Below are positions 1-64,000 of a stretch of 64,000 bases of DNA, piece after piece. The notes beneath the pieces are model-generated. The model made no database searches and had not been told where the DNA came from. It saw nothing but the letters and a program-made list of their open reading frames with translations. How positions within the stretch are numbered: position 1 is the stretch's first letter; each line of letters starts with the position of its first letter. Position numbers and translations under genes: made by a program. Source of the DNA: a bacterium (GTDB lineage Bacteria; Vulcanimicrobiota; Vulcanimicrobiia; Vulcanimicrobiales; SCRA01); assembly GCA_004298675.1 (NCBI GenBank), contig SCRI01000064.1:1-64000 (forward strand), in the 5' to 3' direction.

Positions 1-119
1 CAACCCACACCGCCGACACACGTCAATCGGCTTCCTCTCACCCATGGACTTCGAGCGCCGCATGAGTCAGCCCGCCTGATGTCCAATCACAAACTCTCCA
101 CGGAACCGGACCAGCTTCA
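1..119 (+). mobile_element. Right end of an IS3-family insertion sequence (partial)
   Basis: The first 79 bases encode the C-terminus of an IS3-type transposase, and about 40 noncoding bases follow. The last part (about 97-119), read inward from the end on the minus strand, starts TGAAGCTGGTCCGGTTCCGT. That is the TGA..GG..CGG style of end typical of IS3-family inverted repeats. Immediately after it, coding sequence for an ABC ATPase begins in mid-domain, so the element sits inside that gene. The left end and target duplication lie outside the window, so the exact boundary (about base 119) is inferred. Confidence 0.7.
2..79 (+). CDS. IS3-family transposase OrfB, C-terminal fragment
   Basis: The reading frame open at the window edge encodes NPHRRHTSIGFLSP followed by MDFERRM and a stop at 77-79. 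This matches the very conserved tail of IS3-family integrase-core transposases, usually NPxRRHSxLGYLSPxxFE. The DDE catalytic residues would lie upstream, outside the window. Only 25 codons are visible, so activity cannot be judged. The tail ends about 40 bases before the inferred inverted repeat, as expected for the family. Confidence 0.75.
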   Translation, partial: NPHRRHTSIGFLSPMDFERRMSQPA

Positions 120-436
120 GGGAGTCGCTTTCGCAAGGCGACCGCAAGCGCTTGGAGATCGCGATGGCCCTTCAACTGGACGCACGTCTGCTACTGCTCG
201 ACGAGCCGACGGCCGGCATGTCAGCGCGGGAGACCTCTGAGACGGTGACGCTGGTAGAGAGCCTGTGGCGCCGCCGTAACTTGACGATCCTGCTCACCGA
301 GCACGACATGTCGGTGGTCTTCCGGCTCGCCCAGCGCCTGACCGTCATGCATCGCGGGCGCGTGCTCTGCTCCGGCGCTCCGCAGGAGATCCGTGGCCGC
401 GCCGACGTACGGGAGATCTACTTAGGCCATGACTGA
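120..436 (+). pseudogene. livG: LivG-type branched-chain amino acid ABC ATPase, 3' part only
   Basis: The frame reads ESLSQGDRKRLEIAMAL (ABC signature), then LLLLDEPTAGM (Walker B), then LLTEHDMSVV (H-loop). This is the second half of a LivG-family ATPase that energises import of branched-chain amino acids or related solutes. Walker A and the Q-loop are missing. The frame is closed by a stop at 77-79, and an IS3-family end abuts codons just before the signature motif. The visible part therefore looks like the distal piece of an interrupted gene. A TTG at 152 could serve as a start but would give a non-functional 94-residue protein. The stop overlaps the start of livF (ATG at 429), as in intact livGF operons. 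Confidence 0.8.
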
Positions 437-1142
437 GCCGCTACTCACCCTTTCCAGAGTCCACGCCTACTACGGCTCGGCCCACGTACTCTTCGACGTC
501 GCACTCGAGGTCGAGTCCGGTTCGCTGTTGGCACTGGTTGGACGCAACGGCGCGGGGAAGACCACCACGGCGCGCACCATACTCGGCGCGGGGGTACGCA
601 GCAAGGGCTCCGTCCGCTTCGATGGAGCCGAGCTCGCGCACGTCCCGACGCCGCAGCGTGCGCGCCGCGGCATCCAACTCGTCCCAGACGATCGCCGCAT
701 CTACGCGGGCCTCAGCGTGCGTGAGAACATCCTCTTGGGGCGCCACGCGGCCCCACGCGATGAAGCATTGCCACTGCAGCACGTGGTCTCGCTCTTCCCT
801 CTGCTGGCACCGCTCTTGGAACGCGGTGGCGGCGAGCTCAGCGGTGGCGAGCAGCAATTGGTCGCCGTCGCACGCGCGCTCGTCGCGCGCCCTCGGCTGC
901 TGATTCTCGATGAGCCGACCGAGGGTCTCGCGCCGGTAATCGTGGAGCAGGTGGGTAACGCCATCCGTCTCTTACGCACGGAATTCGGCACCACCGTACT
1001 CTTGATCGAACAAAACGCCGCCTTCGCGCTCGCGCTTGCCGATCACGTTGCGGTTATCGACCAAGGACGGGTCGCCTTCACCGGCGTTCGTGACGCCTTC
1101 CTTGCCGATCCGGGACTGACAGAGCGCTTTCTGACGATCTAA
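429..1142 (+). CDS. livF: Branched-chain amino acid-type ABC transporter ATPase LivF
   Basis: The 237-residue ATPase has the normal LivF length. Walker A GRNGAGKTT is at residues 38-46, signature LSGGEQQ at 137-143, Walker B LLILDEP at 157-163 and the H-loop in LLIEQNA. LivF pairs with LivG and the LivHM permeases to import branched-chain amino acids, amides or aromatic acids. The start overlaps the end of the truncated livG by 8 bases, so translation was probably coupled. With livG broken, this gene may no longer be functional or well expressed, unless the insertion element supplies a promoter. The binding-protein gene at 10025 could be a partner but is not adjacent. Confidence 0.9.
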   Translation: MTEPLLTLSRVHAYYGSAHVLFDVALEVESGSLLALVGRNGAGKTTTARTILGAGVRSKGSVRFDGAELAHVPTPQRARRGIQLVPDDRRIYAGLSVRENILLGRHAAPRDEALPLQHVVSLFPLLAPLLERGGGELSGGEQQLVAVARALVARPRLLILDEPTEGLAPVIVEQVGNAIRLLRTEFGTTVLLIEQNAAFALALADHVAVIDQGRVAFTGVRDAFLADPGLTERFLTI

Positions 1143-1255
1143 GATCAGACGGTTCGTCTTCCTGCCGGCTGGCAGGGCGCAGGCCGGCTTGGCTTCCTAC
1201 TAACCCATCGAGATCGGGCCGCGATTCCGGGTACAGTACGACGTAGAGGTACGTC

Positions 1256-1480
1256 ATGGGAAAACTCGTTGAACTCAACAGCCAGGGCGACACCACTACG
1301 CTTTGGGATCCGGCCGACGACGTGTCGCTGCACGAAACCGACGTCAAGTTCAAGGAATTGATGGAGCGCGGCTTCAGCATGGTCGAGCGCACCGCCGACG
1401 AGGAGACCTTTCATCGCGCGGATCACTTTGACCCAAGAGCTGAAGAAATCGTTGCGATCTTCCCAATGACCGGCGGCTAG
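1256..1480 (+). CDS. Small hypothetical protein with C-terminal Gly-Gly
   Basis: This 74-residue acidic protein was not recognised with certainty. It opens MGKLVELNSQGDTTTLWDP, has a predicted amphipathic middle (about residues 28-42), then FDPRAEEIVAIFPMTGG at the C-terminus. It carries no signal peptide or membrane segment. Length, a strand-helix-strand-like pattern and the terminal Gly-Gly recall ubiquitin-like modifiers, but no fold was verified and no E1 or JAB peptidase gene is next to it. It is followed after 6 bases by a membrane-anchored hypothetical gene, so the two are probably one operon. The ATG at 1256 lies just after a purine-rich GTAGAGGTAC stretch that can act as the ribosome site. 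Confidence 0.65.
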   Translation: MGKLVELNSQGDTTTLWDPADDVSLHETDVKFKELMERGFSMVERTADEETFHRADHFDPRAEEIVAIFPMTGG

Positions 1481-1486
1481 TCCGCC

Positions 1487-1930
1487 GTGTTGAGCGCCGT
1501 CACCACGCCGGAGGTGCTGGGCGCAACCGCCGTGGTGTTGAGCGCGGCGGCCATACTGACGGCCCGCGCCACACGCCCGCCCCCTCCCGCGCAGCATGCC
1601 AACTCCGATTTCGCGGCGCCGTGGCATCGTGCGGGCGAGCGTGCGCTCGAGACGCTGCTGGAACATCTGAACGAACGGCAGCGAGCCGAGTACGAGCATC
1701 AGCTCGCATTTACAGTGGTAGCCTCCTCAGGCAACACGTACTACCTCTCGCGCAACGAAGTCATCGCGAAGATCGGCAGGCAAGTCTTCCGCTTGTGCAT
1801 CCAGCCCAGTACCACGGAGGCCATCCCGGCCTGGGACGTCGTGCTCGCACGTAAGCTCTTGATCGAGGCCGACGAGGCAGCATTCCTAGCCACGGCCAAG
1901 CGCTGGCCTTGGCCGAACATCTACGGCTGA
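1487..1930 (+). CDS. Membrane-anchored hypothetical protein
   Basis: This 147-residue protein has a GTG start. Residues about 8-27 form one hydrophobic segment (EVLGATAVVLSAAAILTA), followed by a proline-rich linker and a soluble domain containing WHRAGERALETLLEHLNERQ and a single cysteine in FRLCIQP. The end is aromatic (RWPWPNIYG). It lies 6 bases after the small Gly-Gly protein gene and is probably cotranscribed with it. Function is unknown. The one-cysteine soluble domain and the linkage to a Gly-Gly protein are the only clues. A later start would remove the anchor, so topology depends on the chosen start. Confidence 0.6.
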   Translation: MLSAVTTPEVLGATAVVLSAAAILTARATRPPPPAQHANSDFAAPWHRAGERALETLLEHLNERQRAEYEHQLAFTVVASSGNTYYLSRNEVIAKIGRQVFRLCIQPSTTEAIPAWDVVLARKLLIEADEAAFLATAKRWPWPNIYG

Positions 1931-1993
1931 CGCCGCTACGGTTTACAGTCTACCACCCGGATGCGGCGAGAATACGGCGCGGCGAGGAAAGCC

Positions 1994-2548
1994 TCAAGAC
2001 GGACTGACGAGGATCGCCTCCACGTCGAGGACGATCTCGATCTGCGGACTCACGACGACCCCGCCGTCCGCAAGCTCGGCGTTCCAGTCGACGCCGAAGT
2101 CGAAGCGATCGATGCGCGTACGCGCCGTGAAGCCGGCGCGCGTCTTGGGGCCGAGGTCAACCCCGCCTTCCCACCACGGCGTCTGCCACGTCCCCTGAAA
2201 ATGGACGTCCAGCGTCACCGGCCGTGCAATCTCCTTGATGGTGAGCGTTCCGTCGACTTCGTAGTCGGTTGGACCGATCACGCGCGTTTGCGTGCCGGCA
2301 AAGCGGATGGTGGGGTAGCGCTCGCAGTTCAGGAAGTCGGCGCTGCGCAGATGGGCGTCCCGCGCCGGTTCACCGCTCCAACAGCTACTGGCATCGATGG
2401 TCGCTTCGACAGCCAGCGCATTGGGGTGGCGTGGATCGAACTCCAGCTCGCCCCGCACCCCCTTGAACGATCCGCGCACCCAGGTCACCATCATGTGCCG
2501 CGCGCAGAACTCGGCCGCCGTATGTCCCGGTTCGAACGTCCACTTCAT
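1994..2548 (-). CDS. YceI-family lipocalin-like protein
   Basis: The 184-residue product matches YceI proteins, beta-barrel lipid- or polyisoprenoid-binding proteins. Visible hallmarks are MKWTFEPGHTAAEFCARHMM at the start, the FDPRHP and HLRSADFLNCERYPTIRF region, and TLTIKEIARPV. There is no signal peptide, so this is a cytoplasmic variant. The ATG at 2548 was chosen because GAGGAG lies 9 bases upstream; an in-frame TTG at 2557 has no spacing to that site. A polyisoprenoid-binding role is known for some members; the ligand here is unknown. It is separated from the convergent hypothetical pair by about 60 bases. Confidence 0.88.
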   Translation of the reverse strand: MKWTFEPGHTAAEFCARHMMVTWVRGSFKGVRGELEFDPRHPNALAVEATIDASSCWSGEPARDAHLRSADFLNCERYPTIRFAGTQTRVIGPTDYEVDGTLTIKEIARPVTLDVHFQGTWQTPWWEGGVDLGPKTRAGFTARTRIDRFDFGVDWNAELADGGVVVSPQIEIVLDVEAILVSPS

Positions 2549-2596
2549 CGCAGACAACTCCTCTCGGAGCGATAGTTCCCCGCTTGAGGCACTACC

Positions 2597-3790
2597 CTAC
2601 CACGCCTCACTGGCCTCCTTAATGAAGGCGAGCAGGAGCTCGCTGAGCCGTAGCGGTTGTTCTTGTTGAATCCAGTGACCGGCCCCGTCAATGAGCTCGA
2701 TCTCACCCATCCTCGTCGTCGCCTTGGTTTTCATAAGATCGAGCGCTCCCGGTGCCGAATAGGTGCCCCAATCGCTCTTCCCGCCAATAAAGAGTGACGG
2801 CACATCGATCGTCTTGCCCGAAAAGAGGCGTAACTCAGCGTTCAGAGCTGGATCGGAGTAGACGCGATACGCCTGCAGGGCGCCTTGAAACCCGGTACGG
2901 TCGTATTCCTCCGTGTACACCCCGAGTTCCGGCTCGGTGAGCCATTTGCAGGCCGCGACTTCGTTGGCGGTAGGCAGAAATGGAGCGACGGTCTGAGGCA
3001 TCGTCTTGCCGAGATCCATGACGTAATAGGTGGGCATCTGTGCAAGTTCTGCGGCAGTCCGCGCTTTCAATGGATGCGGCTTATTTCCCGCCCAGTCAGC
3101 ACTCTTGACGTGGAAGAATGCACGAAGAAACGCGTGTAAACCTTGGGGCGGGTGCCACATGTCGGCGTTGGCCTTCGGTGTGCTCAAGTATTGTTGGTAA
3201 TACTCTCTGGGAGGATCGAGCGCCGCCAGCGCCGCCGCTAGTTTTTGATTTTCAGTGTTCGGTTGAACTGATGCTGACTCGCTTTCCGCAATGTTGAACG
3301 GAAATTCGGGGGAACCGGGAAATGGTGCGCTCATCAGCACCACTGCGGGAAAAACATCAGGTCGGGCTAACGAGCAGTAAGCCGCCACAGGCGAGCCGAG
3401 GTCGTGTCCGACGAGCATTGCCGTACGCCGATACCCTAGCGCCGAAACCAACGCGAGGGCGTCACGCGTCGTATTCAAGATGCTGAAAGGCTCTAGCAGG
3501 GTGCCATAGTCATTCACCCAGCCGGTGGTACGGCCAAAGCCTCGCTGGTCGGGGGCCACGACATGGTAGCCAGCGCCAGCCAGAACTGGGATAAGGTGTC
3601 GCCAGCCGTAAGCCAAGTCCGGAAACCCATGCAGAAGCAGTACCAACGGCCGACCGGAGCTTTCATAACCGGCCTCAAGAATATGGACACCGAGGCCGTT
3701 TACTCCATGGATCATGCGCGACCGAATCGCTTTGGGAAGCGTTCCATTGCCATAAGTTGAAGTCGTCAAAGCAGTTCCTCCTATGGCCAT
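2597..3790 (-). CDS. Alpha/beta-hydrolase, soluble epoxide hydrolase-like
   Basis: The 397-residue protein has an alpha/beta-hydrolase core: oxyanion motif HGFPD near residue 54, nucleophile elbow VGHDLGS with Asp as nucleophile, and catalytic His in GAGHWIQQ near the end. An Asp nucleophile with HGFPD and a lid containing tyrosines (EYYQQYL) is typical of epoxide hydrolases, which open epoxides to diols. Haloalkane dehalogenase-like activity is an alternative. The N-terminus before MIHGVNGLGVHILEAG is longer than usual, and a start at that internal ATG is possible. It is divergent from the metal ATPase, and its 5' end is close to the MerR-type promoter. Confidence 0.82.
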   Translation of the reverse strand: MAIGGTALTTSTYGNGTLPKAIRSRMIHGVNGLGVHILEAGYESSGRPLVLLLHGFPDLAYGWRHLIPVLAGAGYHVVAPDQRGFGRTTGWVNDYGTLLEPFSILNTTRDALALVSALGYRRTAMLVGHDLGSPVAAYCSLARPDVFPAVVLMSAPFPGSPEFPFNIAESESASVQPNTENQKLAAALAALDPPREYYQQYLSTPKANADMWHPPQGLHAFLRAFFHVKSADWAGNKPHPLKARTAAELAQMPTYYVMDLGKTMPQTVAPFLPTANEVAACKWLTEPELGVYTEEYDRTGFQGALQAYRVYSDPALNAELRLFSGKTIDVPSLFIGGKSDWGTYSAPGALDLMKTKATTRMGEIELIDGAGHWIQQEQPLRLSELLLAFIKEASEAW

Positions 3791-3866
3791 ACGATGGCGA
3801 TTCCTCCTGGAGCGCGAGCGATCTTCCCCGTTTGAGGTATTGCCCTTTCACCCTGCCGGTGGGCGC

Positions 3867-3904
3867 TTGACCTTGACCGCCGGGTCAAGGTGTAGGGTGA
3901 CTAG
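3867..3904 (+). promoter_or_regulatory. MerR-family metal-responsive promoter/operator
   Basis: A -35 box TTGACC (3867-3872) and a -10 box TAGGGT (3893-3898) are separated by 20 bases, the overlong spacing typical of MerR-family promoters. Between them lies a perfect dyad with 9-base arms, ACCTTGACC (3870-3878) and GGTCAAGGT (3883-3891), with a 4-base centre. The expected start site, about 7 bases after the -10 box, falls on or next to the A of the ATPase ATG at 3905, so the transcript would be leaderless. The cognate regulator is probably the MerR protein encoded at 6264-6707. Confidence 0.85.
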
Positions 3905-6337
3905 ATGAACGCTTGTTCTTCAGAATCAGACGCAAGGACCTACTGGGCGGAGGAGCCCTCGGCCACACCTGGACAAGCGCGCTTCCGTGCCCGCATCGGT
4001 GGGCTGCATTGCTCGCTTTGCACCGGCACGATCGAGCGTGCGCTGGGGCGTGAACCTGGCGTGCACCACGTCGCCGTCAGCCTCACGCACGAGCAGGCGC
4101 TGATCGAATACGACCCCAGCCGCATCGGGCCGCGACAAATCCTCTCGACGCTGCGTGACATCGGCTATACCGTATCCGATCCACGCAAGCTGCGCCGGTA
4201 CGCGGAAGAGGAACGCGAGCTCGTGCGCGGGGGCCAGCGCCTTCTCGTGGCCAGCGGGCTGAGCCTGACTGCAATCGCACTCATCGCAAACCTCGCGAGC
4301 GTCGGCGGCTTCACCATCGCCGCGATCGTCGCCGCGACGTTCCTCGCCATGACGTTCGCCGTGTTGCGTCCGAAAGGTGCGGCGCTCGCGGCTGGCGTCA
4401 CGGGAGGATTGGCCGTCCTGCCGGCCGCTCTGATCGCACTACGCGCTCAGCATATAGACACCACGTTCATCCCTTATGCCGCCGGCGCACTCGCTTTGGC
4501 GCAAGCACTAGCCGTCGCACCGCACATCCTGCGGATGGCGTGGCAGTCACTTCGGCGCGGCATCCTCAACCAGCATGTGATGTTAGAAGCGGGCGCATTG
4601 GCCGGTATTGCTGGGGGCATCTTCGGATTGATCGCGCACCCCACGCACTTTCCGGCGGCGGCCTTCTTCGCCGTCACCGTGATCGTCATTGACTACCACG
4701 TCTTTTCTGAATGGCTCTCATTACTCGTGAAGACGCGCAGCTCGCAGGCGATAAAGCGGCTATTGGAACTCGCGCCCGATAGCGCATGGCTGCTGCGCGA
4801 CGGGACTGAACGCGAGGTCGAGGTCGCGCAGATCAGCGTAGGAGATCTCGTGCGCGTGAAACCCGGCGAGCGCGTCCCCGTCGACGGCCACGTCGTGAGC
4901 GGTCATTCTGCGGTCAGCCAGTCATTGGTCACAGGCGAGCCGATACCGGTAGAAAAGCGCGAGGGCGATGACGTGATCGGCGGCTCGCTCAACGGAAGCG
5001 GTACGCTGCTGCTGCGGGTAAGCGCAGTTGGCGAGGAGAGTTTTCTCCAGCAGGTGGTACGACGGGTGGAAGACGCGCGTGCGCTCAAGCCAGGCATTCT
5101 GCATCTCGTGGACCGGGTGCTGCGCATCTATACGCCAAGCGTGCTGATCGTAGCAGCGCTTGCGGCACTTGGCTGGTTACTCGCTCCACTGTTGGCAACC
5201 GGTCATGCCGACACCGCGCGTGCGGTCTTCTCGGCACTCAGCGTGCTGGTGATGGGCTATCCCTGCGCCGTTGGAATAGCCGCGCCGCTCTCAATCGTGC
5301 ACGGGGCCGGCGAGGCGGCGGACAACGGAATCATCATGCGCACGGGCGAGGCGTTCCAAACCCTGCGCCTGGTCACGCACGTCGTGCTGGACAAGACCGG
5401 TACGCTCACACGCGGTGTGCCCGAGGTACGCGCGATCGAGGCGCTCGGCTCCGCGACCGAGTTGCTAGCGCTGGCAGCCGCGGTAGAGCGTTCCTCCGAG
5501 CATCCCTTGGCGCAAGCCATCGTGAACGCCGCGTTGGACCGGCGCATCTCACCACCCGATGTCACGGACTTCATCGCGCTTCCTGGCGAAGGCGTCGTCG
5601 CGAGCGTCGCGGGCAGCGAGGTGCTCGTCGGGAAGCCAGCGTTCCTGGTCCAACGCGGCGTGGATCTGCGCCTATTGGCCACTCGTATCCACGCACTCGA
5701 AGAGCGCGGGTATACCGTAATCGTGGTCAGCCGCGCCTGTACCGCACTTGGCGCTATCGCCTTAGGTGACGAGTTGCGCCCAGAGGCTGCGCGAGCAGTG
5801 GCGGCGATGCGCGCCGCCGGCCTCACCCCGATACTCGTCACCGGCGACAACGAGCGCGCCGCGCGGCAGGTGGCACGCGAGGCCGGCATCACTGAGTTCC
5901 ACGCCGGCGTTCTCCCCCATCAAAAAGCCGAATTCGTGCGCTCCCTGCAACGCAGCAGGAAGGTGGTGATGGCCGGCGACGGTATCAACGATGCCCCCGC
6001 GCTCATGCAGGCCGATGTCGGCATCGCCATGGGCGCCGGCATCGACATCGCGATTGAGTCATCGGACATCGTCATCGTCGGTAACGACTTGGGTGCGCTC
6101 ATGACCGCACGCGCGATCAGCGCGCGCAGCTATCGCAAGGTGCAGCAGAACGTGCTGTTGGCCTTCTTCTTCAACGGACTCGGCGTCCCGGCCGCGGCTA
6201 CCGGCCTCGTTTATCCAGCCTGGGCGATGGCAGCGATGGCAATCAGCGTCACGCTGCTCTTCGTCAATTCCCTCTCCGCACGGCCGGCGCTGCTCCTGGA
6301 CGCCCTACGCAGCGTGGGCCGCTCCACGGCAGCATGA
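3905..6337 (+). CDS. P1B-type heavy-metal-translocating ATPase (YPC variant)
   Basis: This 810-residue inner-membrane metal pump has a full set of P1B features. They are an N-terminal heavy-metal-associated domain with GLHCSLC (Cys36, Cys39), membrane helices, TGE loop (VTGEPIPVE), phosphorylated Asp496 in DKTGT, SSEHPL nucleotide-binding motif and GDGINDAP hinge. The membrane metal motif reads YPCAVGIAAP at residues 452-461, so the first Cys of the usual CPC is Tyr. This makes the transported ion uncertain: Cu(I), Zn/Cd/Pb or another soft metal. It is under a MerR-type promoter, probably leaderless, and its 3' end overlaps the convergent merR gene by 74 bases. Confidence 0.93.
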   Translation: MNACSSESDARTYWAEEPSATPGQARFRARIGGLHCSLCTGTIERALGREPGVHHVAVSLTHEQALIEYDPSRIGPRQILSTLRDIGYTVSDPRKLRRYAEEERELVRGGQRLLVASGLSLTAIALIANLASVGGFTIAAIVAATFLAMTFAVLRPKGAALAAGVTGGLAVLPAALIALRAQHIDTTFIPYAAGALALAQALAVAPHILRMAWQSLRRGILNQHVMLEAGALAGIAGGIFGLIAHPTHFPAAAFFAVTVIVIDYHVFSEWLSLLVKTRSSQAIKRLLELAPDSAWLLRDGTEREVEVAQISVGDLVRVKPGERVPVDGHVVSGHSAVSQSLVTGEPIPVEKREGDDVIGGSLNGSGTLLLRVSAVGEESFLQQVVRRVEDARALKPGILHLVDRVLRIYTPSVLIVAALAALGWLLAPLLATGHADTARAVFSALSVLVMGYPCAVGIAAPLSIVHGAGEAADNGIIMRTGEAFQTLRLVTHVVLDKTGTLTRGVPEVRAIEALGSATELLALAAAVERSSEHPLAQAIVNAALDRRISPPDVTDFIALPGEGVVASVAGSEVLVGKPAFLVQRGVDLRLLATRIHALEERGYTVIVVSRACTALGAIALGDELRPEAARAVAAMRAAGLTPILVTGDNERAARQVAREAGITEFHAGVLPHQKAEFVRSLQRSRKVVMAGDGINDAPALMQADVGIAMGAGIDIAIESSDIVIVGNDLGALMTARAISARSYRKVQQNVLLAFFFNGLGVPAAATGLVYPAWAMAAMAISVTLLFVNSLSARPALLLDALRSVGRSTAA

Positions 6338-6707
6338 CGCGGGCCAGAATGGCACAGCCATCACCAGCCCCAGTGGACGTCGATTCGAGGTCCGTGAGGA
6401 AGCGATCGAAGGCCTCGAGCTCACGGACCCGCCGCGCGACCTCCTCGCGCTTCTCGCGCAGCATGAGTCGCACGCGCTGGCACGGTTGCTCACCTTTTCG
6501 TAGAAGTTGCACGATCTCGCGGATCTCGTCAAACGGCAACCCCAGCGACTGCGCCCGGCGTATCGCGCGCATGATCTCGACCGCGCGTTCGTCAAACACG
6601 CGATAGCCGGAGGCGGTCCGCTGCGAGCATAGAAGACCGCGGCGCTCGTAGTAGCGCACCGCTTTGGGCGTCACGCCCGCGCGCCGGGCGAGCTCTCCGA
6701 TATACAT
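6264..6707 (-). CDS. MerR-family metal-responsive transcriptional regulator
   Basis: This 147-residue regulator has an N-terminal winged helix (MYIGELARRAGVTPKAVRYY), a long dimerisation helix and metal-site cysteines Cys76 (QPCQRV) and Cys118 (GDGCAI), plus Cys133. The pattern is that of the ZntR/CadR/PbrR/MerR branch rather than organic-effector members; the metal cannot be told from sequence. The ATG at 6707 was chosen because the promoter -10 box overlaps the codons of a longer GTG start at 6725. It is convergent with the P1B ATPase and probably controls both that promoter and its own. Confidence 0.92.
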   Translation of the reverse strand: MYIGELARRAGVTPKAVRYYERRGLLCSQRTASGYRVFDERAVEIMRAIRRAQSLGLPFDEIREIVQLLRKGEQPCQRVRLMLREKREEVARRVRELEAFDRFLTDLESTSTGAGDGCAILARVMLPWSGPRCVGRPGAAPAVRRGN

Positions 6708-6716
6708 TGCACGTTC

Positions 6717-6748
6717 AGTGTACACCTTGACCTTAGGAGATGGTCAAG
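6717..6748 (-). promoter_or_regulatory. Autoregulated promoter of the merR gene
   Basis: Read on the minus strand, TTGACC (6747-6742) and TACACT (6722-6717) are separated by 19 bases. The stretch GGTCAAGGTGTA just before and into the -10 box is identical to the right half of the ATPase operator at 3883-3894. The -10 box ends 9 bases before the merR ATG, so the transcript has almost no leader. An additional dyad CTTGACC/GGTCAAG (9-base centre) spans 6726-6748. This suggests MerR autoregulation. Confidence 0.75.
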
Positions 6749-6762
6749 CGCAGCAGCCCACG

Positions 6763-8379
6763 CTACGAGTAGCCGCCTTCGCGAATGAGTTGGCGGATAC
6801 GCTTCTTGTCGATCTTGCCGACCGCCGTCTGCGGCAGCGTCGCGGAGAAAGCCCAGAACGACGGGATCCAGAAATGCGCGACCTTGCCTTCGAGCCAGGC
6901 CGCCAGCTCCTCCGGGGCTACCTGCTGCCCTTCCTTGAGCACGACAATGGCGCCGGGGCGTTCCTGCCAACGCGGATCGGGAATGGCCACCACCGCGGCA
7001 TCCTGCACGGCGGGGTGTTTGCGGATGGCCTCCTCGAGTGCGAGCGAGGGAATCCACTCGCCACCCGACTTGATGGCATCCTTGGAGCGATCGACGAGAT
7101 TAAGATAGCCGTCCGGATCCAAGGTGCCGAGGTCCCCGGTGCGCAGCCAGCCGTCGTGCAGCACGTTACGACCTTCCGTACCCAGATACGATGCCGTGAC
7201 CCACGGACCACGGATCTCGATCTCTCCTACCGTCGCGCCGTCGCTGGGCAAGATCTCGTCACGATCGCGCGCGGCCACGCGCACTTCGAGACCGCAGACC
7301 ACGCGACCCTGGCTGAGAAAATACGGCGCCTGCTCCTCGAGCGTCTCCGCCCACGGCGGGAGACCCGCCACCGTCGAAACCGCCGATGTCTCGGTCATGC
7401 CCCAGGCTTGAATCATCTCGACGCCGAGCTCGCGATAGGCCTCGTACAGCACGCGTGGAACCTGCGAGCCGCCGCAATAGATCGCGCGCAGCGACCCGAG
7501 CTCGCGCCGGCCACGGGCGCGCGCGAGCTGCAGCACGTCCGACCAGATCGTCGGCACGCCAGCGGCGATAGTAGGGCGCTCGTCGTCGACGAGCGCAAGC
7601 AGCGTATCGGCATGCATGGAGTGGCCGGGGAAAACGAGCTGGGCACCGGCCATCAAGGCGGCGAACGGCAGGCCCCACCCGTTGACGTGGTAGAGCGGGA
7701 CTCCTTGCAGCAGCCTGCTCGTCGCGCCGACACCGAGCGCGTTGACCGTACACATGCTCATCGCCTGCAGCCAGACCGAACGGTGACTGTACGCCACGCC
7801 TTTCGGAGGCCCCGTCGTGCCGCTGGTATAGCACAGAATCGCGGCGTCGCGTTCGTCGACGTCGGGCCACTCGACGATCGGGTCGCCCTCGCGCAAGAGC
7901 TCCTCGTAGGCCACAACGGCGTAGCCGGCGCCGGGCTGACTCTGCGTGGCCGCCTCACCCACGACGACCAGCAACCGTAAATCGGGCAAACGCGCGGCCA
8001 CGGCTCTGAAACGTTCGAGATAGGGTGCGTCGACGATGAACACCGCATCCTTGGCGTCGCGCGCGATGTACTCGAGCTGATCGTCGTGCAGCCGCGCGTT
8101 GACGGTATGCAGCACGCGCCCACTGGCGGGGACGCCCAGGTAGGCCTCGAGATGCTCCTGCGTGGCGCCGCCGACGGTGCCGATGATGGCATCGCGGCCG
8201 TAGCCGCGTTTGGCAAGCGCGCTGCCCAGGCGTCCCGCGCGCTCAACCGCTTGAGCGAACGTGACCGTGGTACGCCCGCGCTCGCGCTGTGTGACGATCT
8301 TCGACTTGCCGTTGACTCGATGGGCATGACGCAGCAGCAAGGGAAGCCCCAACTGACCGCCCTGCATAGTGCTGCGCAT
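6763..8379 (-). CDS. AMP-forming acyl-CoA synthetase
   Basis: This 538-residue ANL-superfamily enzyme should activate a fatty or other carboxylic acid to its CoA thioester through an acyl-adenylate. Motifs are YTSGTTGPPKGVAYSH (phosphate loop), GMTETSAV (A5), GWLRTGDLGTLDPDGYLNLV (A7/A8) and a catalytic Lys in QTAVGKIDKK at the C-terminus. Overall it resembles medium/long-chain FadD-like ligases; the chain length is not predictable. The start lies 2 bases after the stop of the enoyl-CoA hydratase gene, so both are one operon probably involved in acyl-CoA degradation. Confidence 0.9.
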   Translation of the reverse strand: MRSTMQGGQLGLPLLLRHAHRVNGKSKIVTQRERGRTTVTFAQAVERAGRLGSALAKRGYGRDAIIGTVGGATQEHLEAYLGVPASGRVLHTVNARLHDDQLEYIARDAKDAVFIVDAPYLERFRAVAARLPDLRLLVVVGEAATQSQPGAGYAVVAYEELLREGDPIVEWPDVDERDAAILCYTSGTTGPPKGVAYSHRSVWLQAMSMCTVNALGVGATSRLLQGVPLYHVNGWGLPFAALMAGAQLVFPGHSMHADTLLALVDDERPTIAAGVPTIWSDVLQLARARGRRELGSLRAIYCGGSQVPRVLYEAYRELGVEMIQAWGMTETSAVSTVAGLPPWAETLEEQAPYFLSQGRVVCGLEVRVAARDRDEILPSDGATVGEIEIRGPWVTASYLGTEGRNVLHDGWLRTGDLGTLDPDGYLNLVDRSKDAIKSGGEWIPSLALEEAIRKHPAVQDAAVVAIPDPRWQERPGAIVVLKEGQQVAPEELAAWLEGKVAHFWIPSFWAFSATLPQTAVGKIDKKRIRQLIREGGYS

Positions 8380-8381
8380 GG

Positions 8382-9209
8382 CTACTTCGACTCGCTCTCG
8401 AGCTTGCCGTAACGCGAGTCACGCCAGTTCAAGGCTTCGCGCAGACCCTGCTTACTCACCCGCTCACCAAACTCGGCCTTCTCGGGTGAGTAGGCGGCAT
8501 TGAGCGTGGCGGCGATGTCGAGGTTGGAGTGCACCGCGCCACGCAGTCCCATGGCCTCGTACGCTCGCACTAAGGCCATCTTGGTCAGGCGCAGCGTGAC
8601 GGCCGGCGTCACGCCGATGCGCTTGGCCAGCGCCTGCACGGCGGACACGAGCTCGCCGGCGGGAACCACTCGATTGATGAGGCCGATGCGCTCGGCCTCC
8701 GCGGCCGAGATCACGTCGCCGGTGAGCAGCAGCTCGTTGGTCTTCTTCTGACCGATCACGAACGGCATCAGCAGCGTCACGGGGCCGGAGCCGAAGCGGA
8801 TCTCCGGCTCGCCGAAGCGCGCGCGCTCGGTAGCCACGATTAAGTCGCAGGCCATCGCCAGCTCGCAGGCGCCGGCCAGGCACCAGCCGTCGACAGCGGC
8901 GATGGTGGGCTTATTCGAGGCCCACACCGCCATCGACAGATCGACATTGCGAGTAAGCTGCACGTGCCAATCCTCGGCGCGACTGAGGCCGGCCTCCACC
9001 TCTTCAGCGATGTCGTACCCGACCGAGAAGTTCTGCCCGGCCCCGGTGAGCGCGATGACGCGTACGCGCTCGTCGGCGTCGAGCTCGCGCAGCGTTGTGC
9101 GCAACGTGCTCACGACCGCGGACGAAAGCGCGTTGAGCTTCGCCGGCCGGTTGATGGTCACCCAGGCCACGCCTTCACGAACTTCGGTCAATACGATCGA
9201 GTCATCCAA
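8382..9209 (-). CDS. Enoyl-CoA hydratase/isomerase family protein
   Basis: The 275-residue crotonase-fold protein has the typical opening VAWVTINRPAKLNALS, oxyanion-hole region NFSVGYDI and the CoA-binding segment AVDGWCLAGACELAMACDLI, followed by FGEPEIRFGSGPVTL. It should act on acyl-CoA thioesters (hydration, isomerisation or related). One glutamate of the hydratase pair appears conserved (FGEPE), but the exact reaction is uncertain. It is the first gene of a two-gene operon with the acyl-CoA synthetase. A purine-rich GGAGAGAGGT lies upstream of the ATG. Confidence 0.9.
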   Translation of the reverse strand: MDDSIVLTEVREGVAWVTINRPAKLNALSSAVVSTLRTTLRELDADERVRVIALTGAGQNFSVGYDIAEEVEAGLSRAEDWHVQLTRNVDLSMAVWASNKPTIAAVDGWCLAGACELAMACDLIVATERARFGEPEIRFGSGPVTLLMPFVIGQKKTNELLLTGDVISAAEAERIGLINRVVPAGELVSAVQALAKRIGVTPAVTLRLTKMALVRAYEAMGLRGAVHSNLDIAATLNAAYSPEKAEFGERVSKQGLREALNWRDSRYGKLESESK

Positions 9210-9360
9210 GACCTCTCTCCTCCCATCGCGCCCTCGCTGATTTCAGCGCAACGTGGCTTTTCCGCGCCTGGAAGCGTGTCCTGGTGCGCGCGGGAGCGTC
9301 CCGCGCGCCTTCCGAAGATTTCCGCAGACCGAAGCACAAACGTACGCAAGGGAGGGTGCT

Positions 9361-9897
9361 ATGGGAGTGCTCGCAAGGCTAGCGACCGTGCTGCGAGTGC
9401 TGCGCGGCGCAGAACGTCCGCTGCAGGCATTACATCTCTTGCGCAGGCGACCGGCCCTGCTCGTCGCCGTCAATGCTTTCGAAATCGCGCACCTCATGAG
9501 CGGGCGGATGCCGATGCACCTCAAAGCGCTGGCGCAGATCAAGACCTCCGCGCTGGTCGGCTGCCCGTTCTGACTGGATATCGGCTCGGCCGTGGGCAGA
9601 GCATTTGGTGTACGCGAGGAGCAACTGTTGGAGCTGCCGCGCTATACCCGTAGTCCGGCGTTCGACGCCGACGAGCGTCTCGTGCTCGATCTCGCCGTGG
9701 CGCTGGCGCAGACGCCGGCCGACGTCTCCGCCGCGCTGCGGGAGCGGCTGCGCGCGCGTTTCGCAGAGGCGCAACTGGTGGAACTGGCCGCCGTGATCGC
9801 GTGGGAAAACTATCGCGCACGCTTCAACCGCGCCTTCGGGGTCCAGCCCTCCGGCTTCTCCCACGGCGCCTTCTGCGCATTGCCGGAGCAGACGTGA
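9361..9897 (+). CDS. Candidate selenoprotein, AhpD/carboxymuconolactone-decarboxylase-like (in-frame TGA = Sec71)
   Basis: The gene starts at ATG 9361, 5 bases after GGAGG. The frame runs to KTSALVGCPF, meets TGA at 9571-9573, then continues open in the same frame as LDIGSAVGRAFG... to TGA at 9895. Without the internal TGA it is a normal-length (178 residues) AhpD/CMD-family protein. In this family the redox motif is CxxC (for example CPFCxDIGSA). Here the second Cys position is exactly the TGA, giving Cys68-Pro-Phe-Sec71. The second half has the family tail WENYRARFNRAFGVQPSGFS. A hairpin suitable as a bacterial SECIS follows the TGA, and a strong terminator follows the second stop. AhpD-like CxxU selenoproteins are known from metagenomes. 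The alternative is a nonsense mutation or sequencing error. Likely role: thiol peroxidase or redox enzyme. Confidence 0.85.
9582..9602 (+). promoter_or_regulatory. Candidate bacterial SECIS hairpin after the TGA
   Basis: Within 8-30 bases of the TGA two alternative small stems can form. One is GCTC (9584-9587) with GAGC (9599-9602), enclosing an 11-base loop that begins GG. The other is CGGC (9582-9585) with GCCG (9589-9592). Bacterial SECIS elements are short hairpins with a G in the first loop positions about 16-37 bases from UGA, which the first fold satisfies. The stem is short and was folded only by eye. Confidence 0.45.
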
Positions 9898-9898
9898 C

Positions 9899-9929
9899 GC
9901 GGCCGGCTGGCCCTTAAGCAGCCGGCCGC
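9899..9929 (+). terminator. Intrinsic-terminator-like hairpin after the selenoprotein gene
   Basis: A perfect 10-base stem GCGGCCGGCT (9899-9908) / AGCCGGCCGC (9920-9929) with an 11-base loop starts 2 bases after the stop codon. There is no T-run after it, so it may act with Rho or as an mRNA-stabilising structure. Its position supports the view that the gene ends at 9897 and not at the internal TGA. Confidence 0.7.
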
Positions 9930-9944
9930 TCACTCATGGGGCGA

Positions 9945-9966
9945 GAAACCACGGCGGCGGCGGCGC
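9945..9966 (+). repeat. 22-base repeat, copy 1
   Basis: Identical to 33640-33661. It lies between the terminator-like hairpin after the selenoprotein candidate and the substrate-binding protein gene. It could be a dispersed intergenic element or a chance GC-rich match. Confidence 0.5.
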
Positions 9967-10024
9967 TAGGCGCAGGGATGCGCGTTTCTGGCAGCGTGAA
10001 TCCCATGGCGGGAGGAGTCACGTC

Positions 10025-11296
10025 ATGCGCGATCAAGCCCTTACTCGCAAGCAATTCGTGACTGGCGCCACGCTTGCAGCCGCCACCGTCACGGCCGCTT
10101 TCCCCGCCATCATCCATAGTCCAAGCGCAGCGGCGGAGACGCTCAAGATCGGCGAGACCGACGAATTGACCGGAACCTACGCCGCCCTGGGCAGGAGCCA
10201 GCAGCGCGGCGAGCAGCTCGCCATGGAGCGGTGGAACGCCAAAGGCGGCGTGCTCGGCCGTAAAGTGGAGCTGGTAGCCGAAGATAATCAGGCCGATCCA
10301 GGCGTCGCCGTCCAGAAGGCTCGCAAACTCGTCAACGACGACAAGTGCGTTGCCCTCATCGGCACGGTCTCAAGCGCCGTCGCGCTCGCCACCAGCAATG
10401 CCGCCGCCACGCTCAACACGGTCTTCATGGACGCCGGCGGCCATGCCGACGACATCACCGGCAAGAACTGTCACTGGACGACGTTCCAGGTCTGTCACAC
10501 GACGTGGGCATTGACGCACGCCAACGGCTTCGCGATCGCGGAAAAGTACGGCAAGAAGTGGTATCTGATCACGCCGGACTATGCCTTCGGTCACGCGCTG
10601 GCGCGCGGCTACAACGACGTCATCCAGAAAGTCGGCGGGCAGATCGTGGAGAACGATCTAGCGCCGCTGGGAACGACGGACTTCAGCACGTATCTCACCA
10701 AGGTCACCGCGAAGAAACCCGACGTGCTAGTGGTGCTCAACAACGGCAACGACTTCATCAACACGATGAAGCAGGCCAGCTCGTTCGGCATCCTGGCGAA
10801 GATACCGGTAGCGGGACCGTACGCCGAACTCGAGGCCCTGTGGGCGCTGCCCACCGTCGCGCGCGTGGGCTTCTGGGGGACGGAGTGGTATTACAAAGAT
10901 AGCATCGTCTTCGGGAGCCATAACGCGGAGGCGCTGACTTTCGTCAACGAGTACCGCAAGCGCTTCGGCGAGCCCCCAACCGCACGCAGCTGCTTCGGCT
11001 ACGCGGGCATGGACCGCTTGTTGTGGGCATTCAACGAAGCCAAGTCCACGGACCCGGTCAAAGTCTCGAAAGCTCTAGCCGGTGCCGAATTTACGTCGGT
11101 GTGGGCGGGCGCATCCAGTTTCCGCACGCAGGACCACGAGATGATGTGGCCGATGTGGAACGGCACGATTCGCCCACAGGGGACCCCACAGGACAAGTAC
11201 GACGTCATCGACGTCACCAGCGTGCAACCGGCGGAGAAGATCTTCATCACCGCCGCGGAGGCCGCGAAGGAGTGCAGCCTCGGCTATCCCGGCTAA
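10025..11296 (+). CDS. LivK-type ABC transporter substrate-binding protein
   Basis: This 423-residue periplasmic-binding protein has a Tat-like signal (TRKQFVTGATLAAATVTAAF; cleavage probably near SAAAE). The mature part opens LKIGETDELTGTYAALGRSQ, typical of type I binding proteins of the HAAT/Liv family, and contains GGVLGRKVELVAEDNQADP and YAFGHALARGYND. Substrates in this family include amino acids, amides, short-chain carboxylates and aromatic acids; the ligand is not predictable. GGAGGAG lies 8 bases before the ATG. No permease genes adjoin it; the livF/livG genes at the window start are candidates for partners. Confidence 0.9.
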   Translation: MRDQALTRKQFVTGATLAAATVTAAFPAIIHSPSAAAETLKIGETDELTGTYAALGRSQQRGEQLAMERWNAKGGVLGRKVELVAEDNQADPGVAVQKARKLVNDDKCVALIGTVSSAVALATSNAAATLNTVFMDAGGHADDITGKNCHWTTFQVCHTTWALTHANGFAIAEKYGKKWYLITPDYAFGHALARGYNDVIQKVGGQIVENDLAPLGTTDFSTYLTKVTAKKPDVLVVLNNGNDFINTMKQASSFGILAKIPVAGPYAELEALWALPTVARVGFWGTEWYYKDSIVFGSHNAEALTFVNEYRKRFGEPPTARSCFGYAGMDRLLWAFNEAKSTDPVKVSKALAGAEFTSVWAGASSFRTQDHEMMWPMWNGTIRPQGTPQDKYDVIDVTSVQPAEKIFITAAEAAKECSLGYPG

Positions 11297-11318
11297 CCGG
11301 GTCCGCGCCCAGGCTTGG

Positions 11319-11684
11319 CTACGGCTGGACCCGGATGCGAGTGCAGGCGGCTATGTGCGCGGCGTTGTCGCTCACGACCGCCTGCGCCAGCTCGAGCAGC
11401 TTGCGGATGCGGCGGTCGGTCAGGCGGTAGATGACGTTGCGCCCTTGACGCAGCGTATCCACGTAGCCGCACCACTTCAGGCAGGCGAGGTGGTTGCTCA
11501 CGCGGCTCTGAGATAGGCCCAGATGTGCCACGATCTCGCCGGCCGGACGCGGTCCGTCGAGCAGGAAGCGCACGATACGGAGCCGCGTGGGATCCGCAAG
11601 GCCGCTCATGAACTTGGCATAGAGCAGGTCGGCCGCATCACCAAGCGCGCCGGCCGGCTCCGGCCGCGGTTTCACTTTCGCCAT
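11319..11684 (-). CDS. ArsR/SmtB-family metal-sensing repressor (CmtR-like)
   Basis: The 121-residue winged-helix repressor contains FMSGLADPTRLRIVRFLL and the recognition helix LSQSRVSNHLACLKWCGYV. The CxxxC in ACLKWC lies in the alpha-R helix where CmtR of mycobacteria binds Cd/Pb, and a further Cys sits near the C-terminus (AACTRI), as CmtR uses. A soft-metal (Cd/Pb) sensor is therefore plausible. The region upstream of its ATG is strikingly AT-rich (CATAATATATCG on the minus strand), fitting a promoter/operator. No metal transporter is adjacent, so its target is not evident. Confidence 0.87.
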   Translation of the reverse strand: MAKVKPRPEPAGALGDAADLLYAKFMSGLADPTRLRIVRFLLDGPRPAGEIVAHLGLSQSRVSNHLACLKWCGYVDTLRQGRNVIYRLTDRRIRKLLELAQAVVSDNAAHIAACTRIRVQP

Positions 11685-11736
11685 CGCATCTACGATATAT
11701 TATGAACTCGTGATACGTCAAGGAGCCAGCGCCACT

Positions 11737-12246
11737 TCAATCGGCTTGGACGGGCGGCAGCGGCGGATGCGGCTGGATGCGGTAGGCGCGCTTGTAGACC
11801 ATGAACGTACGCTTGAACGAGATCACGAGCGTGCCGTCCTGGTTGAAACCCTCCGTCTTCACCTCAACGATGCCGGCATGCGGGCGGGATTTCGATTCGC
11901 GCTTGCCTAGGACGTGCGAGCGCGAGTAGATGGTGTCGCCGGCGAACACGGGATGCGGCAAGTTGATGTCGCTCCAAGCGAGGTTGGCGATAGCATTTTC
12001 GCTGATGTCGCTGACACTCTGCCCCGTAACCAGCGCCAGCGTAAAGGTGCTGTCCACCAGCGGCTTGCCGAACTCGGTCTGCGCGGCGAGGTGGCTATCG
12101 AAGTGGATCGGGTTCGTGTTCAGCGTCAGCAGCGTGAACCAGATGTTGTCCACTTCGGTGACGGTGCGGCCGAGGCGATGGACGTAGACGTCTCCCACCT
12201 CGAAATCCTCGTAGCAGCGCCCTTGCCAACCGGGTTTTTCGCTCAC
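11737..12246 (-). CDS. MaoC-family (hot-dog) dehydratase
   Basis: The 169-residue protein is a MaoC-like hydratase that acts on enoyl- or hydroxyacyl-CoA or mesaconyl-type thioesters. It shows YEDFEVGDVYVHRLGRTVTE, then the Asp/His-type active-site region NTNPIHFDSHLAAQTEFG, and HPVFAGDTIYSRSHVLG. The GTG start at 12246 is preceded by GGGAGG with 5 bases spacing. The frame is open further upstream but that part lacks family similarity. It is probably monocistronic here; the ArsR gene follows 50 bases downstream on the same strand. Confidence 0.88.
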   Translation of the reverse strand: MSEKPGWQGRCYEDFEVGDVYVHRLGRTVTEVDNIWFTLLTLNTNPIHFDSHLAAQTEFGKPLVDSTFTLALVTGQSVSDISENAIANLAWSDINLPHPVFAGDTIYSRSHVLGKRESKSRPHAGIVEVKTEGFNQDGTLVISFKRTFMVYKRAYRIQPHPPLPPVQAD

Positions 12247-12454
12247 GTCGCCCTCCCTGAAGTTGCGGCCGCAGGCGGAAGCACACCGACACGGCACCGG
12301 ATTACACGGAAGAGATATTGTGCTGCCCCACCGGCTCACCCTCGTTTCCAAGCCAATGCGAGCGGGTATAGAGTAGAACGAACACGGTACGGCTTCATGC
12401 ACACTGAGGCCATCTGTCCGTGTGTCGCTTCGCTTACGGGGGGTGGTGCATCCG

Positions 12455-13243
12455 ATGGGCGAGCTATCACGTAACGCTTTTCTCAAGCTAGCAGGGGTGG
12501 CCGGTACTGCGGGCGCGGTCAACAATGCGTTAGGGCAACCCGCGCCGGCTGAGGCCGCAGCGAAGCCACCCGCACGCGAGCTGCAGGCCTTCACGTTTCT
12601 CACGCCACCGGAACAGCGGTTCGTGGAAGCGGCCATCGAGCGCCTCATTCCGGCTGATTCGTCCGGCCCCGGCGCTAGGGAGGCGGGAGTCGCCTACTAC
12701 ATCGACCAGCAACTCCGGGGCGCTTGGGGCACGGGTGCGCGACAATACCGGCAAGGGCCGTGGATGGCCGGAACGCCTGAGCAAGGCTATCAGCTCAACC
12801 TCATCCCGCAGCAAGTGTACCGCATCGGTATCGCCGCGACCAACGCGCACTGCCGCCAGGCTTACGGCAAGACGTTCGATGCGCTCTCGGGGGCACATCA
12901 AGATGACGTGTTGCACGGTCTAGAGAGCGGCAAGATCGCGCTGGCGGAGATCCCCTCCAAAACGTTCTTCTCCATCCTGCTCGGGAATACGATCGAAGGC
13001 TATTTCGCCGACCCACTCTATGGCGGCAACCGGAACATGGCGGGATGGAGGGCCGTCGGCTTCCCCGGCGTGGCGGCGGCATACGCCGGCGTCATCGAGA
13101 AGTACAATGTCCCGTACAAGGTCAAGCCGGTCAGCATCGCCGACGTCGAGCAGGGCCTCGATCCGGATCCGGGCCACGCCGCAGACGAAGCCCATCGGCA
13201 GCGCATTGCGCTGATGCACGCGCGCCAGCAGACGGAGGCCTAG
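12455..13243 (+). CDS. Gluconate 2-dehydrogenase subunit 3-family protein
   Basis: The 262-residue protein has a Tat-like leader (LSRNAFLKLAGVAGTAGAV) and the family body starting FTFLTPPEQRFVEAAIERLIPAD, with IDQQLRGAWG and the PLYGGNRNMAGWRAVGFPG motif. In membrane-bound flavin dehydrogenases this small subunit escorts the GMC flavoprotein across the membrane and stabilises it. It is directly followed (3 bases) by that large subunit. ATG 12455 was selected because a G-rich ribosome site lies 8 bases upstream; a GTG at 12422 in frame would place residues before the twin-arginine-like region. Confidence 0.9.
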   Translation: MGELSRNAFLKLAGVAGTAGAVNNALGQPAPAEAAAKPPARELQAFTFLTPPEQRFVEAAIERLIPADSSGPGAREAGVAYYIDQQLRGAWGTGARQYRQGPWMAGTPEQGYQLNLIPQQVYRIGIAATNAHCRQAYGKTFDALSGAHQDDVLHGLESGKIALAEIPSKTFFSILLGNTIEGYFADPLYGGNRNMAGWRAVGFPGVAAAYAGVIEKYNVPYKVKPVSIADVEQGLDPDPGHAADEAHRQRIALMHARQQTEA

Positions 13244-13246
13244 AGT

Positions 13247-15004
13247 ATGGCGACCAAACTCAAAGCGGTCGACGCTGTCACCATCGGCGTCGGGTGGACC
13301 GGCGGCATCATCGCGGCGGAGCTGACCAAGGCGGGATACCACGTGGTGGGCCTGGAGCGCGGGGAATATCGCAACACCGACCCCGACTTCGAGGTACCGC
13401 AGATCCACGACGAGCTCGCCTACGCCGTGCGCCACAAGTTCATGCAGGACCCAGCGCAGGATACCTACACGTTTCGCAACGACGCACGCGAAACCGCTCT
13501 CCCCATCCGCTACTTATCCGGCTTCTTACCCGGAACGGGCCTAGGCGGCGCCGGCGTACACTGGAACGGACAGACTTGGCGCTTTCTGCCTTGGGATTTC
13601 GAGACGCGCAGCGCGACCATCAAGCGCTACGGCGAGGCTAAGCTCAACGGAGCGACGAGTCAAGACTGGGGCATTACCTACGCTGAGCTGGAGCCGTACT
13701 TCGACAAGTTCGAATATATGGCCGGCATCGCCGGTAAAGCAGGCAACATCAAAGGCTCAATCCATCCCGGCGGCAACCCCTTCGAGGGCCCACGCTCGCG
13801 CGAGTATCCCAACCCGCCCATGAAGACGAGCTACGCCGGCATGCTGACCAAAGAGGCCGCGAAGAAACTCGGATACCACCCTTTTCCACAGCCCTCTGCC
13901 AACGTCACGCGCCCGTACACCAACCCCGACGGCGCCAAGTTCGGTGCTTGTGTCTACTGCGGGTATTGCGAGCGCTTCGCCTGCGAGATGTTCGCCAAGT
14001 CCAGTCCACAGCTTGCGGTCCTGCCGGTGGCCATGAAGACGGGACGCTACGAGCTACGCACCTTCTGCAACGTGACCAGGATCAACCTCGACAGTACCGG
14101 CAAGCGCGCGGTCAGCGTTACCTACGTGGACGCGCAGGGACGCGAGTTCGAGCAACCGGCGGAGATGATCTTCCTGACCTCGTTCATCCTCAACAACGTG
14201 CGCACGCTGCTGGTGTCCAACATCGGGACGCGGTACGATCCACAGACCGGCGAGGGCGTCGTCGGCCGCAACTACACCTACCAGATGAACACCGGCGGCA
14301 CGTATTTCTTCAACAAGAAAGTCTTCAATACGTTCATGGGCTCCGGCGCGATGGGCGTGGCCATCGACGAGTTCAACGGCGACAATTTCGATCACACGAA
14401 TCACGACTTCATCGGCGGCGCGTACATCCTCGTCTCCACGACCGGTGCGCGGCCGATCCAATACCATCCGGTGCCGCCGGGAACGCCGCATTGGGGTGCG
14501 CAGTGGAAGAAGCAGGTGGTACGGTACTACAACCGCGCCATCGGCATCAACGCCAGCGGCGGCGTCCAAGCCTATCGCCACAACTATCTCGATCTCGACC
14601 CCACCTATCGCGATGCGTACGGCTTACCGCTCCTGCGGATCACCTTCGATTGGGGCCCGCACGAGCTCAACCAATCGCAGTTTATGGCCACCATCCTCAG
14701 GAAGATCGGACATGCCATGAACGCGGACATCGTGGCCGTAAGCCCACGCACCGGCCACTACAACAGCACGATCTATCAGAGCACCCATAATATCGGCGGC
14801 GCCATCATGGGAACCGATCCCAAGACGAGCGCCGTCAACAAGTACCTCCAGAGCTGGGACGTGCACAACCTGTTCGTGCTGGGCGCATCGGCGTTCCCAC
14901 AGAACTCAGGGTACAACCCCACCGGGACGTTGTGCGCGTTAGCCTACTGGAACACTGAGCACGTGATCAAACGGTACATCAAGAATCCCGGGCCGATGGC
15001 TTGA
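13247..15004 (+). CDS. GMC-family flavoprotein dehydrogenase large subunit (gluconate 2-dehydrogenase-like)
   Basis: This 585-residue GMC oxidoreductase should oxidise a sugar or polyol alcohol group with FAD. The FAD motif reads TIGVGWTGGIIAAELTKAG near residues 12-30; GTGLGGAGVHWNGQTWR is the second FAD contact. The C-terminal domain has the substrate-end motif FPQNSGYNPTGTLCALAYW. The cysteine-rich CVYCGYCERFACEMF at about 238-252 is typical of the dehydrogenase type. Partner subunit 3 precedes it. The usual membrane-bound diheme cytochrome c subunit is not nearby, so the electron acceptor is unknown. The 3' end overlaps a convergent gene by 26 bases. Confidence 0.9.
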   Translation: MATKLKAVDAVTIGVGWTGGIIAAELTKAGYHVVGLERGEYRNTDPDFEVPQIHDELAYAVRHKFMQDPAQDTYTFRNDARETALPIRYLSGFLPGTGLGGAGVHWNGQTWRFLPWDFETRSATIKRYGEAKLNGATSQDWGITYAELEPYFDKFEYMAGIAGKAGNIKGSIHPGGNPFEGPRSREYPNPPMKTSYAGMLTKEAAKKLGYHPFPQPSANVTRPYTNPDGAKFGACVYCGYCERFACEMFAKSSPQLAVLPVAMKTGRYELRTFCNVTRINLDSTGKRAVSVTYVDAQGREFEQPAEMIFLTSFILNNVRTLLVSNIGTRYDPQTGEGVVGRNYTYQMNTGGTYFFNKKVFNTFMGSGAMGVAIDEFNGDNFDHTNHDFIGGAYILVSTTGARPIQYHPVPPGTPHWGAQWKKQVVRYYNRAIGINASGGVQAYRHNYLDLDPTYRDAYGLPLLRITFDWGPHELNQSQFMATILRKIGHAMNADIVAVSPRTGHYNSTIYQSTHNIGGAIMGTDPKTSAVNKYLQSWDVHNLFVLGASAFPQNSGYNPTGTLCALAYWNTEHVIKRYIKNPGPMA

Positions 15005-15887
15005 GCACCGGCGGCGGGAACCCTTCGGTGCGCTCGACCAGCGCTCGTTCAAAGGCCTGCGCCTCCGCGAGGCGTACCAGCTCCTGACGCTCCGGCCAGG
15101 AGAGCATGCTCTGGAGCATCGCCTCGGACGTGCCGTCGGCTCTCAGTTGCTGCAAACCCGCGCGCACGGCATAGGCACCGACGCGCAGCGCGAAGTTCGC
15201 GTAGAGCACGATCCGATAGCCGAGCCGCTCCAACTCCGCCGCCGGCACGAGGGGTGTTTTGCCGCCTTCGACCATGTTCGCAACCAGCGGAACATCCGGA
15301 AGCTCTTCACGGATGCGGCGGAGCTCGCCGATGCTCTGTGGCGCCTCGACGAAGAGCGCGTCCACGCCGGTGCGCGCGTATGCGCGTGCCCTTGCGATGG
15401 CCGCATCCAGGCCCTCGACCGCCCGCGCATCGGTGCGCGCGACGATTACGAAGCTTGGATCGCGGCGTGCCGCCAGGGCCGCCTCCAAGCGCAGCAGCAT
15501 CTCCCGGACGTCGACCACGCTCTTCCCTTCGAAGTGGCCGCATTTCTTCGGGAACGTCTGATCCTCGATGTGCAGCCCCGCCGCGCCGGCACGCTCGTAC
15601 TCGCGCACCGTCCGCGCGACATTGGCGACACCGCCGAACCCGGTGTCGGCATCCGCCAGCACCGGCACGTTCACCACGCCGGCGATGCGCGCAACTTGCG
15701 TCGCCATCTCCGGCAGCGTGATCAAGCCGATGTCGGGCCGCCCAAGCTGGCTATTGCTGATGCCCGCGCCCGTTGCATAGACGAGCGGAAAGCCGGCCTC
15801 TTCGATCAGACGCGCCGTCCAGGCATCGTATGCGCCCGGTGCGAGCGCGATCCGATCGCCGCGTAAGAGCTCTCTCAGTCCAGTCAT
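14979..15887 (-). CDS. Isocitrate lyase/PEP mutase-superfamily lyase (first copy)
   Basis: The 302-residue TIM-barrel protein matches the oxaloacetate decarboxylase / carboxyphosphonoenolpyruvate mutase / 2-methylisocitrate lyase-like group. Mg-binding and catalytic loops are visible: VLADADTGFGG, LHIEDQTFPKKCGHFEGK and FVIVARTDAR. The KKCGH loop carries the Cys-Gly-His motif found in C-C lyases of this family, favouring cleavage of a 2-substituted malate-like acid rather than P-C chemistry. ATG 15887 has AGAAGG 5 bases upstream. A paralogue (19450) lies beyond the ABC importer on the opposite strand. Confidence 0.88.
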   Translation of the reverse strand: MTGLRELLRGDRIALAPGAYDAWTARLIEEAGFPLVYATGAGISNSQLGRPDIGLITLPEMATQVARIAGVVNVPVLADADTGFGGVANVARTVREYERAGAAGLHIEDQTFPKKCGHFEGKSVVDVREMLLRLEAALAARRDPSFVIVARTDARAVEGLDAAIARARAYARTGVDALFVEAPQSIGELRRIREELPDVPLVANMVEGGKTPLVPAAELERLGYRIVLYANFALRVGAYAVRAGLQQLRADGTSEAMLQSMLSWPERQELVRLAEAQAFERALVERTEGFPPPVLKPSARDS

Positions 15888-16063
15888 CCTGGCCTTCTCC
15901 CACTGCCTCGTGCCAGTCGTTTTGACCCATTCGCTTGGGTTCCCCGCTCGCTGCCGTTGCGCCATGCGCAAGTTAGGACAACGGACTACCGTCGCCACTC
16001 AGCGAAGTGACGGGGCCGAGGCTTTTGAGTCCCACCGTCCTTATTTGATTTGAAGTGGTGGCG

Positions 16064-16843
16064 ATGCAACTGACACTGAAGAGCGTCTCCAAAGTCTTCC
16101 CAGGCGGAGCCGGCGGCGCGCCGGTTACGGCCCTGGAAGACATCGCGTTCACCGTCGCCTCGGGCGAGTTTGTGGCGGTGCTCGGGCCGTCCGGATGCGG
16201 AAAGAGCACGCTCTTGGAGATCATCGCCGGCCTCTCCAGCCCCAGCGCCGGTGAGATTCTGCTGGGTGACGAGCTGGTCAGCAGCCCCTCCTCTCACGTC
16301 AGCGTCGTCTTCCAGGAAGACTCGACATTCCCATGGCGCACGGTGGCGGACAATGTCGGCTTTGGATTGCAGATGCGAGGCGTGCGTAAGGCGGAGCGCG
16401 AGCACGCCGTCGCTCGAGCCATCGAGCTGGTTGGCCTTAGCGGCTTCGAGGGACGCTATCCCCATCAACTCTCCGGCGGCATGCGCCAACGTGTCGCAAT
16501 CGCCAGAACGCTCGTGCTGAATCCCGCCGTGATGCTGATGGACGAGCCATTCGGTGCGCTCGACGAACAGACGCGCTTCGTGATCGGCGAGGAGCTCCTG
16601 CGCATCTGGGATGCCACCGGCTGCACGATCTTCTTCGTCACGCATAGCCTCCACGAAGCCGTGCAGCTCGCGGACCGCATCGTGGTCCTCAGCGCGCGCC
16701 CCGGCCGCGTCAAGCGTATCTTCGAAAACCACCTGCCCCGCCCGCGGGTGGAGACCGAGGATCCGCGCGCCTATGCCGAGTTGATGGCGGGCCTGCGCGA
16801 CGCGATCGGGCTGACCCAAGCGGCAACGCGGGTCAAGGCATAG
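16064..16843 (+). CDS. Taurine/nitrate/sulfonate-type ABC transporter ATPase
   Basis: The roughly 259-residue SsuB/TauB/NrtD-class ATPase energises the importer formed with the next three genes. Walker A GPSGCGKST, Q-loop VVFQEDSTFPWRTV, signature LSGGMRQR and Walker B LMDEPFGALDEQTR are intact. The DEPFGALDEQTR and PWRTV wording is diagnostic of this family. Starts are ambiguous: GTG at 16055 and 16058 or ATG at 16064 in the same frame. The next gene begins 3 bases after the stop. Confidence 0.9.
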   Translation: MQLTLKSVSKVFPGGAGGAPVTALEDIAFTVASGEFVAVLGPSGCGKSTLLEIIAGLSSPSAGEILLGDELVSSPSSHVSVVFQEDSTFPWRTVADNVGFGLQMRGVRKAEREHAVARAIELVGLSGFEGRYPHQLSGGMRQRVAIARTLVLNPAVMLMDEPFGALDEQTRFVIGEELLRIWDATGCTIFFVTHSLHEAVQLADRIVVLSARPGRVKRIFENHLPRPRVETEDPRAYAELMAGLRDAIGLTQAATRVKA

Positions 16844-16846
16844 GCC

Positions 16847-17611
16847 ATGGGCAGAAGCGGACTGCGCTGGCTGATCTTCCTGCTGGGAGTGTTGGCGCTC
16901 GAGGTGATCGCACGCTCGCGTGTCATGGGCCCGACGCTCTCGGTGCCACCGAGCCACATGATCGTCAACCTCGTCGAGCAGTTGAGCGCGGGCGCACTGA
17001 CCGCCGACCTCGTGCGAACCGCGGTGGAGATCCTCACGGGCTTCGCCATCGGCGCCGCCATCGGGTTACCGCTAGGCGCGATCCTCTGGCGCGTGCCGTT
17101 GCTGGCGGCCGTCATCGAACCGTACCTACTCGCATACTACGCCGTACCCGTCTTCTCGCTCTATCCGCTCTTCATCAAAATCTTCGGCGCGGGGGCCGCA
17201 CCGATCATCGCCATCGCCGCACTCTCGGCGGTCGGCTCGATCGCCTCCAACACCCTCATCGGCCTGCGCGCCATTCCACGCGTCCAACTCGCCGTCGCAC
17301 GCTCGCTGCGCCTGACCACGGCCCAGACGGCCGCGCACGTGATCCTGCCTTCAGCGGCGCCGCAGATCTTCATCGGCTTGAAGCTTGGCTTCATCTACGC
17401 CCTGATCGGTGCCTTAGCCTCGGAGTTCATCCTCGCCACGGTGGGTCTGGGGTACGAGATCTCCTACCACTACAATAACTTCGAGCCAACCAAGATGTTC
17501 GCCGTCATGGTGCTGGCCATCACGATCAGCGTCGGCTGTAATTGGATCCTCACGCTGGGCGAGCAGCGCCTCACGCGCTACCGGAGGCTGGCGAGTGCAG
17601 AACGCAAGTAG
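16847..17611 (+). CDS. ABC transporter permease, SsuC/TauC type (first)
   Basis: The 254-residue inner-membrane permease has about six hydrophobic segments. The EAA loop (LRAIPRVQLAVARSLRLT ... LPSAAPQIFIGLKLGFI) contacts the ATPase. It belongs to the NitT/TauT class. Its 3' end overlaps the next permease by 17 bases, indicating translational coupling and a heteromeric permease pair, which is less common than the usual single permease of this class. Confidence 0.9.
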   Translation: MGRSGLRWLIFLLGVLALEVIARSRVMGPTLSVPPSHMIVNLVEQLSAGALTADLVRTAVEILTGFAIGAAIGLPLGAILWRVPLLAAVIEPYLLAYYAVPVFSLYPLFIKIFGAGAAPIIAIAALSAVGSIASNTLIGLRAIPRVQLAVARSLRLTTAQTAAHVILPSAAPQIFIGLKLGFIYALIGALASEFILATVGLGYEISYHYNNFEPTKMFAVMVLAITISVGCNWILTLGEQRLTRYRRLASAERK

Positions 17612-18380
17612 GCCGGTGGCGGTGGCCGCGATACGGGGACTGTTCGTGGTGCTCTTGCTGGCGCTTTGGAGCGTGGGCTCCGCCGTCTACGGCGACACGG
17701 TTCTGCCGCCGCCGCTCTCCATCGCCGCGACGGTGATACACGGCTGGCGTGAAGGCTGGCTCATGCACGCTACCGCCGTCACGATCTCGGAGGTCGTGCC
17801 CGCGTTTCTCATCGCCGCCATCGTGGGCACCGGCTTCGGTCTGCTGCTCGGGTTGCGCGACGTTTGGGGCGACGTGCTCGAGCCGATGATTCTCGGCGTC
17901 TACTCGATTCCGAAGATCACGCTCTACCCGGTCTTCCTCGTGCTCTTCAAACTGGGCATGGCCTCCAAAGTTGCCTTCGGATTCTTCCACGGCGTCTTCC
18001 CCGTGGAGATCATGACGCAGCGCGCGACCTCGACGGTCTCACCGGTCTATCTCAAAGTCGCGCGGACGATGCGTTTGACGCCTTGGCAAACCACGGTTCA
18101 CGTGCTCCTGCCGGCAATCTTGCCCGCGCTGACCGTGGGCCTGCGCTTGGCTTTCAGCCTGACCTTCATCGGTGTGACGCTCGCCGAGATGTCGGCCTCG
18201 CGCGCGGGCTTGGGCTTCCTGCTCAACGCAGCCGACTCCACCTTCGACTCGCAGCGTACCCTTGCGGTCATCGTCATCCTTGCCGCCATCGGCATCGGCA
18301 CCAATGCCTTGTTCTACGCCGTCGAGCGCCGCGTCAGCCCAGCTCGCGCGGAGGTCCGGCAGGCCACGCTCAAGATGTAA
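17595..18380 (+). CDS. ABC transporter permease, SsuC/TauC type (second)
   Basis: The 261-residue inner-membrane permease is paralogous to the preceding gene, with about six membrane spans and an EAA loop (SPVYLKVARTMRLTPWQT ... LPAILPALTVGLRLAF). It starts with GTG inside the preceding gene. Together they probably form a heterodimeric channel for a small anion such as a sulfonate, a pyrimidine precursor or a carboxylate. The neighbouring PEP-mutase-family lyase genes hint at an organic acid, but this is inference only. Confidence 0.9.
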   Translation: MQNASRPVAVAAIRGLFVVLLLALWSVGSAVYGDTVLPPPLSIAATVIHGWREGWLMHATAVTISEVVPAFLIAAIVGTGFGLLLGLRDVWGDVLEPMILGVYSIPKITLYPVFLVLFKLGMASKVAFGFFHGVFPVEIMTQRATSTVSPVYLKVARTMRLTPWQTTVHVLLPAILPALTVGLRLAFSLTFIGVTLAEMSASRAGLGFLLNAADSTFDSQRTLAVIVILAAIGIGTNALFYAVERRVSPARAEVRQATLKM

Positions 18381-18411
18381 CACTTCAGCATAAATTAGGA
18401 GGTATCTCGAC

Positions 18412-19431
18412 GTGACGCATCCTCGTCTCAATCGCAGCGCCTTCATGGGCGGCTCCGCCGCCACACTCGCACTCCTGGGCGCACCGCGTCTTACTTCGGC
18501 GGCCGCACCCGAAGCCTACAACATCACGATCACGCACTATCCCGCGCAAGACTACGCCTTGCCGGTCGTGGTGGCTCAAGAGCTGGGCTACATGGCGCAA
18601 GGCGGCATCGACGTCAAGTCGATCATCGGCTCTAGCGGTGGCGGAACCACCGTGAGAAACATCTCGCAAGGCGGCCTTCATCTGGGGGAGGCGGCAACCT
18701 CGGCGGTCATCAAGGCCATCCTCGCCGGCATGGAACTCAAGATCATCGCTGCCGGCGTGCAAACGCCGGGCACGATCTGTTGGGTGGTCAAGAAGGACTC
18801 GCCGATCAAGGGCATCCACGACCTCGCCGGCAAGCGCATCGGGTTCACGCAGCCGGGCTCGGTCAGCGAATCGCTGCTGCACATGTGCCTGAGCGCGGCC
18901 GGCGTCGACACCTCGCACGTCACGTTTCAGGCCGCCGGCGGCATCGGTGAGAACTTGACGCTGCTCGATACCAACGGTCTGGACTGCGCCTTCACGGTCG
19001 ACCCTGCGCTGACGCGCAATCAAAGCAAACTGCACGTCGTCTTCTATGCGCGCGAGTATCTCCCACGCTATCTCCAAACGGTCTGGGTAGCCGGTCCCGC
19101 AATCCTGCAACACGACAAGGAGCGGGTGGCGGCCTTCATCGGCGCGCGCGCACGCGGCGTGGACGCCGCCATCAAAGATCCACGCAAGGCCGCGGATATC
19201 TTCGGGAAAGTCACCAACAACGATCCCGCCATCAGCTACACAACGCTCGAGCACGAGCGTCCGGCAGACTACTTCAGCCGCGGTCAGCTGGACCCGAAAG
19301 CGCTCCAATTGGTGGTCGACGGCATGCGCATCGGCAAGATCCTGGGCGCCGACAAGGTTCCGATCGGCGGCATGGTCGACGACACGCTGCTGGCCGCCGC
19401 CGAGCGCACCACCATACCGGCGCAGATGTAG
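18412..19431 (+). CDS. ABC transporter substrate-binding protein, SsuA/THI5-like
   Basis: This 339-residue exported binding protein has a GTG start 10 bases after a perfect AGGAGG. The leader LNRSAFMGGSAATLALLGAP resembles a Tat signal. The mature part has the NMT1/SsuA-like pattern ITHYPAQDYALPVVVAQELG and the hinge motif DLAGKRIGFTQPGSVSESLL. It delivers substrate to the two preceding permeases. The ligand is unknown; aromatic or sulfonate anions and thiamine precursors are typical for the family. Confidence 0.9.
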   Translation: MTHPRLNRSAFMGGSAATLALLGAPRLTSAAAPEAYNITITHYPAQDYALPVVVAQELGYMAQGGIDVKSIIGSSGGGTTVRNISQGGLHLGEAATSAVIKAILAGMELKIIAAGVQTPGTICWVVKKDSPIKGIHDLAGKRIGFTQPGSVSESLLHMCLSAAGVDTSHVTFQAAGGIGENLTLLDTNGLDCAFTVDPALTRNQSKLHVVFYAREYLPRYLQTVWVAGPAILQHDKERVAAFIGARARGVDAAIKDPRKAADIFGKVTNNDPAISYTTLEHERPADYFSRGQLDPKALQLVVDGMRIGKILGADKVPIGGMVDDTLLAAAERTTIPAQM

Positions 19432-19449
19432 CGCGAGGGGGTTAGCACC

Positions 19450-20334
19450 ATGCTCAAGGACGCTCCAGGCCGCCTGCGCCAACTCCTGGCGGAGCGGCGG
19501 CTGCTCTGGGGGCCGGGGGTCTACGACGGCATCTCGGCGCGCATCGCGGTCTCCGTGGGCTTCCCGATCCTCTACATGACCGGAGCCGGAACGGCGGCCA
19601 GCCGGATCGGGATGCCCGATCTCGGTCTCACGACGCTCGGCGAGATGGTCGAAAACGCGCGTACCATCGCCCGCGTCTCCGACGTTCCCGTGATCGCCGA
19701 CGCCGATACCGGCTTCGGCGACACCCTCAACGTCGTCCGCACCGTCTATGAGTACGAACGCGCCGGAGTGGCGGGGATCCACATCGAGGACCAGGTCTTC
19801 CCCAAGCGCTGCGGGCACTTGGAGGGCAAAGCCGTGGTGCCGGCGCGCGATTATCTGCGGCGCATTCGCGCCGCGGCACGCGAGCGCACAAATCCCGACT
19901 TCGTCATCATCGCGCGCACCGATGCACGCCAGCCGCACGGCTTCGACGCAGCGATGGATCGTATCAAAGGTGCCTTCGAAGCGGGCGCCGACGTCGGCTT
20001 CCTCGAGGGTCCAGAGTCGTTGGCCGAGATCGAGCGCACGGTTGCGGAGGCACCCGGACCGATGCTGCTCAACCTCGCGGCACACGGGAAGACGCCGAAC
20101 CTGCGCGTGGCGGAGGTGGAGCGGCTGGGCTTCAAACTCGCCATCTATCCGGCGGCGTGCATGATCCCGGCCGCGCTCGCCATCGGGCGCGCCTTGCAGG
20201 CACTCAAACGCGACGGCACCGACGCGGAGGTCACCGAGAGCAGATCGCCGCGCGACTTCTTCGCACTGGTGGGTTTGGAAGAGCAATTGGAGCTCGACGC
20301 AGCGTTTGGTGGCAGCACGTTGACGAGCGTCTAG
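19450..20334 (+). CDS. Isocitrate lyase/PEP mutase-superfamily lyase (second copy)
   Basis: This 294-residue paralogue of the gene at 14979 shares PVIADADTGFGD, IHIEDQVFPKRCGHLEGK and FVIIARTDAR, so the Mg site and the KRCGH loop are preserved. It lies 18 bases after the substrate-binding gene with AGGGGG before the ATG, so it belongs to the importer operon. The simplest reading is that the imported acid, or a product of it, is cleaved by this lyase. Candidate activities: 2-methylisocitrate or dimethylmalate lyase, or oxaloacetate decarboxylase. Confidence 0.9.
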   Translation: MLKDAPGRLRQLLAERRLLWGPGVYDGISARIAVSVGFPILYMTGAGTAASRIGMPDLGLTTLGEMVENARTIARVSDVPVIADADTGFGDTLNVVRTVYEYERAGVAGIHIEDQVFPKRCGHLEGKAVVPARDYLRRIRAAARERTNPDFVIIARTDARQPHGFDAAMDRIKGAFEAGADVGFLEGPESLAEIERTVAEAPGPMLLNLAAHGKTPNLRVAEVERLGFKLAIYPAACMIPAALAIGRALQALKRDGTDAEVTESRSPRDFFALVGLEEQLELDAAFGGSTLTSV

Positions 20335-20388
20335 CGAGCGCTTGCTGCGCTCTTGACCGCAGGACGGCTTCCTGCTACCTTCGGTGGC

Positions 20389-21420
20389 ATGACAAGCCGT
20401 TCTACCGCTGGCGCGAGCAGAGGCGACTTCAGACACTTCTCGGAACTGCAATTCGCCTTCGCCACCACGCGCGTCGTCTCGTCCGCGCTCCAGTTGCAGG
20501 TCTTCTCGAAGCTCGCCGCCGGCGCGACGACCGCGGGCGCCGCGGCGCAGGCGTACGGCGCCCCAGAGCGCGGCGTGCGGATGCTGCTCGATGCGTTGGT
20601 GGGGCTGCAGTTGCTGTCGAAACAGAACGGGCGCTACGCTCTGACCGAATTCTCCGAGCGCTATCTCGTCAGCGAGCGCGCGGACTATGCCGGGCAGGTG
20701 CTGGAGCGCGATGCCTTGCCTGAAGTATGGGGTCGCCTCACCGACGTCATTCGCACGGGTACCCCGGTGCACGCAGTCGACCAGCAGACCGAGGCGGAAC
20801 ACTTCTTTCCCCTGCTGGTGCAGTCGCTCCACATCCAGCATCGCGAGGCGGCGCGACGCCTGGCCGAGGCGCTCCACGAAGAGCGAGGCGACGGCATCGC
20901 GCGTGGTCTCGACGTGGCCTGCGGATCGGCAGTCTGGAGCATCGCCTACGCGGAACGCCACAGCGGGACGAAGATCACCGCCCAAGACTTTCCCGGCATG
21001 ATCGACACGGCGCGCACGTTTGTCGAGCGCCATGGCGTTGCGGCGCAATTCGAGTTTCTGCCCGGCGATCTCAACACCGTCGACTTTGGCCGCGAGTCGT
21101 ACGATATCGCCTGGCTCGGGAATATCGTCCATTCCGAAGGCGAGGAGGCCTCACGCCGCCTCTTCAGCCGCCTCTATCCAGCGCTGCGTCCCGGCGGACA
21201 ATTGGCCATCATCGACTTCCTACCCGACGACGAGCGTACCGGCCCGCTCTTTCCGCTGCTCTTCGCCTTGAACATGCTGGTCAACACGAGCCACGGCGAT
21301 ACGTTCACGCTGGCTCAGTACCGGCAATGGCTCGGCGCAGCCGGATTCGAAGACGTGCATACGTTGAACGTAGACGACGCACCCGTGGGAACGCGCGTCG
21401 TTCTCGCGCGACGGCCCTAA
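20389..21420 (+). CDS. SAM-dependent O-methyltransferase-like protein
   Basis: The 343-residue protein has an N-terminal winged-helix dimerisation domain (FAFATTRVVSSALQLQVFSK ... GVRMLLDALVGLQLL). The Rossmann methyltransferase domain follows, with SAM motif I as LDVACGSAVWSIAYA and the later motif LRPGGQLAIIDFL. This layout is that of small-molecule O-methyltransferases of the acetylserotonin/hydroxyneurosporene type. The substrate is unknown. An upstream in-frame start at 20353 exists, but similarity begins after the ATG at 20389. It is close to the importer operon (54 bases) and may be its last gene. Confidence 0.85.
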   Translation: MTSRSTAGASRGDFRHFSELQFAFATTRVVSSALQLQVFSKLAAGATTAGAAAQAYGAPERGVRMLLDALVGLQLLSKQNGRYALTEFSERYLVSERADYAGQVLERDALPEVWGRLTDVIRTGTPVHAVDQQTEAEHFFPLLVQSLHIQHREAARRLAEALHEERGDGIARGLDVACGSAVWSIAYAERHSGTKITAQDFPGMIDTARTFVERHGVAAQFEFLPGDLNTVDFGRESYDIAWLGNIVHSEGEEASRRLFSRLYPALRPGGQLAIIDFLPDDERTGPLFPLLFALNMLVNTSHGDTFTLAQYRQWLGAAGFEDVHTLNVDDAPVGTRVVLARRP

Positions 21421-21432
21421 GGGCATTCAGCG

Positions 21433-23601
21433 CTACAGAGCGGCTGCGTCCTTAGCCAGCAGCTCGGCCATGGTGTTGACGCTGTCGACCTGCAGGTCGG
21501 TCTCCGCCGCCAGCGTGGAGAGATCCGCTTGCGGGTCGTGCCCGGCATCCTCCATCAGCCGGTGCTGCGTCGCGCGCAACGGTGGCAGCGGCGCGGGCGC
21601 GCGCCGCTCACGCAGCGCGTCGACCACCAGCGTCAGCGCACGGTCGAGCTGCGTTGCAAAATCGCTTAGGCTTGGCCGCGCAACGTCCGCCGCGTCGAGC
21701 GCATGGGCTTGCAATGTCAGCGAGGCAAAGCCGAAGCGCTTGGAGGCGGCCAAGAGCCCGAGCGCGAGGCCCGGCTCGATCTCGTTCGTGCGCGACGGTT
21801 CGCTCATCATGCTGTCGAACGAGGCCTCGGCATTAGAGCGCAAGCCCCAGGCCGTCAACTGCGTCTGGCGGATTGCCGCCGCATCGTGCTGCCGCGAGTC
21901 GATGTACACCTGAAGCACGAGGGCGGCATAGCGGCGCTGGGCGTCCAACAGGTCGGCCAGCTGCCCGCGCACGCGCCGCGACTCCCAACTGGGCCAGACG
22001 GCGTACGCCACCAGCGCGAGCACGCCGCCTAAGAGCGTCGCCTCGACCCGGTCGAGCACGCCCATCTTCTCCGGCAAGCCCATCAGCGCAAGCAGAAAGA
22101 CGACGTACGCGGTGACCGTGACCGTGTACACGGCGTAGTTGGCGCGAATCACGATGTAGCCGAGCCACGCGAAAACGACACACAGGGCGACCAGCAGCTC
22201 CGGGCCGGGGCGCAGCAAGGCCGCGATCAGCGTCGCCAGCACCGCCCCCGCCACCGTTCCGGTAAGGCGGCTGACACCGCGCACGTAGGTAGTGGCGAAG
22301 TCCGGGCGCAGCACCAGCGCCGCGGTCATCGGCACCCAGTACCCGCGCTGCAGCGGAAGCACGCGATCGGCCAGCATGGCGACGCCCAGCGCGATAGCCA
22401 AGCGCACGGCGTGCCGAAAGTAGACCGACTTCGGCTGAAAATTCGCCAGCAACGTTTCGATGCCGTCGCTGACTTGCGGCAGCACGAGCAGACGCGCTCC
22501 GAAATGACGCAGCGACGGCGAGCGCGCCGCCGCAGCGGGTATCTGTGCGATGCGAACCGCCGAACGCAGCCGCCCGAGCAACGCGCGCGCATCCGTCACG
22601 GTCTGTTCGATCGCCGCGGCCGCGCCGGCGACTTCGGCAACCGGCGCCGCTGGCGTGTCGAATCCAGCCAAAGCCCGGTCGAGCACGCGCCGGTACTCGT
22701 CCGGCTCCACGGGCGCGCGTGCCTCCTCGAGCGCAGAGCCCAACTCCTCGAGGATAAGAGAGGCCGCGTTGATCAAGGCGAGGGCATGCTGCCCGGCGAC
22801 GTTCAAGCCGAGTGCGCACAGACGCTGACGGTCGCGCACCAATACCGCCAAGCCGGTGCGAATTCGCTCGGCCTCGTCCAACAAGCTCTGAAACGCGGTG
22901 ATCTCGCCACGGCGCGCAAACGGCTGAGGGTCCAAGAGCGTCTGGCGCACCGTGCGCAGATGCTGCGGATCGGGTGCGGCCCACGTCTCGACGGAGACGT
23001 CGTGCGCGTATGCGGCCAGCGAGCGAAATGCCCGTGCCAACGCATAGCGCTCCGCGGAGAGGCGGCGCAGAGGCCAGACGAGCACCAGCAACAACGTCTG
23101 AAACGCACCGCCTGCGAACACCAGACCCGCCTGTGCCAGCGCCGCCCCCGGATCGAGGTTGAACTCGCTGTAGATAACCAGCGCGACCACCGAGTTGAGA
23201 CCGGCCGTGGTGGCCATCGGACCGAGCGAAGCCAGCATGCCGTAGGCAAAGCCCCAGAGCACGGTGACGGCCACCATGGCGAGGGCCGTGTGCCCGGCCA
23301 GGCCCGCGACGAGCGCCGAGAAGGCCATGCCGCCGCTGGTGATCAGCATCGCGGCGGCGCGCGTCCGGTAAACGCCCTGCATGGAGGCGAAGCCCGCGCT
23401 AAGTGCCCCCACGGCAGCGGAGACGCCGTACGCGGCGTTGCCGGCCAGCAATCCCAGCACGAGGGGGATGGCCACGCCGGCCGCCGAGCGCGTGCCGAAG
23501 CCGATCTCAATGGTCGAGCGGTCGAAGCGGAGTATCGTCTGAACGATCCGCCTCAGCGTGCCGGACCCAGACTCCGCCGCAGCCTCGGTCATCGCCACCA
23601 C
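21433..23601 (-). CDS. FUSC-family inner-membrane transporter (aromatic acid exporter-like)
   Basis: The 722-residue membrane protein has two sets of hydrophobic spans (about residues 45-170 and 395-520) separated by a long cytoplasmic alpha-helical region. This is the FUSC/YccS/AaeB layout. The second set begins YFRHAVRLAIALGVAMLADR and has RGYWVPMTAALVLRPDFATT, the typical FUSC motif. Members export aromatic acids or other small organic compounds, often with membrane-fusion partners; none is adjacent. The start is GTG 23601 or ATG 23592. It is convergent with the methyltransferase, 12 bases apart. Confidence 0.88.
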   Translation of the reverse strand: MVAMTEAAAESGSGTLRRIVQTILRFDRSTIEIGFGTRSAAGVAIPLVLGLLAGNAAYGVSAAVGALSAGFASMQGVYRTRAAAMLITSGGMAFSALVAGLAGHTALAMVAVTVLWGFAYGMLASLGPMATTAGLNSVVALVIYSEFNLDPGAALAQAGLVFAGGAFQTLLLVLVWPLRRLSAERYALARAFRSLAAYAHDVSVETWAAPDPQHLRTVRQTLLDPQPFARRGEITAFQSLLDEAERIRTGLAVLVRDRQRLCALGLNVAGQHALALINAASLILEELGSALEEARAPVEPDEYRRVLDRALAGFDTPAAPVAEVAGAAAAIEQTVTDARALLGRLRSAVRIAQIPAAAARSPSLRHFGARLLVLPQVSDGIETLLANFQPKSVYFRHAVRLAIALGVAMLADRVLPLQRGYWVPMTAALVLRPDFATTYVRGVSRLTGTVAGAVLATLIAALLRPGPELLVALCVVFAWLGYIVIRANYAVYTVTVTAYVVFLLALMGLPEKMGVLDRVEATLLGGVLALVAYAVWPSWESRRVRGQLADLLDAQRRYAALVLQVYIDSRQHDAAAIRQTQLTAWGLRSNAEASFDSMMSEPSRTNEIEPGLALGLLAASKRFGFASLTLQAHALDAADVARPSLSDFATQLDRALTLVVDALRERRAPAPLPPLRATQHRLMEDAGHDPQADLSTLAAETDLQVDSVNTMAELLAKDAAAL

Positions 23602-23674
23602 TTCCGCTCATGGGGCACGTACCCATGCAACCTCCCGTTTGCATGGGCGGGGTCCGCGTGCCGGGCTTCGCCGC

Positions 23675-24682
23675 CTACCGGTGCAGGAGCTCTCGCAACG
23701 AAGCGGCGGAGAGCCCGGGGAAACTGGTTTGCCAGTCTAGACCTGCCAGAGCCTTCTGCGTGACCTCCGGATCGTACACCTTACCGCGCAGCGCATGCTC
23801 GACGCGCTGCGCTCCGGCCGCCACCATAAAGTCGCCCGTGAGATGGATATCCTGGATGTGTTCCCGCTCCACTTCGATGCGCGCGTCGATCTCGCCGAAC
23901 GTGAAGCGTTGGACGCGCTGGACATTGAAGCGCGGCTTCGAGCCGAAGTTCCAATCGGCGCGCCCGTAGCGCTGCGCAACGATCTCCTCCACGCCCTGCC
24001 AGTCTTGCGTGCTCAGCCGGTAGCGGCGGACGCCGGTGCCTTCGAAGATGCCCTCGAGAATCCGCTTGCGCAGCAAGGGGACGCTCATCTCACGCTCGGC
24101 GTACTCCGCGATGTTCGCCACGCGCTGGCGCACGCTTTGGATACCTTTGGCCTGAATCTTACTCTTCTTCACGTTGAGCGCATTGACGACTTCGCCGAGA
24201 TCGCTATTGAAGAGCAGCGTGCCATGGCTGAACATGCGCCCAGCGCTTGCGAACTGGGCGTTGCCCGAGATCTTGCGGCCGCTGACCACGAGATCGTTGC
24301 GCCCCTGCAGCTCGGCGGCCACGCCCAGCGAACGCAGCACGCGCACCACCGGTTCGGTGAAGAAACGGAAATTGTTCAAACGATCCGGACGGTAGTCGGT
24401 GACGAAGCTGAAGTTGAGGTTGCCGGCGTCGTGATAGACCGCGCCGCCGCCTGAGAGGCGACGCACGACGTGGATGCCGCGCGCTTGCACGTAGGGCAGA
24501 TTGATCTCGTCGACGGTGTTCTGATTGCGGCCGATGATCAGCGAGGGCTCGTTCACGTAGAACAGCACGTAGGTGTAGCGCCGATCGAAGTAGCGCAGCA
24601 CGTATTCTTCGAGCGCGAGATTGACCCGCGGATCGGAGACGTCTTCGTTGTCGACGTAGACGAGCTCAGGCGTGGCGTGCAT
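23675..24682 (-). CDS. lplA: Lipoate-protein ligase A
   Basis: The 335-residue LplA attaches free lipoate to E2 and H-protein lysines through lipoyl-AMP. The lipoate-binding RRLSGGGAVYHDAGNLNFSF and the catalytic Lys motif GRKISGNAQFASAGRMFSHG are intact. The C-terminal accessory domain (from about residue 245) is also present, so this is a full-length, self-sufficient ligase. The start ATG at 24682 lies about 50-70 bases downstream of an inverted repeat that may be regulatory. It is divergent from the aminotransferase gene. Confidence 0.93.
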   Translation of the reverse strand: MHATPELVYVDNEDVSDPRVNLALEEYVLRYFDRRYTYVLFYVNEPSLIIGRNQNTVDEINLPYVQARGIHVVRRLSGGGAVYHDAGNLNFSFVTDYRPDRLNNFRFFTEPVVRVLRSLGVAAELQGRNDLVVSGRKISGNAQFASAGRMFSHGTLLFNSDLGEVVNALNVKKSKIQAKGIQSVRQRVANIAEYAEREMSVPLLRKRILEGIFEGTGVRRYRLSTQDWQGVEEIVAQRYGRADWNFGSKPRFNVQRVQRFTFGEIDARIEVEREHIQDIHLTGDFMVAAGAQRVEHALRGKVYDPEVTQKALAGLDWQTSFPGLSAASLRELLHR

Positions 24683-24728
24683 GTGATGCCCTAGAGTCCT
24701 TGGTGCAGCAATTCGGACTGCGTAACAA

Positions 24729-24754
24729 GTGTATTAGCCTTGCCTTACATACAC
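24729..24754 (-). promoter_or_regulatory. Inverted repeat upstream of lplA
   Basis: GTGTAT (24729-24734) and ATACAC (24749-24754) form perfect 6-base arms around 14 bases that contain the doubled pentamer GCCTTGCCTT. The site lies 47-72 bases before the lplA start in an AT-richer patch of the divergent intergenic region, so an operator is possible. No known regulator consensus was matched confidently. Confidence 0.3.
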
Positions 24755-24919
24755 CTGGATGCCTCTCCTGCTCCGGTTCCGCACGGCGTTTTGTGCTGCG
24801 GAATTTTCGCGCCGCCGCAGCGCGCGACGCATGGGATTGCCGAAACTGCCACGAACTCGCCAATAGGCAAGCAACAGGGTAGTCGATCCTATCGTCGCCG
24901 GCGTGGCGGGTGAGGCGAC

Positions 24920-26116
24920 ATGACTGTTCACCGCGGGCGGCATTTCTTGCAAATCCCCGGGCCGACCAACGTCCCGGACCGCGTCCTGCGTGCCATCGAC
25001 TTGCCGACGATCGATCATCGCGGCCCCGAGTTTGCCCAACTGACGTTCGAGGTGCTCGAGGGGCTGCGCTTCATCTTTCAGTGCAGCGGTCCCGTCATCG
25101 TCTATCCCTCGTCCGGCACCGGCGCCTGGGAGGCTGCGCTGGTCAACACGCTCTCACCGGGCGATCGCGTGTTGGCCTTCGAGACGGGACACTTCGCCAC
25201 GCTCTGGCGCACGATGGCCGAAGGCCTCGGACTCCACGTCACCTTCGTTCCCAGCGACTGGCGCCATAGCATCGATCCCACCGCCGTGGAACAGATGCTG
25301 CGCGACGACGCCGGCCATACCTTCGCCGCCGTCATGGCGGTGCACAACGAGACCTCGACCGGCGTCACCAGCAACGTGGCGGCGATCCGCAGCGCAATCG
25401 ACCGCGCGCACCATCCCGCGCTGCTGCTGATCGACACGATCTCCTCGCTGGCATCGATCGAGTACCGCCACGACGAGTGGGGCGTCGACGTCACCGTGGG
25501 CGGCTCGCAGAAGGGCTTGATGCTGCCGCCAGGCCTCGGGTTCAACGCCCTCTCGACCAAGGCACTCGAAGCCTCCAAGCATGCGCGCCTCACGAAATCG
25601 TACTGGGCCTGGGCACCGATCCTCACCGCCAACCAGCAAGGCTTCTACCCCTACACACCCGCCACGAACATGTTGAACGGCCTGCGCGAAGCGCTGGCGA
25701 TGCTGCGCGAGGAGGGTCTCGACGCAGTCTTCGCGCGCCACGGGCGTCTGGCCGAGGCGACACGGCGCGCCACCGGGGGCTGGGGCCTGGAGATCGTCTG
25801 CCGCGAGCCCGACGCCTACTCGAACTCGCTGACCGCGCTCTTCTTGCCCGCCGGATATGACGCCGACGCGTTGCGCGCGCTCATCCTGGAGCGCTTTGAC
25901 ATGTCGCTGGGCAAAGGCCTCGGGCGTCTAGGCGAGCGCGCCTTCCGCATCGGCCACCTGGGCTACTTCAACGACCTGATGCTCTGCGGGACGCTCTGCG
26001 GCGTGGAGCTTGGGCTTACGGCGCTCGGCATTCCGCACGGTGACGGCCTCGCTCCCGCCCTTGCCTATCTCGCCGTCACGGCCTCCGACGCCGTGGCGAG
26101 CGCTTCCGTATCGTGA
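24920..26116 (+). CDS. Class V PLP aminotransferase (serine/alanine-glyoxylate type)
   Basis: The 398-residue PLP enzyme has N-terminal HFLQIPGPTNVPDRVLRA, PSSGTGAWEAAL around the phosphate pocket, VHNETSTGVTSN, and the PLP Asp and Lys in LLIDTISSLAS and VGGSQKGLMLPPGL (Lys near residue 199). It matches serine-glyoxylate/alanine-glyoxylate aminotransferases. 2-Aminoethylphosphonate-pyruvate transaminase is a relative, and the importer genes that follow resemble those for 2-aminoethylphosphonate. It is the first gene of a compact operon, ending 14 bases before the binding-protein gene. Confidence 0.9.
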   Translation: MTVHRGRHFLQIPGPTNVPDRVLRAIDLPTIDHRGPEFAQLTFEVLEGLRFIFQCSGPVIVYPSSGTGAWEAALVNTLSPGDRVLAFETGHFATLWRTMAEGLGLHVTFVPSDWRHSIDPTAVEQMLRDDAGHTFAAVMAVHNETSTGVTSNVAAIRSAIDRAHHPALLLIDTISSLASIEYRHDEWGVDVTVGGSQKGLMLPPGLGFNALSTKALEASKHARLTKSYWAWAPILTANQQGFYPYTPATNMLNGLREALAMLREEGLDAVFARHGRLAEATRRATGGWGLEIVCREPDAYSNSLTALFLPAGYDADALRALILERFDMSLGKGLGRLGERAFRIGHLGYFNDLMLCGTLCGVELGLTALGIPHGDGLAPALAYLAVTASDAVASASVS

Positions 26117-26130
26117 CTCGGAGGTTTATG

Positions 26131-27180
26131 ATGACCGCTCAACCAACTCGCCGCAGTTTCATCCAGCTCGCCGGGGCCGCGACCGCGGCCGCCAGCGTCG
26201 GCATGCCCTGGGCCGTCCAGGCCAAAGATGCCGACACCACTGCGCTCTATGCCGCCGCCAAGAAGGAGGGGAGCGTCACGTGGTGGACGGCACACTACGC
26301 TCAAGACGCGGCCGAGGCCGTGCGCGACGCCTTCGTCAAGAAGTATCCGGGCATCCAAGTTAGTTTCATCCGTCAAACGGCGCAAGTCGTCTATCAACGC
26401 ACGCTCCAAGACCTCAAAGCCGGGGTCAAAGAGCTGGACGTCTTCGCATCCACGGACGAGGCGCACTATGCAATCCTCAAAGGCCAAGGGGCACTCGCAA
26501 GCTATCGCCCCCCAGACGCCGGCGCGCTGCCAAAGGCGTTTCAACGCATCGACCCCGACAACGACTACCAGCTCGGCGCAATCGGCTTCGTCATCATCAA
26601 CTACAACTCGGACAAGGTGAAGGCTCCGCCCAAGAAGTGGACCGACTTACTGGACCCGCGCTGGAAGGATCAGATAACTCTGGGACATCCCGGCTTCAGC
26701 GGCTACGTCGGCAACTGGGTGCTGGCGATGAATGACAAGTACGGCTGGGACTTCTTCACCAAACTCGCCGCGAACAATCCCAAGATCGGCCGCTCGGTCA
26801 ACGACACCGTCACGGACATCGTCGCCGGGGAACGCTCGGTCGGCGCCGGGCCGGACAACTACTCGTACGACAAGAAGGCGCAGGGAAACCCCATCGACGT
26901 GCAGTTCCCCGAGGACGACGCCATCATCATCGTGAGCCCGGTTGGCATCATGAAAGATGCGCCTCATCCCAACGCCGCGCGGCTGTTCGAGAACTTCTTC
27001 TACAGCAAAGAGTACTCGCAGACCATGGTCAAAGTCTTCAACTTCCCGCTGCGCAGCGACGTTCCAGCCTTCAACGGAATGCATCTCGGCAAGATCAAGT
27101 TCTATCGTAACAAGGTCAACCGCCTGGCGACCGGCGTGCCGCAGATGATCGCACAATGGCGGCAGACGTTCGGCGTCTAG
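26131..27180 (+). CDS. Fe(3+)/2-aminoethylphosphonate-type ABC substrate-binding protein
   Basis: The roughly 349-residue exported binding protein has a twin-arginine leader TRRSFIQLAGAATAAASVG. The mature part contains EGSVTWWTAHYAQDAAEAV and FVKKYPGIQVSFIRQTAQVV, a pattern shared by FbpA iron-binding and PhnS-like proteins. The paired C-terminal tyrosines that bind iron in FbpA are not evident at the expected spacing, so iron as ligand is doubtful. GGAGG lies 6 bases before ATG 26131 (3 before ATG 26128), deciding the start region against an upstream GTG. Confidence 0.87.
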   Translation: MTAQPTRRSFIQLAGAATAAASVGMPWAVQAKDADTTALYAAAKKEGSVTWWTAHYAQDAAEAVRDAFVKKYPGIQVSFIRQTAQVVYQRTLQDLKAGVKELDVFASTDEAHYAILKGQGALASYRPPDAGALPKAFQRIDPDNDYQLGAIGFVIINYNSDKVKAPPKKWTDLLDPRWKDQITLGHPGFSGYVGNWVLAMNDKYGWDFFTKLAANNPKIGRSVNDTVTDIVAGERSVGAGPDNYSYDKKAQGNPIDVQFPEDDAIIIVSPVGIMKDAPHPNAARLFENFFYSKEYSQTMVKVFNFPLRSDVPAFNGMHLGKIKFYRNKVNRLATGVPQMIAQWRQTFGV

Positions 27181-28880
27181 TGCCGCGCGCTCGCGCCGTC
27201 ACGTTCGACGCGAGCCTGCTGCTATGGATCGCGGCCGCCGCGGTCCTGATCTTCATGGTCGTCGTGCCGCTGCTCTGGCTGGTGTACACCAGCATCCAGC
27301 CGGAGAGCGGACGCGGCCTCACGTTCGCCAATTATCTCACCGTCTTCACGCAGCGGTTCTACCTGGAGCCCATCCGTAACTCGATGATCCTGGCGCTCTC
27401 GGTGGCGTTGATCGCCGCCGCCGTGGGGACGCCGCTGGCGTGGCTGGTGACACGCAGCGACATGCCCGCGCGCGGCTTGGTCCGCGCGTTGACCTTCGCC
27501 GCCTTCGCCACACCACCGTTCTTAGGGGCGCAGGCTTGGATTTTTCTGGCAGCGGATCGCAGCGGCTGGCTTAACCGGTTCTGGGAGAACCTCTTCCATA
27601 CGCAGTCCGGGCCGTTCAACATCTATACGCTTGGCGGCGCGATCTTCGTCATGGGGCTCTACAGCATCCCCTATACCTTCACGTTCGTCTCCGGCGCGCT
27701 GGAGATGATGTCGTCGGAGATGGAGGACGCCGCAGCCGTGCTAGGAGCCGGGCCTTGGCGCACGGCGCTGCAGATCACGTTGCCGCTGGCGGCGCCGGCG
27801 ATCGTCTCGGGCTTCATCATGTCGTTCCTGGAGGGACTCGCGCTCTTCGGTGTCCCAGCGTTCCTGCTGATCCCGGCGCGCCAGCAGGTGATCACGACGC
27901 AGCTCTACGAGTTCTTCCAGTTCCCGGTGCACGTGCAATGGGCAGCGGCTTACGCGATGCCGCTGTTGACGGTGACGATCTTGCTGCTCGTGCTGCAACG
28001 GCGCGTCCTGGGGCGCCGGCAGTACACCACCGTGACCGGCAAAGGCGGGCGGCGGCGCCCCTGCCGGCTCGGCCGCGGACGCTGGCCGGTCCTGGGCCTC
28101 GCGCTCATCCCGTCGATGTTGGCGATCCTGCTGCCCTACGCCGCGCTCTTTGCGGTTTCGATCTCACGCGCTTGGGGCCGGGGCCCCGTGCCCGGAAACC
28201 TCACCCTGCACTGGTATCGCTGGGCGCTGATCGACAACCTGGAGACCAAATCGGCGATCTTCCACAGCCTGGGCTACGGCGCGGCGGCGGCGACGATCTC
28301 GGTCGTCATCGCGGTCTTGATCGCCTATGCCGTGCTGCGCAAGCTGATCGCCGGTGCGCAGCTGCTGGGTTTCCTCTGCATGGCGCCGTTCGTGGTGCCG
28401 GGAATCGTGCTGGCGATCGGCTTCTTCTCCGCGTACGCGCATCCGCCGATCCTGCTGTACGGGACAGCCGGAATGCTCATCGCGGCCTTCGCAACGCGCT
28501 TCTTACCGATCGCCTATTCGAACAGCACCTCCATCTTGCGCGGCATCAACCCGGAGCTGGAGAACGCCGCGCGCACGCTAGGAGCCGGGCGTCTGCGCAC
28601 GCTATCGTTCGTGACGGCACCGCTCCTGCGCCGCGGTCTCCTCTCCGGCTGGCTCTTGGTCTTCATCCCAGCCATCCGCGAGTTGAGCTGCGCGGTTTTC
28701 CTTTTCACGCCGCACACCGCGGTCATGACCACACTCATGTTCGATTTTTCGGATGCGGGTAACTACGAGGCCCTTTCAACACTCGGCATCGTGCTGATGA
28801 CGATCACGTTCGCGATCACCATCATCGCGTACCGCTTCTTGGGGCGCGATTTCATGCAGTCGAGAGAGGCCGCGGGGTAA
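27156..28880 (+). CDS. Fused ABC transporter permease, FbpB/PhnU-like
   Basis: The 574-residue inner-membrane protein contains two BPD-type permease domains in tandem (about residues 20-285 and 305-565), each with an EAA loop (EMEDAAAVLGAGPWRTALQI and ELENAARTLGAGRLRTLSFV). Such fused permeases serve ferric-iron and aminoethylphosphonate importers. It overlaps the end of the binding-protein gene by 25 bases; a GTG at 27180, overlapping the stop as TAGTG, is an alternative start. The ATPase gene begins on its last base (TAATG). Confidence 0.9.
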   Translation: MAADVRRLVPRARAVTFDASLLLWIAAAAVLIFMVVVPLLWLVYTSIQPESGRGLTFANYLTVFTQRFYLEPIRNSMILALSVALIAAAVGTPLAWLVTRSDMPARGLVRALTFAAFATPPFLGAQAWIFLAADRSGWLNRFWENLFHTQSGPFNIYTLGGAIFVMGLYSIPYTFTFVSGALEMMSSEMEDAAAVLGAGPWRTALQITLPLAAPAIVSGFIMSFLEGLALFGVPAFLLIPARQQVITTQLYEFFQFPVHVQWAAAYAMPLLTVTILLLVLQRRVLGRRQYTTVTGKGGRRRPCRLGRGRWPVLGLALIPSMLAILLPYAALFAVSISRAWGRGPVPGNLTLHWYRWALIDNLETKSAIFHSLGYGAAAATISVVIAVLIAYAVLRKLIAGAQLLGFLCMAPFVVPGIVLAIGFFSAYAHPPILLYGTAGMLIAAFATRFLPIAYSNSTSILRGINPELENAARTLGAGRLRTLSFVTAPLLRRGLLSGWLLVFIPAIRELSCAVFLFTPHTAVMTTLMFDFSDAGNYEALSTLGIVLMTITFAITIIAYRFLGRDFMQSREAAG

Positions 28881-29959
28881 TGGCCGAGATTCGCATCAAT
28901 GGTTTGCGCAAACGCTACGGGCTACCGGCACAAGGTTGCGCCGTCGACGGCATCGACCTCACGATCCGGGACGGTGAGGTCATGGCTCTGCTCGGCCCCT
29001 CGGGATGCGGCAAGACCACGACGCTCAACCTGCTGGCTGGCTTTCTCGAGCCCACCGAAGGAGAGATCTGGGCGGGCACGCATCTGCTCTCGAGCCCGAG
29101 CGGCGTGGTTCCGCCGGAGCGGCGCAACATGTCGCTGATCTTCCAGAGTTACGCGGTCTGGCCGCACAAGACCGTGCGGGAGAACGTCGCCTTCGGTCTA
29201 GCGATCCGTAGGATCGGGCGTGACGAGACCACGCGCAGGGTCGATGCGGTGCTGAAGATCGTGGGCATGCGGCAGTTGGCCGACCGTTATCCCGCCGAGC
29301 TGTCCGGAGGCCAGCAGCAGCGCGTCGCGCTGGCACGCGCGATGGTCGTGGAGCCGGAGATCCTGCTAGCCGACGAGCCGCTCTCGAACCTCGACGCGAA
29401 CCTGCGCGAGGAGATGCGCTTCGAGATTCGCCGCCTCCACGACCAGACCGGCATCACGATGGTCTACGTGACGCACGACCAGGCCGAGGCGATGGTGACG
29501 GCGGATCGTATCGCGCTCTTACATCACGGCCGCGTCGAGCAAATCGGCACGCCCGAGGAGATCTACAAGCGCCCTCGCACGATGTTCGCAGCGACCTTCA
29601 TCGGCCGCAGCAACACGCTGGAAGGCACACTCCTGGAGCCAGGCGTGGTCGAGTGCAACGGCGCCCGGCTGGAGGCTCGCGCCGACGACGAGTTTCCGGC
29701 CGGGGCGCGGATCGCTCTATGCATTCGCCCCCATGACGTGATCGTCAACGGTGGCCCGGGCTCAGGCAATGGCAGCGCCAACCATCTAAGCGGCCGCGTG
29801 CTGCGGCAGATCTATCTGGGCGAGACGCGCGACTACCTGATCGAGCTCGACGGCGGTGCGCAAGTACGCGTGTTGACCTCACCGGCCATCGATCACGGCG
29901 TGGGGGAACACGTCGAGCTGAGCCTGCCCATAGAAGCCTGCCGCGTGGTGCAGCGATGA
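28880..29959 (+). CDS. ABC transporter ATPase, FbpC/PotA class
   Basis: The 359-residue ATPase has Walker A GPSGCGKTT (residues 39-47), Q-loop LIFQSYAVWPHKTV, signature LSGGQQQR, Walker B LLADEPLSNLDANLR and H-loop YVTHDQAEAM. A C-terminal TOBE-type domain (about 280-359) follows. It completes the importer with the preceding binding protein and fused permease. Start and stop codons overlap (TAATG) with the permease gene. Confidence 0.92.
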   Translation: MAEIRINGLRKRYGLPAQGCAVDGIDLTIRDGEVMALLGPSGCGKTTTLNLLAGFLEPTEGEIWAGTHLLSSPSGVVPPERRNMSLIFQSYAVWPHKTVRENVAFGLAIRRIGRDETTRRVDAVLKIVGMRQLADRYPAELSGGQQQRVALARAMVVEPEILLADEPLSNLDANLREEMRFEIRRLHDQTGITMVYVTHDQAEAMVTADRIALLHHGRVEQIGTPEEIYKRPRTMFAATFIGRSNTLEGTLLEPGVVECNGARLEARADDEFPAGARIALCIRPHDVIVNGGPGSGNGSANHLSGRVLRQIYLGETRDYLIELDGGAQVRVLTSPAIDHGVGEHVELSLPIEACRVVQR

Positions 29960-30002
29960 TCGTTGAGGAGATCGCCGTCACCACAACATCATTGGAGACG
30001 TT

Positions 30003-31217
30003 ATGGCAAGACCTCCGCTAACCGGTATCAAGGTCTACGAGATCGGCAATTTCATGGCCGCGCCCTATTGCACGATGCAGCTCGCCGATCTCGGGGCCGA
30101 CGTCGTGAAGATCGAGAACCCCAAAGGTGGAGACATGACGCGCCAGACGGCGCCGTTCCTGGACGGGGAGAGCTCGAATTTCATCCGTTTGAACCGCAAC
30201 AAACGCAGCCTCGCGCTCGATCTCAAGAGTGCCGAGGGCAAAGAGATCTTCCGGAGCCTGGCGCGCGGGGCCGACATCATCGTGGAGAATCTGCGCCCAG
30301 GGACGATGGCGGACCTCGAGCTCGATTACGCGCGTCTAGCAGCCGCCAATCCGCGCTTGATCTACGTTGCCGCCTCCGGCTGGGGGCAGGACGGGCCGTA
30401 CGCCGAGTATCCCGGGCTGGACATCATCGCGCAGGGCATGAGCGGCCTAATGAGCATTACCGGCCATGCGGGGGACGATCCCGTGAAGGTGGGCGTGCCG
30501 ATCACTGACTTGGTCTGCGCCCTCTATGGCGCGCTGGCCGCCGTCTCGGCGCTGCATGCGCGCGAGCAGAGCGGACGCGGACAGCTGATCGACGTCTGCC
30601 TCTTCGAGGCCGGCGTGTCGCTAGCCATCTGGGAAGCCGGCAAATACTTCGCCACCGGCGAGATCCCCAAGCCTCTGGGCTCGGCCCATCAGACCTCGGC
30701 GCCTTATCAAGCGCTGCGCTCGGCCGACGGCTACTTCACGGCGGGCGCATCGACGGCGCGTAACTGGAGCAACTTCTGCACGACGCTGGGACTTGGCCAG
30801 CTCGAGCACGATCCACGCTTCGCTGAGAACCACCTACGCCGTGAGCATCTGGCCGCGCTCACTCCCCTCATCGAAGCCGTCACGACCACGCATCCCAGTG
30901 ACTATTGGGTCGAGCGCCTGCAAGCCGCCGGCGTTCCCGCGGGTAAGCTGCAGAACTACGAGCAGGTCTTCCACGATCCGCACCTGGCGGCGCGCGGCTA
31001 CCTCACCGATGCTCCGCACGCGACCCTGGGAGCGATACGCCAACTAGGCTCGCCGATGCGCTTCAGCGAGACGAAGGTGCGCATCGAACGCGCGGGGCCA
31101 CTGCTGGGGGAGCACTCGCGGGAAATCCTCGAAGCGCTCGGCTATACCGGCGCGCAGATCGATCAACTGATCGCGCGCGGCATCATCGCCAAACCGGAGG
31201 TTCCAACGGTTCGATGA
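30003..31217 (+). CDS. CaiB/BaiF family CoA-transferase (first)
   Basis: This 404-residue class III CoA-transferase swaps CoA between acyl-CoA and a free acid. Hallmarks are VYEIGNFMAAPYCTMQLADL, DLGADVVKIENPKGGDMTR, NRNKRSLALDLKS and VVENLRPGTM-like IIVENLRPGTMADL. The active-site Asp lies in the YPGLDIIAQGMSGLMSITG region. It starts 43 bases after the ABC operon and overlaps the following enoyl-CoA hydratase by ATGA, suggesting that an imported acid is activated here and then processed as a CoA thioester. Confidence 0.92.
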   Translation: MARPPLTGIKVYEIGNFMAAPYCTMQLADLGADVVKIENPKGGDMTRQTAPFLDGESSNFIRLNRNKRSLALDLKSAEGKEIFRSLARGADIIVENLRPGTMADLELDYARLAAANPRLIYVAASGWGQDGPYAEYPGLDIIAQGMSGLMSITGHAGDDPVKVGVPITDLVCALYGALAAVSALHAREQSGRGQLIDVCLFEAGVSLAIWEAGKYFATGEIPKPLGSAHQTSAPYQALRSADGYFTAGASTARNWSNFCTTLGLGQLEHDPRFAENHLRREHLAALTPLIEAVTTTHPSDYWVERLQAAGVPAGKLQNYEQVFHDPHLAARGYLTDAPHATLGAIRQLGSPMRFSETKVRIERAGPLLGEHSREILEALGYTGAQIDQLIARGIIAKPEVPTVR

Positions 31218-32005
31218 GCACAACCGCGACCGGCGAGCTGCTCACCGAGCGGCGCGAAAACGTCCTGTGGATCACCTTCAATCGCCCGCAGGCCCGCAAT
31301 GCGATGACGTTCGGCATGTACGAGCGCCTGGAACAGATCGCTTGCGAGTGCAACGAGGACGCCACGCTACGAGCCGTCGTCTTCACGGGCGCCGGCGGCA
31401 AGGCGTTCGTGGCGGGGACGGACATCTCGCAGTTCCGCTCGTTCACCTCGCCCGAGCATGCCCTGGCCTACGAGGAGCGGATGGATCGCATCCTGGGCCG
31501 GATCGAAGCGATTCGCGTGCCCACGATCGCCGCGATCGCGGGGGCGTGTACGGGCGGCGGGGCGGCGCTTGCGGCCAGCTGCGATCTACGCATCGGCTCC
31601 CCCAGCGCTAGATTCGGCTTTCCGATCGCCAGGACGCTAGGCAACTGTCTCTCCATGGGTAACTACGCCCGCTTGGTCGCGCTATTGGGCATCGCGCGCA
31701 CGAAGGAGCTCATCTTCACCGCCCGCTTGATGGGGGCACAGGAGGCCCTGGCGGTGGGCCTGCTGAGCGAGTTCACGCCGGATGAGGAGTCGCTCCCGGC
31801 GCGCGCCGCGGAGCTGGCGGCGCTACTGTCCGGCCACGCTCCCTTGACGCTGCGGGCAACCAAGGAGGCGCTGCTGCGCATTCAGCAACGCCTGGTACCC
31901 GAGAAAAACTCCGACCTCGTGCTGATGTGCTACATGAGCCGTGACTTCAAGGAAGGCATCGAGGCTTTCTTCGACAAGCGCAAGGCCGATTGGAAAGGTG
32001 AGTAG
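31214..32005 (+). CDS. Enoyl-CoA hydratase/isomerase family protein
   Basis: The 263-residue crotonase-fold protein has NVLWITFNRPQARNAMTF, the oxyanion-hole FVAGTDISQFRSF, and AIAGACTGGGAALAASCDLR. The first oxyanion motif has GTDI instead of the usual GADI. It is coupled to the CoA-transferase by a 4-base overlap. It probably hydrates or isomerises the CoA thioester that enzyme makes; the substrate is unknown. Confidence 0.9.
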   Translation: MSTTATGELLTERRENVLWITFNRPQARNAMTFGMYERLEQIACECNEDATLRAVVFTGAGGKAFVAGTDISQFRSFTSPEHALAYEERMDRILGRIEAIRVPTIAAIAGACTGGGAALAASCDLRIGSPSARFGFPIARTLGNCLSMGNYARLVALLGIARTKELIFTARLMGAQEALAVGLLSEFTPDEESLPARAAELAALLSGHAPLTLRATKEALLRIQQRLVPEKNSDLVLMCYMSRDFKEGIEAFFDKRKADWKGE

Positions 32006-32094
32006 CGGCGTATGCCGTCGTCCTAGAGGCCACACGGCGCCGATTGCGGGTACATACGGTTGGAGCAACGCCGGATACTCGGGAGGCTACCACC

Positions 32095-32579
<485 letters not shown>

Positions 32580-32583
<4 letters not shown>

Positions 32584-33557
32584 ATATCGAGCACAACGTT
32601 GCCGATTATCTGACCACGCTCGACGATCTCGTGGGCGTCGGCAACGGCGGCAAGTGGCAAGCGCCGCGCGATCGTATGGACGAGGCGCTGCGATTCGATC
32701 AGCTCCGAGAGCTCCGCGACACCGGCAGTTCTGTCGTGCTCCGAGATATCGTAGATCAGAAAGAAGCGCAGCGCGATCGAGTTCTGCATGAGCCAGAGGC
32801 TGGGGATCGTCGCCTCACTTGCGGCCATGCCGTAGACGACGACCGTTGCGTGCGGGCGAAGCAGCGCCGGGTATAGGTGCGCATTGCCGCTGAAGTCGAC
32901 CTCGATCACGGCATCGACGCCGTCTCCACCGGTCAGCGCCCGTACGCGCTGACCAACGTCCTCCGTGCGGTAGTTCACGATCTCGTCGGCACCCGCACGC
33001 TTGGCATGTTCGGCCTTCACGTCGCTACTGATCGTCGCGATCACGCGGGCGCCGCGCAGCTTTGCCAGTTGAATCGCGTAGTTTCCGACCGATCCGGCAC
33101 CTCCGGCGACGAGCACCCGCGACCCAGAGTGTAACTCCGCCAGACGCACGGCCTGCAATGCCGTGAACGCTGGGATGCCTAGGCAGGCGCCCTCGGCATA
33201 GCCCACGTGCTCCGGCAGACGCACCGCCTGCTCACTGGGTAACACGACGTACTCCGCGGCCGTACCAAACGCACGCCGCCACTGCGCGTTCCACACCCAG
33301 ACGCGCTCGCCGACGCGACCGGCAAGGTCTGGGCCGGCGGCATCGATATCCCCAGCACCATCGCTATGTGGAATGATGAGCGGCGCGATCATCGCACGGC
33401 CGAAGCCGCCGCGCCGTGACTTCCAATCGGATGGATTGACGCCGGACGTACGCAGCTTCACGCGCACCTCCCCGGGCCCGGGTTCGGGCTTGGGCTGCTC
33501 CCCGATCTGAAGGACATCGCGCGCCGGCCCCTGCTGCGTATAGAATGCTGCCCGCAT
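32580..33557 (-). CDS. Zinc-independent quinone oxidoreductase-like MDR protein
   Basis: The 325-residue medium-chain dehydrogenase/reductase opens MRAAFYTQQGPARDVLQIGE and has SGVNPSDWKSR, the NADPH motif VLVAGGAGSVGNYAIQLAKL and VVYGMAAS. There are no zinc ligands. It matches NADPH:quinone reductases that reduce quinones or activated alkenes. ATG 33557 follows GGGGAG; open frame further upstream lacks similarity. It is divergent from the epimerase gene. Confidence 0.9.
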
Positions 33558-33639
33558 GGTCTCCCCTCTCGTTTCGAGGATCGCATCTTTAGCGACGCGA
33601 GCCCGCGCGAACCTTCCGCACGGGCCAGCCCCCCAACCT

Positions 33640-33661
33640 GAAACCACGGCGGCGGCGGCGC
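33640..33661 (+). repeat. 22-base repeat, copy 2
   Basis: The bases GAAACCACGGCGGCGGCGGC followed by GC recur identically at 9945-9966. Both copies are in noncoding DNA 25-60 bases before a plus-strand gene start. GCG triplets make part of the match low-complexity, but the non-repetitive GAAACCAC prefix is shared too. Confidence 0.5.
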
Positions 33662-33686
33662 GGTCTTGGCCTGCGGAGGTATGCGC

Positions 33687-34574
33687 ATGAACGTCTTGGT
33701 CATTGGAGCGACGGGCTACATCGGCGCAGCGGTCTGCGAGGCGTTGCGATCCGCGGGACATACGGTTACCGGTACGGCGCGCTCGCCGGAGGCGGCCCAG
33801 AGACTGCGCGCCGCCGAGGTCGAGCCGGTCACGGCCGACATCACCGATCCGGCCTCGCTGAAAGCCCCCGCGCAGCACGCCGACGCCGTCATCTATGCGG
33901 TGCAGTACAACGGCGCGGACGGCGCAGCCGTGGAGGACGCCGCACTGCACGCGCTGGTGGATGCCCTCGCGCGCTCGAACAAACCGTTGATCTTCACGAG
34001 CGGCGTTTGGATCTACGGCAGCACCGGCGATCGCATTGCCGACGAACGCAGCGCGAATTGTCCCACTCCGCTCGTGGCCCACCGGCCGGCACTCGAGCGC
34101 ATCGTGCTCGACGGAGTGGCACGGGGCGTGCATACGGTAATCATTCGGCCCGGCGACGTCTACGGGCACGGGCGCGGCATCCCGGCACTGTGGATCCAGT
34201 CGGCGAAGCAGAACGGCGTGGTGCGCTACGTGGGTGACGGAAGCAGTCACTGGCCCGTCGTCCACGTGGAAGATCTAGCGCAACTCTACCTGCTCGCACT
34301 CACCAAAGCCGAGGCCGGATCCGTCTACAACGCGGGTGACGGCACGGCGTTCACGGTGCGTGAGATGGCCGAGGCCGCGAGCGAGGGTGCCGGCACCAGC
34401 GGTAAGACCGAAGCATGGCCGCTGGAAGAGGCGCGCAAGGCATTGGGCGCGTTTGCGGACGCGCTGGTCCTGGACATGCGCATTACCTCACGTAGAGCCC
34501 AGCAAGAGCTAGGGTGGAAGACGCGTCCGTCCACGATCCTCGACGATCTACGCACGGGCTCGTATCGTCACTAA
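33687..34574 (+). CDS. NAD-dependent epimerase/dehydratase family protein
   Basis: This 295-residue extended SDR has the N-terminal NAD(P) motif MNVLVIGATGYIGAAVCEAL. The usual catalytic Tyr-Lys of epimerases is not obvious; instead TSGVWIYGST and VIIRPGDVYGHG mark an atypical branch near isoflavone-reductase-like and NmrA-like sugar-nucleotide enzymes. ATG 33687 has GGAGG 7 bases upstream. It is followed by a strong hairpin. Substrate unknown. Confidence 0.88.
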   Translation: MNVLVIGATGYIGAAVCEALRSAGHTVTGTARSPEAAQRLRAAEVEPVTADITDPASLKAPAQHADAVIYAVQYNGADGAAVEDAALHALVDALARSNKPLIFTSGVWIYGSTGDRIADERSANCPTPLVAHRPALERIVLDGVARGVHTVIIRPGDVYGHGRGIPALWIQSAKQNGVVRYVGDGSSHWPVVHVEDLAQLYLLALTKAEAGSVYNAGDGTAFTVREMAEAASEGAGTSGKTEAWPLEEARKALGAFADALVLDMRITSRRAQQELGWKTRPSTILDDLRTGSYRH

Positions 34575-34603
34575 CGCGCGCACCTACGTTCGCGCCCGCT
34601 CGG

Positions 34604-34630
34604 GAGCCATCGCAACTACTGCGATGGCTC
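34604..34630 (+). terminator. Hairpin terminator after the epimerase-like gene
   Basis: A perfect 11-base stem GAGCCATCGCA (34604-34614) / TGCGATGGCTC (34620-34630) with a 5-base loop starts 30 bases after the stop and is followed by a T-containing stretch (TCGTGTTGT). It is a good Rho-independent-type terminator candidate. Confidence 0.75.
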
Positions 34631-34690
34631 TCGTGTTGTAAAGCCTGAGCGCGCGCGCCAAGCATTTGGAAGAAAGTTGAACACCTGAGA

Positions 34691-35014
34691 ATGAGATCAC
34701 ACCTTGGACTGGTGGCGGTAGCGCTGCTTGGTGCCGCGCTCGTGGCGCCGACCATAGCGAGCGCCACAACGGCGCCTCACAGTAACGCGCAAACCACACC
34801 GGTAGAGACGCTGATCGCGCAGCTGCGCGATCCCATCACCAACGAGACCGCGCTGGCTTCAAGCGGTGGCACCGCCGCGGCGCTGCCGCCTGAGACCGCA
34901 GCGCAACTCGCGCAACTGAAGTTCGGTTTCCCGTACTCGGCCTATGCGACGATGCATCTAAAAGTCACGCCCACGGCTCCGATGCAGCGCGACCTCTGGA
35001 TCGCTGGTCCGTAG
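34691..35014 (+). CDS. Small secreted hypothetical protein
   Basis: The 107-residue protein begins with a clear Sec signal (MRSHLGLVAVALLGAALVAP, cleavage near ASA). The mature part of about 80 residues has LAQLKFGFPYSAYATMHLKV and no recognisable domain or cysteine. It stands between two strong hairpins, so it is its own transcription unit. Function unknown. Confidence 0.65.
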   Translation: MRSHLGLVAVALLGAALVAPTIASATTAPHSNAQTTPVETLIAQLRDPITNETALASSGGTAAALPPETAAQLAQLKFGFPYSAYATMHLKVTPTAPMQRDLWIAGP

Positions 35015-35041
35015 CCCCACGGAATACCGGTAACTGCATAA

Positions 35042-35071
35042 CGGCGCGGAGGCCTTCAAACCTCCGCGCCG
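35042..35071 (+). terminator. Hairpin terminator after the secreted hypothetical gene
   Basis: A perfect 11-base stem CGGCGCGGAGG (35042-35052) / CCTCCGCGCCG (35061-35071) has an 8-base loop. It lies between two convergent genes (ends at 35014 and 35103) and could terminate both directions, although the flanking T-runs are weak. Confidence 0.75.
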
Positions 35072-35102
35072 CTATGTATACGCTCGCGATCGGCGGGTTA
35101 GG

Positions 35103-35891
35103 TCAGAGGCACTTGACCCATCCGCCGTCTACCGTGAGAATCTCGCCAACGACGTAGCTCGAGAGGTCTGATGCCAAATACAGGACCGCGTTTGCGATCT
35201 CGGCCGCCGTACCCGCTCGGCCGATCGGCACATCGCTCAGAATCGTCTCCAACGCGCGCTCACGCGAAACCCCGGTCTGCTGTGCTTGGCGCTCCACCAA
35301 CTTTTCGAACAACGGCGTGTCAACGCGCCCCGGGCTGATGGCATTTACCAAGACTCCGTGCCGAACGGCATCTTGTGCCAAGCCCTTGGTAAAATTGAAG
35401 AGGCCCGCGTTCACGACACCCATGGGCAACGAAAACGGGCTAGGCTTCGTACCGAAGACGCCGCCGATATTGATGATGCGGCCAGCCTTCGCCTCAATCA
35501 TGTGCGGCAGGACCTCACGCGTCACACGCACCGCCGCCATCAATTTGAGATTGATCGTCTCCAGCCAGTCCTGATCGGTCAACTGCAGAAACGGTCCAGC
35601 CTTAGCGCGACCGACGCAGTTCACCAGGATATCGATATGCCCTAGGCCCGACGAGATCGTGGAGACCATGCCCTTGACGTCGCCCGGATCCGTGCAGTCG
35701 GCAGCCGCGACGACGACCTTCGGGCTCCCCGCCTTTTTCGCATCCGCCGCCGCGCTCTCCAAGTTTTCCTTGCCACGGGCGCACAAGCCAAGGCTCACGC
35801 CCTGCGCAGCAAGCGCGAGTGCGATGGCCTTTCCAATACCCTGGCTGCTTCCCGTTACGAGCGCGGTCTTACCCCGCAAGTCATCAATCAT
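35103..35891 (-). CDS. Short-chain dehydrogenase/reductase with altered catalytic residues
   Basis: The 262-residue SDR has a normal cofactor motif TGSSQGIGKAIALALA, DILVNCVGRA and a C-terminal VVGEILTVDGGW. The catalytic region reads INIGGVFG, then PSPFSLPMGVVNAGLFNFTK. Where classical SDRs have Ser and Tyr-x3-Lys, this one appears to have Gly and Met-x3-Asn. It may therefore use another mechanism or serve a non-catalytic role. It is followed upstream in its own direction by the AtoE gene, 60 bases away, perhaps one operon. Confidence 0.88.
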   Translation of the reverse strand: MIDDLRGKTALVTGSSQGIGKAIALALAAQGVSLGLCARGKENLESAAADAKKAGSPKVVVAAADCTDPGDVKGMVSTISSGLGHIDILVNCVGRAKAGPFLQLTDQDWLETINLKLMAAVRVTREVLPHMIEAKAGRIINIGGVFGTKPSPFSLPMGVVNAGLFNFTKGLAQDAVRHGVLVNAISPGRVDTPLFEKLVERQAQQTGVSRERALETILSDVPIGRAGTAAEIANAVLYLASDLSSYVVGEILTVDGGWVKCL

Positions 35892-35951
35892 GTCAGTACC
35901 TCCACGTGCTCCTCGTCGTCAAGATTCTCGAATACTTCATTCGCTTCGCGT

Positions 35952-37379
35952 TCACTGGAGCGGCACGACGACTCCTGCCGGCGACAACGTGAGATTGAAC
36001 ACGACCGACATGATCAGCACCAGCGGGATCAGAAAGATAGCGAGCAGGTACGTGTACCCCATGATGTCCCGCGATCGGAGTTGCAGAATCCCAAGTGCCG
36101 GAAGCATCCAGAAGGGTTGCAACAGGTTCGCCATGGCCTCTCCGAGGTTATAGATTGAGACGACCCACCCAAGATGCAGATGCAAGTGCTGAGCGGCCTG
36201 AATGATGTACGGTGCCTCGATGATCCACTTCGACCCACCCGAGGGAACCGCGATACCGAGTACCATTGAATACAGACCGATCAGCAAAGGATACGTGGTG
36301 TGATTGGCTAGGTGCACGAAGACGCCGGCGATCGCCGCGGATAGCTTCGTCGAGACAATCAAGCCGAAGATGCCGGCATAGAACGGGAACTGCAGGACCA
36401 CACCCCAGATCGCCGGCGTGGAATCCTTGATTGCTTGTACGAAGTAGGCCGGGCGCCAGTGCAGCAGCATCGCCGCGATAAGGAAGATGAAGTTCACCAT
36501 GTTGAGGTCGAGCGCGTCGATCCCGACACCCGGTGCCGTGAACCGGGCGACGATGTACGCCAGGCTGATGATCGCAACCAAGACCGTCAGGATCGGAGAG
36601 AACTCGAAGAAATCGCCGGGCCGCTGACGTTCGAGCTTTGGAACCTCACCCGTCCCGAGCTCGACGCCGAGTTGGGCGGCAGTCACCGCGCGTGACTCAG
36701 GGGGCGTGAACAAGTACGCGATGATCGTCACCACGATAATCTCAATGATCACGCTCGCAATGCTCTGCCATAGGAAGATCGTCTTGGTGAGCGGGATCAA
36801 TCCCCCGATGATCTGCACGAGCGCGGGCGGCATCGAACCGTTCGTCGCCACGAACAATGAGGCCGAACTCGAAAGTCCCTGCGCCCAAACCGTCCCCAGC
36901 GCGAGGAAGCTGCAAGCACCCAGCGCACGGTAATCGACCCGTGGAATGCGGCGGGCGAACTCCTTGGCCAAGATGGCGGAAAAGATCAGGCTAAAAGCCC
37001 AATTGAACCAGCCGGTAAGCATGGCGAACAACGCGACGGTCGCAATGGCAGAACGCGGCGTGGTTGCTTTGCTGGCAATCCCGCGAATCGCCTTCAGAGC
37101 CAGAGGCGTCGTCGCGAGAGCCGCCCCGCTGATAATGGTCAACGAGGCTTGCATCGAGAACGCCAGCAGCGCCCAGAATCCATGCCCCCAAGCAGTTGCC
37201 AACTGAATGGGATGAGACCGGACCCCCGCATCTACTAAGAGCACGAGGATCACGACGACAAACGTGGCAAGCAGAGCGAAAATGAACGAATCCGGCATGT
37301 ACCGCTCGGTCCATGCCGTCATCCGGAGTGCGAAACGCGCGATTGGATTACTCTGCTGCTCGACACCTGTAGCGGCCAT
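35952..37379 (-). CDS. atoE: AtoE-type short-chain fatty acid transporter
   Basis: The 475-residue membrane protein has about 11-12 hydrophobic helices. RYMPDSFIFALLATFVVV at the start, LTGWFNWAFSLIFSAILAKE and VPSGGSKWIIEAPYIIQAA are signature stretches of the TIGR00366/AtoE family, permeases for acetoacetate, butyrate and similar acids. The histidine-rich AAQHLHLHLG is a small local oddity. A weak purine-rich site precedes the ATG. The SDR downstream on the same strand could act on an imported ketoacid. Confidence 0.9.
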   Translation of the reverse strand: MAATGVEQQSNPIARFALRMTAWTERYMPDSFIFALLATFVVVILVLLVDAGVRSHPIQLATAWGHGFWALLAFSMQASLTIISGAALATTPLALKAIRGIASKATTPRSAIATVALFAMLTGWFNWAFSLIFSAILAKEFARRIPRVDYRALGACSFLALGTVWAQGLSSSASLFVATNGSMPPALVQIIGGLIPLTKTIFLWQSIASVIIEIIVVTIIAYLFTPPESRAVTAAQLGVELGTGEVPKLERQRPGDFFEFSPILTVLVAIISLAYIVARFTAPGVGIDALDLNMVNFIFLIAAMLLHWRPAYFVQAIKDSTPAIWGVVLQFPFYAGIFGLIVSTKLSAAIAGVFVHLANHTTYPLLIGLYSMVLGIAVPSGGSKWIIEAPYIIQAAQHLHLHLGWVVSIYNLGEAMANLLQPFWMLPALGILQLRSRDIMGYTYLLAIFLIPLVLIMSVVFNLTLSPAGVVVPLQ

Positions 37380-37643
37380 GCGTCAACTCCTTGCGCCACG
37401 ATCTGTGATGGCGGAGACAGAGGAACACATTGGTACAAGCCAGCTCGTACGCCGACTAAAGCGCGGAATAGGCGTTGTCGGGTGAGTCCATCACGGACCC
37501 ATCATTGCACTGAGACAATACGCACCGACACCCCGCGGCACCAGTAGTTACCTATAGATACGCAAAGTGATATTCAATGGCGGTATTGCTTTGGCACATG
37601 ATAAGTCGATAGCGCAGGCCATGTCAAGGGCACGCTTGCTATC

Positions 37644-38945
37644 TTACGGCTTGCCGCGCTCTGCGGCTTGCCGCTCTCCCCAACCGCGCAGACGCGCGGT
37701 ATCGCGCGAGAAGATCTTCTCCAGCGCCCAGTCGAGGCCGACACGAACCTTGCGATCGGCACCCGGCAACTGCATGAGATAGTAGGTGCGCCAGAGGAGC
37801 CACGCTGGAAAGCCTCTGAGCATGTGACCGCCGCCAATGTCCGCAAGTCCCTGCCGGCAACCCAGCGACGCCATCATGCCGCGCGAGCGATAGTGGAAGG
37901 GTGACGTCGCCCGTCCCGCTAGCGCCGCGACGACGTTGCGCGCGAGTTGCGCGCCCTCATGCAGCGCAAACTGCGCCGTGGGCGGGCTCGGCTTCCCCTC
38001 TGCGCCGGGAACCTGGGCGCAGTCTCCCAGCGCCCACACACCCGGAAAGTTCGGCACGGAGAAGTCGGCATTGACGGCGATCGTGCGGCCGCGGCCATGC
38101 TCCAACGGTAGATCCGACACCACCTCGGGCGGGCGAACGCCCGCACTCCACACGATGATCTCGCAGTCGATGCGTTCGCCCGATTTCAGGGTGAGGCCGC
38201 GCGCATCGGCGCCCTGCACGAGCGCGCCGAGCCGGACGTCGATGCCGCAGCGGCGCAGCTGTTCGTGTGCCATGCGGCCGAAGCGGTCCGGGAGCTCGCC
38301 CAGCAGATGATCCATGCCCTCGACGAGCACCAAGCGGACCTCATCCGCGGAGAATCTCGGATAGTAGTGCAAGACCTCGGCGATGAAGTCGCGCAGCTCG
38401 CCCATCGCCTCCACACCGGTGAACCCGCCGCCCACCACGACGAACGTCAGCAGCCGCCGCCGCTCCGCCACGCTTTCGGCCGTGTCGGCTCCTTCGAGTG
38501 CATTGATGATGGCGTTACGCAATCGCATGGCGTCATCGAGCGTCTTCAACGGCCAGATCCGTTCTTCGAGGCCCGGAATGCCGAAGGTGGTAGTCGCGGC
38601 GCCCAGCGCGATGACCAGTTGATCGCCTTGCAGCGTCTCCACGCCGCCCAAGACAGGGTGACGGATCGTCGCGGCTCGTTGCACGAGATCGATGCCGGTG
38701 ATCTCACCCATGACGAAGTCCGTGCGCTTAAAGGCCGACCGGATCGGCTGCACGACATGGCGAGCCTCGACCCGCCCCGACATCACCTCCGGCAACAACG
38801 GAGTAAAGAGCATGAAGTTGTCGTGGCTGACCAGCGACAGCCGCGCATCGACGCCGCTGCGCTCGAGCGCGTGCGCCACTGCCATCCCGGCGAAGCCTGC
38901 TCCCAGGATCAGAACCGACGGCTTGTGCGCATCAGGAGTTGCCAT
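37644..38945 (-). CDS. ndh: Type II NADH dehydrogenase (NDH-2)
   Basis: This 433-residue FAD enzyme oxidises NADH and reduces quinone without pumping protons. It has FAD-binding LILGAGFAGMAVAHALE, NAD-binding VVVGGGFTGVEAMGEL, ALGDCAQVP and the quinone-site-like TAQFALHEGAQLARN. The C-terminal amphipathic tail after residue 380 fits membrane association. The 264 bases between this gene and atoE contain no further gene that can be supported. Confidence 0.92.
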   Translation of the reverse strand: MATPDAHKPSVLILGAGFAGMAVAHALERSGVDARLSLVSHDNFMLFTPLLPEVMSGRVEARHVVQPIRSAFKRTDFVMGEITGIDLVQRAATIRHPVLGGVETLQGDQLVIALGAATTTFGIPGLEERIWPLKTLDDAMRLRNAIINALEGADTAESVAERRRLLTFVVVGGGFTGVEAMGELRDFIAEVLHYYPRFSADEVRLVLVEGMDHLLGELPDRFGRMAHEQLRRCGIDVRLGALVQGADARGLTLKSGERIDCEIIVWSAGVRPPEVVSDLPLEHGRGRTIAVNADFSVPNFPGVWALGDCAQVPGAEGKPSPPTAQFALHEGAQLARNVVAALAGRATSPFHYRSRGMMASLGCRQGLADIGGGHMLRGFPAWLLWRTYYLMQLPGADRKVRVGLDWALEKIFSRDTARLRGWGERQAAERGKP

Positions 38946-39097
38946 GGAGCGGCCTCCGCCGGCGCGATCCTTCGCACCTGCTGCGAGCGCTAGAGTCGAA
39001 CGGCGCTATCTACACTGACGATATGTATAGCAAGCGCCTGCTTCGAAGGGTTGCGCCGGCGAAGGTTGCCAACTAAGCAAGCGGAGGTGCTTTCGAG

Positions 39098-40753
39098 ATG
39101 CCAACCTACGATCAAGCGGCGTTTCGCACGCAGTTCGAACGCGGCTTCACCTACCTGGGTGGATTCCTGCGCAACGTCCACCGGTATCGAACGCACACAG
39201 CACTAACGGACCCGCTGCAGGGACGCAGCTGGACCTACGAAGAGCTGAACGGCGAGTGCAATCGTCTTGCCAACGCCCTAGCTGCCGACGGCGTGCACGC
39301 CGGCGACGTCGTGATGTACCAGCTCATGAACCGGCCGGAGTTCGCGTTTCTCTATCTCGCGACGCAGAAGCTCGGCGCGATCTCCTGCCCCATCAACTTT
39401 CGGCTCGCCGGCGGCGAGACCGCCTACGCCATCGACGAAAGCCAACCCGTCGTCTTCTTCTACGACACGGCGTTCGCCGAGACGGCTGCCGGCGCACTGG
39501 CAGCGGCGAAACATCAGCCCAAGCGCGTGCTAGAGGTGGGGGGCGGCGCGCAGGCGCCCGCGCTGCCAGGGGCGGCAAGCTTCGCCGATTACGTGGCGCG
39601 GTACCCGTGCACGGATCCCGGCATCGCCGCGCCCTCTACGTTCTGGGACGAGACGACGCGCCTGTACACCTCCGGAACGACCGGCCTGCCCAAGGGCGTG
39701 CCCATCAACAACGCCGTGGAGATCTTCACCGCCCACGACGTCATCATGCACTTCCCGCTCTCACCGCGCGATCGCACGCTCAACATGACGCCGTGGTTTC
39801 ACCGCGGCGGTCTCTACTCCGGTGGCCCCAACCCCGTCTTCTACGTGGGTGCCGAAGCGGTCATTCTGGAGCGCTTCGACGCCGATCTCGTGCTCGACTA
39901 CGTGGAGCGCTACCGCCTCACGTTCCTCATCGGCGCGCCGCCGAGCCTGAAGGCGCTCCACGACGCGCAGCTCAAACGGCAGCGGGACGTCTCCTCGCTC
40001 AAGGGCATCGTGACGATGGGCGCGCCGCTCGAGCGCGAAGCCTGCATCCGCTACCAGAGCATCCTCACGCCCAACATCTTCAACGGCTACGGCACCTCGG
40101 AGGCGTTCTGGAACACCTTCCTGCGCCCGTACGATCTCCCCGGGAAGGCGGGCAGCGCCGGCCGCTCCTGCACCGACGACGACGTCGCGGTGGTGAAGGT
40201 GTATCCGGACCGTTTGGCCGAGCCCCAAGATCACGTCGCCAAAGACGGCAAAGAGGTCGGCGAGGTCATCGTGCGCGCCCCCTCCAAGTGCAGCTACTCG
40301 TACATCAACGATGCCGAGCGCGCCGCCCGCACCTTTCACAAAGGCTGGATCTACATCGGTGACCTCGGCACGTGGGACGACGACGAGTATGTGACCATCG
40401 TCGGGCGCAAGGACGACATGATCATCTCCGGCGGAGAGAACGTGCATCCCGTGCAGGTAGAGGAGGTGCTCAACGAACATCCGCACGTGCTCGACTCGGT
40501 GGTGGTGGGCGTGCCGGACGAGCAATGGGGCGAAGTGGTGACGGCGTACGTGCTGCCGCGCGACGACGCACCGACGCCGGCGGAGTTGGAGCGCTACTGC
40601 AGCACGCATCCCATGCTCGCGCGCTACAAGCGGCCGCGCCTCTACCGGATCGTGGAGAGTCTCCCTTACACAGCGACCGGGAAGAAGCTACACTACAAGA
40701 TCAAAGAGCAGGCGACGCGGGATCGCGCGGCAGGGCTGCTCCAGGAGCCGTAG
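39098..40753 (+). CDS. AMP-forming acyl-CoA synthetase
   Basis: The 551-residue ANL enzyme has the P-loop YTSGTTGLPKGVPIN, NMTPWFHRGGLY, A5 motif NGYGTSEAF, A7 GWIYIGDLGTWDDDEYVTIV, SGGENVHPVQVEEVL and the catalytic Lys in TATGKKLHYK. It activates an organic or fatty acid to its CoA ester. The A5 motif (GTSEAF) departs from the usual GxTE, so substrate preference may be unusual. The 3' end overlaps convergent thiD by 53 bases. Confidence 0.9.
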   Translation: MPTYDQAAFRTQFERGFTYLGGFLRNVHRYRTHTALTDPLQGRSWTYEELNGECNRLANALAADGVHAGDVVMYQLMNRPEFAFLYLATQKLGAISCPINFRLAGGETAYAIDESQPVVFFYDTAFAETAAGALAAAKHQPKRVLEVGGGAQAPALPGAASFADYVARYPCTDPGIAAPSTFWDETTRLYTSGTTGLPKGVPINNAVEIFTAHDVIMHFPLSPRDRTLNMTPWFHRGGLYSGGPNPVFYVGAEAVILERFDADLVLDYVERYRLTFLIGAPPSLKALHDAQLKRQRDVSSLKGIVTMGAPLEREACIRYQSILTPNIFNGYGTSEAFWNTFLRPYDLPGKAGSAGRSCTDDDVAVVKVYPDRLAEPQDHVAKDGKEVGEVIVRAPSKCSYSYINDAERAARTFHKGWIYIGDLGTWDDDEYVTIVGRKDDMIISGGENVHPVQVEEVLNEHPHVLDSVVVGVPDEQWGEVVTAYVLPRDDAPTPAELERYCSTHPMLARYKRPRLYRIVESLPYTATGKKLHYKIKEQATRDRAAGLLQEP

Positions 40754-41621
40754 ACTCGGCGCGCACGATGTCCACCTGATGGTCGACCGGCCCGTGCGCC
40801 CCGGCGGAGTCCAGGCTGATGCGCCAAGCGGCGGCGGAGGCAATGGCGCGTGCGAGATAGTTGAGCGCCTCGCCGACGGCGCGCTGCAGCGTGGCGTCGT
40901 CGACGACTGCCCCCGGTTGCGCGTGCCTGGCCACCGCGATCTCCGCCGTGATGGCCGCCGATAACGTGCAGCCCGTTCCGTGTGTGTTGGGCGTGTGAAC
41001 GCGCGGATGGTGGAACAGTTCGCGCAAACCCGTGGCCGTGACGAGCACGTCGGTTACCGCGCCGGAAGCGGCGTGGCCGCCCTTGAGCAGCACCGCGCGG
41101 GCCCCGCGGCGCACCAGCTCCAACGCTTGCTCCTGCATGGCCGGCACGGTCTGCGCCTCCGCCACATCGTCACCCAACAGCAGCGCGGCTTCGGGCAGGT
41201 TGGGCGTGATCAGGTCCGCCACGGGCAGCAGATCGCGCCGTACCGATTCGACGGCGTCGACGTCGAGGAGCCGATGGCCCGAGGTCGCGACCATTACGGG
41301 ATCCACGGTGTAGAAGCCGAAATCGGAAATCCGGCGTTGCGCGACCACGAGCTCCACCAGCTCGCGTGAGCCGAGCATGCCAGACTTCGTCGCATCGATG
41401 GGCAGATCGCCCAGCACGCTGGAAAACTGATCCAGAACGAAGTCCGCGGGGACCGGGTAGACGCGGGAGACGCCGTGCGTGTTCTGGGCCACCAGCGCCG
41501 TGATGACGGTGGTGCCCAGCGTTCCACGGGCGGTGAAGGTCTTGAGATCGGCATGGATGCCGGCCCCGCCGCTGGGGTCGGTACCGGCAATGGACAGGGT
41601 GATGGGTGGCGTCTTTGACAC
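40701..41621 (-). CDS. thiD: Bifunctional HMP kinase/HMP-P kinase ThiD
   Basis: The 306-residue ribokinase-fold enzyme phosphorylates hydroxymethylpyrimidine twice for thiamine synthesis. It has IAGTDPSGGAGIHADLKTF, GTTVITALVAQNTHGV, DPVMVATSGHRLL, TPNLPEAALLLG and the anion-hole HGTGCTLSAAITAEI. The length is about 35 residues above the usual 266 because of a C-terminal tail. No TPP riboswitch was seen in the 106 bases upstream. A thiamine-binding YkoF-like protein is encoded at 59270. Confidence 0.93.
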   Translation of the reverse strand: MSKTPPITLSIAGTDPSGGAGIHADLKTFTARGTLGTTVITALVAQNTHGVSRVYPVPADFVLDQFSSVLGDLPIDATKSGMLGSRELVELVVAQRRISDFGFYTVDPVMVATSGHRLLDVDAVESVRRDLLPVADLITPNLPEAALLLGDDVAEAQTVPAMQEQALELVRRGARAVLLKGGHAASGAVTDVLVTATGLRELFHHPRVHTPNTHGTGCTLSAAITAEIAVARHAQPGAVVDDATLQRAVGEALNYLARAIASAAAWRISLDSAGAHGPVDHQVDIVRAESTAPGAALPRDPASPAL

Positions 41622-41727
41622 AATCTACTCCGGCTAGCGCGCTCGAATTTTCGTCCGCCGGGCGCCCGGCGCCTTTCACCGCGATACGTTCAAGGAATGT
41701 CGAATCGGCAACCATAATGGCGCATCG

Positions 41728-43053
41728 ATGACGGTGCACGACGGAGAGCTTCAGCCGGCTCGATTGGCCGGCACCATACGGGACGCACACGAGCGAACGC
41801 TGGCGATGGTTGCGGACTTGGCCGACGAGCAGCTCTCGGTTCCGCTCATCGACGACGTCAACCCCTTCCTCTGGGAACTGGGCCATGTCGCATTCTTCTA
41901 CGACGTTTTCGTGCTGCGGCTGCTGGGCTCCAAAGCGTTCCTGCTGGCAGGCGCCGACGATCTGTACGACTCCTTTACCGTCGATCACGACGACCGTTGG
42001 AGCCTACCCTTACCGTCGCGGGAGCAGACGCTCTCGTACAAGAGCCGGGTCTTCGAGCACGTCCTCGCAGACCTGGAGGCGGCGGCGAAGAACGGCGCGG
42101 ATCTCTATCTCTACCGCTTGGCGCTGCTGCACGAGGACATGCACGGCGAGGCGTTCGCCTACATGCGGCAGACACTCGGTTACCCGCATCCGGCGCCGGC
42201 GCCGGGCGCGCGCGCTGCCACGAATAACGCACGCGGCGGCGGCTCGCTGGCAGGCGATGCCAGCATTCCCGGCGGCACGTTTATGCTCGGCGCAGCACCC
42301 GACGGTTCCTTCGTCTTCGACAACGAGAAGTGGGCCCACCCGGTGGAGGTACCGCCCTTCCAGATCGCTCGCGCTGCGGTGACCAACGCGGAGTTCGCGG
42401 CGTTCGTGGAAGACCGCGGCTACCTGCGACGTGAGTTGTGGAGCCGCCAGGGCTGGCAATGGCGCGCGCGGTACGGTGCGGCCCAGCCCGTGTATTGGGA
42501 GAAGACGCTGGACGGCTGGCTGCGCCGGGACTTCGACGCGCTGGTGCCGCTGGAGCCGAACGCTCCCATCATCCACGTGAATTGGTACGAGGCGCAGGCC
42601 TTCTGCAACTGGGCGGGGCGGCGGCTCCCCACCGAGGCCGAGTGGGAGCTGGCCGCCAGCGCCGAGCCAACCCCGGACGGTGCGAGATTGACGGGACGCA
42701 AGCGCCGCTATCCGTGGGGAGACGAGCCGCCGACGCCGGCGCAGGCCAATTTGGATGCCAACCTGCCCGGCTGCGCCGACGTTGGAGCATTCCCCGCAGG
42801 CGAGAGCGCATTCGGCTGCCGCCAGATGCTCGGCAACGCGTGGGAGTGGACCGCATCGGCGTTCTTCCCGTATCCGGGCTACGTGGTGGATACGCCGTAC
42901 CGGGAGTATTCGGCACCGTGGTTTGGCTATCGCAAGGTGCTCAAAGGCGGCGCATGGACGACGCGTGCGCGACTCGTGAGCAACACGTACCGCAACTTCT
43001 TCCTGCCCGAGCGCCGCGACGTCTGTTCCGGCTTTCGCACCTGCGCGCGCTAA
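41728..43053 (+). CDS. EgtB/SenA-like nonheme iron C-S (or C-Se) bond-forming enzyme
   Basis: The 441-residue protein has an N-terminal DinB-like four-helix domain with iron-ligand histidines in LWELGHVAFFYDVF and LLHEDMHGEAF. The C-terminal FGE-sulfatase/SUMF domain has IPGGTFMLGA, INWYEAQAFCNWAGRRLPTE-like VNWYEAQAFCNWAGRRLP, and GNAWEWTASAFFPYPGY. This is the architecture of EgtB (ergothioneine), OvoA and SenA (selenoneine). EgtD or the SenB/SenC genes that would decide are not in the window. The LHEDMHGEAFAYMRQTLGYP wording suggests the less-studied EgtB-like branch. Confidence 0.85.
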   Translation: MTVHDGELQPARLAGTIRDAHERTLAMVADLADEQLSVPLIDDVNPFLWELGHVAFFYDVFVLRLLGSKAFLLAGADDLYDSFTVDHDDRWSLPLPSREQTLSYKSRVFEHVLADLEAAAKNGADLYLYRLALLHEDMHGEAFAYMRQTLGYPHPAPAPGARAATNNARGGGSLAGDASIPGGTFMLGAAPDGSFVFDNEKWAHPVEVPPFQIARAAVTNAEFAAFVEDRGYLRRELWSRQGWQWRARYGAAQPVYWEKTLDGWLRRDFDALVPLEPNAPIIHVNWYEAQAFCNWAGRRLPTEAEWELAASAEPTPDGARLTGRKRRYPWGDEPPTPAQANLDANLPGCADVGAFPAGESAFGCRQMLGNAWEWTASAFFPYPGYVVDTPYREYSAPWFGYRKVLKGGAWTTRARLVSNTYRNFFLPERRDVCSGFRTCAR

Positions 43054-43333
43054 CGGCGCAGCTTCAGGGGCGCAGCACCGCCTTGATCGCGCGCCGCTCG
43101 TCCATCGCGGCATAGCCCTCCGCGACGGCGTCGAGCGGCAGCACCAAATCGAGCACGGGCGCGGGCTCAACGCGACCCTCCGCGAGGGCCTCGCGACCAC
43201 GGCATCACCGCGGCGGAGCGCCCGCACTTGATCCCCTAGCTCCACGACGTTGCCGGCGAATTCGTACCCGGGATGTATCCCAGCCTTGCGCTGCGTGATG
43301 CCGCGACAGTACCAGAGATTCGTTGAGCACGCC

Positions 43334-43358
43334 CTCACGCAACGACCTGTTGCGTGAG
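43334..43358 (-). ncRNA. Right-end hairpin, probable 3' part of the TnpB guide RNA
   Basis: CTCACGCAAC / GTTGCGTGAG form a perfect 10-base stem with a 5-base loop, overlapping the last codons and stop of tnpB. In this family the right end is transcribed as the omega/reRNA scaffold and the sequence just beyond the element becomes the guide. Here that would be the bases after TCAA, CGAATCTCTGGTACTG. The RNA itself is inferred, not seen. Confidence 0.6.
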
Positions 43359-44579
43359 CCGAGTTCTCCCCGGCGCTAGCGCACTGCGCGGGTCATCGGA
43401 GTCGGCCACCGCCAGGCCCCTCGCCGCAGGCCGCAACTCGGCCCGTTTCAAGATCACCTTCGCCGCGTTGACGTCGGCGTTCTCAGCATGCTCGCAGACC
43501 ACGCACAGGAACGCCGGTTGGCTGCGGCGATTCTCGCTCGCGACGTGTCCGCAACACGAGCACTCCTGCGAGCTATACTTGGGATCTACGAACACAACCG
43601 TTCTCGCAGCCTCTTCCGCTTTCGAGACGAGCATGTTCGCGAACTGGCTCCAGCCGGCATCGGCGATGGAGCGGTTGAGCCCGGACTTCGCCGCGACGTT
43701 GCGGCCAGGCTGCTCGACGGTGCCCCGTGCCGAGCGCAGCAGGTTCTTGACCGCCAGCCGCTCCAGCGCGATGCCGTCGTAGGCATTGACGAACGCACGC
43801 GAGAGTTGGTGGTGCCAGTCCCGGCGGCTCCAGCGCTGGCGGTCCTTGGCCCGCGCCAGATCCCGATACCGCCGACGCTGACGGACAGAGCGTCTCTTGC
43901 ACCGTGCAATGGCCCGCTGCTTGCGGCGGACCGCGCTCGCCTGTCGACGCTCGATGCGCGCGTGGTCGTAGAGCGCCCCGTCGCTGCTCGCCACGAAAGC
44001 GGCGATCCCGCGATCTAGGCCAACCACCTTACCGGTAGGCGGCAGCGGTTGGGCTTCGCGCTCACATTCGAAGAGCGCATACCAGCGCCCGGCGCCACGC
44101 ACGACCATCGCCCGGCCGTAGGGCAGAACCCGCCGGCCCTTGCGCAGCCGCACGCTCCCAACGCCGGGGACACGCACCTCGCACTGCTCTGCGTCGAAGA
44201 CCAAGGCGCGGTCCCCGTGCGGGAACTCCAGGGTATCCCAACGTCGCCGGCTCTTGTAGCGCGGGTAGCCCGGTACCTCGCCGTGCTTCACCCGCCGAAA
44301 GAAGGCCTGAAAGGCCAACTCCAACCGGTGGAGCACGGCGTCCTCACACTCACGATACACCGCGGCGAGCCGGCCATCGAGACGATGGATCGGGCTCCGC
44401 AGTGCCGTGATCTCGGCGTACTGCTGCTTGGCACTGATCCGGACGCCGCGCCGCCGGTATGCTTCACGACGCTCTTCGAGTAGCGCGTTATAGAGTTCGC
44501 AACAGACGTCGAGCATCCGCTCCAGCGCCTCGACTTGGCGACGCGTGGGGTAGAGTCTGACCCGCTCCATGCGCTTCAC
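43335..44579 (-). CDS. tnpB: RNA-guided endonuclease TnpB
   Basis: The roughly 414-residue TnpB has all catalytic parts. The RuvC acidic residues are in VVGLDRGIAAF, IALERLAVKNL and ENADVNAAKVIL, and the zinc finger is CSCCGH ... CVVCEH. The N-terminus VKRMERVRLYPTRRQVEALE is the usual TnpB opening; GTG 44579 is chosen, with ATG 44570 as alternative. TnpB cuts DNA guided by the right-end RNA and helps maintain the element. The reading frame is intact, unlike the host gene. Confidence 0.92.
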   Translation of the reverse strand: MKRMERVRLYPTRRQVEALERMLDVCCELYNALLEERREAYRRRGVRISAKQQYAEITALRSPIHRLDGRLAAVYRECEDAVLHRLELAFQAFFRRVKHGEVPGYPRYKSRRRWDTLEFPHGDRALVFDAEQCEVRVPGVGSVRLRKGRRVLPYGRAMVVRGAGRWYALFECEREAQPLPPTGKVVGLDRGIAAFVASSDGALYDHARIERRQASAVRRKQRAIARCKRRSVRQRRRYRDLARAKDRQRWSRRDWHHQLSRAFVNAYDGIALERLAVKNLLRSARGTVEQPGRNVAAKSGLNRSIADAGWSQFANMLVSKAEEAARTVVFVDPKYSSQECSCCGHVASENRRSQPAFLCVVCEHAENADVNAAKVILKRAELRPAARGLAVADSDDPRSALAPGRTRLTQQVVA

Positions 44580-44597
44580 GGGCCCAGCATAGCCGGC

Positions 44598-44623
44598 CAG
44601 TGTGCCAGCGTGTCGGCACACTG
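44598..44623 (-). repeat. Left-side hairpin of the TnpB element
   Basis: A perfect 9-base stem CAGTGTGCC (44598-44606) / GGCACACTG (44615-44623) has an 8-base loop, 19 bases before the tnpB start. Subterminal hairpins are the recognition sites of TnpA transposases. The 150 bases further out to the inferred left end have no gene that can be supported. Confidence 0.6.
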
Positions 44624-45006
44624 CCGGAGACAACCGGCGTGCTCGTCGTGGGTTTGGCCGCCGTGTGTCGCAACGGGCTGCGCTCCAGCGTTGCGCCCTG
44701 CCACCAACCGCCGCCGATCGGAATCAGCCTCGGCGGCTCTGCGAGGGGGTCATTTCGCATCACGCTCATTCCTCGGAGCCGCAGATCGCGGCACGCGTGA
44801 CGCGCACGATCGCGTCGCGCTGATCGACGATGGTGGGATCCGGCACACTCTCCGGACGCACGTCACGGGGAGCATAGTAGACCGTTGCCTTCATATCTCC
44901 TTGAGTCGTTCGCTGCGAGCCGCGCCCCACCCCGCCCGCGTGCCTAACTACCCTTGGACTCACGGACGTCTTGCGCAGTTAGAGACCGGTCTATTAGACT
45001 AGCTCT

Positions 45007-45405
45007 ATGCGAACCGTCGGCGCCTGCGAGGCGAGAACCCACTTTGGCCAACTACTCGCGTCGGTGGCCAAGGGCGAGGTCGTCCAGATCACTCGCCACG
45101 GCGAGCCCATCGCAGAGTTGCGGCCGTTAACGAAGCCGGAGCGCGGCTCGATCGCCATGAGATGGCTTCTCGCTAGTACCGTGAGACTCGGTGGCTTGAA
45201 CCTTCGAGACCTCGTTCGAGAGGGGCGCCGCTCCATCAAAGGCACTTACGTTGCTCCGCGTCCATGGCACTTGCAGCGATACGTAGAGGAACAAGTGTTC
45301 CGGTTCAACCCGCGCGAGGACAAAGTCGGTCCGCGTTTCGCTATTGTCACGAAGCGAGCCGATGGCAAGCTGCCGACATATAAGGCACTGATAAACAAAA
45401 CGTGA
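45007..45405 (+). CDS. Chimera: Phd/YefM antitoxin fused to IS1595-type transposase tail
   Basis: Residues 1-75 of this 132-residue protein read like a complete Phd/YefM antitoxin: MRTVGACEARTHFGQLLASV, ITRHGEPIAELRP and LGGLNLRDLVREGRR. From about residue 76 on, IKGTYVAPRPWHLQRYVEEQ, FRFNPRE and TYKALINKT match the C-terminus of ISXO2/IS1595-type transposases. The DDE core is absent. The two parts are joined in frame, presumably by a deletion or insertion event. No PIN toxin gene follows. It overlaps the next gene by 4 bases (GTGA). Confidence 0.8.
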   Translation: MRTVGACEARTHFGQLLASVAKGEVVQITRHGEPIAELRPLTKPERGSIAMRWLLASTVRLGGLNLRDLVREGRRSIKGTYVAPRPWHLQRYVEEQVFRFNPREDKVGPRFAIVTKRADGKLPTYKALINKT

Positions 45406-46163
45406 AAGCAACCAAAAGCGCACGGCTAAAGGTCAAACGGGCCAATAGCCACATTGATACGCTTATCCGCGAGTCCGCGCCCTTGTCCAAAGACTTGTAC
45501 GAGATCGTTAATGGGCCAGGGCGCTCTCTTGTCGTACTCGCCAATCCTGATTGTTTTCGCCTGACCTACAGGCCCAAACAGCCAATCAGCGAGTATTTTC
45601 AACCGATCATCGGTGACGCGGTTAACAACGTGCGTGAAGCGATGGACCTCTGGCTCAACGGTGCGCTGAATGCGCTCGGTAAGGGGCGCAAGTTGCTCCA
45701 TTTTCCTTTCGCGGCTGAATGGAAAGACTTGAGAACCTCCTCCAACTATCCGCCTGTAGAGAAAGCCTTCCCCGACCTTGCACGGTTTATTTTGACAGAT
45801 ATAAAACCGTGCAGGGATACGAACCTCCACTTGTGGGCCGCGACCAGCCTGTGCAACTTAAATAAGCACAACGATTTCATCCCGACCGTTAACGTTGTAA
45901 GCATCAACAACATCAACGTCAGCACCACCGGAGTAACGATGCAAGACTGCGCTGTTGGAGGGGACGCGAACCGCCCAATAGGTATCATCCAGTCCGCCAA
46001 CCCAATCACCATAGAGAACAATTTCAGCGTCTCCGTCGAGATAACGTTTCCCAAAGACGCCGTTTTCGAGTATCAGCCGGTTATTCCAACGCTGCAGAAT
46101 ATGTCTCAGGTCGTCTTGAAAACATTGGACGCGCTGGACGCGTTCATCACCCCATATTTCTAG
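45402..46163 (+). CDS. Hypothetical protein, AT-rich, probable mobile-element passenger
   Basis: The 253-residue protein is not recognised. It contains PIIGDAVNNVREAMDLWLNG and LWAATSLCNLNKHNDFIPTV, an alpha-helical front half, and a beta-rich back half (SVSVEITFPKDAVFEYQPVI). It has no membrane segment or signal. Base composition is clearly lower in G+C than all flanking genes, a sign of transfer. GTG start and TGA stop of the transposase-tail gene overlap, so it looks like a passenger gene once coupled to the IS1595-type transposase. Confidence 0.7.
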   Translation: MKATKSARLKVKRANSHIDTLIRESAPLSKDLYEIVNGPGRSLVVLANPDCFRLTYRPKQPISEYFQPIIGDAVNNVREAMDLWLNGALNALGKGRKLLHFPFAAEWKDLRTSSNYPPVEKAFPDLARFILTDIKPCRDTNLHLWAATSLCNLNKHNDFIPTVNVVSINNINVSTTGVTMQDCAVGGDANRPIGIIQSANPITIENNFSVSVEITFPKDAVFEYQPVIPTLQNMSQVVLKTLDALDAFITPYF

Positions 46164-46297
46164 CGATCCGTTTTCGGATCGCCATTTGGCTTCCCGATCT
46201 TCTCTTTCGGAACGCGAACGGCAATCAATCCCGCGACCACCTGCTTGAGCTGATCGAGCCGGATAAGCGGTTCGGGCGGCTTCTCTGGCTTTGCCAT
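46160..46297 (-). CDS. Small hypothetical protein (45 residues)
   Basis: An open frame encodes MAKPEKPPEPLIRLDQLKQV, then AGLIAVRVPKEKIGKPNGDP and KTDR. It is short, charged and without a clear ribosome site. Its first residues and the VRVPKEKI patch recall the small proteins that sit beside toxin genes, but this was not verified. Its 3' end overlaps the AT-rich gene by 4 bases in opposite orientation. Expression is uncertain. Confidence 0.4.
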   Translation of the reverse strand: MAKPEKPPEPLIRLDQLKQVVAGLIAVRVPKEKIGKPNGDPKTDR

Positions 46298-46337
46298 CGC
46301 CGCCCAGCATAGCACGCCGGCTCTGTCACGGCGTACT

Positions 46338-46436
46338 CTAGATGAATCCGAGCGGCTTGATCTGTTGCGCGTAGCTATGATGCTTGTTGTATACCGCGAA
46401 GCCAGGCCGTAACAGGATGTAGACCGTTGCTTTCAT
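46338..46436 (-). pseudogene. Short relic reading frame beginning MKATVY
   Basis: A 32-codon frame reads MKATVYILLRPGFAVYNKHH then SYAQQIKPLGFI. Its first 22 bases (46419-46440) are identical, apart from one base, to the start of the alcohol dehydrogenase pseudogene (44877-44898). After that the sequences diverge. It may be a second degraded gene start, or a duplication made when the island was assembled. Confidence 0.35.
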
Positions 46437-46450
46437 ATCTACGTCCGATC

Positions 46451-47893
46451 TTACTGATAGTCGACTTCCGTTCGCAGGCCGTCCATCATGTGAATGTCGT
46501 TATGGCAGTGGAGCAGCCACCGCCCCGGCGGTGAGTCTGCGCGGAAGCGCCAGGTCATCGTCCCGCCGTTGGGATCGACGAGCGCGGTATCCTTCGGCAG
46601 CGGGTAGCGCAGCGCGCGCCCGTTCGTCTCGACAACGTCGAAGACGTGACCGTGCAGGTGCATCGGGTGGTGCATATCCGTCTTGTTGGTGAAGCGAACC
46701 TCGACGCGATCGCCGCGCCGCACGACGATCTTCTCCGTGTGCGGCCACACCTTCCCATTCATCGTCCAACGGTCCGAGCCCCATGCGCCTCCGCCCAGCA
46801 CGTACGCTTGCCGTACGCCGGCAGGCTGCGCGCGCGGCTGCGTGCCAACGGCCTGCGCCGCACCGGCCAGCTCGTAGGTGAAGTAGCGCACGCCCACCAG
46901 CGTCTGCGCCACCCCTAGCGGCGTCGCGTTCTCCATGCCCGGGGTGTGCAGGACGAGCGCCTGCTGGAACGCTGTCGGCGCCTCCGAAAGGCCCTGCAGC
47001 AGCCACGCGCCGGGCTTGCTCACTTCGAACCAGGCGTCGTAGCGCTCCGCCACGCCGACGCGCAGCGCCTCCACCTCGACCGGCTGCGGCAGCGGATTGC
47101 CGTCGCTATGCGTCACGCGCAGCGTGTGCCCCGCCAAACGCACGTAGCGCGTCTGCGTGGCGTTGGCGTTGAGGATGCGCAGACGGATCCTCTGCCCAAC
47201 CCGCACCTCGATCGGCTGTGTCTTAGGGTAGCAGGCGCCGTTGATACAGTGTGCCTGGTAAGCCACTTCGTCACCCATTTTGCCGTCGGGGGCCATCGCC
47301 GCCAACTCGGGCGAGCCGAACGGATCGACCATCGGCGCCGTGCTAGTGCCCTTCATCGCGGAGTCGATCGACGCCGGCACGGGGACGTCGTGGAAGACGA
47401 GCGCGATATCCTGATCGGCCGGCTCGTCGTGCGGATCTTCGACGACGATCATCCCGAAGAGCCCTGCCAGCGCCTGAGGAAAGACGTGGCTGTGATACCA
47501 GCGCGTCCCCGCTGGAGCGGGCGTGAATTCGTAGAGGAACTCCGCGCCGTCCGGCACGGGGGCTTGCGTGACGTCGGCTACGCCGTCCATGGCGTTGGGC
47601 AGAATCATGCCGTGCCAGTGCACCGTGCTGGGGCCACCGGAACGATTCACGTAACGCACGCGCAGCCGCTGGCCTTGGCGCACACGCAAGACCGGTCCGG
47701 GGATCGTCCCGTTGAAGGCAAGGCCGCGATACGACACACCGGGGAACGGCGCGAAGAGCAGTGGCGCGGAGGTCAGCGTCACGTCCAGCGTTTCAGCGCC
47801 GGCGGCGCGCGCGGTCAGCGGGCGCAGCGCCGCCGCGCTCAACGCCGTCGTGGTCAATGCGCCACCGGCTGCAAGAAACGCGGCGCGGCGCAC
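46451..47893 (-). CDS. Multicopper oxidase (periplasmic)
   Basis: The 480-residue laccase-like enzyme has an export signal (MRRAAFLAAGGALTTTALSA). The four copper motifs are intact: HWHG (near residue 93), HSHV, HPMHLHGH and HCHNDIHMMDGL. It oxidises metal ions, phenols or a cytochrome and reduces O2 to water. The residue after the type 1 His is Leu rather than Met (DGL), implying a higher-potential type 1 copper. The gene for a cytochrome c ends 2 bases upstream, so the two probably work together. Confidence 0.92.
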   Translation of the reverse strand: MRRAAFLAAGGALTTTALSAAALRPLTARAAGAETLDVTLTSAPLLFAPFPGVSYRGLAFNGTIPGPVLRVRQGQRLRVRYVNRSGGPSTVHWHGMILPNAMDGVADVTQAPVPDGAEFLYEFTPAPAGTRWYHSHVFPQALAGLFGMIVVEDPHDEPADQDIALVFHDVPVPASIDSAMKGTSTAPMVDPFGSPELAAMAPDGKMGDEVAYQAHCINGACYPKTQPIEVRVGQRIRLRILNANATQTRYVRLAGHTLRVTHSDGNPLPQPVEVEALRVGVAERYDAWFEVSKPGAWLLQGLSEAPTAFQQALVLHTPGMENATPLGVAQTLVGVRYFTYELAGAAQAVGTQPRAQPAGVRQAYVLGGGAWGSDRWTMNGKVWPHTEKIVVRRGDRVEVRFTNKTDMHHPMHLHGHVFDVVETNGRALRYPLPKDTALVDPNGGTMTWRFRADSPPGRWLLHCHNDIHMMDGLRTEVDYQ

Positions 47894-47894
47894 G

Positions 47895-48539
47895 CTAGCC
47901 TCCTTGCGCCATGACCGGAACGTCGATCTCTTGGCCGCCGGAGTAGCGTACTTTCACGATCCACGGACCGCCCATGGAGAAGTGTACCTTCGCCGCGAGC
48001 ACGCGGGGGTCGTCCGTCTTCTTCAGCGGAACCCAGGCGCTACCGTGGCCACTCGTGCCCATCTCCATGTAGGCCTGCACCGCAACGTCCGCGGGCGGCG
48101 TGCCGGAGAAGGTCGCGAGCACCGTCGCCTCGTCGCTGGGCTCGGGCGGCACGATCTTGACCACCGGCTTGCCCGTGCCGCCATCGAGCCCCGAAAGGAA
48201 GGCGACGAGATCGGCCACTTGCGCTCTGCTGAAACCGAAGTCGGGCATCGGCGGCTTGGGATGCTCGATCGCGGCGCCGATCTGATCGGGAGTCAGGCGT
48301 TTCTCGATGCCGACCAGCTTGGGCCCGATTCCGCCGCTGAAGCCGGCGCCGTGGCAGCCTTCGCAGCCCGACGACTGCGCGATCTTGGCTCCGGCCGAGG
48401 CATCACCATTGGCGTACGGGTCGGCGGCGGCGTGGGCGTGCGCAACGGCAAGCGCGAGAACGGCTAAGACCGCGAACACGCCCAAGAGCCAGCGAAATCC
48501 TCGTTGCACGATCCTACGATCCTTTCGACGTGGTGGCAT
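47895..48539 (-). CDS. Cytochrome c with C-terminal FixH/YtkA-like domain
   Basis: The 214-residue protein has a signal or anchor (LLGVFAVLAVLALAVAHAHA). A cytochrome c domain follows with heme site CEGCH (about residues 58-62) and a likely Met ligand in PPMPDFGFS. After about residue 105 a beta-sandwich-like domain ends with HFSMGGPWIVKVRYSGGQEI, reminiscent of FixH/YtkA copper-related proteins. It lies between the multicopper oxidase (2 bases) and the heme-porin (26-base overlap) and probably passes electrons between them. Confidence 0.88.
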   Translation of the reverse strand: MPPRRKDRRIVQRGFRWLLGVFAVLAVLALAVAHAHAAADPYANGDASAGAKIAQSSGCEGCHGAGFSGGIGPKLVGIEKRLTPDQIGAAIEHPKPPMPDFGFSRAQVADLVAFLSGLDGGTGKPVVKIVPPEPSDEATVLATFSGTPPADVAVQAYMEMGTSGHGSAWVPLKKTDDPRVLAAKVHFSMGGPWIVKVRYSGGQEIDVPVMAQGG

Positions 48540-49743
48540 TGGGTGAAGCTACCCGGATGCCGTGTGGCCCATCATAGAGATAGCGCCGGCCCCGCAGCCA
48601 CGGCCCAGCGTAACCGAGCAGCACACGGTATTGCGGCTGCATCCCGGGGCCGGCGAGCACTTCGCCCACGAGCTTGATATTCGGCGCCAGACTATGGTCG
48701 ACGTCGAGGACGTACTGCCGGTTGAGCGTATCGCTCGACGCCACGTCGTAGCGCACGAGCACGTGGTTGCGCCAGCCGAAGTCCCGCTGCAGCTCGATCA
48801 TGAATCCGTTGAGCGAGACGCCGAACTCGTCGAGATCGGGACGGGCGTCATAGCCGTGATAGTACATCGTTTGAAGGTGCCACTTAGGGACCTGGTAGGC
48901 GTAGTAGACGCCTTCACGCGTAAACGCATCGCTGCCGGCAAACGTCCCCACCGGGCCCGCGCTGGCCGGTGCGACCGGCCGCGCCGAATAGAGTGGCGCA
49001 AAGCCGCGGATGCCGACCACTCCAAGCGTCCAGGGGACCTCCATGCCGCCGTAGGAGACGTTGAGATCCAGCGCGCGCTGAGCGTCGGCGGGGTTGTAGT
49101 CGAGCGCGCTTTGCAGCGGCCCGCTGCCGGTGAGATATGAGGCGTTGTACATAAACTCGTTCGACATCCCGTTGAAGGCAACGCCCCAGCGGGCGTCATT
49201 CGGGTTGAACGTATTCTGCCCCGTGGTCTGCGTGGCCAGCAGGTAGCTTCCTAGCGACCATGCATGGGCGGGCATGAACGGGAAGGGCGTGTGAAACTTC
49301 CCCACCTGCAGCGAATTGACGCCGTGCAGCAGCCCGTTCCACGACAGCCACAACTGATCCGTGTCGCCGATCTGGCCACCGTCGATCACGTGCTGCTCGT
49401 TGTAAAAGGTCAAATTCTTCCCAGCGAATCCGCCCGTGAGCAGCGAGAGATCGGAGACTTGCGTCTGCCCCGGCGTGCTCTGGTTGGCCAAATACGACTG
49501 CACGAGCACGCGCACCGACGTCGGCAAAGCTTGACGCTGCAAGTGCCAGTTGAGAACCTGGAAATTCGACATCATGACCATCATGCCGTAGCGGGTCATG
49601 GCCGGGTAGACGGTGTGGCAGGTCTCGCACGAGATACCCTGTCCGTTGGCAAAAACCGGAATCGCCTGGGCCATGCGCGGCAGGCCGAGCAGGGCGGCCA
49701 CAAAGGCCGTCGTGCGCAGCGCACGCGCAAGCTGGATTGGCAT
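48514..49743 (-). CDS. Outer-membrane beta-barrel protein with N-terminal c-type heme site
   Basis: The roughly 409-residue protein has signal LRTTAFVAALLGLPRMAQA and then IPVFANGQGISCETCHTVYP, a single CxxCH heme motif just after cleavage. A long run of alternating strands rich in Tyr, Gly and Asn ends in residues that could form a barrel (SLQVGKFHTPFPFMPAHAWS). It looks like a porin-like electron conduit. ATG 49743 is preceded by GGGGAG at 8 bases; the frame opens earlier at 49830 but without a leader. Confidence 0.85.
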   Translation of the reverse strand: MPIQLARALRTTAFVAALLGLPRMAQAIPVFANGQGISCETCHTVYPAMTRYGMMVMMSNFQVLNWHLQRQALPTSVRVLVQSYLANQSTPGQTQVSDLSLLTGGFAGKNLTFYNEQHVIDGGQIGDTDQLWLSWNGLLHGVNSLQVGKFHTPFPFMPAHAWSLGSYLLATQTTGQNTFNPNDARWGVAFNGMSNEFMYNASYLTGSGPLQSALDYNPADAQRALDLNVSYGGMEVPWTLGVVGIRGFAPLYSARPVAPASAGPVGTFAGSDAFTREGVYYAYQVPKWHLQTMYYHGYDARPDLDEFGVSLNGFMIELQRDFGWRNHVLVRYDVASSDTLNRQYVLDVDHSLAPNIKLVGEVLAGPGMQPQYRVLLGYAGPWLRGRRYLYDGPHGIRVASPNATTSKGS

Positions 49744-49783
49744 GGAGCATACTCCCCGGGAGCGGCGTAGGTGTGTTGCTGAA

Positions 49784-50335
49784 CTACGCTGCCATTGGAG
49801 GAGGACGCTTGAAGCGGCGCACACCGGCACATTCGGTCAGTAGACGCGCGCGCGTGACCGCGGAGCGCGGAACCGGCACGCATGCGGCGCCCGCGCACCG
49901 CGCGAGATAACGCGCACCGAGAGCCTCCGCGCAGCGCTCCACGAGACCAAAGAGGAGCGTGAGGGCGGTCGCCAGCAGGAGCGCGACGAGCGCTTGAACC
50001 ACGCAGCCCACGTAATCGGCGCGATTGTGCTCGAACGCTTCGAGCAAGATGAAGCCGCCGACTTGCAGCGCCCCGAGCTTGTACCACACGCGCCAGAGCG
50101 CCTGGGCCGGCCACGCCAGCGGCAGTTCCCTGCCCCGGCCGAGCATCACGCAGGCGACGTACAACACGGCGCCGCCGATCAAGAGTGCGAGCACCGCATC
50201 CAGAGCCGGGACGAAGTACGCGTGCCGCCCATCGGTCAGCGCACGATGCTCGACGACATACGAAACCGCATGCCCGAGCAGCGTACCGCTCGCCGCTACG
50301 ACCACAAACCAAGCGAGCCGGAGGATCGCCGTCAT
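49784..50335 (-). CDS. Hypothetical inner-membrane protein
   Basis: The 183-residue protein has four predicted membrane helices (near residues 5-25, 43-65, 88-105 and 112-135) and a basic C-terminal tail with several cysteines. No family was recognised. GHAVSYVVEHRALTDGRHAY and LLEAFEHNRADYVGC contain histidines at membrane edges. It is the first gene of the multicopper oxidase/cytochrome/porin cluster, 40 bases upstream of the porin gene, and may be a membrane partner. Start ATG 50335; an in-frame TTG lies two codons before. Confidence 0.75.
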   Translation of the reverse strand: MTAILRLAWFVVVAASGTLLGHAVSYVVEHRALTDGRHAYFVPALDAVLALLIGGAVLYVACVMLGRGRELPLAWPAQALWRVWYKLGALQVGGFILLEAFEHNRADYVGCVVQALVALLLATALTLLFGLVERCAEALGARYLARCAGAACVPVPRSAVTRARLLTECAGVRRFKRPPPMAA

Positions 50336-50482
50336 TGCCAAGGTGTTTCGCGAACGCGGCGGCGCCCCCTACGCAAGAGGGGTATTCTTTTGGCTCTTCT
50401 AATGGAGATGCTAGGCATACCTGACTAACGAGGGAGGCGCGTTTGGCAGGCTGCGCTCCGTTCGTTAGAGGAATGACGACCC

Positions 50483-51352
50483 ATGCATAATCCCAATGTC
50501 CCCGAGACGCTGCACGGCTGGAGCATCCTGCACCGCTTGTATACCTTCGACCGGCGAGGCTGGGCGGCGCTCGCGCCAGAGCGGCAGAGCGCGATTCAGA
50601 GCGAGACGTTGCGCGCCCTCGGGCAGTTGGAGGGCGGCGAGCGGCACGATCTCGCGCTGTGTCAGGTGCTCGGCGGCAAGGGCGATCTGATGTTCATCCA
50701 CTACGCACGGGACTTCGAAGCCCTGGCGGAGGCGGAGATGATCTTCAGCGGGCTGGAGCTCAACGACTACCTGCAGCCGCGCGATTCGTACGTTTCCGTG
50801 CTGGAAGTTGGCCGCCATCGCGCCACCGCGCGCATCCACGAGGAGTTGCACGACCGCGGGCTGGAGGCAAACTCGGCCGAATGGATCGGCGCCTTCGATC
50901 AGGCGCTGGCCGAGGAAGAGGCCACGGTTTCAGCACGGCTGTGGGCGCAGATCCCACGCCGGCGCTTCTGGTGCTTCTACCCGATGAGCAAGAAGCGTGA
51001 CGACACGTGGAATTGGTACGCGCTACCGTTCGAAGAGCGTTGCCGGCTGATGGCGGCGCACGGCGCCGGCGCGAAGGCCTATCACGGCCTGGCCACCCAG
51101 GTGATCTCCAGCTCCACCGGCTTCGACGACTGGGAGTGGGGCGTCGACCTCTTCTCCGACGATCCGATCGTGCTCAAGAAGCTCATCTACGAGCTGCGCT
51201 TCGACGAAGTGAGCTCGCACTACGCGGAGTTCGGATCGTTCATGACCGGCCTGCGCTTCTCGCCGGCGCAGTTGCCGGAGTTTCTATCCGGGCGCGCGGT
51301 GCCGCGTCTGCTCGAGGTCAAGGAGCCCGAACTGGCGGCAGCGGCGCGCTAG
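50483..51352 (+). CDS. hemQ: Coproheme decarboxylase HemQ (chlorite dismutase family)
   Basis: The 289-residue protein completes heme b by peroxide-dependent decarboxylation of coproheme in the coproporphyrin-dependent pathway. Visible are FWCFYPMSKKRDDTWNWYAL, whose Tyr is the catalytic residue, the proximal His in LMAAHGAGAKAYHG, and STGFDDWEWGVDLFSDDP. Length is slightly above the usual 250 because of an N-terminal extension. It is the first gene of the mevalonate operon and overlaps mvaD by one base (TAGTG). The functional link could be heme O/A and other prenylated products. Confidence 0.92.
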   Translation: MHNPNVPETLHGWSILHRLYTFDRRGWAALAPERQSAIQSETLRALGQLEGGERHDLALCQVLGGKGDLMFIHYARDFEALAEAEMIFSGLELNDYLQPRDSYVSVLEVGRHRATARIHEELHDRGLEANSAEWIGAFDQALAEEEATVSARLWAQIPRRRFWCFYPMSKKRDDTWNWYALPFEERCRLMAAHGAGAKAYHGLATQVISSSTGFDDWEWGVDLFSDDPIVLKKLIYELRFDEVSSHYAEFGSFMTGLRFSPAQLPEFLSGRAVPRLLEVKEPELAAAAR

Positions 51353-52335
51353 TGGACGCCGCCGCTGCGGCGCAGCCCAACATCGCACTGATCAAGTACT
51401 GGGGCAAGCGCGACGACGCGCTGAACTTGCCAGCGGCAGGCTCGCTCTCGATCACGCTGGATGCATTGCACACGCGCACGGCGGTGCGGTTCGATGCGGC
51501 GCTCGCGGATGACGACGTCGTGCTGAACGGCAAACGCGATCCGGAGCAGACACGCAGGATCGGCGCCTTTCTTGATCTCTTCCGGGCACGCGCCGGTGTG
51601 ACGACGCGCGCGCATGTGGAGACCGCCAACGATTTCCCAACGGGCGCGGGGCTGGCGTCCTCGGCCTCCGGCTTCGCGGCGCTGGCGGTAGCGGCTGACG
51701 GCGCGCTCGGCCTTGGCCTCACTGCGCGCGAGCTGTCCAGGCTGGCACGGCGCGGATCCGGGTCTGCCGCACGCTCCATCTTCGGCGGCTACGTGGAGAT
51801 GGCGGCGGGCACGCGCGCCGACGGCACGGATGCGTTCGCGTCGCCTCTGCTCGACGCCGCCGAGTGGCCGTTGGGCGTCGTGATCGCGATCACTATGCGC
51901 GGGACCAAGGCCATCAGCTCGCGCGCCGGTATGCGCGCCTCGCAGCTCACCTCACGGTACTACCGCGAGTGGATCGCCTCGGTGCCGAACGATCTGGTCA
52001 CGGCGCGCGCGGCGATCGCGGCCCGCGACTTCCAGCAACTGGCCGACGTCAGCGAGGCCAACTGCCTGGCGATGCACGCAATGATGCTCGCTGCGCGTCC
52101 GGCGCTCATCTATTGGAACGGAGCCACGCTCGACTGCATCCAGCGCATCCGCGCCCTGCAAGCCGACGGGATCGAGGTCTTCTTCACCATCGACGCCGGC
52201 CCACAGGTGAAGGCGGTCTGTCTGCCGGGCGCCACCGCAACGGTTGCCGGCGCGCTGCGCGCGATCGGCGGAGTGCAAGACGTGCTGATCAGCGGACTGG
52301 GCGGCGGCGCGCGCCTGGTCGAGCGCCGGGGCTGA
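51352..52335 (+). CDS. mvaD: Diphosphomevalonate decarboxylase
   Basis: The 327-residue GHMP-superfamily enzyme converts mevalonate diphosphate to isopentenyl diphosphate, CO2 and phosphate using ATP. Motifs are QPNIALIKYWGKRDDALNLP at the N-terminus, TGAGLASSASGFAALA-type P-loop, SGSAARSIFGGYVEM with the substrate Arg, and the catalytic Asp in FTIDAGPQVK. The GTG start at 51352 overlaps the hemQ stop and gives the usual length. The frame is open upstream inside hemQ but lacks similarity. Confidence 0.94.
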   Translation: MDAAAAAQPNIALIKYWGKRDDALNLPAAGSLSITLDALHTRTAVRFDAALADDDVVLNGKRDPEQTRRIGAFLDLFRARAGVTTRAHVETANDFPTGAGLASSASGFAALAVAADGALGLGLTARELSRLARRGSGSAARSIFGGYVEMAAGTRADGTDAFASPLLDAAEWPLGVVIAITMRGTKAISSRAGMRASQLTSRYYREWIASVPNDLVTARAAIAARDFQQLADVSEANCLAMHAMMLAARPALIYWNGATLDCIQRIRALQADGIEVFFTIDAGPQVKAVCLPGATATVAGALRAIGGVQDVLISGLGGGARLVERRG

Positions 52336-53363
52336 TGCGCGTCAGCGCGAGCGCGCCCGGCAAGCTCGTGCTGACCGGCGAGTACGCCGTGCTGAAAGGC
52401 GCGCCGGCGCTGGTGCTGGCAGTCGACCGCCGCGTCAGCGTCGTGCTCGAAACCGGCCCCGGCGATACCCTGGAAGTGGTCTCGCCTACGCTCGGGCTTG
52501 CCGCGCAGGTTCAGATTCGTCACGGCCGGGTGGCGTGGAGCGACACGCACCCGCCTGAGTTGGCATGGGTGGCGACACTGCTCGAACGGCAAGCGCATAC
52601 GGGCTACCTAGCCGCGGGCCGTATCGAGCTAGAGAGCGACCGGCTCTACCACGCTGAGGGCGAATCGTACGTGAAACTTGGGCTGGGCTCGTCGGCCGCG
52701 CTCGCCGTGGCGTTGCTCGGCGCGCTGCGTGCGGCGGCGGGCTCGCCGGCCCCCACGCTCGCGGAGTGCGTCCGGGAGTACCGCGCCGCGCGGGGCGGAC
52801 ACGGCAGCGGCGTCGACGTTGCCGCCTCCCTGGCGGGCGGCCTCGCGCGCTTCCGGCTGGAGCGCGAGCAACCCCTAAGCAGCGCGGCGCAACTCCCCGC
52901 GGGATTGCACTGGCGTTGCCTCTATAGCGGCCGGCCCACTTCCACCAGCGCCATGCTGGCCACGGTCGCCGCTTGGAGAGAACGCGAGCCGCGCACATTC
53001 GCGCAACGCATGCACGAGCTCACCGTCATTGCTACACGCTGCGCGCAGGCCGTCAGCGACGGCGACGCCGCTGCGTTCCTCTCCAGCCTCGCCAACTACG
53101 CGCAGGCCTTGGCCCGCTTCGGTGAGGCCGCGGGCGCGGACATCGCCAGCCGCGAGCACCGCGCGCTCGCGGCGATCGCAGCTAGCCACGGCTGCGTCTA
53201 TAAGAGCTGCGGCGCCGGCGGCGGCGACGTGGGCATCGCGTTCTCCGCGGATCCGGCGCATTTGCAAGACTTTACCGCACAGGCGACCAAAGCCGGGTTC
53301 AACACGATCGGCCTGGACGCGGATCCGCAGGGCCTGGCCGTACGCATGACTGATCCAGAGTAG
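52335..53363 (+). CDS. mvaK2: Phosphomevalonate kinase
   Basis: The 342-residue GHMP kinase phosphorylates 5-phosphomevalonate. The N-terminus MRVSASAPGKLVLTGEYAVL, the P-loop YVKLGLGSSAALAVALLGAL, GGHGSGVDVAASLAGGLARF and the final SCGAGGGDVGIAF loop are characteristic. ATG 52335 overlaps the mvaD stop by one base (TGATG); the longer open frame upstream is antisimilar to the family. It precedes the fusion gene by 14 bases. Confidence 0.93.
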   Translation: MRVSASAPGKLVLTGEYAVLKGAPALVLAVDRRVSVVLETGPGDTLEVVSPTLGLAAQVQIRHGRVAWSDTHPPELAWVATLLERQAHTGYLAAGRIELESDRLYHAEGESYVKLGLGSSAALAVALLGALRAAAGSPAPTLAECVREYRAARGGHGSGVDVAASLAGGLARFRLEREQPLSSAAQLPAGLHWRCLYSGRPTSTSAMLATVAAWREREPRTFAQRMHELTVIATRCAQAVSDGDAAAFLSSLANYAQALARFGEAAGADIASREHRALAAIAASHGCVYKSCGAGGGDVGIAFSADPAHLQDFTAQATKAGFNTIGLDADPQGLAVRMTDPE

Positions 53364-53377
53364 CAGAAAACGAGAAG

Positions 53378-55645
53378 ATGAACCTGTCGAGATTGCCGGG
53401 TTTCTATAAGCTGCCGGTACCCGAGCGCCTCAACCTCATGCGCGAACGCGGTATTCTTTCACACGAGGAGTTCGAGACGCTGTCGTGCGGCGCACACGTG
53501 CTGACGGTCGCGCGCGCGGACAAAATCATCGAGAACGTGATCGGCGTGATGGCGCTGCCGCTCGGTCTCGGCCTCAATTTCCTGGTCAACGGTAAGGATT
53601 ACGTGGTGCCGCTGGTGGTCGAGGAACCCTCGATCGTGGCCGCGCTGTCCTCGGCCGCCAAACTCATTCGCGCCGCCGACGGCTTCACCACCCGCTCGAC
53701 CGAATCGATCTTGATCGGCCAGGTTCAGATCGTCGACGTCGACAACGCCACCGCCGCACGCGACGCCCTGCTCCAGCGCAAGCGCGAGCTACTCGACCTT
53801 GCCAACAGCCTGCATCCCCGCATGGTGGCCCGGGGCGGCGGCGCCAGAGACGTAGAGGTGCACCTCTACCCCGCGGCCGACGGCCGCCCCACGATGGTGG
53901 TGCTGCATCTGCTGGTCGACACGTGCGACGCCATGGGCGCCAACATGGTCAATACGATGTGCGAAGGCGTCGCGCCGCTGGTGGAGAGGATCACCGGCGG
54001 CAAAGTGCTGCTGCGCATTCTCTCCAACCTCACCGACCGTGCCCTGGTCTGGGCCAACGTCGTGATCCCGGCCAAATTGCTGGCGGGTAAACGCAAGGAT
54101 GGCGAACAGGTGCGCGACGGCATCATCCTCGCCAACGCCCTGGCCGAGGTCGATCCGTACCGCGCCGCCACGCACAACAAGGGCATCATGAACGGCGTGG
54201 ACGCCGTGGCGCTGGCGACCGGTAACGACTGGCGCGCCTTGGAGGCCGCGGCACACGCGTACGCCGCGCGCGGCGAGCACTACACCTCGCTGACGCGCTG
54301 GTACAAGAACGATCAGGGCAGCCTGGTCGGCGAGATCGAGATACCGATAAAGGTCGGCACGGTGGGCGGCAACCTACAATCCAACGCCACCGTCGCCATG
54401 AACCATCACCTGCTGAAGGTATCCTCGGCACGCGAGCTGGCCGAGATCATGGGCGCGGTGGGCCTGGCGCAGAACTTCGCGGCACTGCATGCGCTGGCCA
54501 CCGACGGCATCCAGCAAGGCCACATGACGCTGCACGCGCGTGGCGTCGCGGTCAGCGCGGGCGCGACACCGGAGATCTTCGAAACGGTGGTGGAGCGCCT
54601 GCTCGACTGCGGCGAGATCAAGGTTTGGAAGGCCAAGGAGATCATCGCCGAGCTCAAGGGCCACGCCACCTCCAAAGTCAAGCGGCTCCAGACCGACGCG
54701 TACGGCCACGCGGCGGTCGAGACGGACGGCTACTCGATCGGTTACGGTAAGGTGATCCTACTCGGCGAGCATGCGGTGGTGTACGGCCGCCACGCGATCG
54801 CGGCGCCGGTCGCGATGGCCGTGCGCGCCCGCGCCGAGGACTCGAAGGACGGCACGCAACTGATAATCCCGAGCTGGGGTGTGGAGCAGCGCCTGAGGTC
54901 GGGCACGCGACACCCCGGCTCCCTGCTGCAGTCGCTCGAATTGATTTTGCAGAGACTCGACCTCGCCGGGCGTCCGCTGCGCGTGCAAGTCCATCCCAGC
55001 GTTCCGCGCGCCAACGGGCTGGGTTGCTCAGCCGCGCTCGCCGTGGCCGTCATTCGCGCCTTGAACCAGCATTGCGCCTTGAACCTCACCGATCAACAGG
55101 TCTGCGCGCTGGCGTACGAGTGCGAGCGCGTGGCGCACGGCACGCCTTCCGGCATCGACAACACGGTGGCAACGTACGGCCGGCCGCTGCTGTACCGGCG
55201 CGGAGAGCCGCCGCTGATCGAACCGCTGCACCTTGCCGGGCCGCTGCCGCTGGTGATCGGCTTGTCCGGCATCGAGAGCTTGACGGCACGGACCGTGGGG
55301 CGCGTGCGCGAGGCGTGGCAGCAGCATACACGACGCTACGAGCGCATCTTCGACGACATCGACGCGCTCGCGCTGCAGGGAGTCAAAGCCCTGGAAGCGT
55401 GGGACCTGCATAAGTTGGGCCAGTCGATGAATACCTGCCAACGCCGCTTACGGGCTCTGGGAGTCTCGAGCTGCGAGCTGGAGGTGATGATCGAGGTTGC
55501 CTGCGCCAACGGCGCGTTGGGCGCCAAGCTCACCGGCGGCGGCGGCGGCGGTGCGATGATCGCACTCTGCCCGGACGATCCCGGTAAGGTGGTGCGGGCA
55601 CTGCAGGAGGCCGGATTCCAAGCGCTGGAGGCAAGCGTTGGCTGA
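53378..55645 (+). CDS. mvaA-mvaK1: Fusion of class II HMG-CoA reductase and mevalonate kinase
   Basis: The uninterrupted 755-residue protein carries two successive enzymes of one pathway. Residues 1 to about 430 are a class II HMG-CoA reductase: IIENVIGVMALPLGLGLNFL, DTCDAMGANMVNTMCEG, TVGGNLQSNAT and the catalytic His382 in QQGHMTLHARG. Residues from about 447 are a mevalonate kinase: GYGKVILLGEHAVVYGRHAI (Lys458), GLGCSAALAVAVIRAL near 547, GTPSGIDNTVATYG and LTGGGGGGAMIAL. Together they would turn HMG-CoA into phosphomevalonate. Both halves have normal length and all motifs. The stop overlaps idi by 8 bases. Confidence 0.95.
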   Translation: MNLSRLPGFYKLPVPERLNLMRERGILSHEEFETLSCGAHVLTVARADKIIENVIGVMALPLGLGLNFLVNGKDYVVPLVVEEPSIVAALSSAAKLIRAADGFTTRSTESILIGQVQIVDVDNATAARDALLQRKRELLDLANSLHPRMVARGGGARDVEVHLYPAADGRPTMVVLHLLVDTCDAMGANMVNTMCEGVAPLVERITGGKVLLRILSNLTDRALVWANVVIPAKLLAGKRKDGEQVRDGIILANALAEVDPYRAATHNKGIMNGVDAVALATGNDWRALEAAAHAYAARGEHYTSLTRWYKNDQGSLVGEIEIPIKVGTVGGNLQSNATVAMNHHLLKVSSARELAEIMGAVGLAQNFAALHALATDGIQQGHMTLHARGVAVSAGATPEIFETVVERLLDCGEIKVWKAKEIIAELKGHATSKVKRLQTDAYGHAAVETDGYSIGYGKVILLGEHAVVYGRHAIAAPVAMAVRARAEDSKDGTQLIIPSWGVEQRLRSGTRHPGSLLQSLELILQRLDLAGRPLRVQVHPSVPRANGLGCSAALAVAVIRALNQHCALNLTDQQVCALAYECERVAHGTPSGIDNTVATYGRPLLYRRGEPPLIEPLHLAGPLPLVIGLSGIESLTARTVGRVREAWQQHTRRYERIFDDIDALALQGVKALEAWDLHKLGQSMNTCQRRLRALGVSSCELEVMIEVACANGALGAKLTGGGGGGAMIALCPDDPGKVVRALQEAGFQALEASVG

Positions 55646-56189
55646 CCGCAACAACGACCGCGTGGTATCCTTTGACGCAGAGCCGCTGATCTTAGTTGAC
55701 GCACAGGACCGTGAGGTCGGCCACGCGAGCAAGGCCGACGCGCACGCCGGCAACGGCATTCTGCATCGCGCGTTCTCTGTGTTTATCTACAACTCGGCGG
55801 GTGAGCTGCTGCTGCAGCAACGCGCGGCATCGAAGCCGCTGTGGCCGGGGTACTGGTCCAACAGTTGCTGCAGCCATCCACGCCAGGGCGAGGAGATGGA
55901 GAGTGCCATTGCGCGGCGGCTCCAGGAGGAACTTGGGCTTACCTGCGCGCTCGAGTACAAGTTCAAGTTTCAATACCACGCCGAGTTCGGTGAAGCCGGC
56001 TCCGAGTCCGAGGTGTGCTGGGTCTACGTAGGCGTCTCCGACGCGCCAATCCGCGTCAACTCCACCGAGATCGCAGCATGGCGCTTCGTCGCGCCCGAGG
56101 TGCTGGATCGCGAGATAGCCACGACCCCCGACCGGTTCACGCCCTGGCTGAGAATGGAGTGGCAGCGCCTACGCCAGCAGCACGAATAG
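55638..56189 (+). CDS. idi: Isopentenyl-diphosphate delta-isomerase, type I
   Basis: The 183-residue Nudix-fold enzyme interconverts IPP and DMAPP. Metal and active-site motifs are ILHRAFSVFIYNSAGELLLQ, WPGYWSNSCCSHPRQGEEME (catalytic Cys), the Nudix-like RLQEELGL and SEVCWVYVGV-type Glu region. TTG start at 55638 has GGAGG 6 bases upstream, inside the end of the fusion gene. A type I enzyme is notable because bacterial mevalonate operons in Gram-positive cocci carry the flavin type II isomerase. The operon ends here; the next gene is convergent. Confidence 0.94.
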   Translation: MADRNNDRVVSFDAEPLILVDAQDREVGHASKADAHAGNGILHRAFSVFIYNSAGELLLQQRAASKPLWPGYWSNSCCSHPRQGEEMESAIARRLQEELGLTCALEYKFKFQYHAEFGEAGSESEVCWVYVGVSDAPIRVNSTEIAAWRFVAPEVLDREIATTPDRFTPWLRMEWQRLRQQHE

Positions 56190-56205
56190 GTCGACGCTCG
56201 CAACA

Positions 56206-57966
56206 CTACAGGTCCAGTACCACGTCGTCCATCGGTTGGGAGCAGCAGATCAACACATCGCCGGCGGCCGGCGCATCCAACGGCTGCGGCTGGTACTTCA
56301 CGGTTCCCGAAAACATGCCGCATTCACACGTATGACAGACGCCCGTGCGGCAGGACCAGCGTACCGGCACATCACAGGCTTCCGCCAACTCCAGCAGACT
56401 ATTGAAGGCGGAGTCCCAGCGTACCGCGAGACCGCTGCGCGCGAACGAAACGCGCGGACCCGTGCCCGCGCTACGTGATGGCGCGTGCACCGGCACGCGC
56501 GCCACGCCGGCAATCCCAGGCGTCAGCGAGGGACCCGGGCCGAAGATCTCTGTATGGATGCGATTCGCCGCGACTCCCCAGGCGGCGAAGCCGGTGCTGA
56601 AGTTGCCCATGAATTCGGCGGGGCCGCAGAGATAGAAGTCCGCCTCACGCGGCACGTCCAGCTGCTCGAGCACGGCGATCGAGAGATGCCCGCTCACGTC
56701 GTAGTCGATGCCCAAGCGATCGACGGCGGTCGGCTTGCTATAGGCAATGAATGCGCGGCCGTGCGGCAGCGACTGCAGCGCCGCGCGCGACTCCGCGGCA
56801 AAGGGATGCTCCGCGCCGCTGCGCGCGCCGTAGAGCCACCATACTGGTCGGGAATCGCCTGTGGCCGCTAGGGCGTGCAGCATGGCGAGCAACGGCGTCG
56901 CGCCGACGCCGGCGCCGAGCAAGACGATCGGCCCGGCCTGCGCTTGCAGCGTGAAGGCGCCACGCGGCGCGCTTACCTGCAGCGTGTCGCCGCCGCGGAC
57001 GCGGTCGCAAAGGTAAGTGCTTGCGACTCCGCCCGGCTCGCGCTTGACGCTGATCCGATAGTCATCGCTTTCCGGCGCGCCGGAGAGCGAGAAGCTTCGA
57101 ACGACCGGCGGCGCTTGCGGTTGCGGCTGCAGACGTAGCGTCACAAACTGGCCTGGGAGTCCGGCGGCTAACGGTCCGCCATCCGGCGGCGCGAGGTAGA
57201 GAGAGACCACGCTGTTGCTTTCGCGCACGCTGCGGCGCACGACCAGCGCCCTGAAGCCGGGCCATGCCGGCGGCGGACCCACGTCCGGAGCAAGCCCGCG
57301 GTTGCCCGCAGCCGTGCCGCTCCGCTCCTGCTCCAGCAACGCGCGGAACGAGCCTTGCCAGCCCGGGCTGAACGCCGGGATGCGTAGCGCGCGCTCTAAC
57401 TCGCGGACGGGATGGCCCGGCAGATAGAGCAGCGCGCTAGCCTGGGCCACCGTCATGTGCTCGGGGCCGTCCGCGACTTTGACGATCTCGTCGCCGCTCT
57501 CGATCTCGCCCTCTTCGAGCACGCGGAAGTAGAAGCCGGGACGGTGGTGCTCGTAAAGCAGCGCCGGCATGCGCGGCTCGGCCAGCCTGATCCCAACGCG
57601 ATAGCAGGTGACGCGGGGCTGCGTGACTTCGAACAGCGCGCCTCCGATGCCATAGCGATCCCCGATGCAGACCTCGTCGTCCGGCATCCCGGCGATCGTG
57701 AAATTCTCGCCGAATTGACCGAGCGTGAAATCGCTGCGCGCGAGCTCGCGCTCCCAGTAGCGGTATGCCTCGATCTGATAGACGAAGACGGCTCGCTGCT
57801 CGCCGCCGTGACCGGCGAGATCGCCCTGTCCATCGCCATCAATGTTCAGCCGGCGTGCCATACGCTTGCCCCGCACTGAACTCTTCCACACCGCCGTATG
57901 CACGGTTCGCCCGCGCCACGCGACGTCGCGCGGGAGGCCGACGTTGAGAGAAAGGAGTCGAGGCAT
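56206..57966 (-). CDS. MOSC domain / FAD-NAD reductase / [2Fe-2S] ferredoxin fusion
   Basis: The roughly 586-residue protein has three parts. Residues 1-225 are a YiiM-type MOSC domain and 3-alpha bundle (RRLNIDGDGQGDLAGHGGEQ, FGENFTIAGMPDDEVCIGDR, TQPRVTCYRVGIR). Residues about 245-480 are a ferredoxin-reductase module (VVRSFSLSG, GVASTYLCD, LLGAGVGATPLLAML). Residues about 500-586 are a plant-type ferredoxin (SCRTGVCHTCECGMFSG and LICCSQP). YiiM-like proteins reduce N-hydroxylated compounds with Mo cofactor; here electron supply from NAD(P)H is built in. ATG 57966 matches the usual YiiM start. Confidence 0.92.
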   Translation of the reverse strand: MPRLLSLNVGLPRDVAWRGRTVHTAVWKSSVRGKRMARRLNIDGDGQGDLAGHGGEQRAVFVYQIEAYRYWERELARSDFTLGQFGENFTIAGMPDDEVCIGDRYGIGGALFEVTQPRVTCYRVGIRLAEPRMPALLYEHHRPGFYFRVLEEGEIESGDEIVKVADGPEHMTVAQASALLYLPGHPVRELERALRIPAFSPGWQGSFRALLEQERSGTAAGNRGLAPDVGPPPAWPGFRALVVRRSVRESNSVVSLYLAPPDGGPLAAGLPGQFVTLRLQPQPQAPPVVRSFSLSGAPESDDYRISVKREPGGVASTYLCDRVRGGDTLQVSAPRGAFTLQAQAGPIVLLGAGVGATPLLAMLHALAATGDSRPVWWLYGARSGAEHPFAAESRAALQSLPHGRAFIAYSKPTAVDRLGIDYDVSGHLSIAVLEQLDVPREADFYLCGPAEFMGNFSTGFAAWGVAANRIHTEIFGPGPSLTPGIAGVARVPVHAPSRSAGTGPRVSFARSGLAVRWDSAFNSLLELAEACDVPVRWSCRTGVCHTCECGMFSGTVKYQPQPLDAPAAGDVLICCSQPMDDVVLDL

Positions 57967-58032
57967 CCTATGGCTACCATAATCCAAGAGCGCGCGTAAA
58001 CGCAACTCGGCAATCTTCAGGAGGATGGGCTC

Positions 58033-58539
58033 ATGGATCAGTACTATCTCGGCGGCGAGGGCGACTCCGCGTCAACTGGACCCGCACCGGAACTGACCGT
58101 GACCCAATGGTTCAACACCGACACGCCGCTGACGTTGGAGGCGCTGCGCGGACGCGTCGTCGTGATCGAGGCGTTCCAGATGCTCTGTCCGGGTTGCGTC
58201 GCCCACGGCTTACCCCAGGCGGTACGGATCCGTCAGACCTTCGGCGCCGCCGATGTTGCCGTCATCGGTCTCCATACCGTGTTCGAGCACCACGAGGCGA
58301 TGACGCCGACGGCGCTCGAAGCGTTTCTCTACGAATACCACATCCAATTCCCGGTGGCGGTGGATGCGCCATGCGAGGGCCATCCGATTCCGCGCACGAT
58401 GGCGGCGTACGCCATGCAGGGCACACCGACGCTGATCCTCATCGATCGCCGGGGGCGACGCAGGGCGCAGTACTTCGGCGAGGTTTCCGACCTCAGACTG
58501 GGCGCGGAGATCATGGCGCTTGCAACCGAAGCGAAGTAG
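58033..58539 (+). CDS. Thioredoxin-fold redoxin / peroxiredoxin-like protein
   Basis: The 168-residue AhpC-TSA/TlpA-type protein has VVVIEAFQMLCPGCVAHGLP, giving a CPGC redox motif at about residues 52-55, then GLHTVFEHH, HIQFPVAVDAP, and the cis-Pro loop GTPTLILIDRRGR. No signal peptide is present, so it acts in the cytoplasm. It probably reduces disulfides or peroxides. It is divergent from the MOSC fusion, 66 bases apart, with AGGAGG before the ATG. Confidence 0.88.
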   Translation: MDQYYLGGEGDSASTGPAPELTVTQWFNTDTPLTLEALRGRVVVIEAFQMLCPGCVAHGLPQAVRIRQTFGAADVAVIGLHTVFEHHEAMTPTALEAFLYEYHIQFPVAVDAPCEGHPIPRTMAAYAMQGTPTLILIDRRGRRRAQYFGEVSDLRLGAEIMALATEAK

Positions 58540-58560
58540 CCGGGCGGCATCGACGAATCG

Positions 58561-58893
58561 CTAGAGATCGAGGATCTCTGCGATGATCTCCCGCACGCAT
58601 GCGACCACCGCCTCAGGGGCGCGCTCGCGGAAGCGAGCACGGCGAGCTAGCCAGTCGAGAGATTTAACGTGTTGAGTGAGCACGACACCTCTGACGCTAA
58701 GCCCCGCCGGAAGCGCTACCTCAAACGCATGCCCCTTGGGCTTCGTGCTGACGGGGCAGACGATCGCCAGACCGAAGGCTGCGTTGAACTCGGCCGGTGA
58801 GAGCACCAGCGCCGGTCTGCATTTCGCCTGTTCATGGCCCGCCCCTGGATCGAAGTCGAGCGAGATCAGATCACCACGGTCGGGCGCCTTCAC
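58561..58893 (-). CDS. mazF: MazF/PemK-family toxin
   Basis: The 110-residue endoribonuclease toxin has PDRGDLISLDFDPGAGHEQA, KCRPALVLSPAEFN, CPVSTKPKGHAFEVALP and GVVLTQHVKSLDW, the classical MazF sheet with the catalytic Arg-Thr region. It cleaves single-stranded mRNA; the specificity is not predictable. It overlaps the antitoxin gene by 4 bases (ATGA), as usual in mazEF operons. Confidence 0.92.
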   Translation of the reverse strand: MKAPDRGDLISLDFDPGAGHEQAKCRPALVLSPAEFNAAFGLAIVCPVSTKPKGHAFEVALPAGLSVRGVVLTQHVKSLDWLARRARFRERAPEAVVACVREIIAEILDL

Positions 58894-59141
58894 TCCAAGA
58901 CCTCGACACCGCGTGCCGGGCCAAGTACGATCTCGGTCTCGGGCTCTCGCACCGTCGCAAGGCGCGCGGCGAGCCGCGAGCCGCGTGCCGGCTCAATCAC
59001 GAGCCGGCCATCGACCTGACGCACCTCGACCTTTTGGCCTTCGTGCAGATCGAGGTTACGGGCGATCGGCGCGGGCACTCGAACGGTGAGACTATTGCCG
59101 TACCGAGCGATCTTCGATTCCAAGGCGAGTATGGTTTTCAT
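58890..59141 (-). CDS. mazE: MazE-type AbrB-fold antitoxin
   Basis: The 83-residue antitoxin has an N-terminal SpoVT/AbrB DNA-binding domain (IARYGNSLTVRVPAPIARNL, VEVRQVDGRLVIEPA). A short disordered tail probably binds the toxin. It neutralises MazF and represses the operon. It is the first gene of the pair. The start ATG 59141 is a few bases from an inverted repeat and a -10-like TATACT, so the transcript has almost no leader. Confidence 0.9.
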   Translation of the reverse strand: MKTILALESKIARYGNSLTVRVPAPIARNLDLHEGQKVEVRQVDGRLVIEPARGSRLAARLATVREPETEIVLGPARGVEVLE

Positions 59142-59144
59142 GTG

Positions 59145-59158
59145 TATACATAAGTATA
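59145..59158 (-). promoter_or_regulatory. Probable mazEF promoter/operator
   Basis: TATAC (59145-59149) and GTATA (59154-59158) form an inverted repeat around ATAA, 4 bases upstream of the mazE ATG. On the minus strand the right arm is part of TATACT, a good -10 box. An AbrB-fold MazE dimer binding here would cover the promoter. Confidence 0.55.
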
Positions 59159-59269
59159 TACGACGAGCTGGGACCTTGTCGAGCAGCAGCGCGCACGGCG
59201 AGCTAGACGCCGGGCGGCCCAGCGGACGGCTGGAAGGCGCGATACGAGCGCCGATTGAACGTTTTGCGC

Positions 59270-59581
59270 ATGGCTACTGCTAGTCTCACGATCTCCGCCG
59301 ACACCGGCGACGGCATACGAGAATACGTCGCCATCGCGCTCGACGTCCTCGACGAATTGGGCATCCACTACGAGCTGACGTCGATGGCCACGAACATGGA
59401 GGGCGACGTCGCGACGCTCTGCCACGCGCTCACGCTGATTCACGAGCGCTGCCATGCCCACGGGGCGGTACGGGTGGGCAGCCTGCTGAAGATCGACGAC
59501 CGCATCGACACCGCGCAGACGCTCGCATCGAAAATCCAGCACGTCCAAGCGTATCGTGCGCGCGCCTCCGCAAAAGGCTGA
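59270..59581 (+). CDS. YqgV/MTH1187-family thiamine-binding-like protein
   Basis: The 103-residue ferredoxin-like-fold protein (MATASLTISADTGDGIREYV, ELGIHYELTSMATNMEGD, MTH1187/YkoF type) binds thiamine or hydroxymethylpyrimidine in characterised relatives. ATG 59270 is chosen; a TTG five codons earlier is possible. It ends 4 bases before the molybdopterin-domain gene and is probably cotranscribed with it. thiD elsewhere in the window is compatible with thiamine metabolism but not linked. Confidence 0.8.
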   Translation: MATASLTISADTGDGIREYVAIALDVLDELGIHYELTSMATNMEGDVATLCHALTLIHERCHAHGAVRVGSLLKIDDRIDTAQTLASKIQHVQAYRARASAKG

Positions 59582-59585
59582 CGAC

Positions 59586-60086
59586 ATGACGTTGCACGAG
59601 AAACTGCCGGTCCATCCGTACCATGGGCCCGCGGACCAGAGCGATGAGCCGCACCTGCGCATCGACGGCCTCGTGCGACGGGCGCTGGAGCTGCGCGCAG
59701 CGGATCTTGCCGCGCTGCAGCGGGTGGAGCGCGCCGAGCCGTTCGCCTGCGAGGAGGGTTGGACGGTTCCCGAAGTGCGCTGGCGCGGCATGCTGCTTGC
59801 CGACGTCATCGCGCTGGCGGAGCCGGCGCCTTCGGCGCGCTACGTACGGGTGCACTCCGGTGAATTCGTCGTGCCCGTGGCGCTGGAGGCGGCATCCGGT
59901 GCCATGATCTGCGACGAGATGGACGATCAGCCGCTCTCCCGGGTACACGGGGCACCCTGGCGGTTGTTCGTTCCAGGCGACGCCTGCTTCACCAGCGTGA
60001 AGTGGGTCGAGCGCCTGGAGGTGACGGCCGAACCCGGGGACAACGCCGGCGAGCGCATCGCGCGGGCTAGGCTACGCGAGCCCTAG
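59586..60086 (+). CDS. Small molybdopterin-dependent (sulfite oxidase-fold) protein
   Basis: The 166-residue protein is a stand-alone oxidoreductase molybdopterin-binding domain. The Mo-ligand Cys lies in EPFACEEGWTVPEVRWRGML, followed by LADVIALAEPAP, YVRVHSGEFVVPV, and GAPWRLFVPGDACFTSVKWV. No signal peptide, heme or dimerisation domain is present, so partner and substrate are unknown. It could relate to the YedY/SuoX group. Its last 4 bases overlap the convergent DapA-like gene. Confidence 0.85.
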   Translation: MTLHEKLPVHPYHGPADQSDEPHLRIDGLVRRALELRAADLAALQRVERAEPFACEEGWTVPEVRWRGMLLADVIALAEPAPSARYVRVHSGEFVVPVALEAASGAMICDEMDDQPLSRVHGAPWRLFVPGDACFTSVKWVERLEVTAEPGDNAGERIARARLREP

Positions 60087-61024
60087 ACCGCTACCTGTTC
60101 CGCGTAGCCGGCGTCTTGCCGCACGAGTGCTCGTGCCGCCGTCTCGATGGCCCGGCGCTGTGCGGGGCTTTCGATATTAGAGAGCATCGGCGAGAGACGG
60201 CCCATGTCGGCAATGCCCGCTAACGTCACCCCCTCGTGCAGCACACGAATGGGCGAGATGGCGTCACGCAAGCCCTCGAACGGCAGAAACAACTCGCGAA
60301 TCCGCTCGGCTTCGTGGTAGTCCCGCCCTTTCAAAGCGGCGAGCAGCGCGCTCGAGAGCCGAGGCGCCAGACACACCGTGCCCGACGTGAATCCCGCCAA
60401 GCCGAAGTCACGGAGATGCACCACCGCGGGGCGCTCTCCAATCCCGCTGATGACGATCTCGGTATCAACGAGATGGAGCAAGCGATCCAGATAAGGATCG
60501 ATCAGCGGGTCCGCGCGCACGATCGCGTATTTGATGCCGCACAGAACCCCTTGGCGCGCCAACGTTTGAACGTCCTCTGGCGCGAGGTAACCGTCCTTTT
60601 TGAGATAGAGCACCACGGGCTTCCCCAGGCGTTCGGCGATCATGGCAACCCCGCGCACCACGCCAGCGGGCGAAGCAGGAGCAACAAGCGGCAGCACCAT
60701 GCACGTTGGGAACGGTAACGTCCGCAATACGGCCGCCTGATCCATCGCCTTTCCGAAATCCGGCCCGATGGAAGGGATCACCCAGGTCTGTTCGCCTACG
60801 AGTTCCGCGATCGCTTCGATCGTTTCGGCGTAGCCGGACACGCCCAGCGAGTAGAAGTTCGCGTTCCCGCCGTACATCAGCGTGCTAACGCCGCCGCCTT
60901 CCAGGTGACGAATCAACGTTCGATTGGCCTCCAGATCGAGCGTCAGATCCTCTCGCCGAGCCAACGGCGGGACAGCCAACACGGACCGCTCGAGATCGGC
61001 CTTCGTTACCGGCGTCGTCTTCAT
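60083..61024 (-). CDS. DapA/N-acetylneuraminate lyase-superfamily aldolase
   Basis: The 313-residue TIM-barrel class I aldolase has the substrate loop GGGVSTLMYGGNANFYSLGV, the catalytic Lys in GIKYAIVRADPLID and GFTSGTVCLAPRLS. In most members the first loop is GTTGE; GGNANFY marks a sugar-acid or ketodeoxy acid dehydratase-like subgroup. It is the last gene of a catabolic cluster of four same-strand genes. The physiological substrate is unknown. Confidence 0.88.
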   Translation of the reverse strand: MKTTPVTKADLERSVLAVPPLARREDLTLDLEANRTLIRHLEGGGVSTLMYGGNANFYSLGVSGYAETIEAIAELVGEQTWVIPSIGPDFGKAMDQAAVLRTLPFPTCMVLPLVAPASPAGVVRGVAMIAERLGKPVVLYLKKDGYLAPEDVQTLARQGVLCGIKYAIVRADPLIDPYLDRLLHLVDTEIVISGIGERPAVVHLRDFGLAGFTSGTVCLAPRLSSALLAALKGRDYHEAERIRELFLPFEGLRDAISPIRVLHEGVTLAGIADMGRLSPMLSNIESPAQRRAIETAARALVRQDAGYAEQVAV

Positions 61025-61043
61025 TGCATTGCCCTCACAACTG

Positions 61044-61481
61044 CTAGTCCACGAATTTGCGGATATTCACCGCCACCGCCACCACCTGGCCATGCTGGTT
61101 CGTGCAGGTCAGCTCGCTATAGACCCGCCGCCGCTGCTCGTCGTACTCACGAACCGTGTAGACCGTCTCGATCGTGTCGCCGAAAAACACCGGCGCGGTG
61201 AAGCGCACGCGGTCATACCCGAGCGAGACCGTGCGCCCCAACGGAAGCCGAGCCGACGCCGCCGACATGAAGCCCAGCAGCAGCGTTCCATGCGCGATGC
61301 GGCGGCCATAGCGACCGCCTCGCATGTACTCCTCGTCGAGGTGATTAGGCGAGAAATCCCCGGTCACGCCCGCGTACAGGTAGACGTCGGCTTCGCTGAC
61401 GGTCTTTCTGAAAACGGCGCGCGCTCCGATGGGTACGCCAGCCTCGTCTGAACCAGAGACAGGCTTCACGATACGAGCCAT
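61044..61481 (-). CDS. MaoC-family (R)-hydratase
   Basis: The 145-residue hot-dog protein has GARAVFRKTVSEADVYLYAG, the hydratase motif GDFSPNHLDEEYMRGGRYGR with catalytic Asp and His, IAHGTLLLGFMSA and GYDRVRFTAPVFFGDTI. It should hydrate an enoyl-CoA to the (R)-hydroxyacyl-CoA. It overlaps the CaiB gene by 16 bases and likely works on the CoA ester that enzyme makes. Confidence 0.92.
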   Translation of the reverse strand: MARIVKPVSGSDEAGVPIGARAVFRKTVSEADVYLYAGVTGDFSPNHLDEEYMRGGRYGRRIAHGTLLLGFMSAASARLPLGRTVSLGYDRVRFTAPVFFGDTIETVYTVREYDEQRRRVYSELTCTNQHGQVVAVAVNIRKFVD

Positions 61482-62620
61482 TCGCGCATGATCGCCTCTG
61501 CATGTTCGCCCAGCTCCGGCGGTGCAGTCCAGCCCTCGGCCACGTCGAAGGCGGAATACTTCACCGCCGGTCCAACCACCGGCAGCTCGCCTCCATCTTT
61601 AAGCGCGATCTTCTGCAGCATGCCCCGATGCAGCGCTTGACGGTTCTTGAACACGTCGGCGATGTCGTTGACCGGAGCGCAGGGGACCGCGGCGTCGTCG
61701 AGCCTGGCGCGTAGCTCCTCCGTCGTGAACCCCGCGACCGCGCGGTCGAGCATCTCGTACAACGCCTCACGATGCTCCACACGTGCCTGTCCGTTGGCGA
61801 AGCGCGGATCGTCTTTCAAATCTGGCCGGCCCAAGGCCGCGACGAACGCTTCGAACAGGTTCTGGATGCCGGCTCCGATGACGAGCCACCCGTCCCGCGT
61901 CTTGAAGGCCTTATACGGAACTAAAGCCGCGTGCTCGGAGCCCCATTTGCCACGCACCCGGCCGGCCAGCAAGTATTCCATTGCCGCATCGACCAGAAAC
62001 GCGATCTCGGCTTCGAAGAGGCTGGTCTCCAGCCGTTGCCCTCTGCCGCTGCGCTCGCGTTCGAAGAGAGCCGTCACGATCGCGCCCATCGCGTATTGGC
62101 CGCAGACCAAATCGAAGACCGACGTTCCGAGCTTTACCGGTGCGCCGTTGCGCTCGCCCGTGATGCTCATGAAGCCCCCGAGCGCCTGAATCGTCAGGTC
62201 GAAGGCTCCGGCCTTGGAATCGGGCCCATCCGCACCCATACCGGAAATCGAGGCATAGACGAGTCGAGGATTATCTACGGCGATATCGGCGTAGCCAAGG
62301 CCCAAGCGGTCTATGACTCCCGGCCGGAAGTTCTCGACCACGACGTCGGCTTTGAGGGCGAGCTCTCGGGCGTTACGCCGATCCGTCTCGGTCTTCAGAT
62401 CGAGCATGATGGAGCGTTTATTCCGGTTCGCCGCGAGGAAGCTCATGCTCAAGCCGCGATGGAACGGCGGCCCCTGCGCGCGCAATGGATCCCCGCCGGG
62501 AGGCTCGACCTTCACGACGTCCGCCCCAAGATCGCCCAGCAGCATCGTACAGAACGGCCCGGCATAGAGGCGCGTGAAATCGAGTATACGTATTCCATGA
62601 AGCGGCTTGTGCATCGTCAT
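61466..62620 (-). CDS. CaiB/BaiF family CoA-transferase (second)
   Basis: The 384-residue class III CoA-transferase has RILDFTRLYAGPFCTMLLGD, DLGADVVKVEPPGGDPLRAQ, NRNKRSIMLDLKTE and VVENFRPGVIDRLG. The catalytic Asp lies in SKAGAFDLTIQALGGFMSIT. It shares about the same organisation as the enzyme at 30003 but is clearly divergent. It overlaps its neighbours on both sides (ATGA with the flavoprotein, 16 bases with MaoC). Confidence 0.93.
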   Translation of the reverse strand: MTMHKPLHGIRILDFTRLYAGPFCTMLLGDLGADVVKVEPPGGDPLRAQGPPFHRGLSMSFLAANRNKRSIMLDLKTETDRRNARELALKADVVVENFRPGVIDRLGLGYADIAVDNPRLVYASISGMGADGPDSKAGAFDLTIQALGGFMSITGERNGAPVKLGTSVFDLVCGQYAMGAIVTALFERERSGRGQRLETSLFEAEIAFLVDAAMEYLLAGRVRGKWGSEHAALVPYKAFKTRDGWLVIGAGIQNLFEAFVAALGRPDLKDDPRFANGQARVEHREALYEMLDRAVAGFTTEELRARLDDAAVPCAPVNDIADVFKNRQALHRGMLQKIALKDGGELPVVGPAVKYSAFDVAEGWTAPPELGEHAEAIMREWLVS

Positions 62621-64000
62621 GCTTTCCGTCGCACGAGGCCGGCGCGCTCGTGAGTAAACTCCAGCGCATCGCCACCGGGCGCGAGCGTGGTCACGATGTT
62701 ACCGAGCCATTCGACGTCGTCACGGGCGGGATAATCGGTACGAAAGTGATCCCCTCGACTCTCCGTGCGAAGGAGCGCGCTGTGCGCGATCGTCAGCGCG
62801 AGCTGCGCGCAACGGCCGGCGTGCGTGCGCAACTGACGCGCCGAGCGCAATTCATCGACGACGCGGTCGAGCGTCTCGACCGCCGCGTGCAGCTGCTCGC
62901 CAGCGCGTACGATCCCACAGCCGGTATCGAGGGCCAGGCGAATACGCGCGAGCAACGCCTGCTGCGCGGGGTCGCGTCTGAGCGGCAGCAGATCGGGTTC
63001 CGGCGCGCTTGCGCGAGCGCGATGCCCGTTGCCGGCGCGCCCGTGCTCGGCCGCGGATTCGCCCGCGATCGCACCCATGGCCACGGCTTCGGTACCACCG
63101 TTGGCGGCCAGGCGGTGAGCGCCGTGGGCACCGCCGGCAACTTCGCCCACGGCAAAGAGCCCACGCACTGCGGATGCGCCGGATTCGTCGACGCGTACAC
63201 CGCCCATCAGGTAGTGTTGCGCCGGCATAACTTCGATCAGCGCGTCCGGCGAGCTGGTTCCGAGCGCCGCGAGCACCTGCGAGATCTGCACGTACCGTCC
63301 CACGATCTGCGGGTCCATGTCGCGAATATCGTAGAACACCGCCCCCGCTGGGGTGCCGCGACCCTCTTGGACCTCGCGCACCATGGCGCGACAGATGACG
63401 TCTTTACTCGGTGCGCGTTCGGTGTCGATGAACTCTTCGCCGCGGCCGTTGCGCAGGCGCGCGCCCTCGCGCAACACGGTCGTGGGCAGGTCCCGCCCCC
63501 GTATCTTCGCGGGGGCCGCTGCAATGAACGGCTCGAAGGAGACGAACTCCATGTCGACGAGCGCGGCGCCGGCCTCCAGTGCCGCCAGGTAGCCCACGCC
63601 CAGACTCCCGGGAGGGTTCGTCGTCGCCCCAAATACCTGCCCAGCACCGCCCGTCGCCAAGACCACACTGGGTGCGGCGATCTCCACCCAGCGCTCATCC
63701 GCCGGCAGATAGGCCAGTCCCCCCGCGATCCCGTCGTCGCCAAGCAGCAGCTCGACGAGTACCCCATGATCCAGAAACGTCACCGGCGGGCCGGTGGCAC
63801 GCAACTGCGTTCGCAAAGCCCGCGCGATATCTACCCCGATCATCCCGAGCGAAAAGACGGCCCGCGTCCAACTGCTCCCGGCGGCTTGCCGGCGCGCGAA
63901 GCGGACACCGTCGTGGTGAAACGGGACTCCCAACCCGCGCAAGAAGTGAATCTCGTCCGCGATGCGCCGGGTCATCTGCGCAACGATGCGCGGATCGTTC
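62617..64000 (-). CDS. SdhA/FrdA/NadB-like flavoprotein, 5' end outside window
   Basis: About 460 residues are visible and the frame is still open at the window edge (NDPRIVAQMTRRIADEIHFL), so the N-terminal FAD dinucleotide fold is missing. Present are VVLATGGAGQVFGATTNPPG, a capping domain, HYLMGGVRVDESG, the FAD motif LFAVGEVAGGAHGAHRLAAN and the C-terminal ESRGDHFRTDYP. This fits succinate/fumarate-type oxidoreductases or L-aspartate oxidase-like enzymes. No iron-sulfur partner is seen. It begins the cluster with CaiB, MaoC and the DapA-like aldolase. Confidence 0.88.
   Translation of the reverse strand, partial: NDPRIVAQMTRRIADEIHFLRGLGVPFHHDGVRFARRQAAGSSWTRAVFSLGMIGVDIARALRTQLRATGPPVTFLDHGVLVELLLGDDGIAGGLAYLPADERWVEIAAPSVVLATGGAGQVFGATTNPPGSLGVGYLAALEAGAALVDMEFVSFEPFIAAAPAKIRGRDLPTTVLREGARLRNGRGEEFIDTERAPSKDVICRAMVREVQEGRGTPAGAVFYDIRDMDPQIVGRYVQISQVLAALGTSSPDALIEVMPAQHYLMGGVRVDESGASAVRGLFAVGEVAGGAHGAHRLAANGGTEAVAMGAIAGESAAEHGRAGNGHRARASAPEPDLLPLRRDPAQQALLARIRLALDTGCGIVRAGEQLHAAVETLDRVVDELRSARQLRTHAGRCAQLALTIAHSALLRTESRGDHFRTDYPARDDVEWLGNIVTTLAPGGDALEFTHERAGLVRRKA

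Follow-up and report, generated by a model that had tools for sequence, protein, structure and literature searches.

AhpD-like and CMD-like selenoproteins with a CxxU motif were reported in 2005 by Zhang et al. (PMC1088965), and AhpD-like selenoproteins are present in current inventories (PMC13188914, PMC9312934). The AhpD-like selenoprotein of COG2128/TIGR01926 (PMC1088965; AhpD-like 1 in PMC2398784) belongs to the same superfamily as the protein described here and has a CxxU motif with Sec in the second position; our protein scores 33.4 bits against TIGR01926 (peroxidase-related enzyme), below the cut-off of 81.8. The CMD-domain selenoprotein of PF02627 (PMC1088965; AhpD-like 2 in PMC2398784), which we liken by its description, shares with our protein a PF02627 match above the gathering score and a CxxU motif.

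The gene considered here lies in a 64,000-nt stretch of bacterial DNA (the window). For this gene we computed the reading frame, the placement of an in-frame TGA opposite Cys, a covarying SECIS-like hairpin, purifying selection, the decoding machinery of the genome and the fold of the product. Judged from the sequences, the TGA is almost certainly read as selenocysteine in an AhpD/CMD redox enzyme, and marks neither a pseudogene nor a sequencing error.

Reading frame, fold and active site

The frame is open from 9361 to 9894 and ends at a TGA stop (9895-9897). Codon 71 is its sole interruption, with no further stop or frameshift in the gene, and read-through yields a protein of 179 letters, stop included (Table 1). 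The sequence-only reading had claimed that the frame continues on either side of this TGA, that a ribosome site precedes the ATG and that a strong hairpin follows the second stop; all three claims were borne out, and homologues were found along the whole length of the protein. The distal hairpin is a very stable inverted repeat (GCGGCCGGCTG...CAGCCGGCCGC) and possibly a 3′ mRNA end or terminator. Because the DNA of this window is 65% GC, it is in itself unremarkable for a TGA to part two open stretches: 36 TGA, 37 TAG and 21 TAA codons lie there between open runs of at least 71 and at least 100 codons. Chance in-frame TGA codons being this common, the claim depends on homology. In a scan of ten further TGA read-through frames of the window, no Pfam domain was seen to span a TGA. 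The neighbouring genes (fatty-acyl-CoA ligase, enoyl-CoA hydratase, ABC substrate-binding protein and ArsR regulator) do not recur as a block at other loci.

Table 1. Features of the locus, in window coordinates
Feature	Position	Strand	Description	Basis
Predicted AhpD/CMD-family selenoprotein gene	9361..9897	+	178 codons + TGA stop	PF02627, full-length homologues, AlphaFold
Shine-Dalgarno-like GGGAGGG	9350..9356	+	4 nt upstream of ATG 9361	read from sequence
Predicted redox motif Cys68-Pro-Phe-Sec71	9562..9573	+	TGC CCG TTC TGA	homologue alignment
Predicted Sec-encoding TGA	9571..9573	+	conserved as TGA	aligns with Cys of homologues
SECIS-like hairpin	9584..9602	+	loop GUG 9592-9594, 7 pairs, one G.A mismatch	
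Strong hairpin directly 3′ of gene	9898..9930	+	no T-run	fold -32.1 kcal/mol, z = -5.07

The read-through protein matches the Pfam CMD domain (PF02627) with 34.6 bits against a gathering cut-off of 23, and AlphaFold gives it an all-helical AhpD/CMD fold (pLDDT 93.9). The best PDB folds are AhpD-like PA0269 (2o4d, 2ijc, 7xw1) and the debrominase Bmp8 (6ohi); among relatives with solved structures, PA0269, Atu0492 and Bmp8 come out best. PA0269-type AhpD and Bmp8 have the same fold at about 25% identity, but carry CxxC where the window protein has CxxU, that is, Cys in place of the predicted Sec. We also compared the His 4 residues after and the Glu 12 residues before this motif, which we take to be the AhpD relay residues. 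The window protein departs from classical AhpD (M. tuberculosis type) at both, with Gly75 and Ala56 instead. The His is found in 7 of 74 close relatives versus 23 of 27 members of a sister clade; the Glu, kept in 20 of those 27, is missing from the close clade, in which Asp73 and an Ile-Ala-Trp-Glu-Asn-Tyr stretch are invariant. With His and Glu missing, peroxidase activity is uncertain.

The loss of these two residues from the close clade, together with the high rank of Bmp8 in the structural and profile comparisons, would also fit a real selenoprotein that carries out Bmp8-like reductive dehalogenation of an aromatic compound and not peroxide or disulfide reduction. We consider this unlikely: the identity to Bmp8 is only about 25%, no genes of halogen metabolism were noted in its neighbourhood, and PA0269/Atu0492-type proteins give the better profile match.

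Conservation of the TGA among homologues

Scanning 84,980 species genomes yielded 75 loci; the search pattern had Cys codons at the site, so the scan was without bias toward TGA. Across the 105 homologous stretches that cover the site (the window's copy and a same-genus homologue each counted twice), codon 71 is TGA in 86, TGC or TGT in 17, TCG in one and GAG in one, and Cys68 is invariant in the alignment. The earlier reading had placed the TGA at the second Cys of a CxxC motif and had proposed aligning both halves of the protein to homologues; in that alignment the TGA indeed stands opposite the Cys of the catalytic motif, not a non-Cys position. In the maximum-likelihood tree, the window sequence clusters with the same-genus homologue (L047) and one acidobacterial sequence; the clade that holds them comprises 71 rows, 68 with TGA, two with Cys and one with Ser. 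This clade spans at least eight named phyla (Acidobacteriota, Actinomycetota [Rubrobacteraceae], Myxococcota, Planctomycetota, Chloroflexota, Gemmatimonadota, Rokuibacteriota and Fidelibacterota). What takes the case beyond chance is that dozens of independent assemblies encode a single protein across the TGA, always placed at exactly that codon.

Gene callers would see a truncated 70-residue ORF, as had been anticipated, and standard annotation would break the gene into two false fragments. That truncated ORF is also what a CxxC protein gene decaying into a pseudogene would offer; a TGC to TGA nonsense mutation is a single step, and the same-genus genome does hold a broken second copy. However, the TGA is kept in nearly all members of the close clade across many phyla, and comparison with the same-genus copy gives a dN/dS of 0.20 before the TGA and 0.10 after it, with no second stop or frameshift; against L048 the values are 0.31 and 0.17. 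By these ratios, protein-level purifying selection downstream of the TGA is at least as strong as upstream. Given this selection and the conservation of the TGA, we reject a nonsense pseudogene as very improbable.

Several homologues depart from the common form. The broken copy (L072:1844-2179, on a contig of FW021_bin.48) is internally deleted, is without the CxxU region and stands downstream of a branched-chain-type ABC substrate-binding protein gene; it looks like a decayed duplicate or an assembly artefact. In a Rokuibacteriota homologue (L085:4989-5441), the TGA has become TCG (Ser) and a Cys has been gained one residue earlier (CPCS). This is a natural case of Sec loss, in a genome that keeps selA and with a hairpin that has the same G.A mismatch as that of the window. 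Finally, the window's order contains another AhpD-like clade, distant from the first (L014, L016, L017, L019, L021, L022, L028, L029, L032 and L036), which has kept the AhpD His and mixes TGA with Cys forms at the same codon; Sec/Cys interchange seems to be frequent there.

SECIS-like hairpin and decoding machinery

A hairpin stands at a fixed distance from the TGA in nearly all TGA homologues, with the consensus UCUGCC-GUG-GGCAGA. In the window its GUG loop starts 18 nt after the TGA and the fold has an energy of -10.1 kcal/mol; an inner G.A mismatch occupies the position where most relatives have U-A, and extra outer pairs offset it. Taken by itself, the folding energy of the window hairpin is unexceptional (z = -0.9 to -1.9), and over the family single-sequence folding energy after the TGA gives a weak signal (mean z of -0.97 in TGA members versus -0.22 in Cys members). 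It is covariation, not single-sequence folding energy, that is decisive for the hairpin. Over 69 homologues, 95.9% of the cells of the six-pair helix are paired, a value that none of 500 shuffles equalled; cells with a double change number 34 versus 8.3 in the shuffles, and the covariation score is 0.281 versus at most 0.143 in slid controls. The codons within the hairpin are nearly uniform as well (Ser76 is TCT in 63 of 67, Gly79 GGC in 55 of 56 and Arg80 AGA or AGG in 64 of 67), a constraint on codon choice that goes beyond the need of the protein. The bSECIS model (PMC13188914) has a spacing of 16-37 nt, a loop of 3-9 nt, a G in the first two loop positions and an upper stem of 4-16 bp. The window hairpin agrees with most of this, having an 18-nt spacing and a G at the first loop position, and its interrupted stem of 7 pairs falls within the stem length only if one mismatch is allowed.

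The earlier reading had proposed a search of the genome for selA, selB, selC and selD, and all four were found. On contig C71, selA (543 bits) adjoins selB (303 bits in all), and a tRNA-Sec (71.7 bits) with anticodon TCA (UCA) lies about 10 kb further on; selD (380 bits) is on contig C43. The selD gene (L131, G000:C43:69356-70279) has an in-frame TGA of its own at the active-site motif SSCAG-U-ASKVG, and SelD is likely a second selenoprotein of the organism. Among the other genomes with the TGA form, selA is over the cut-off in 42 of 47, and no convincing selA was found in the remaining five, which may reflect assembly incompleteness; it is also over the cut-off in all three genomes with a Cys or Ser form. 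In the sample of the window's order, selA occurs in 15 of 15 TGA-bearing genomes versus 36 of 46 others (Fisher p = 0.055), a link that is merely borderline because selA is nearly universal there.

These findings also bear on whether the TGA might be read as another amino acid, through an altered genetic code or ordinary suppression. The frame would be open under any reassignment of TGA; yet the gene's own stop is TGA, the site matches Cys in homologues and not Trp or Gly, a complete Sec machinery with a tRNA-Sec(UCA) is encoded in the genome, and a covarying hairpin lies downstream. An altered code is scarcely credible in view of the conservation and the machinery, and we reject it. A single-base sequencing or assembly error has a negligible chance of being the cause, as TGA stands at the same codon in a separate genome of the genus (L047/G002; full-length homologue, 78% identical protein) and in dozens of unrelated assemblies.

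Selenocysteine decoding, and its use in a thiol-redox enzyme, had been the central claim of the earlier reading, and it holds with the four sel genes present, the TGA opposite Cys and a same-genus genome that also has TGA. We predict that SelB and tRNA-Sec(UCA) deliver selenocysteine, that the SECIS-like hairpin directs its insertion, and that the ribosome thereby places it at the UGA. The product would be a thiol/selenol oxidoreductase of about 20 kDa with the AhpD/CMD fold and the Sec71-Cys68 pair as its redox centre. This pair would most likely pass from a reduced form to a selenenyl-sulfide and back, a cycle that most likely reduces some small oxidised substrate such as a peroxide or a disulfide. 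We infer the insertion itself, the redox cycling and the substrate; for Sec71/Cys68, a redox role is the best reading.

Sigma-factor neighbours and relation to known families

In some other bacteria the gene has a recurrent neighbour. At L051 and L090 it adjoins a SigJ/SigX4 sigma factor, and by similarity the same is seen at more loci; these sigma genes (L051:56-871, L090:5503-6366 and L079:5446-6309) share the strand of the Sec-CMD gene, lie at a distance of 10-40 nt from it, and probably belong to the ECF41 group. The CMD genes that neighbour ECF41 have been described as all CxxC (PMC3426412). For the window gene itself we reject an ECF41 link, as its genome yielded no SigX4/ECF41 protein over the cut-off and the window yielded no ECF41 promoter.

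Selenoproteins are less studied in soil and groundwater bacteria than in anaerobes. The present gene indicates that an uncultured lineage decodes selenocysteine for use in a redox enzyme. The wider clade forms an AhpD/CMD branch that is nearly all Sec and occurs mostly in soil and groundwater bacteria; its Sec-to-Cys and Sec-to-Ser exceptions are natural test cases for the need of Sec. A broader proposal is about as likely as not: that the gene represents a distinct AhpD/CMD subfamily, essentially fixed for Sec across at least eight named phyla, without the AhpD His/Glu relay, under SigJ/ECF41-type control in some lineages, and serving bacteria mostly of soil and groundwater as a Sec-dependent stress enzyme with its own chemistry. 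The signatures of this proposed subfamily are CPFU-x-D-x-G-S-A and I-A-W-E-N-Y-R-A-R.

The best curated match is NCBIfam NF053654, 'YciW-related (seleno)protein' (GroundWater_YciW), a family already named as a (seleno)protein and matched by 48 of 48 aligned homologues. The window protein matches it with 1e-29 and 103.6 bits, far below the cut-off of 310 bits, and is therefore a neighbour of this family, not a member. The kind is not new, as CxxU AhpD-like selenoproteins have been established since 2005, and the gene is a previously unlabelled member. Mildly new are a clade nearly fixed for Sec, its lack of the AhpD His and Glu, and the SigJ/ECF41-type neighbour in a few soil bacteria. AhpD-like proteins (AhpD-like 1 in PMC2398784) were mostly Cys forms in the Global Ocean survey (902 versus 299 Sec forms), whereas the clade of the window gene is almost all Sec.
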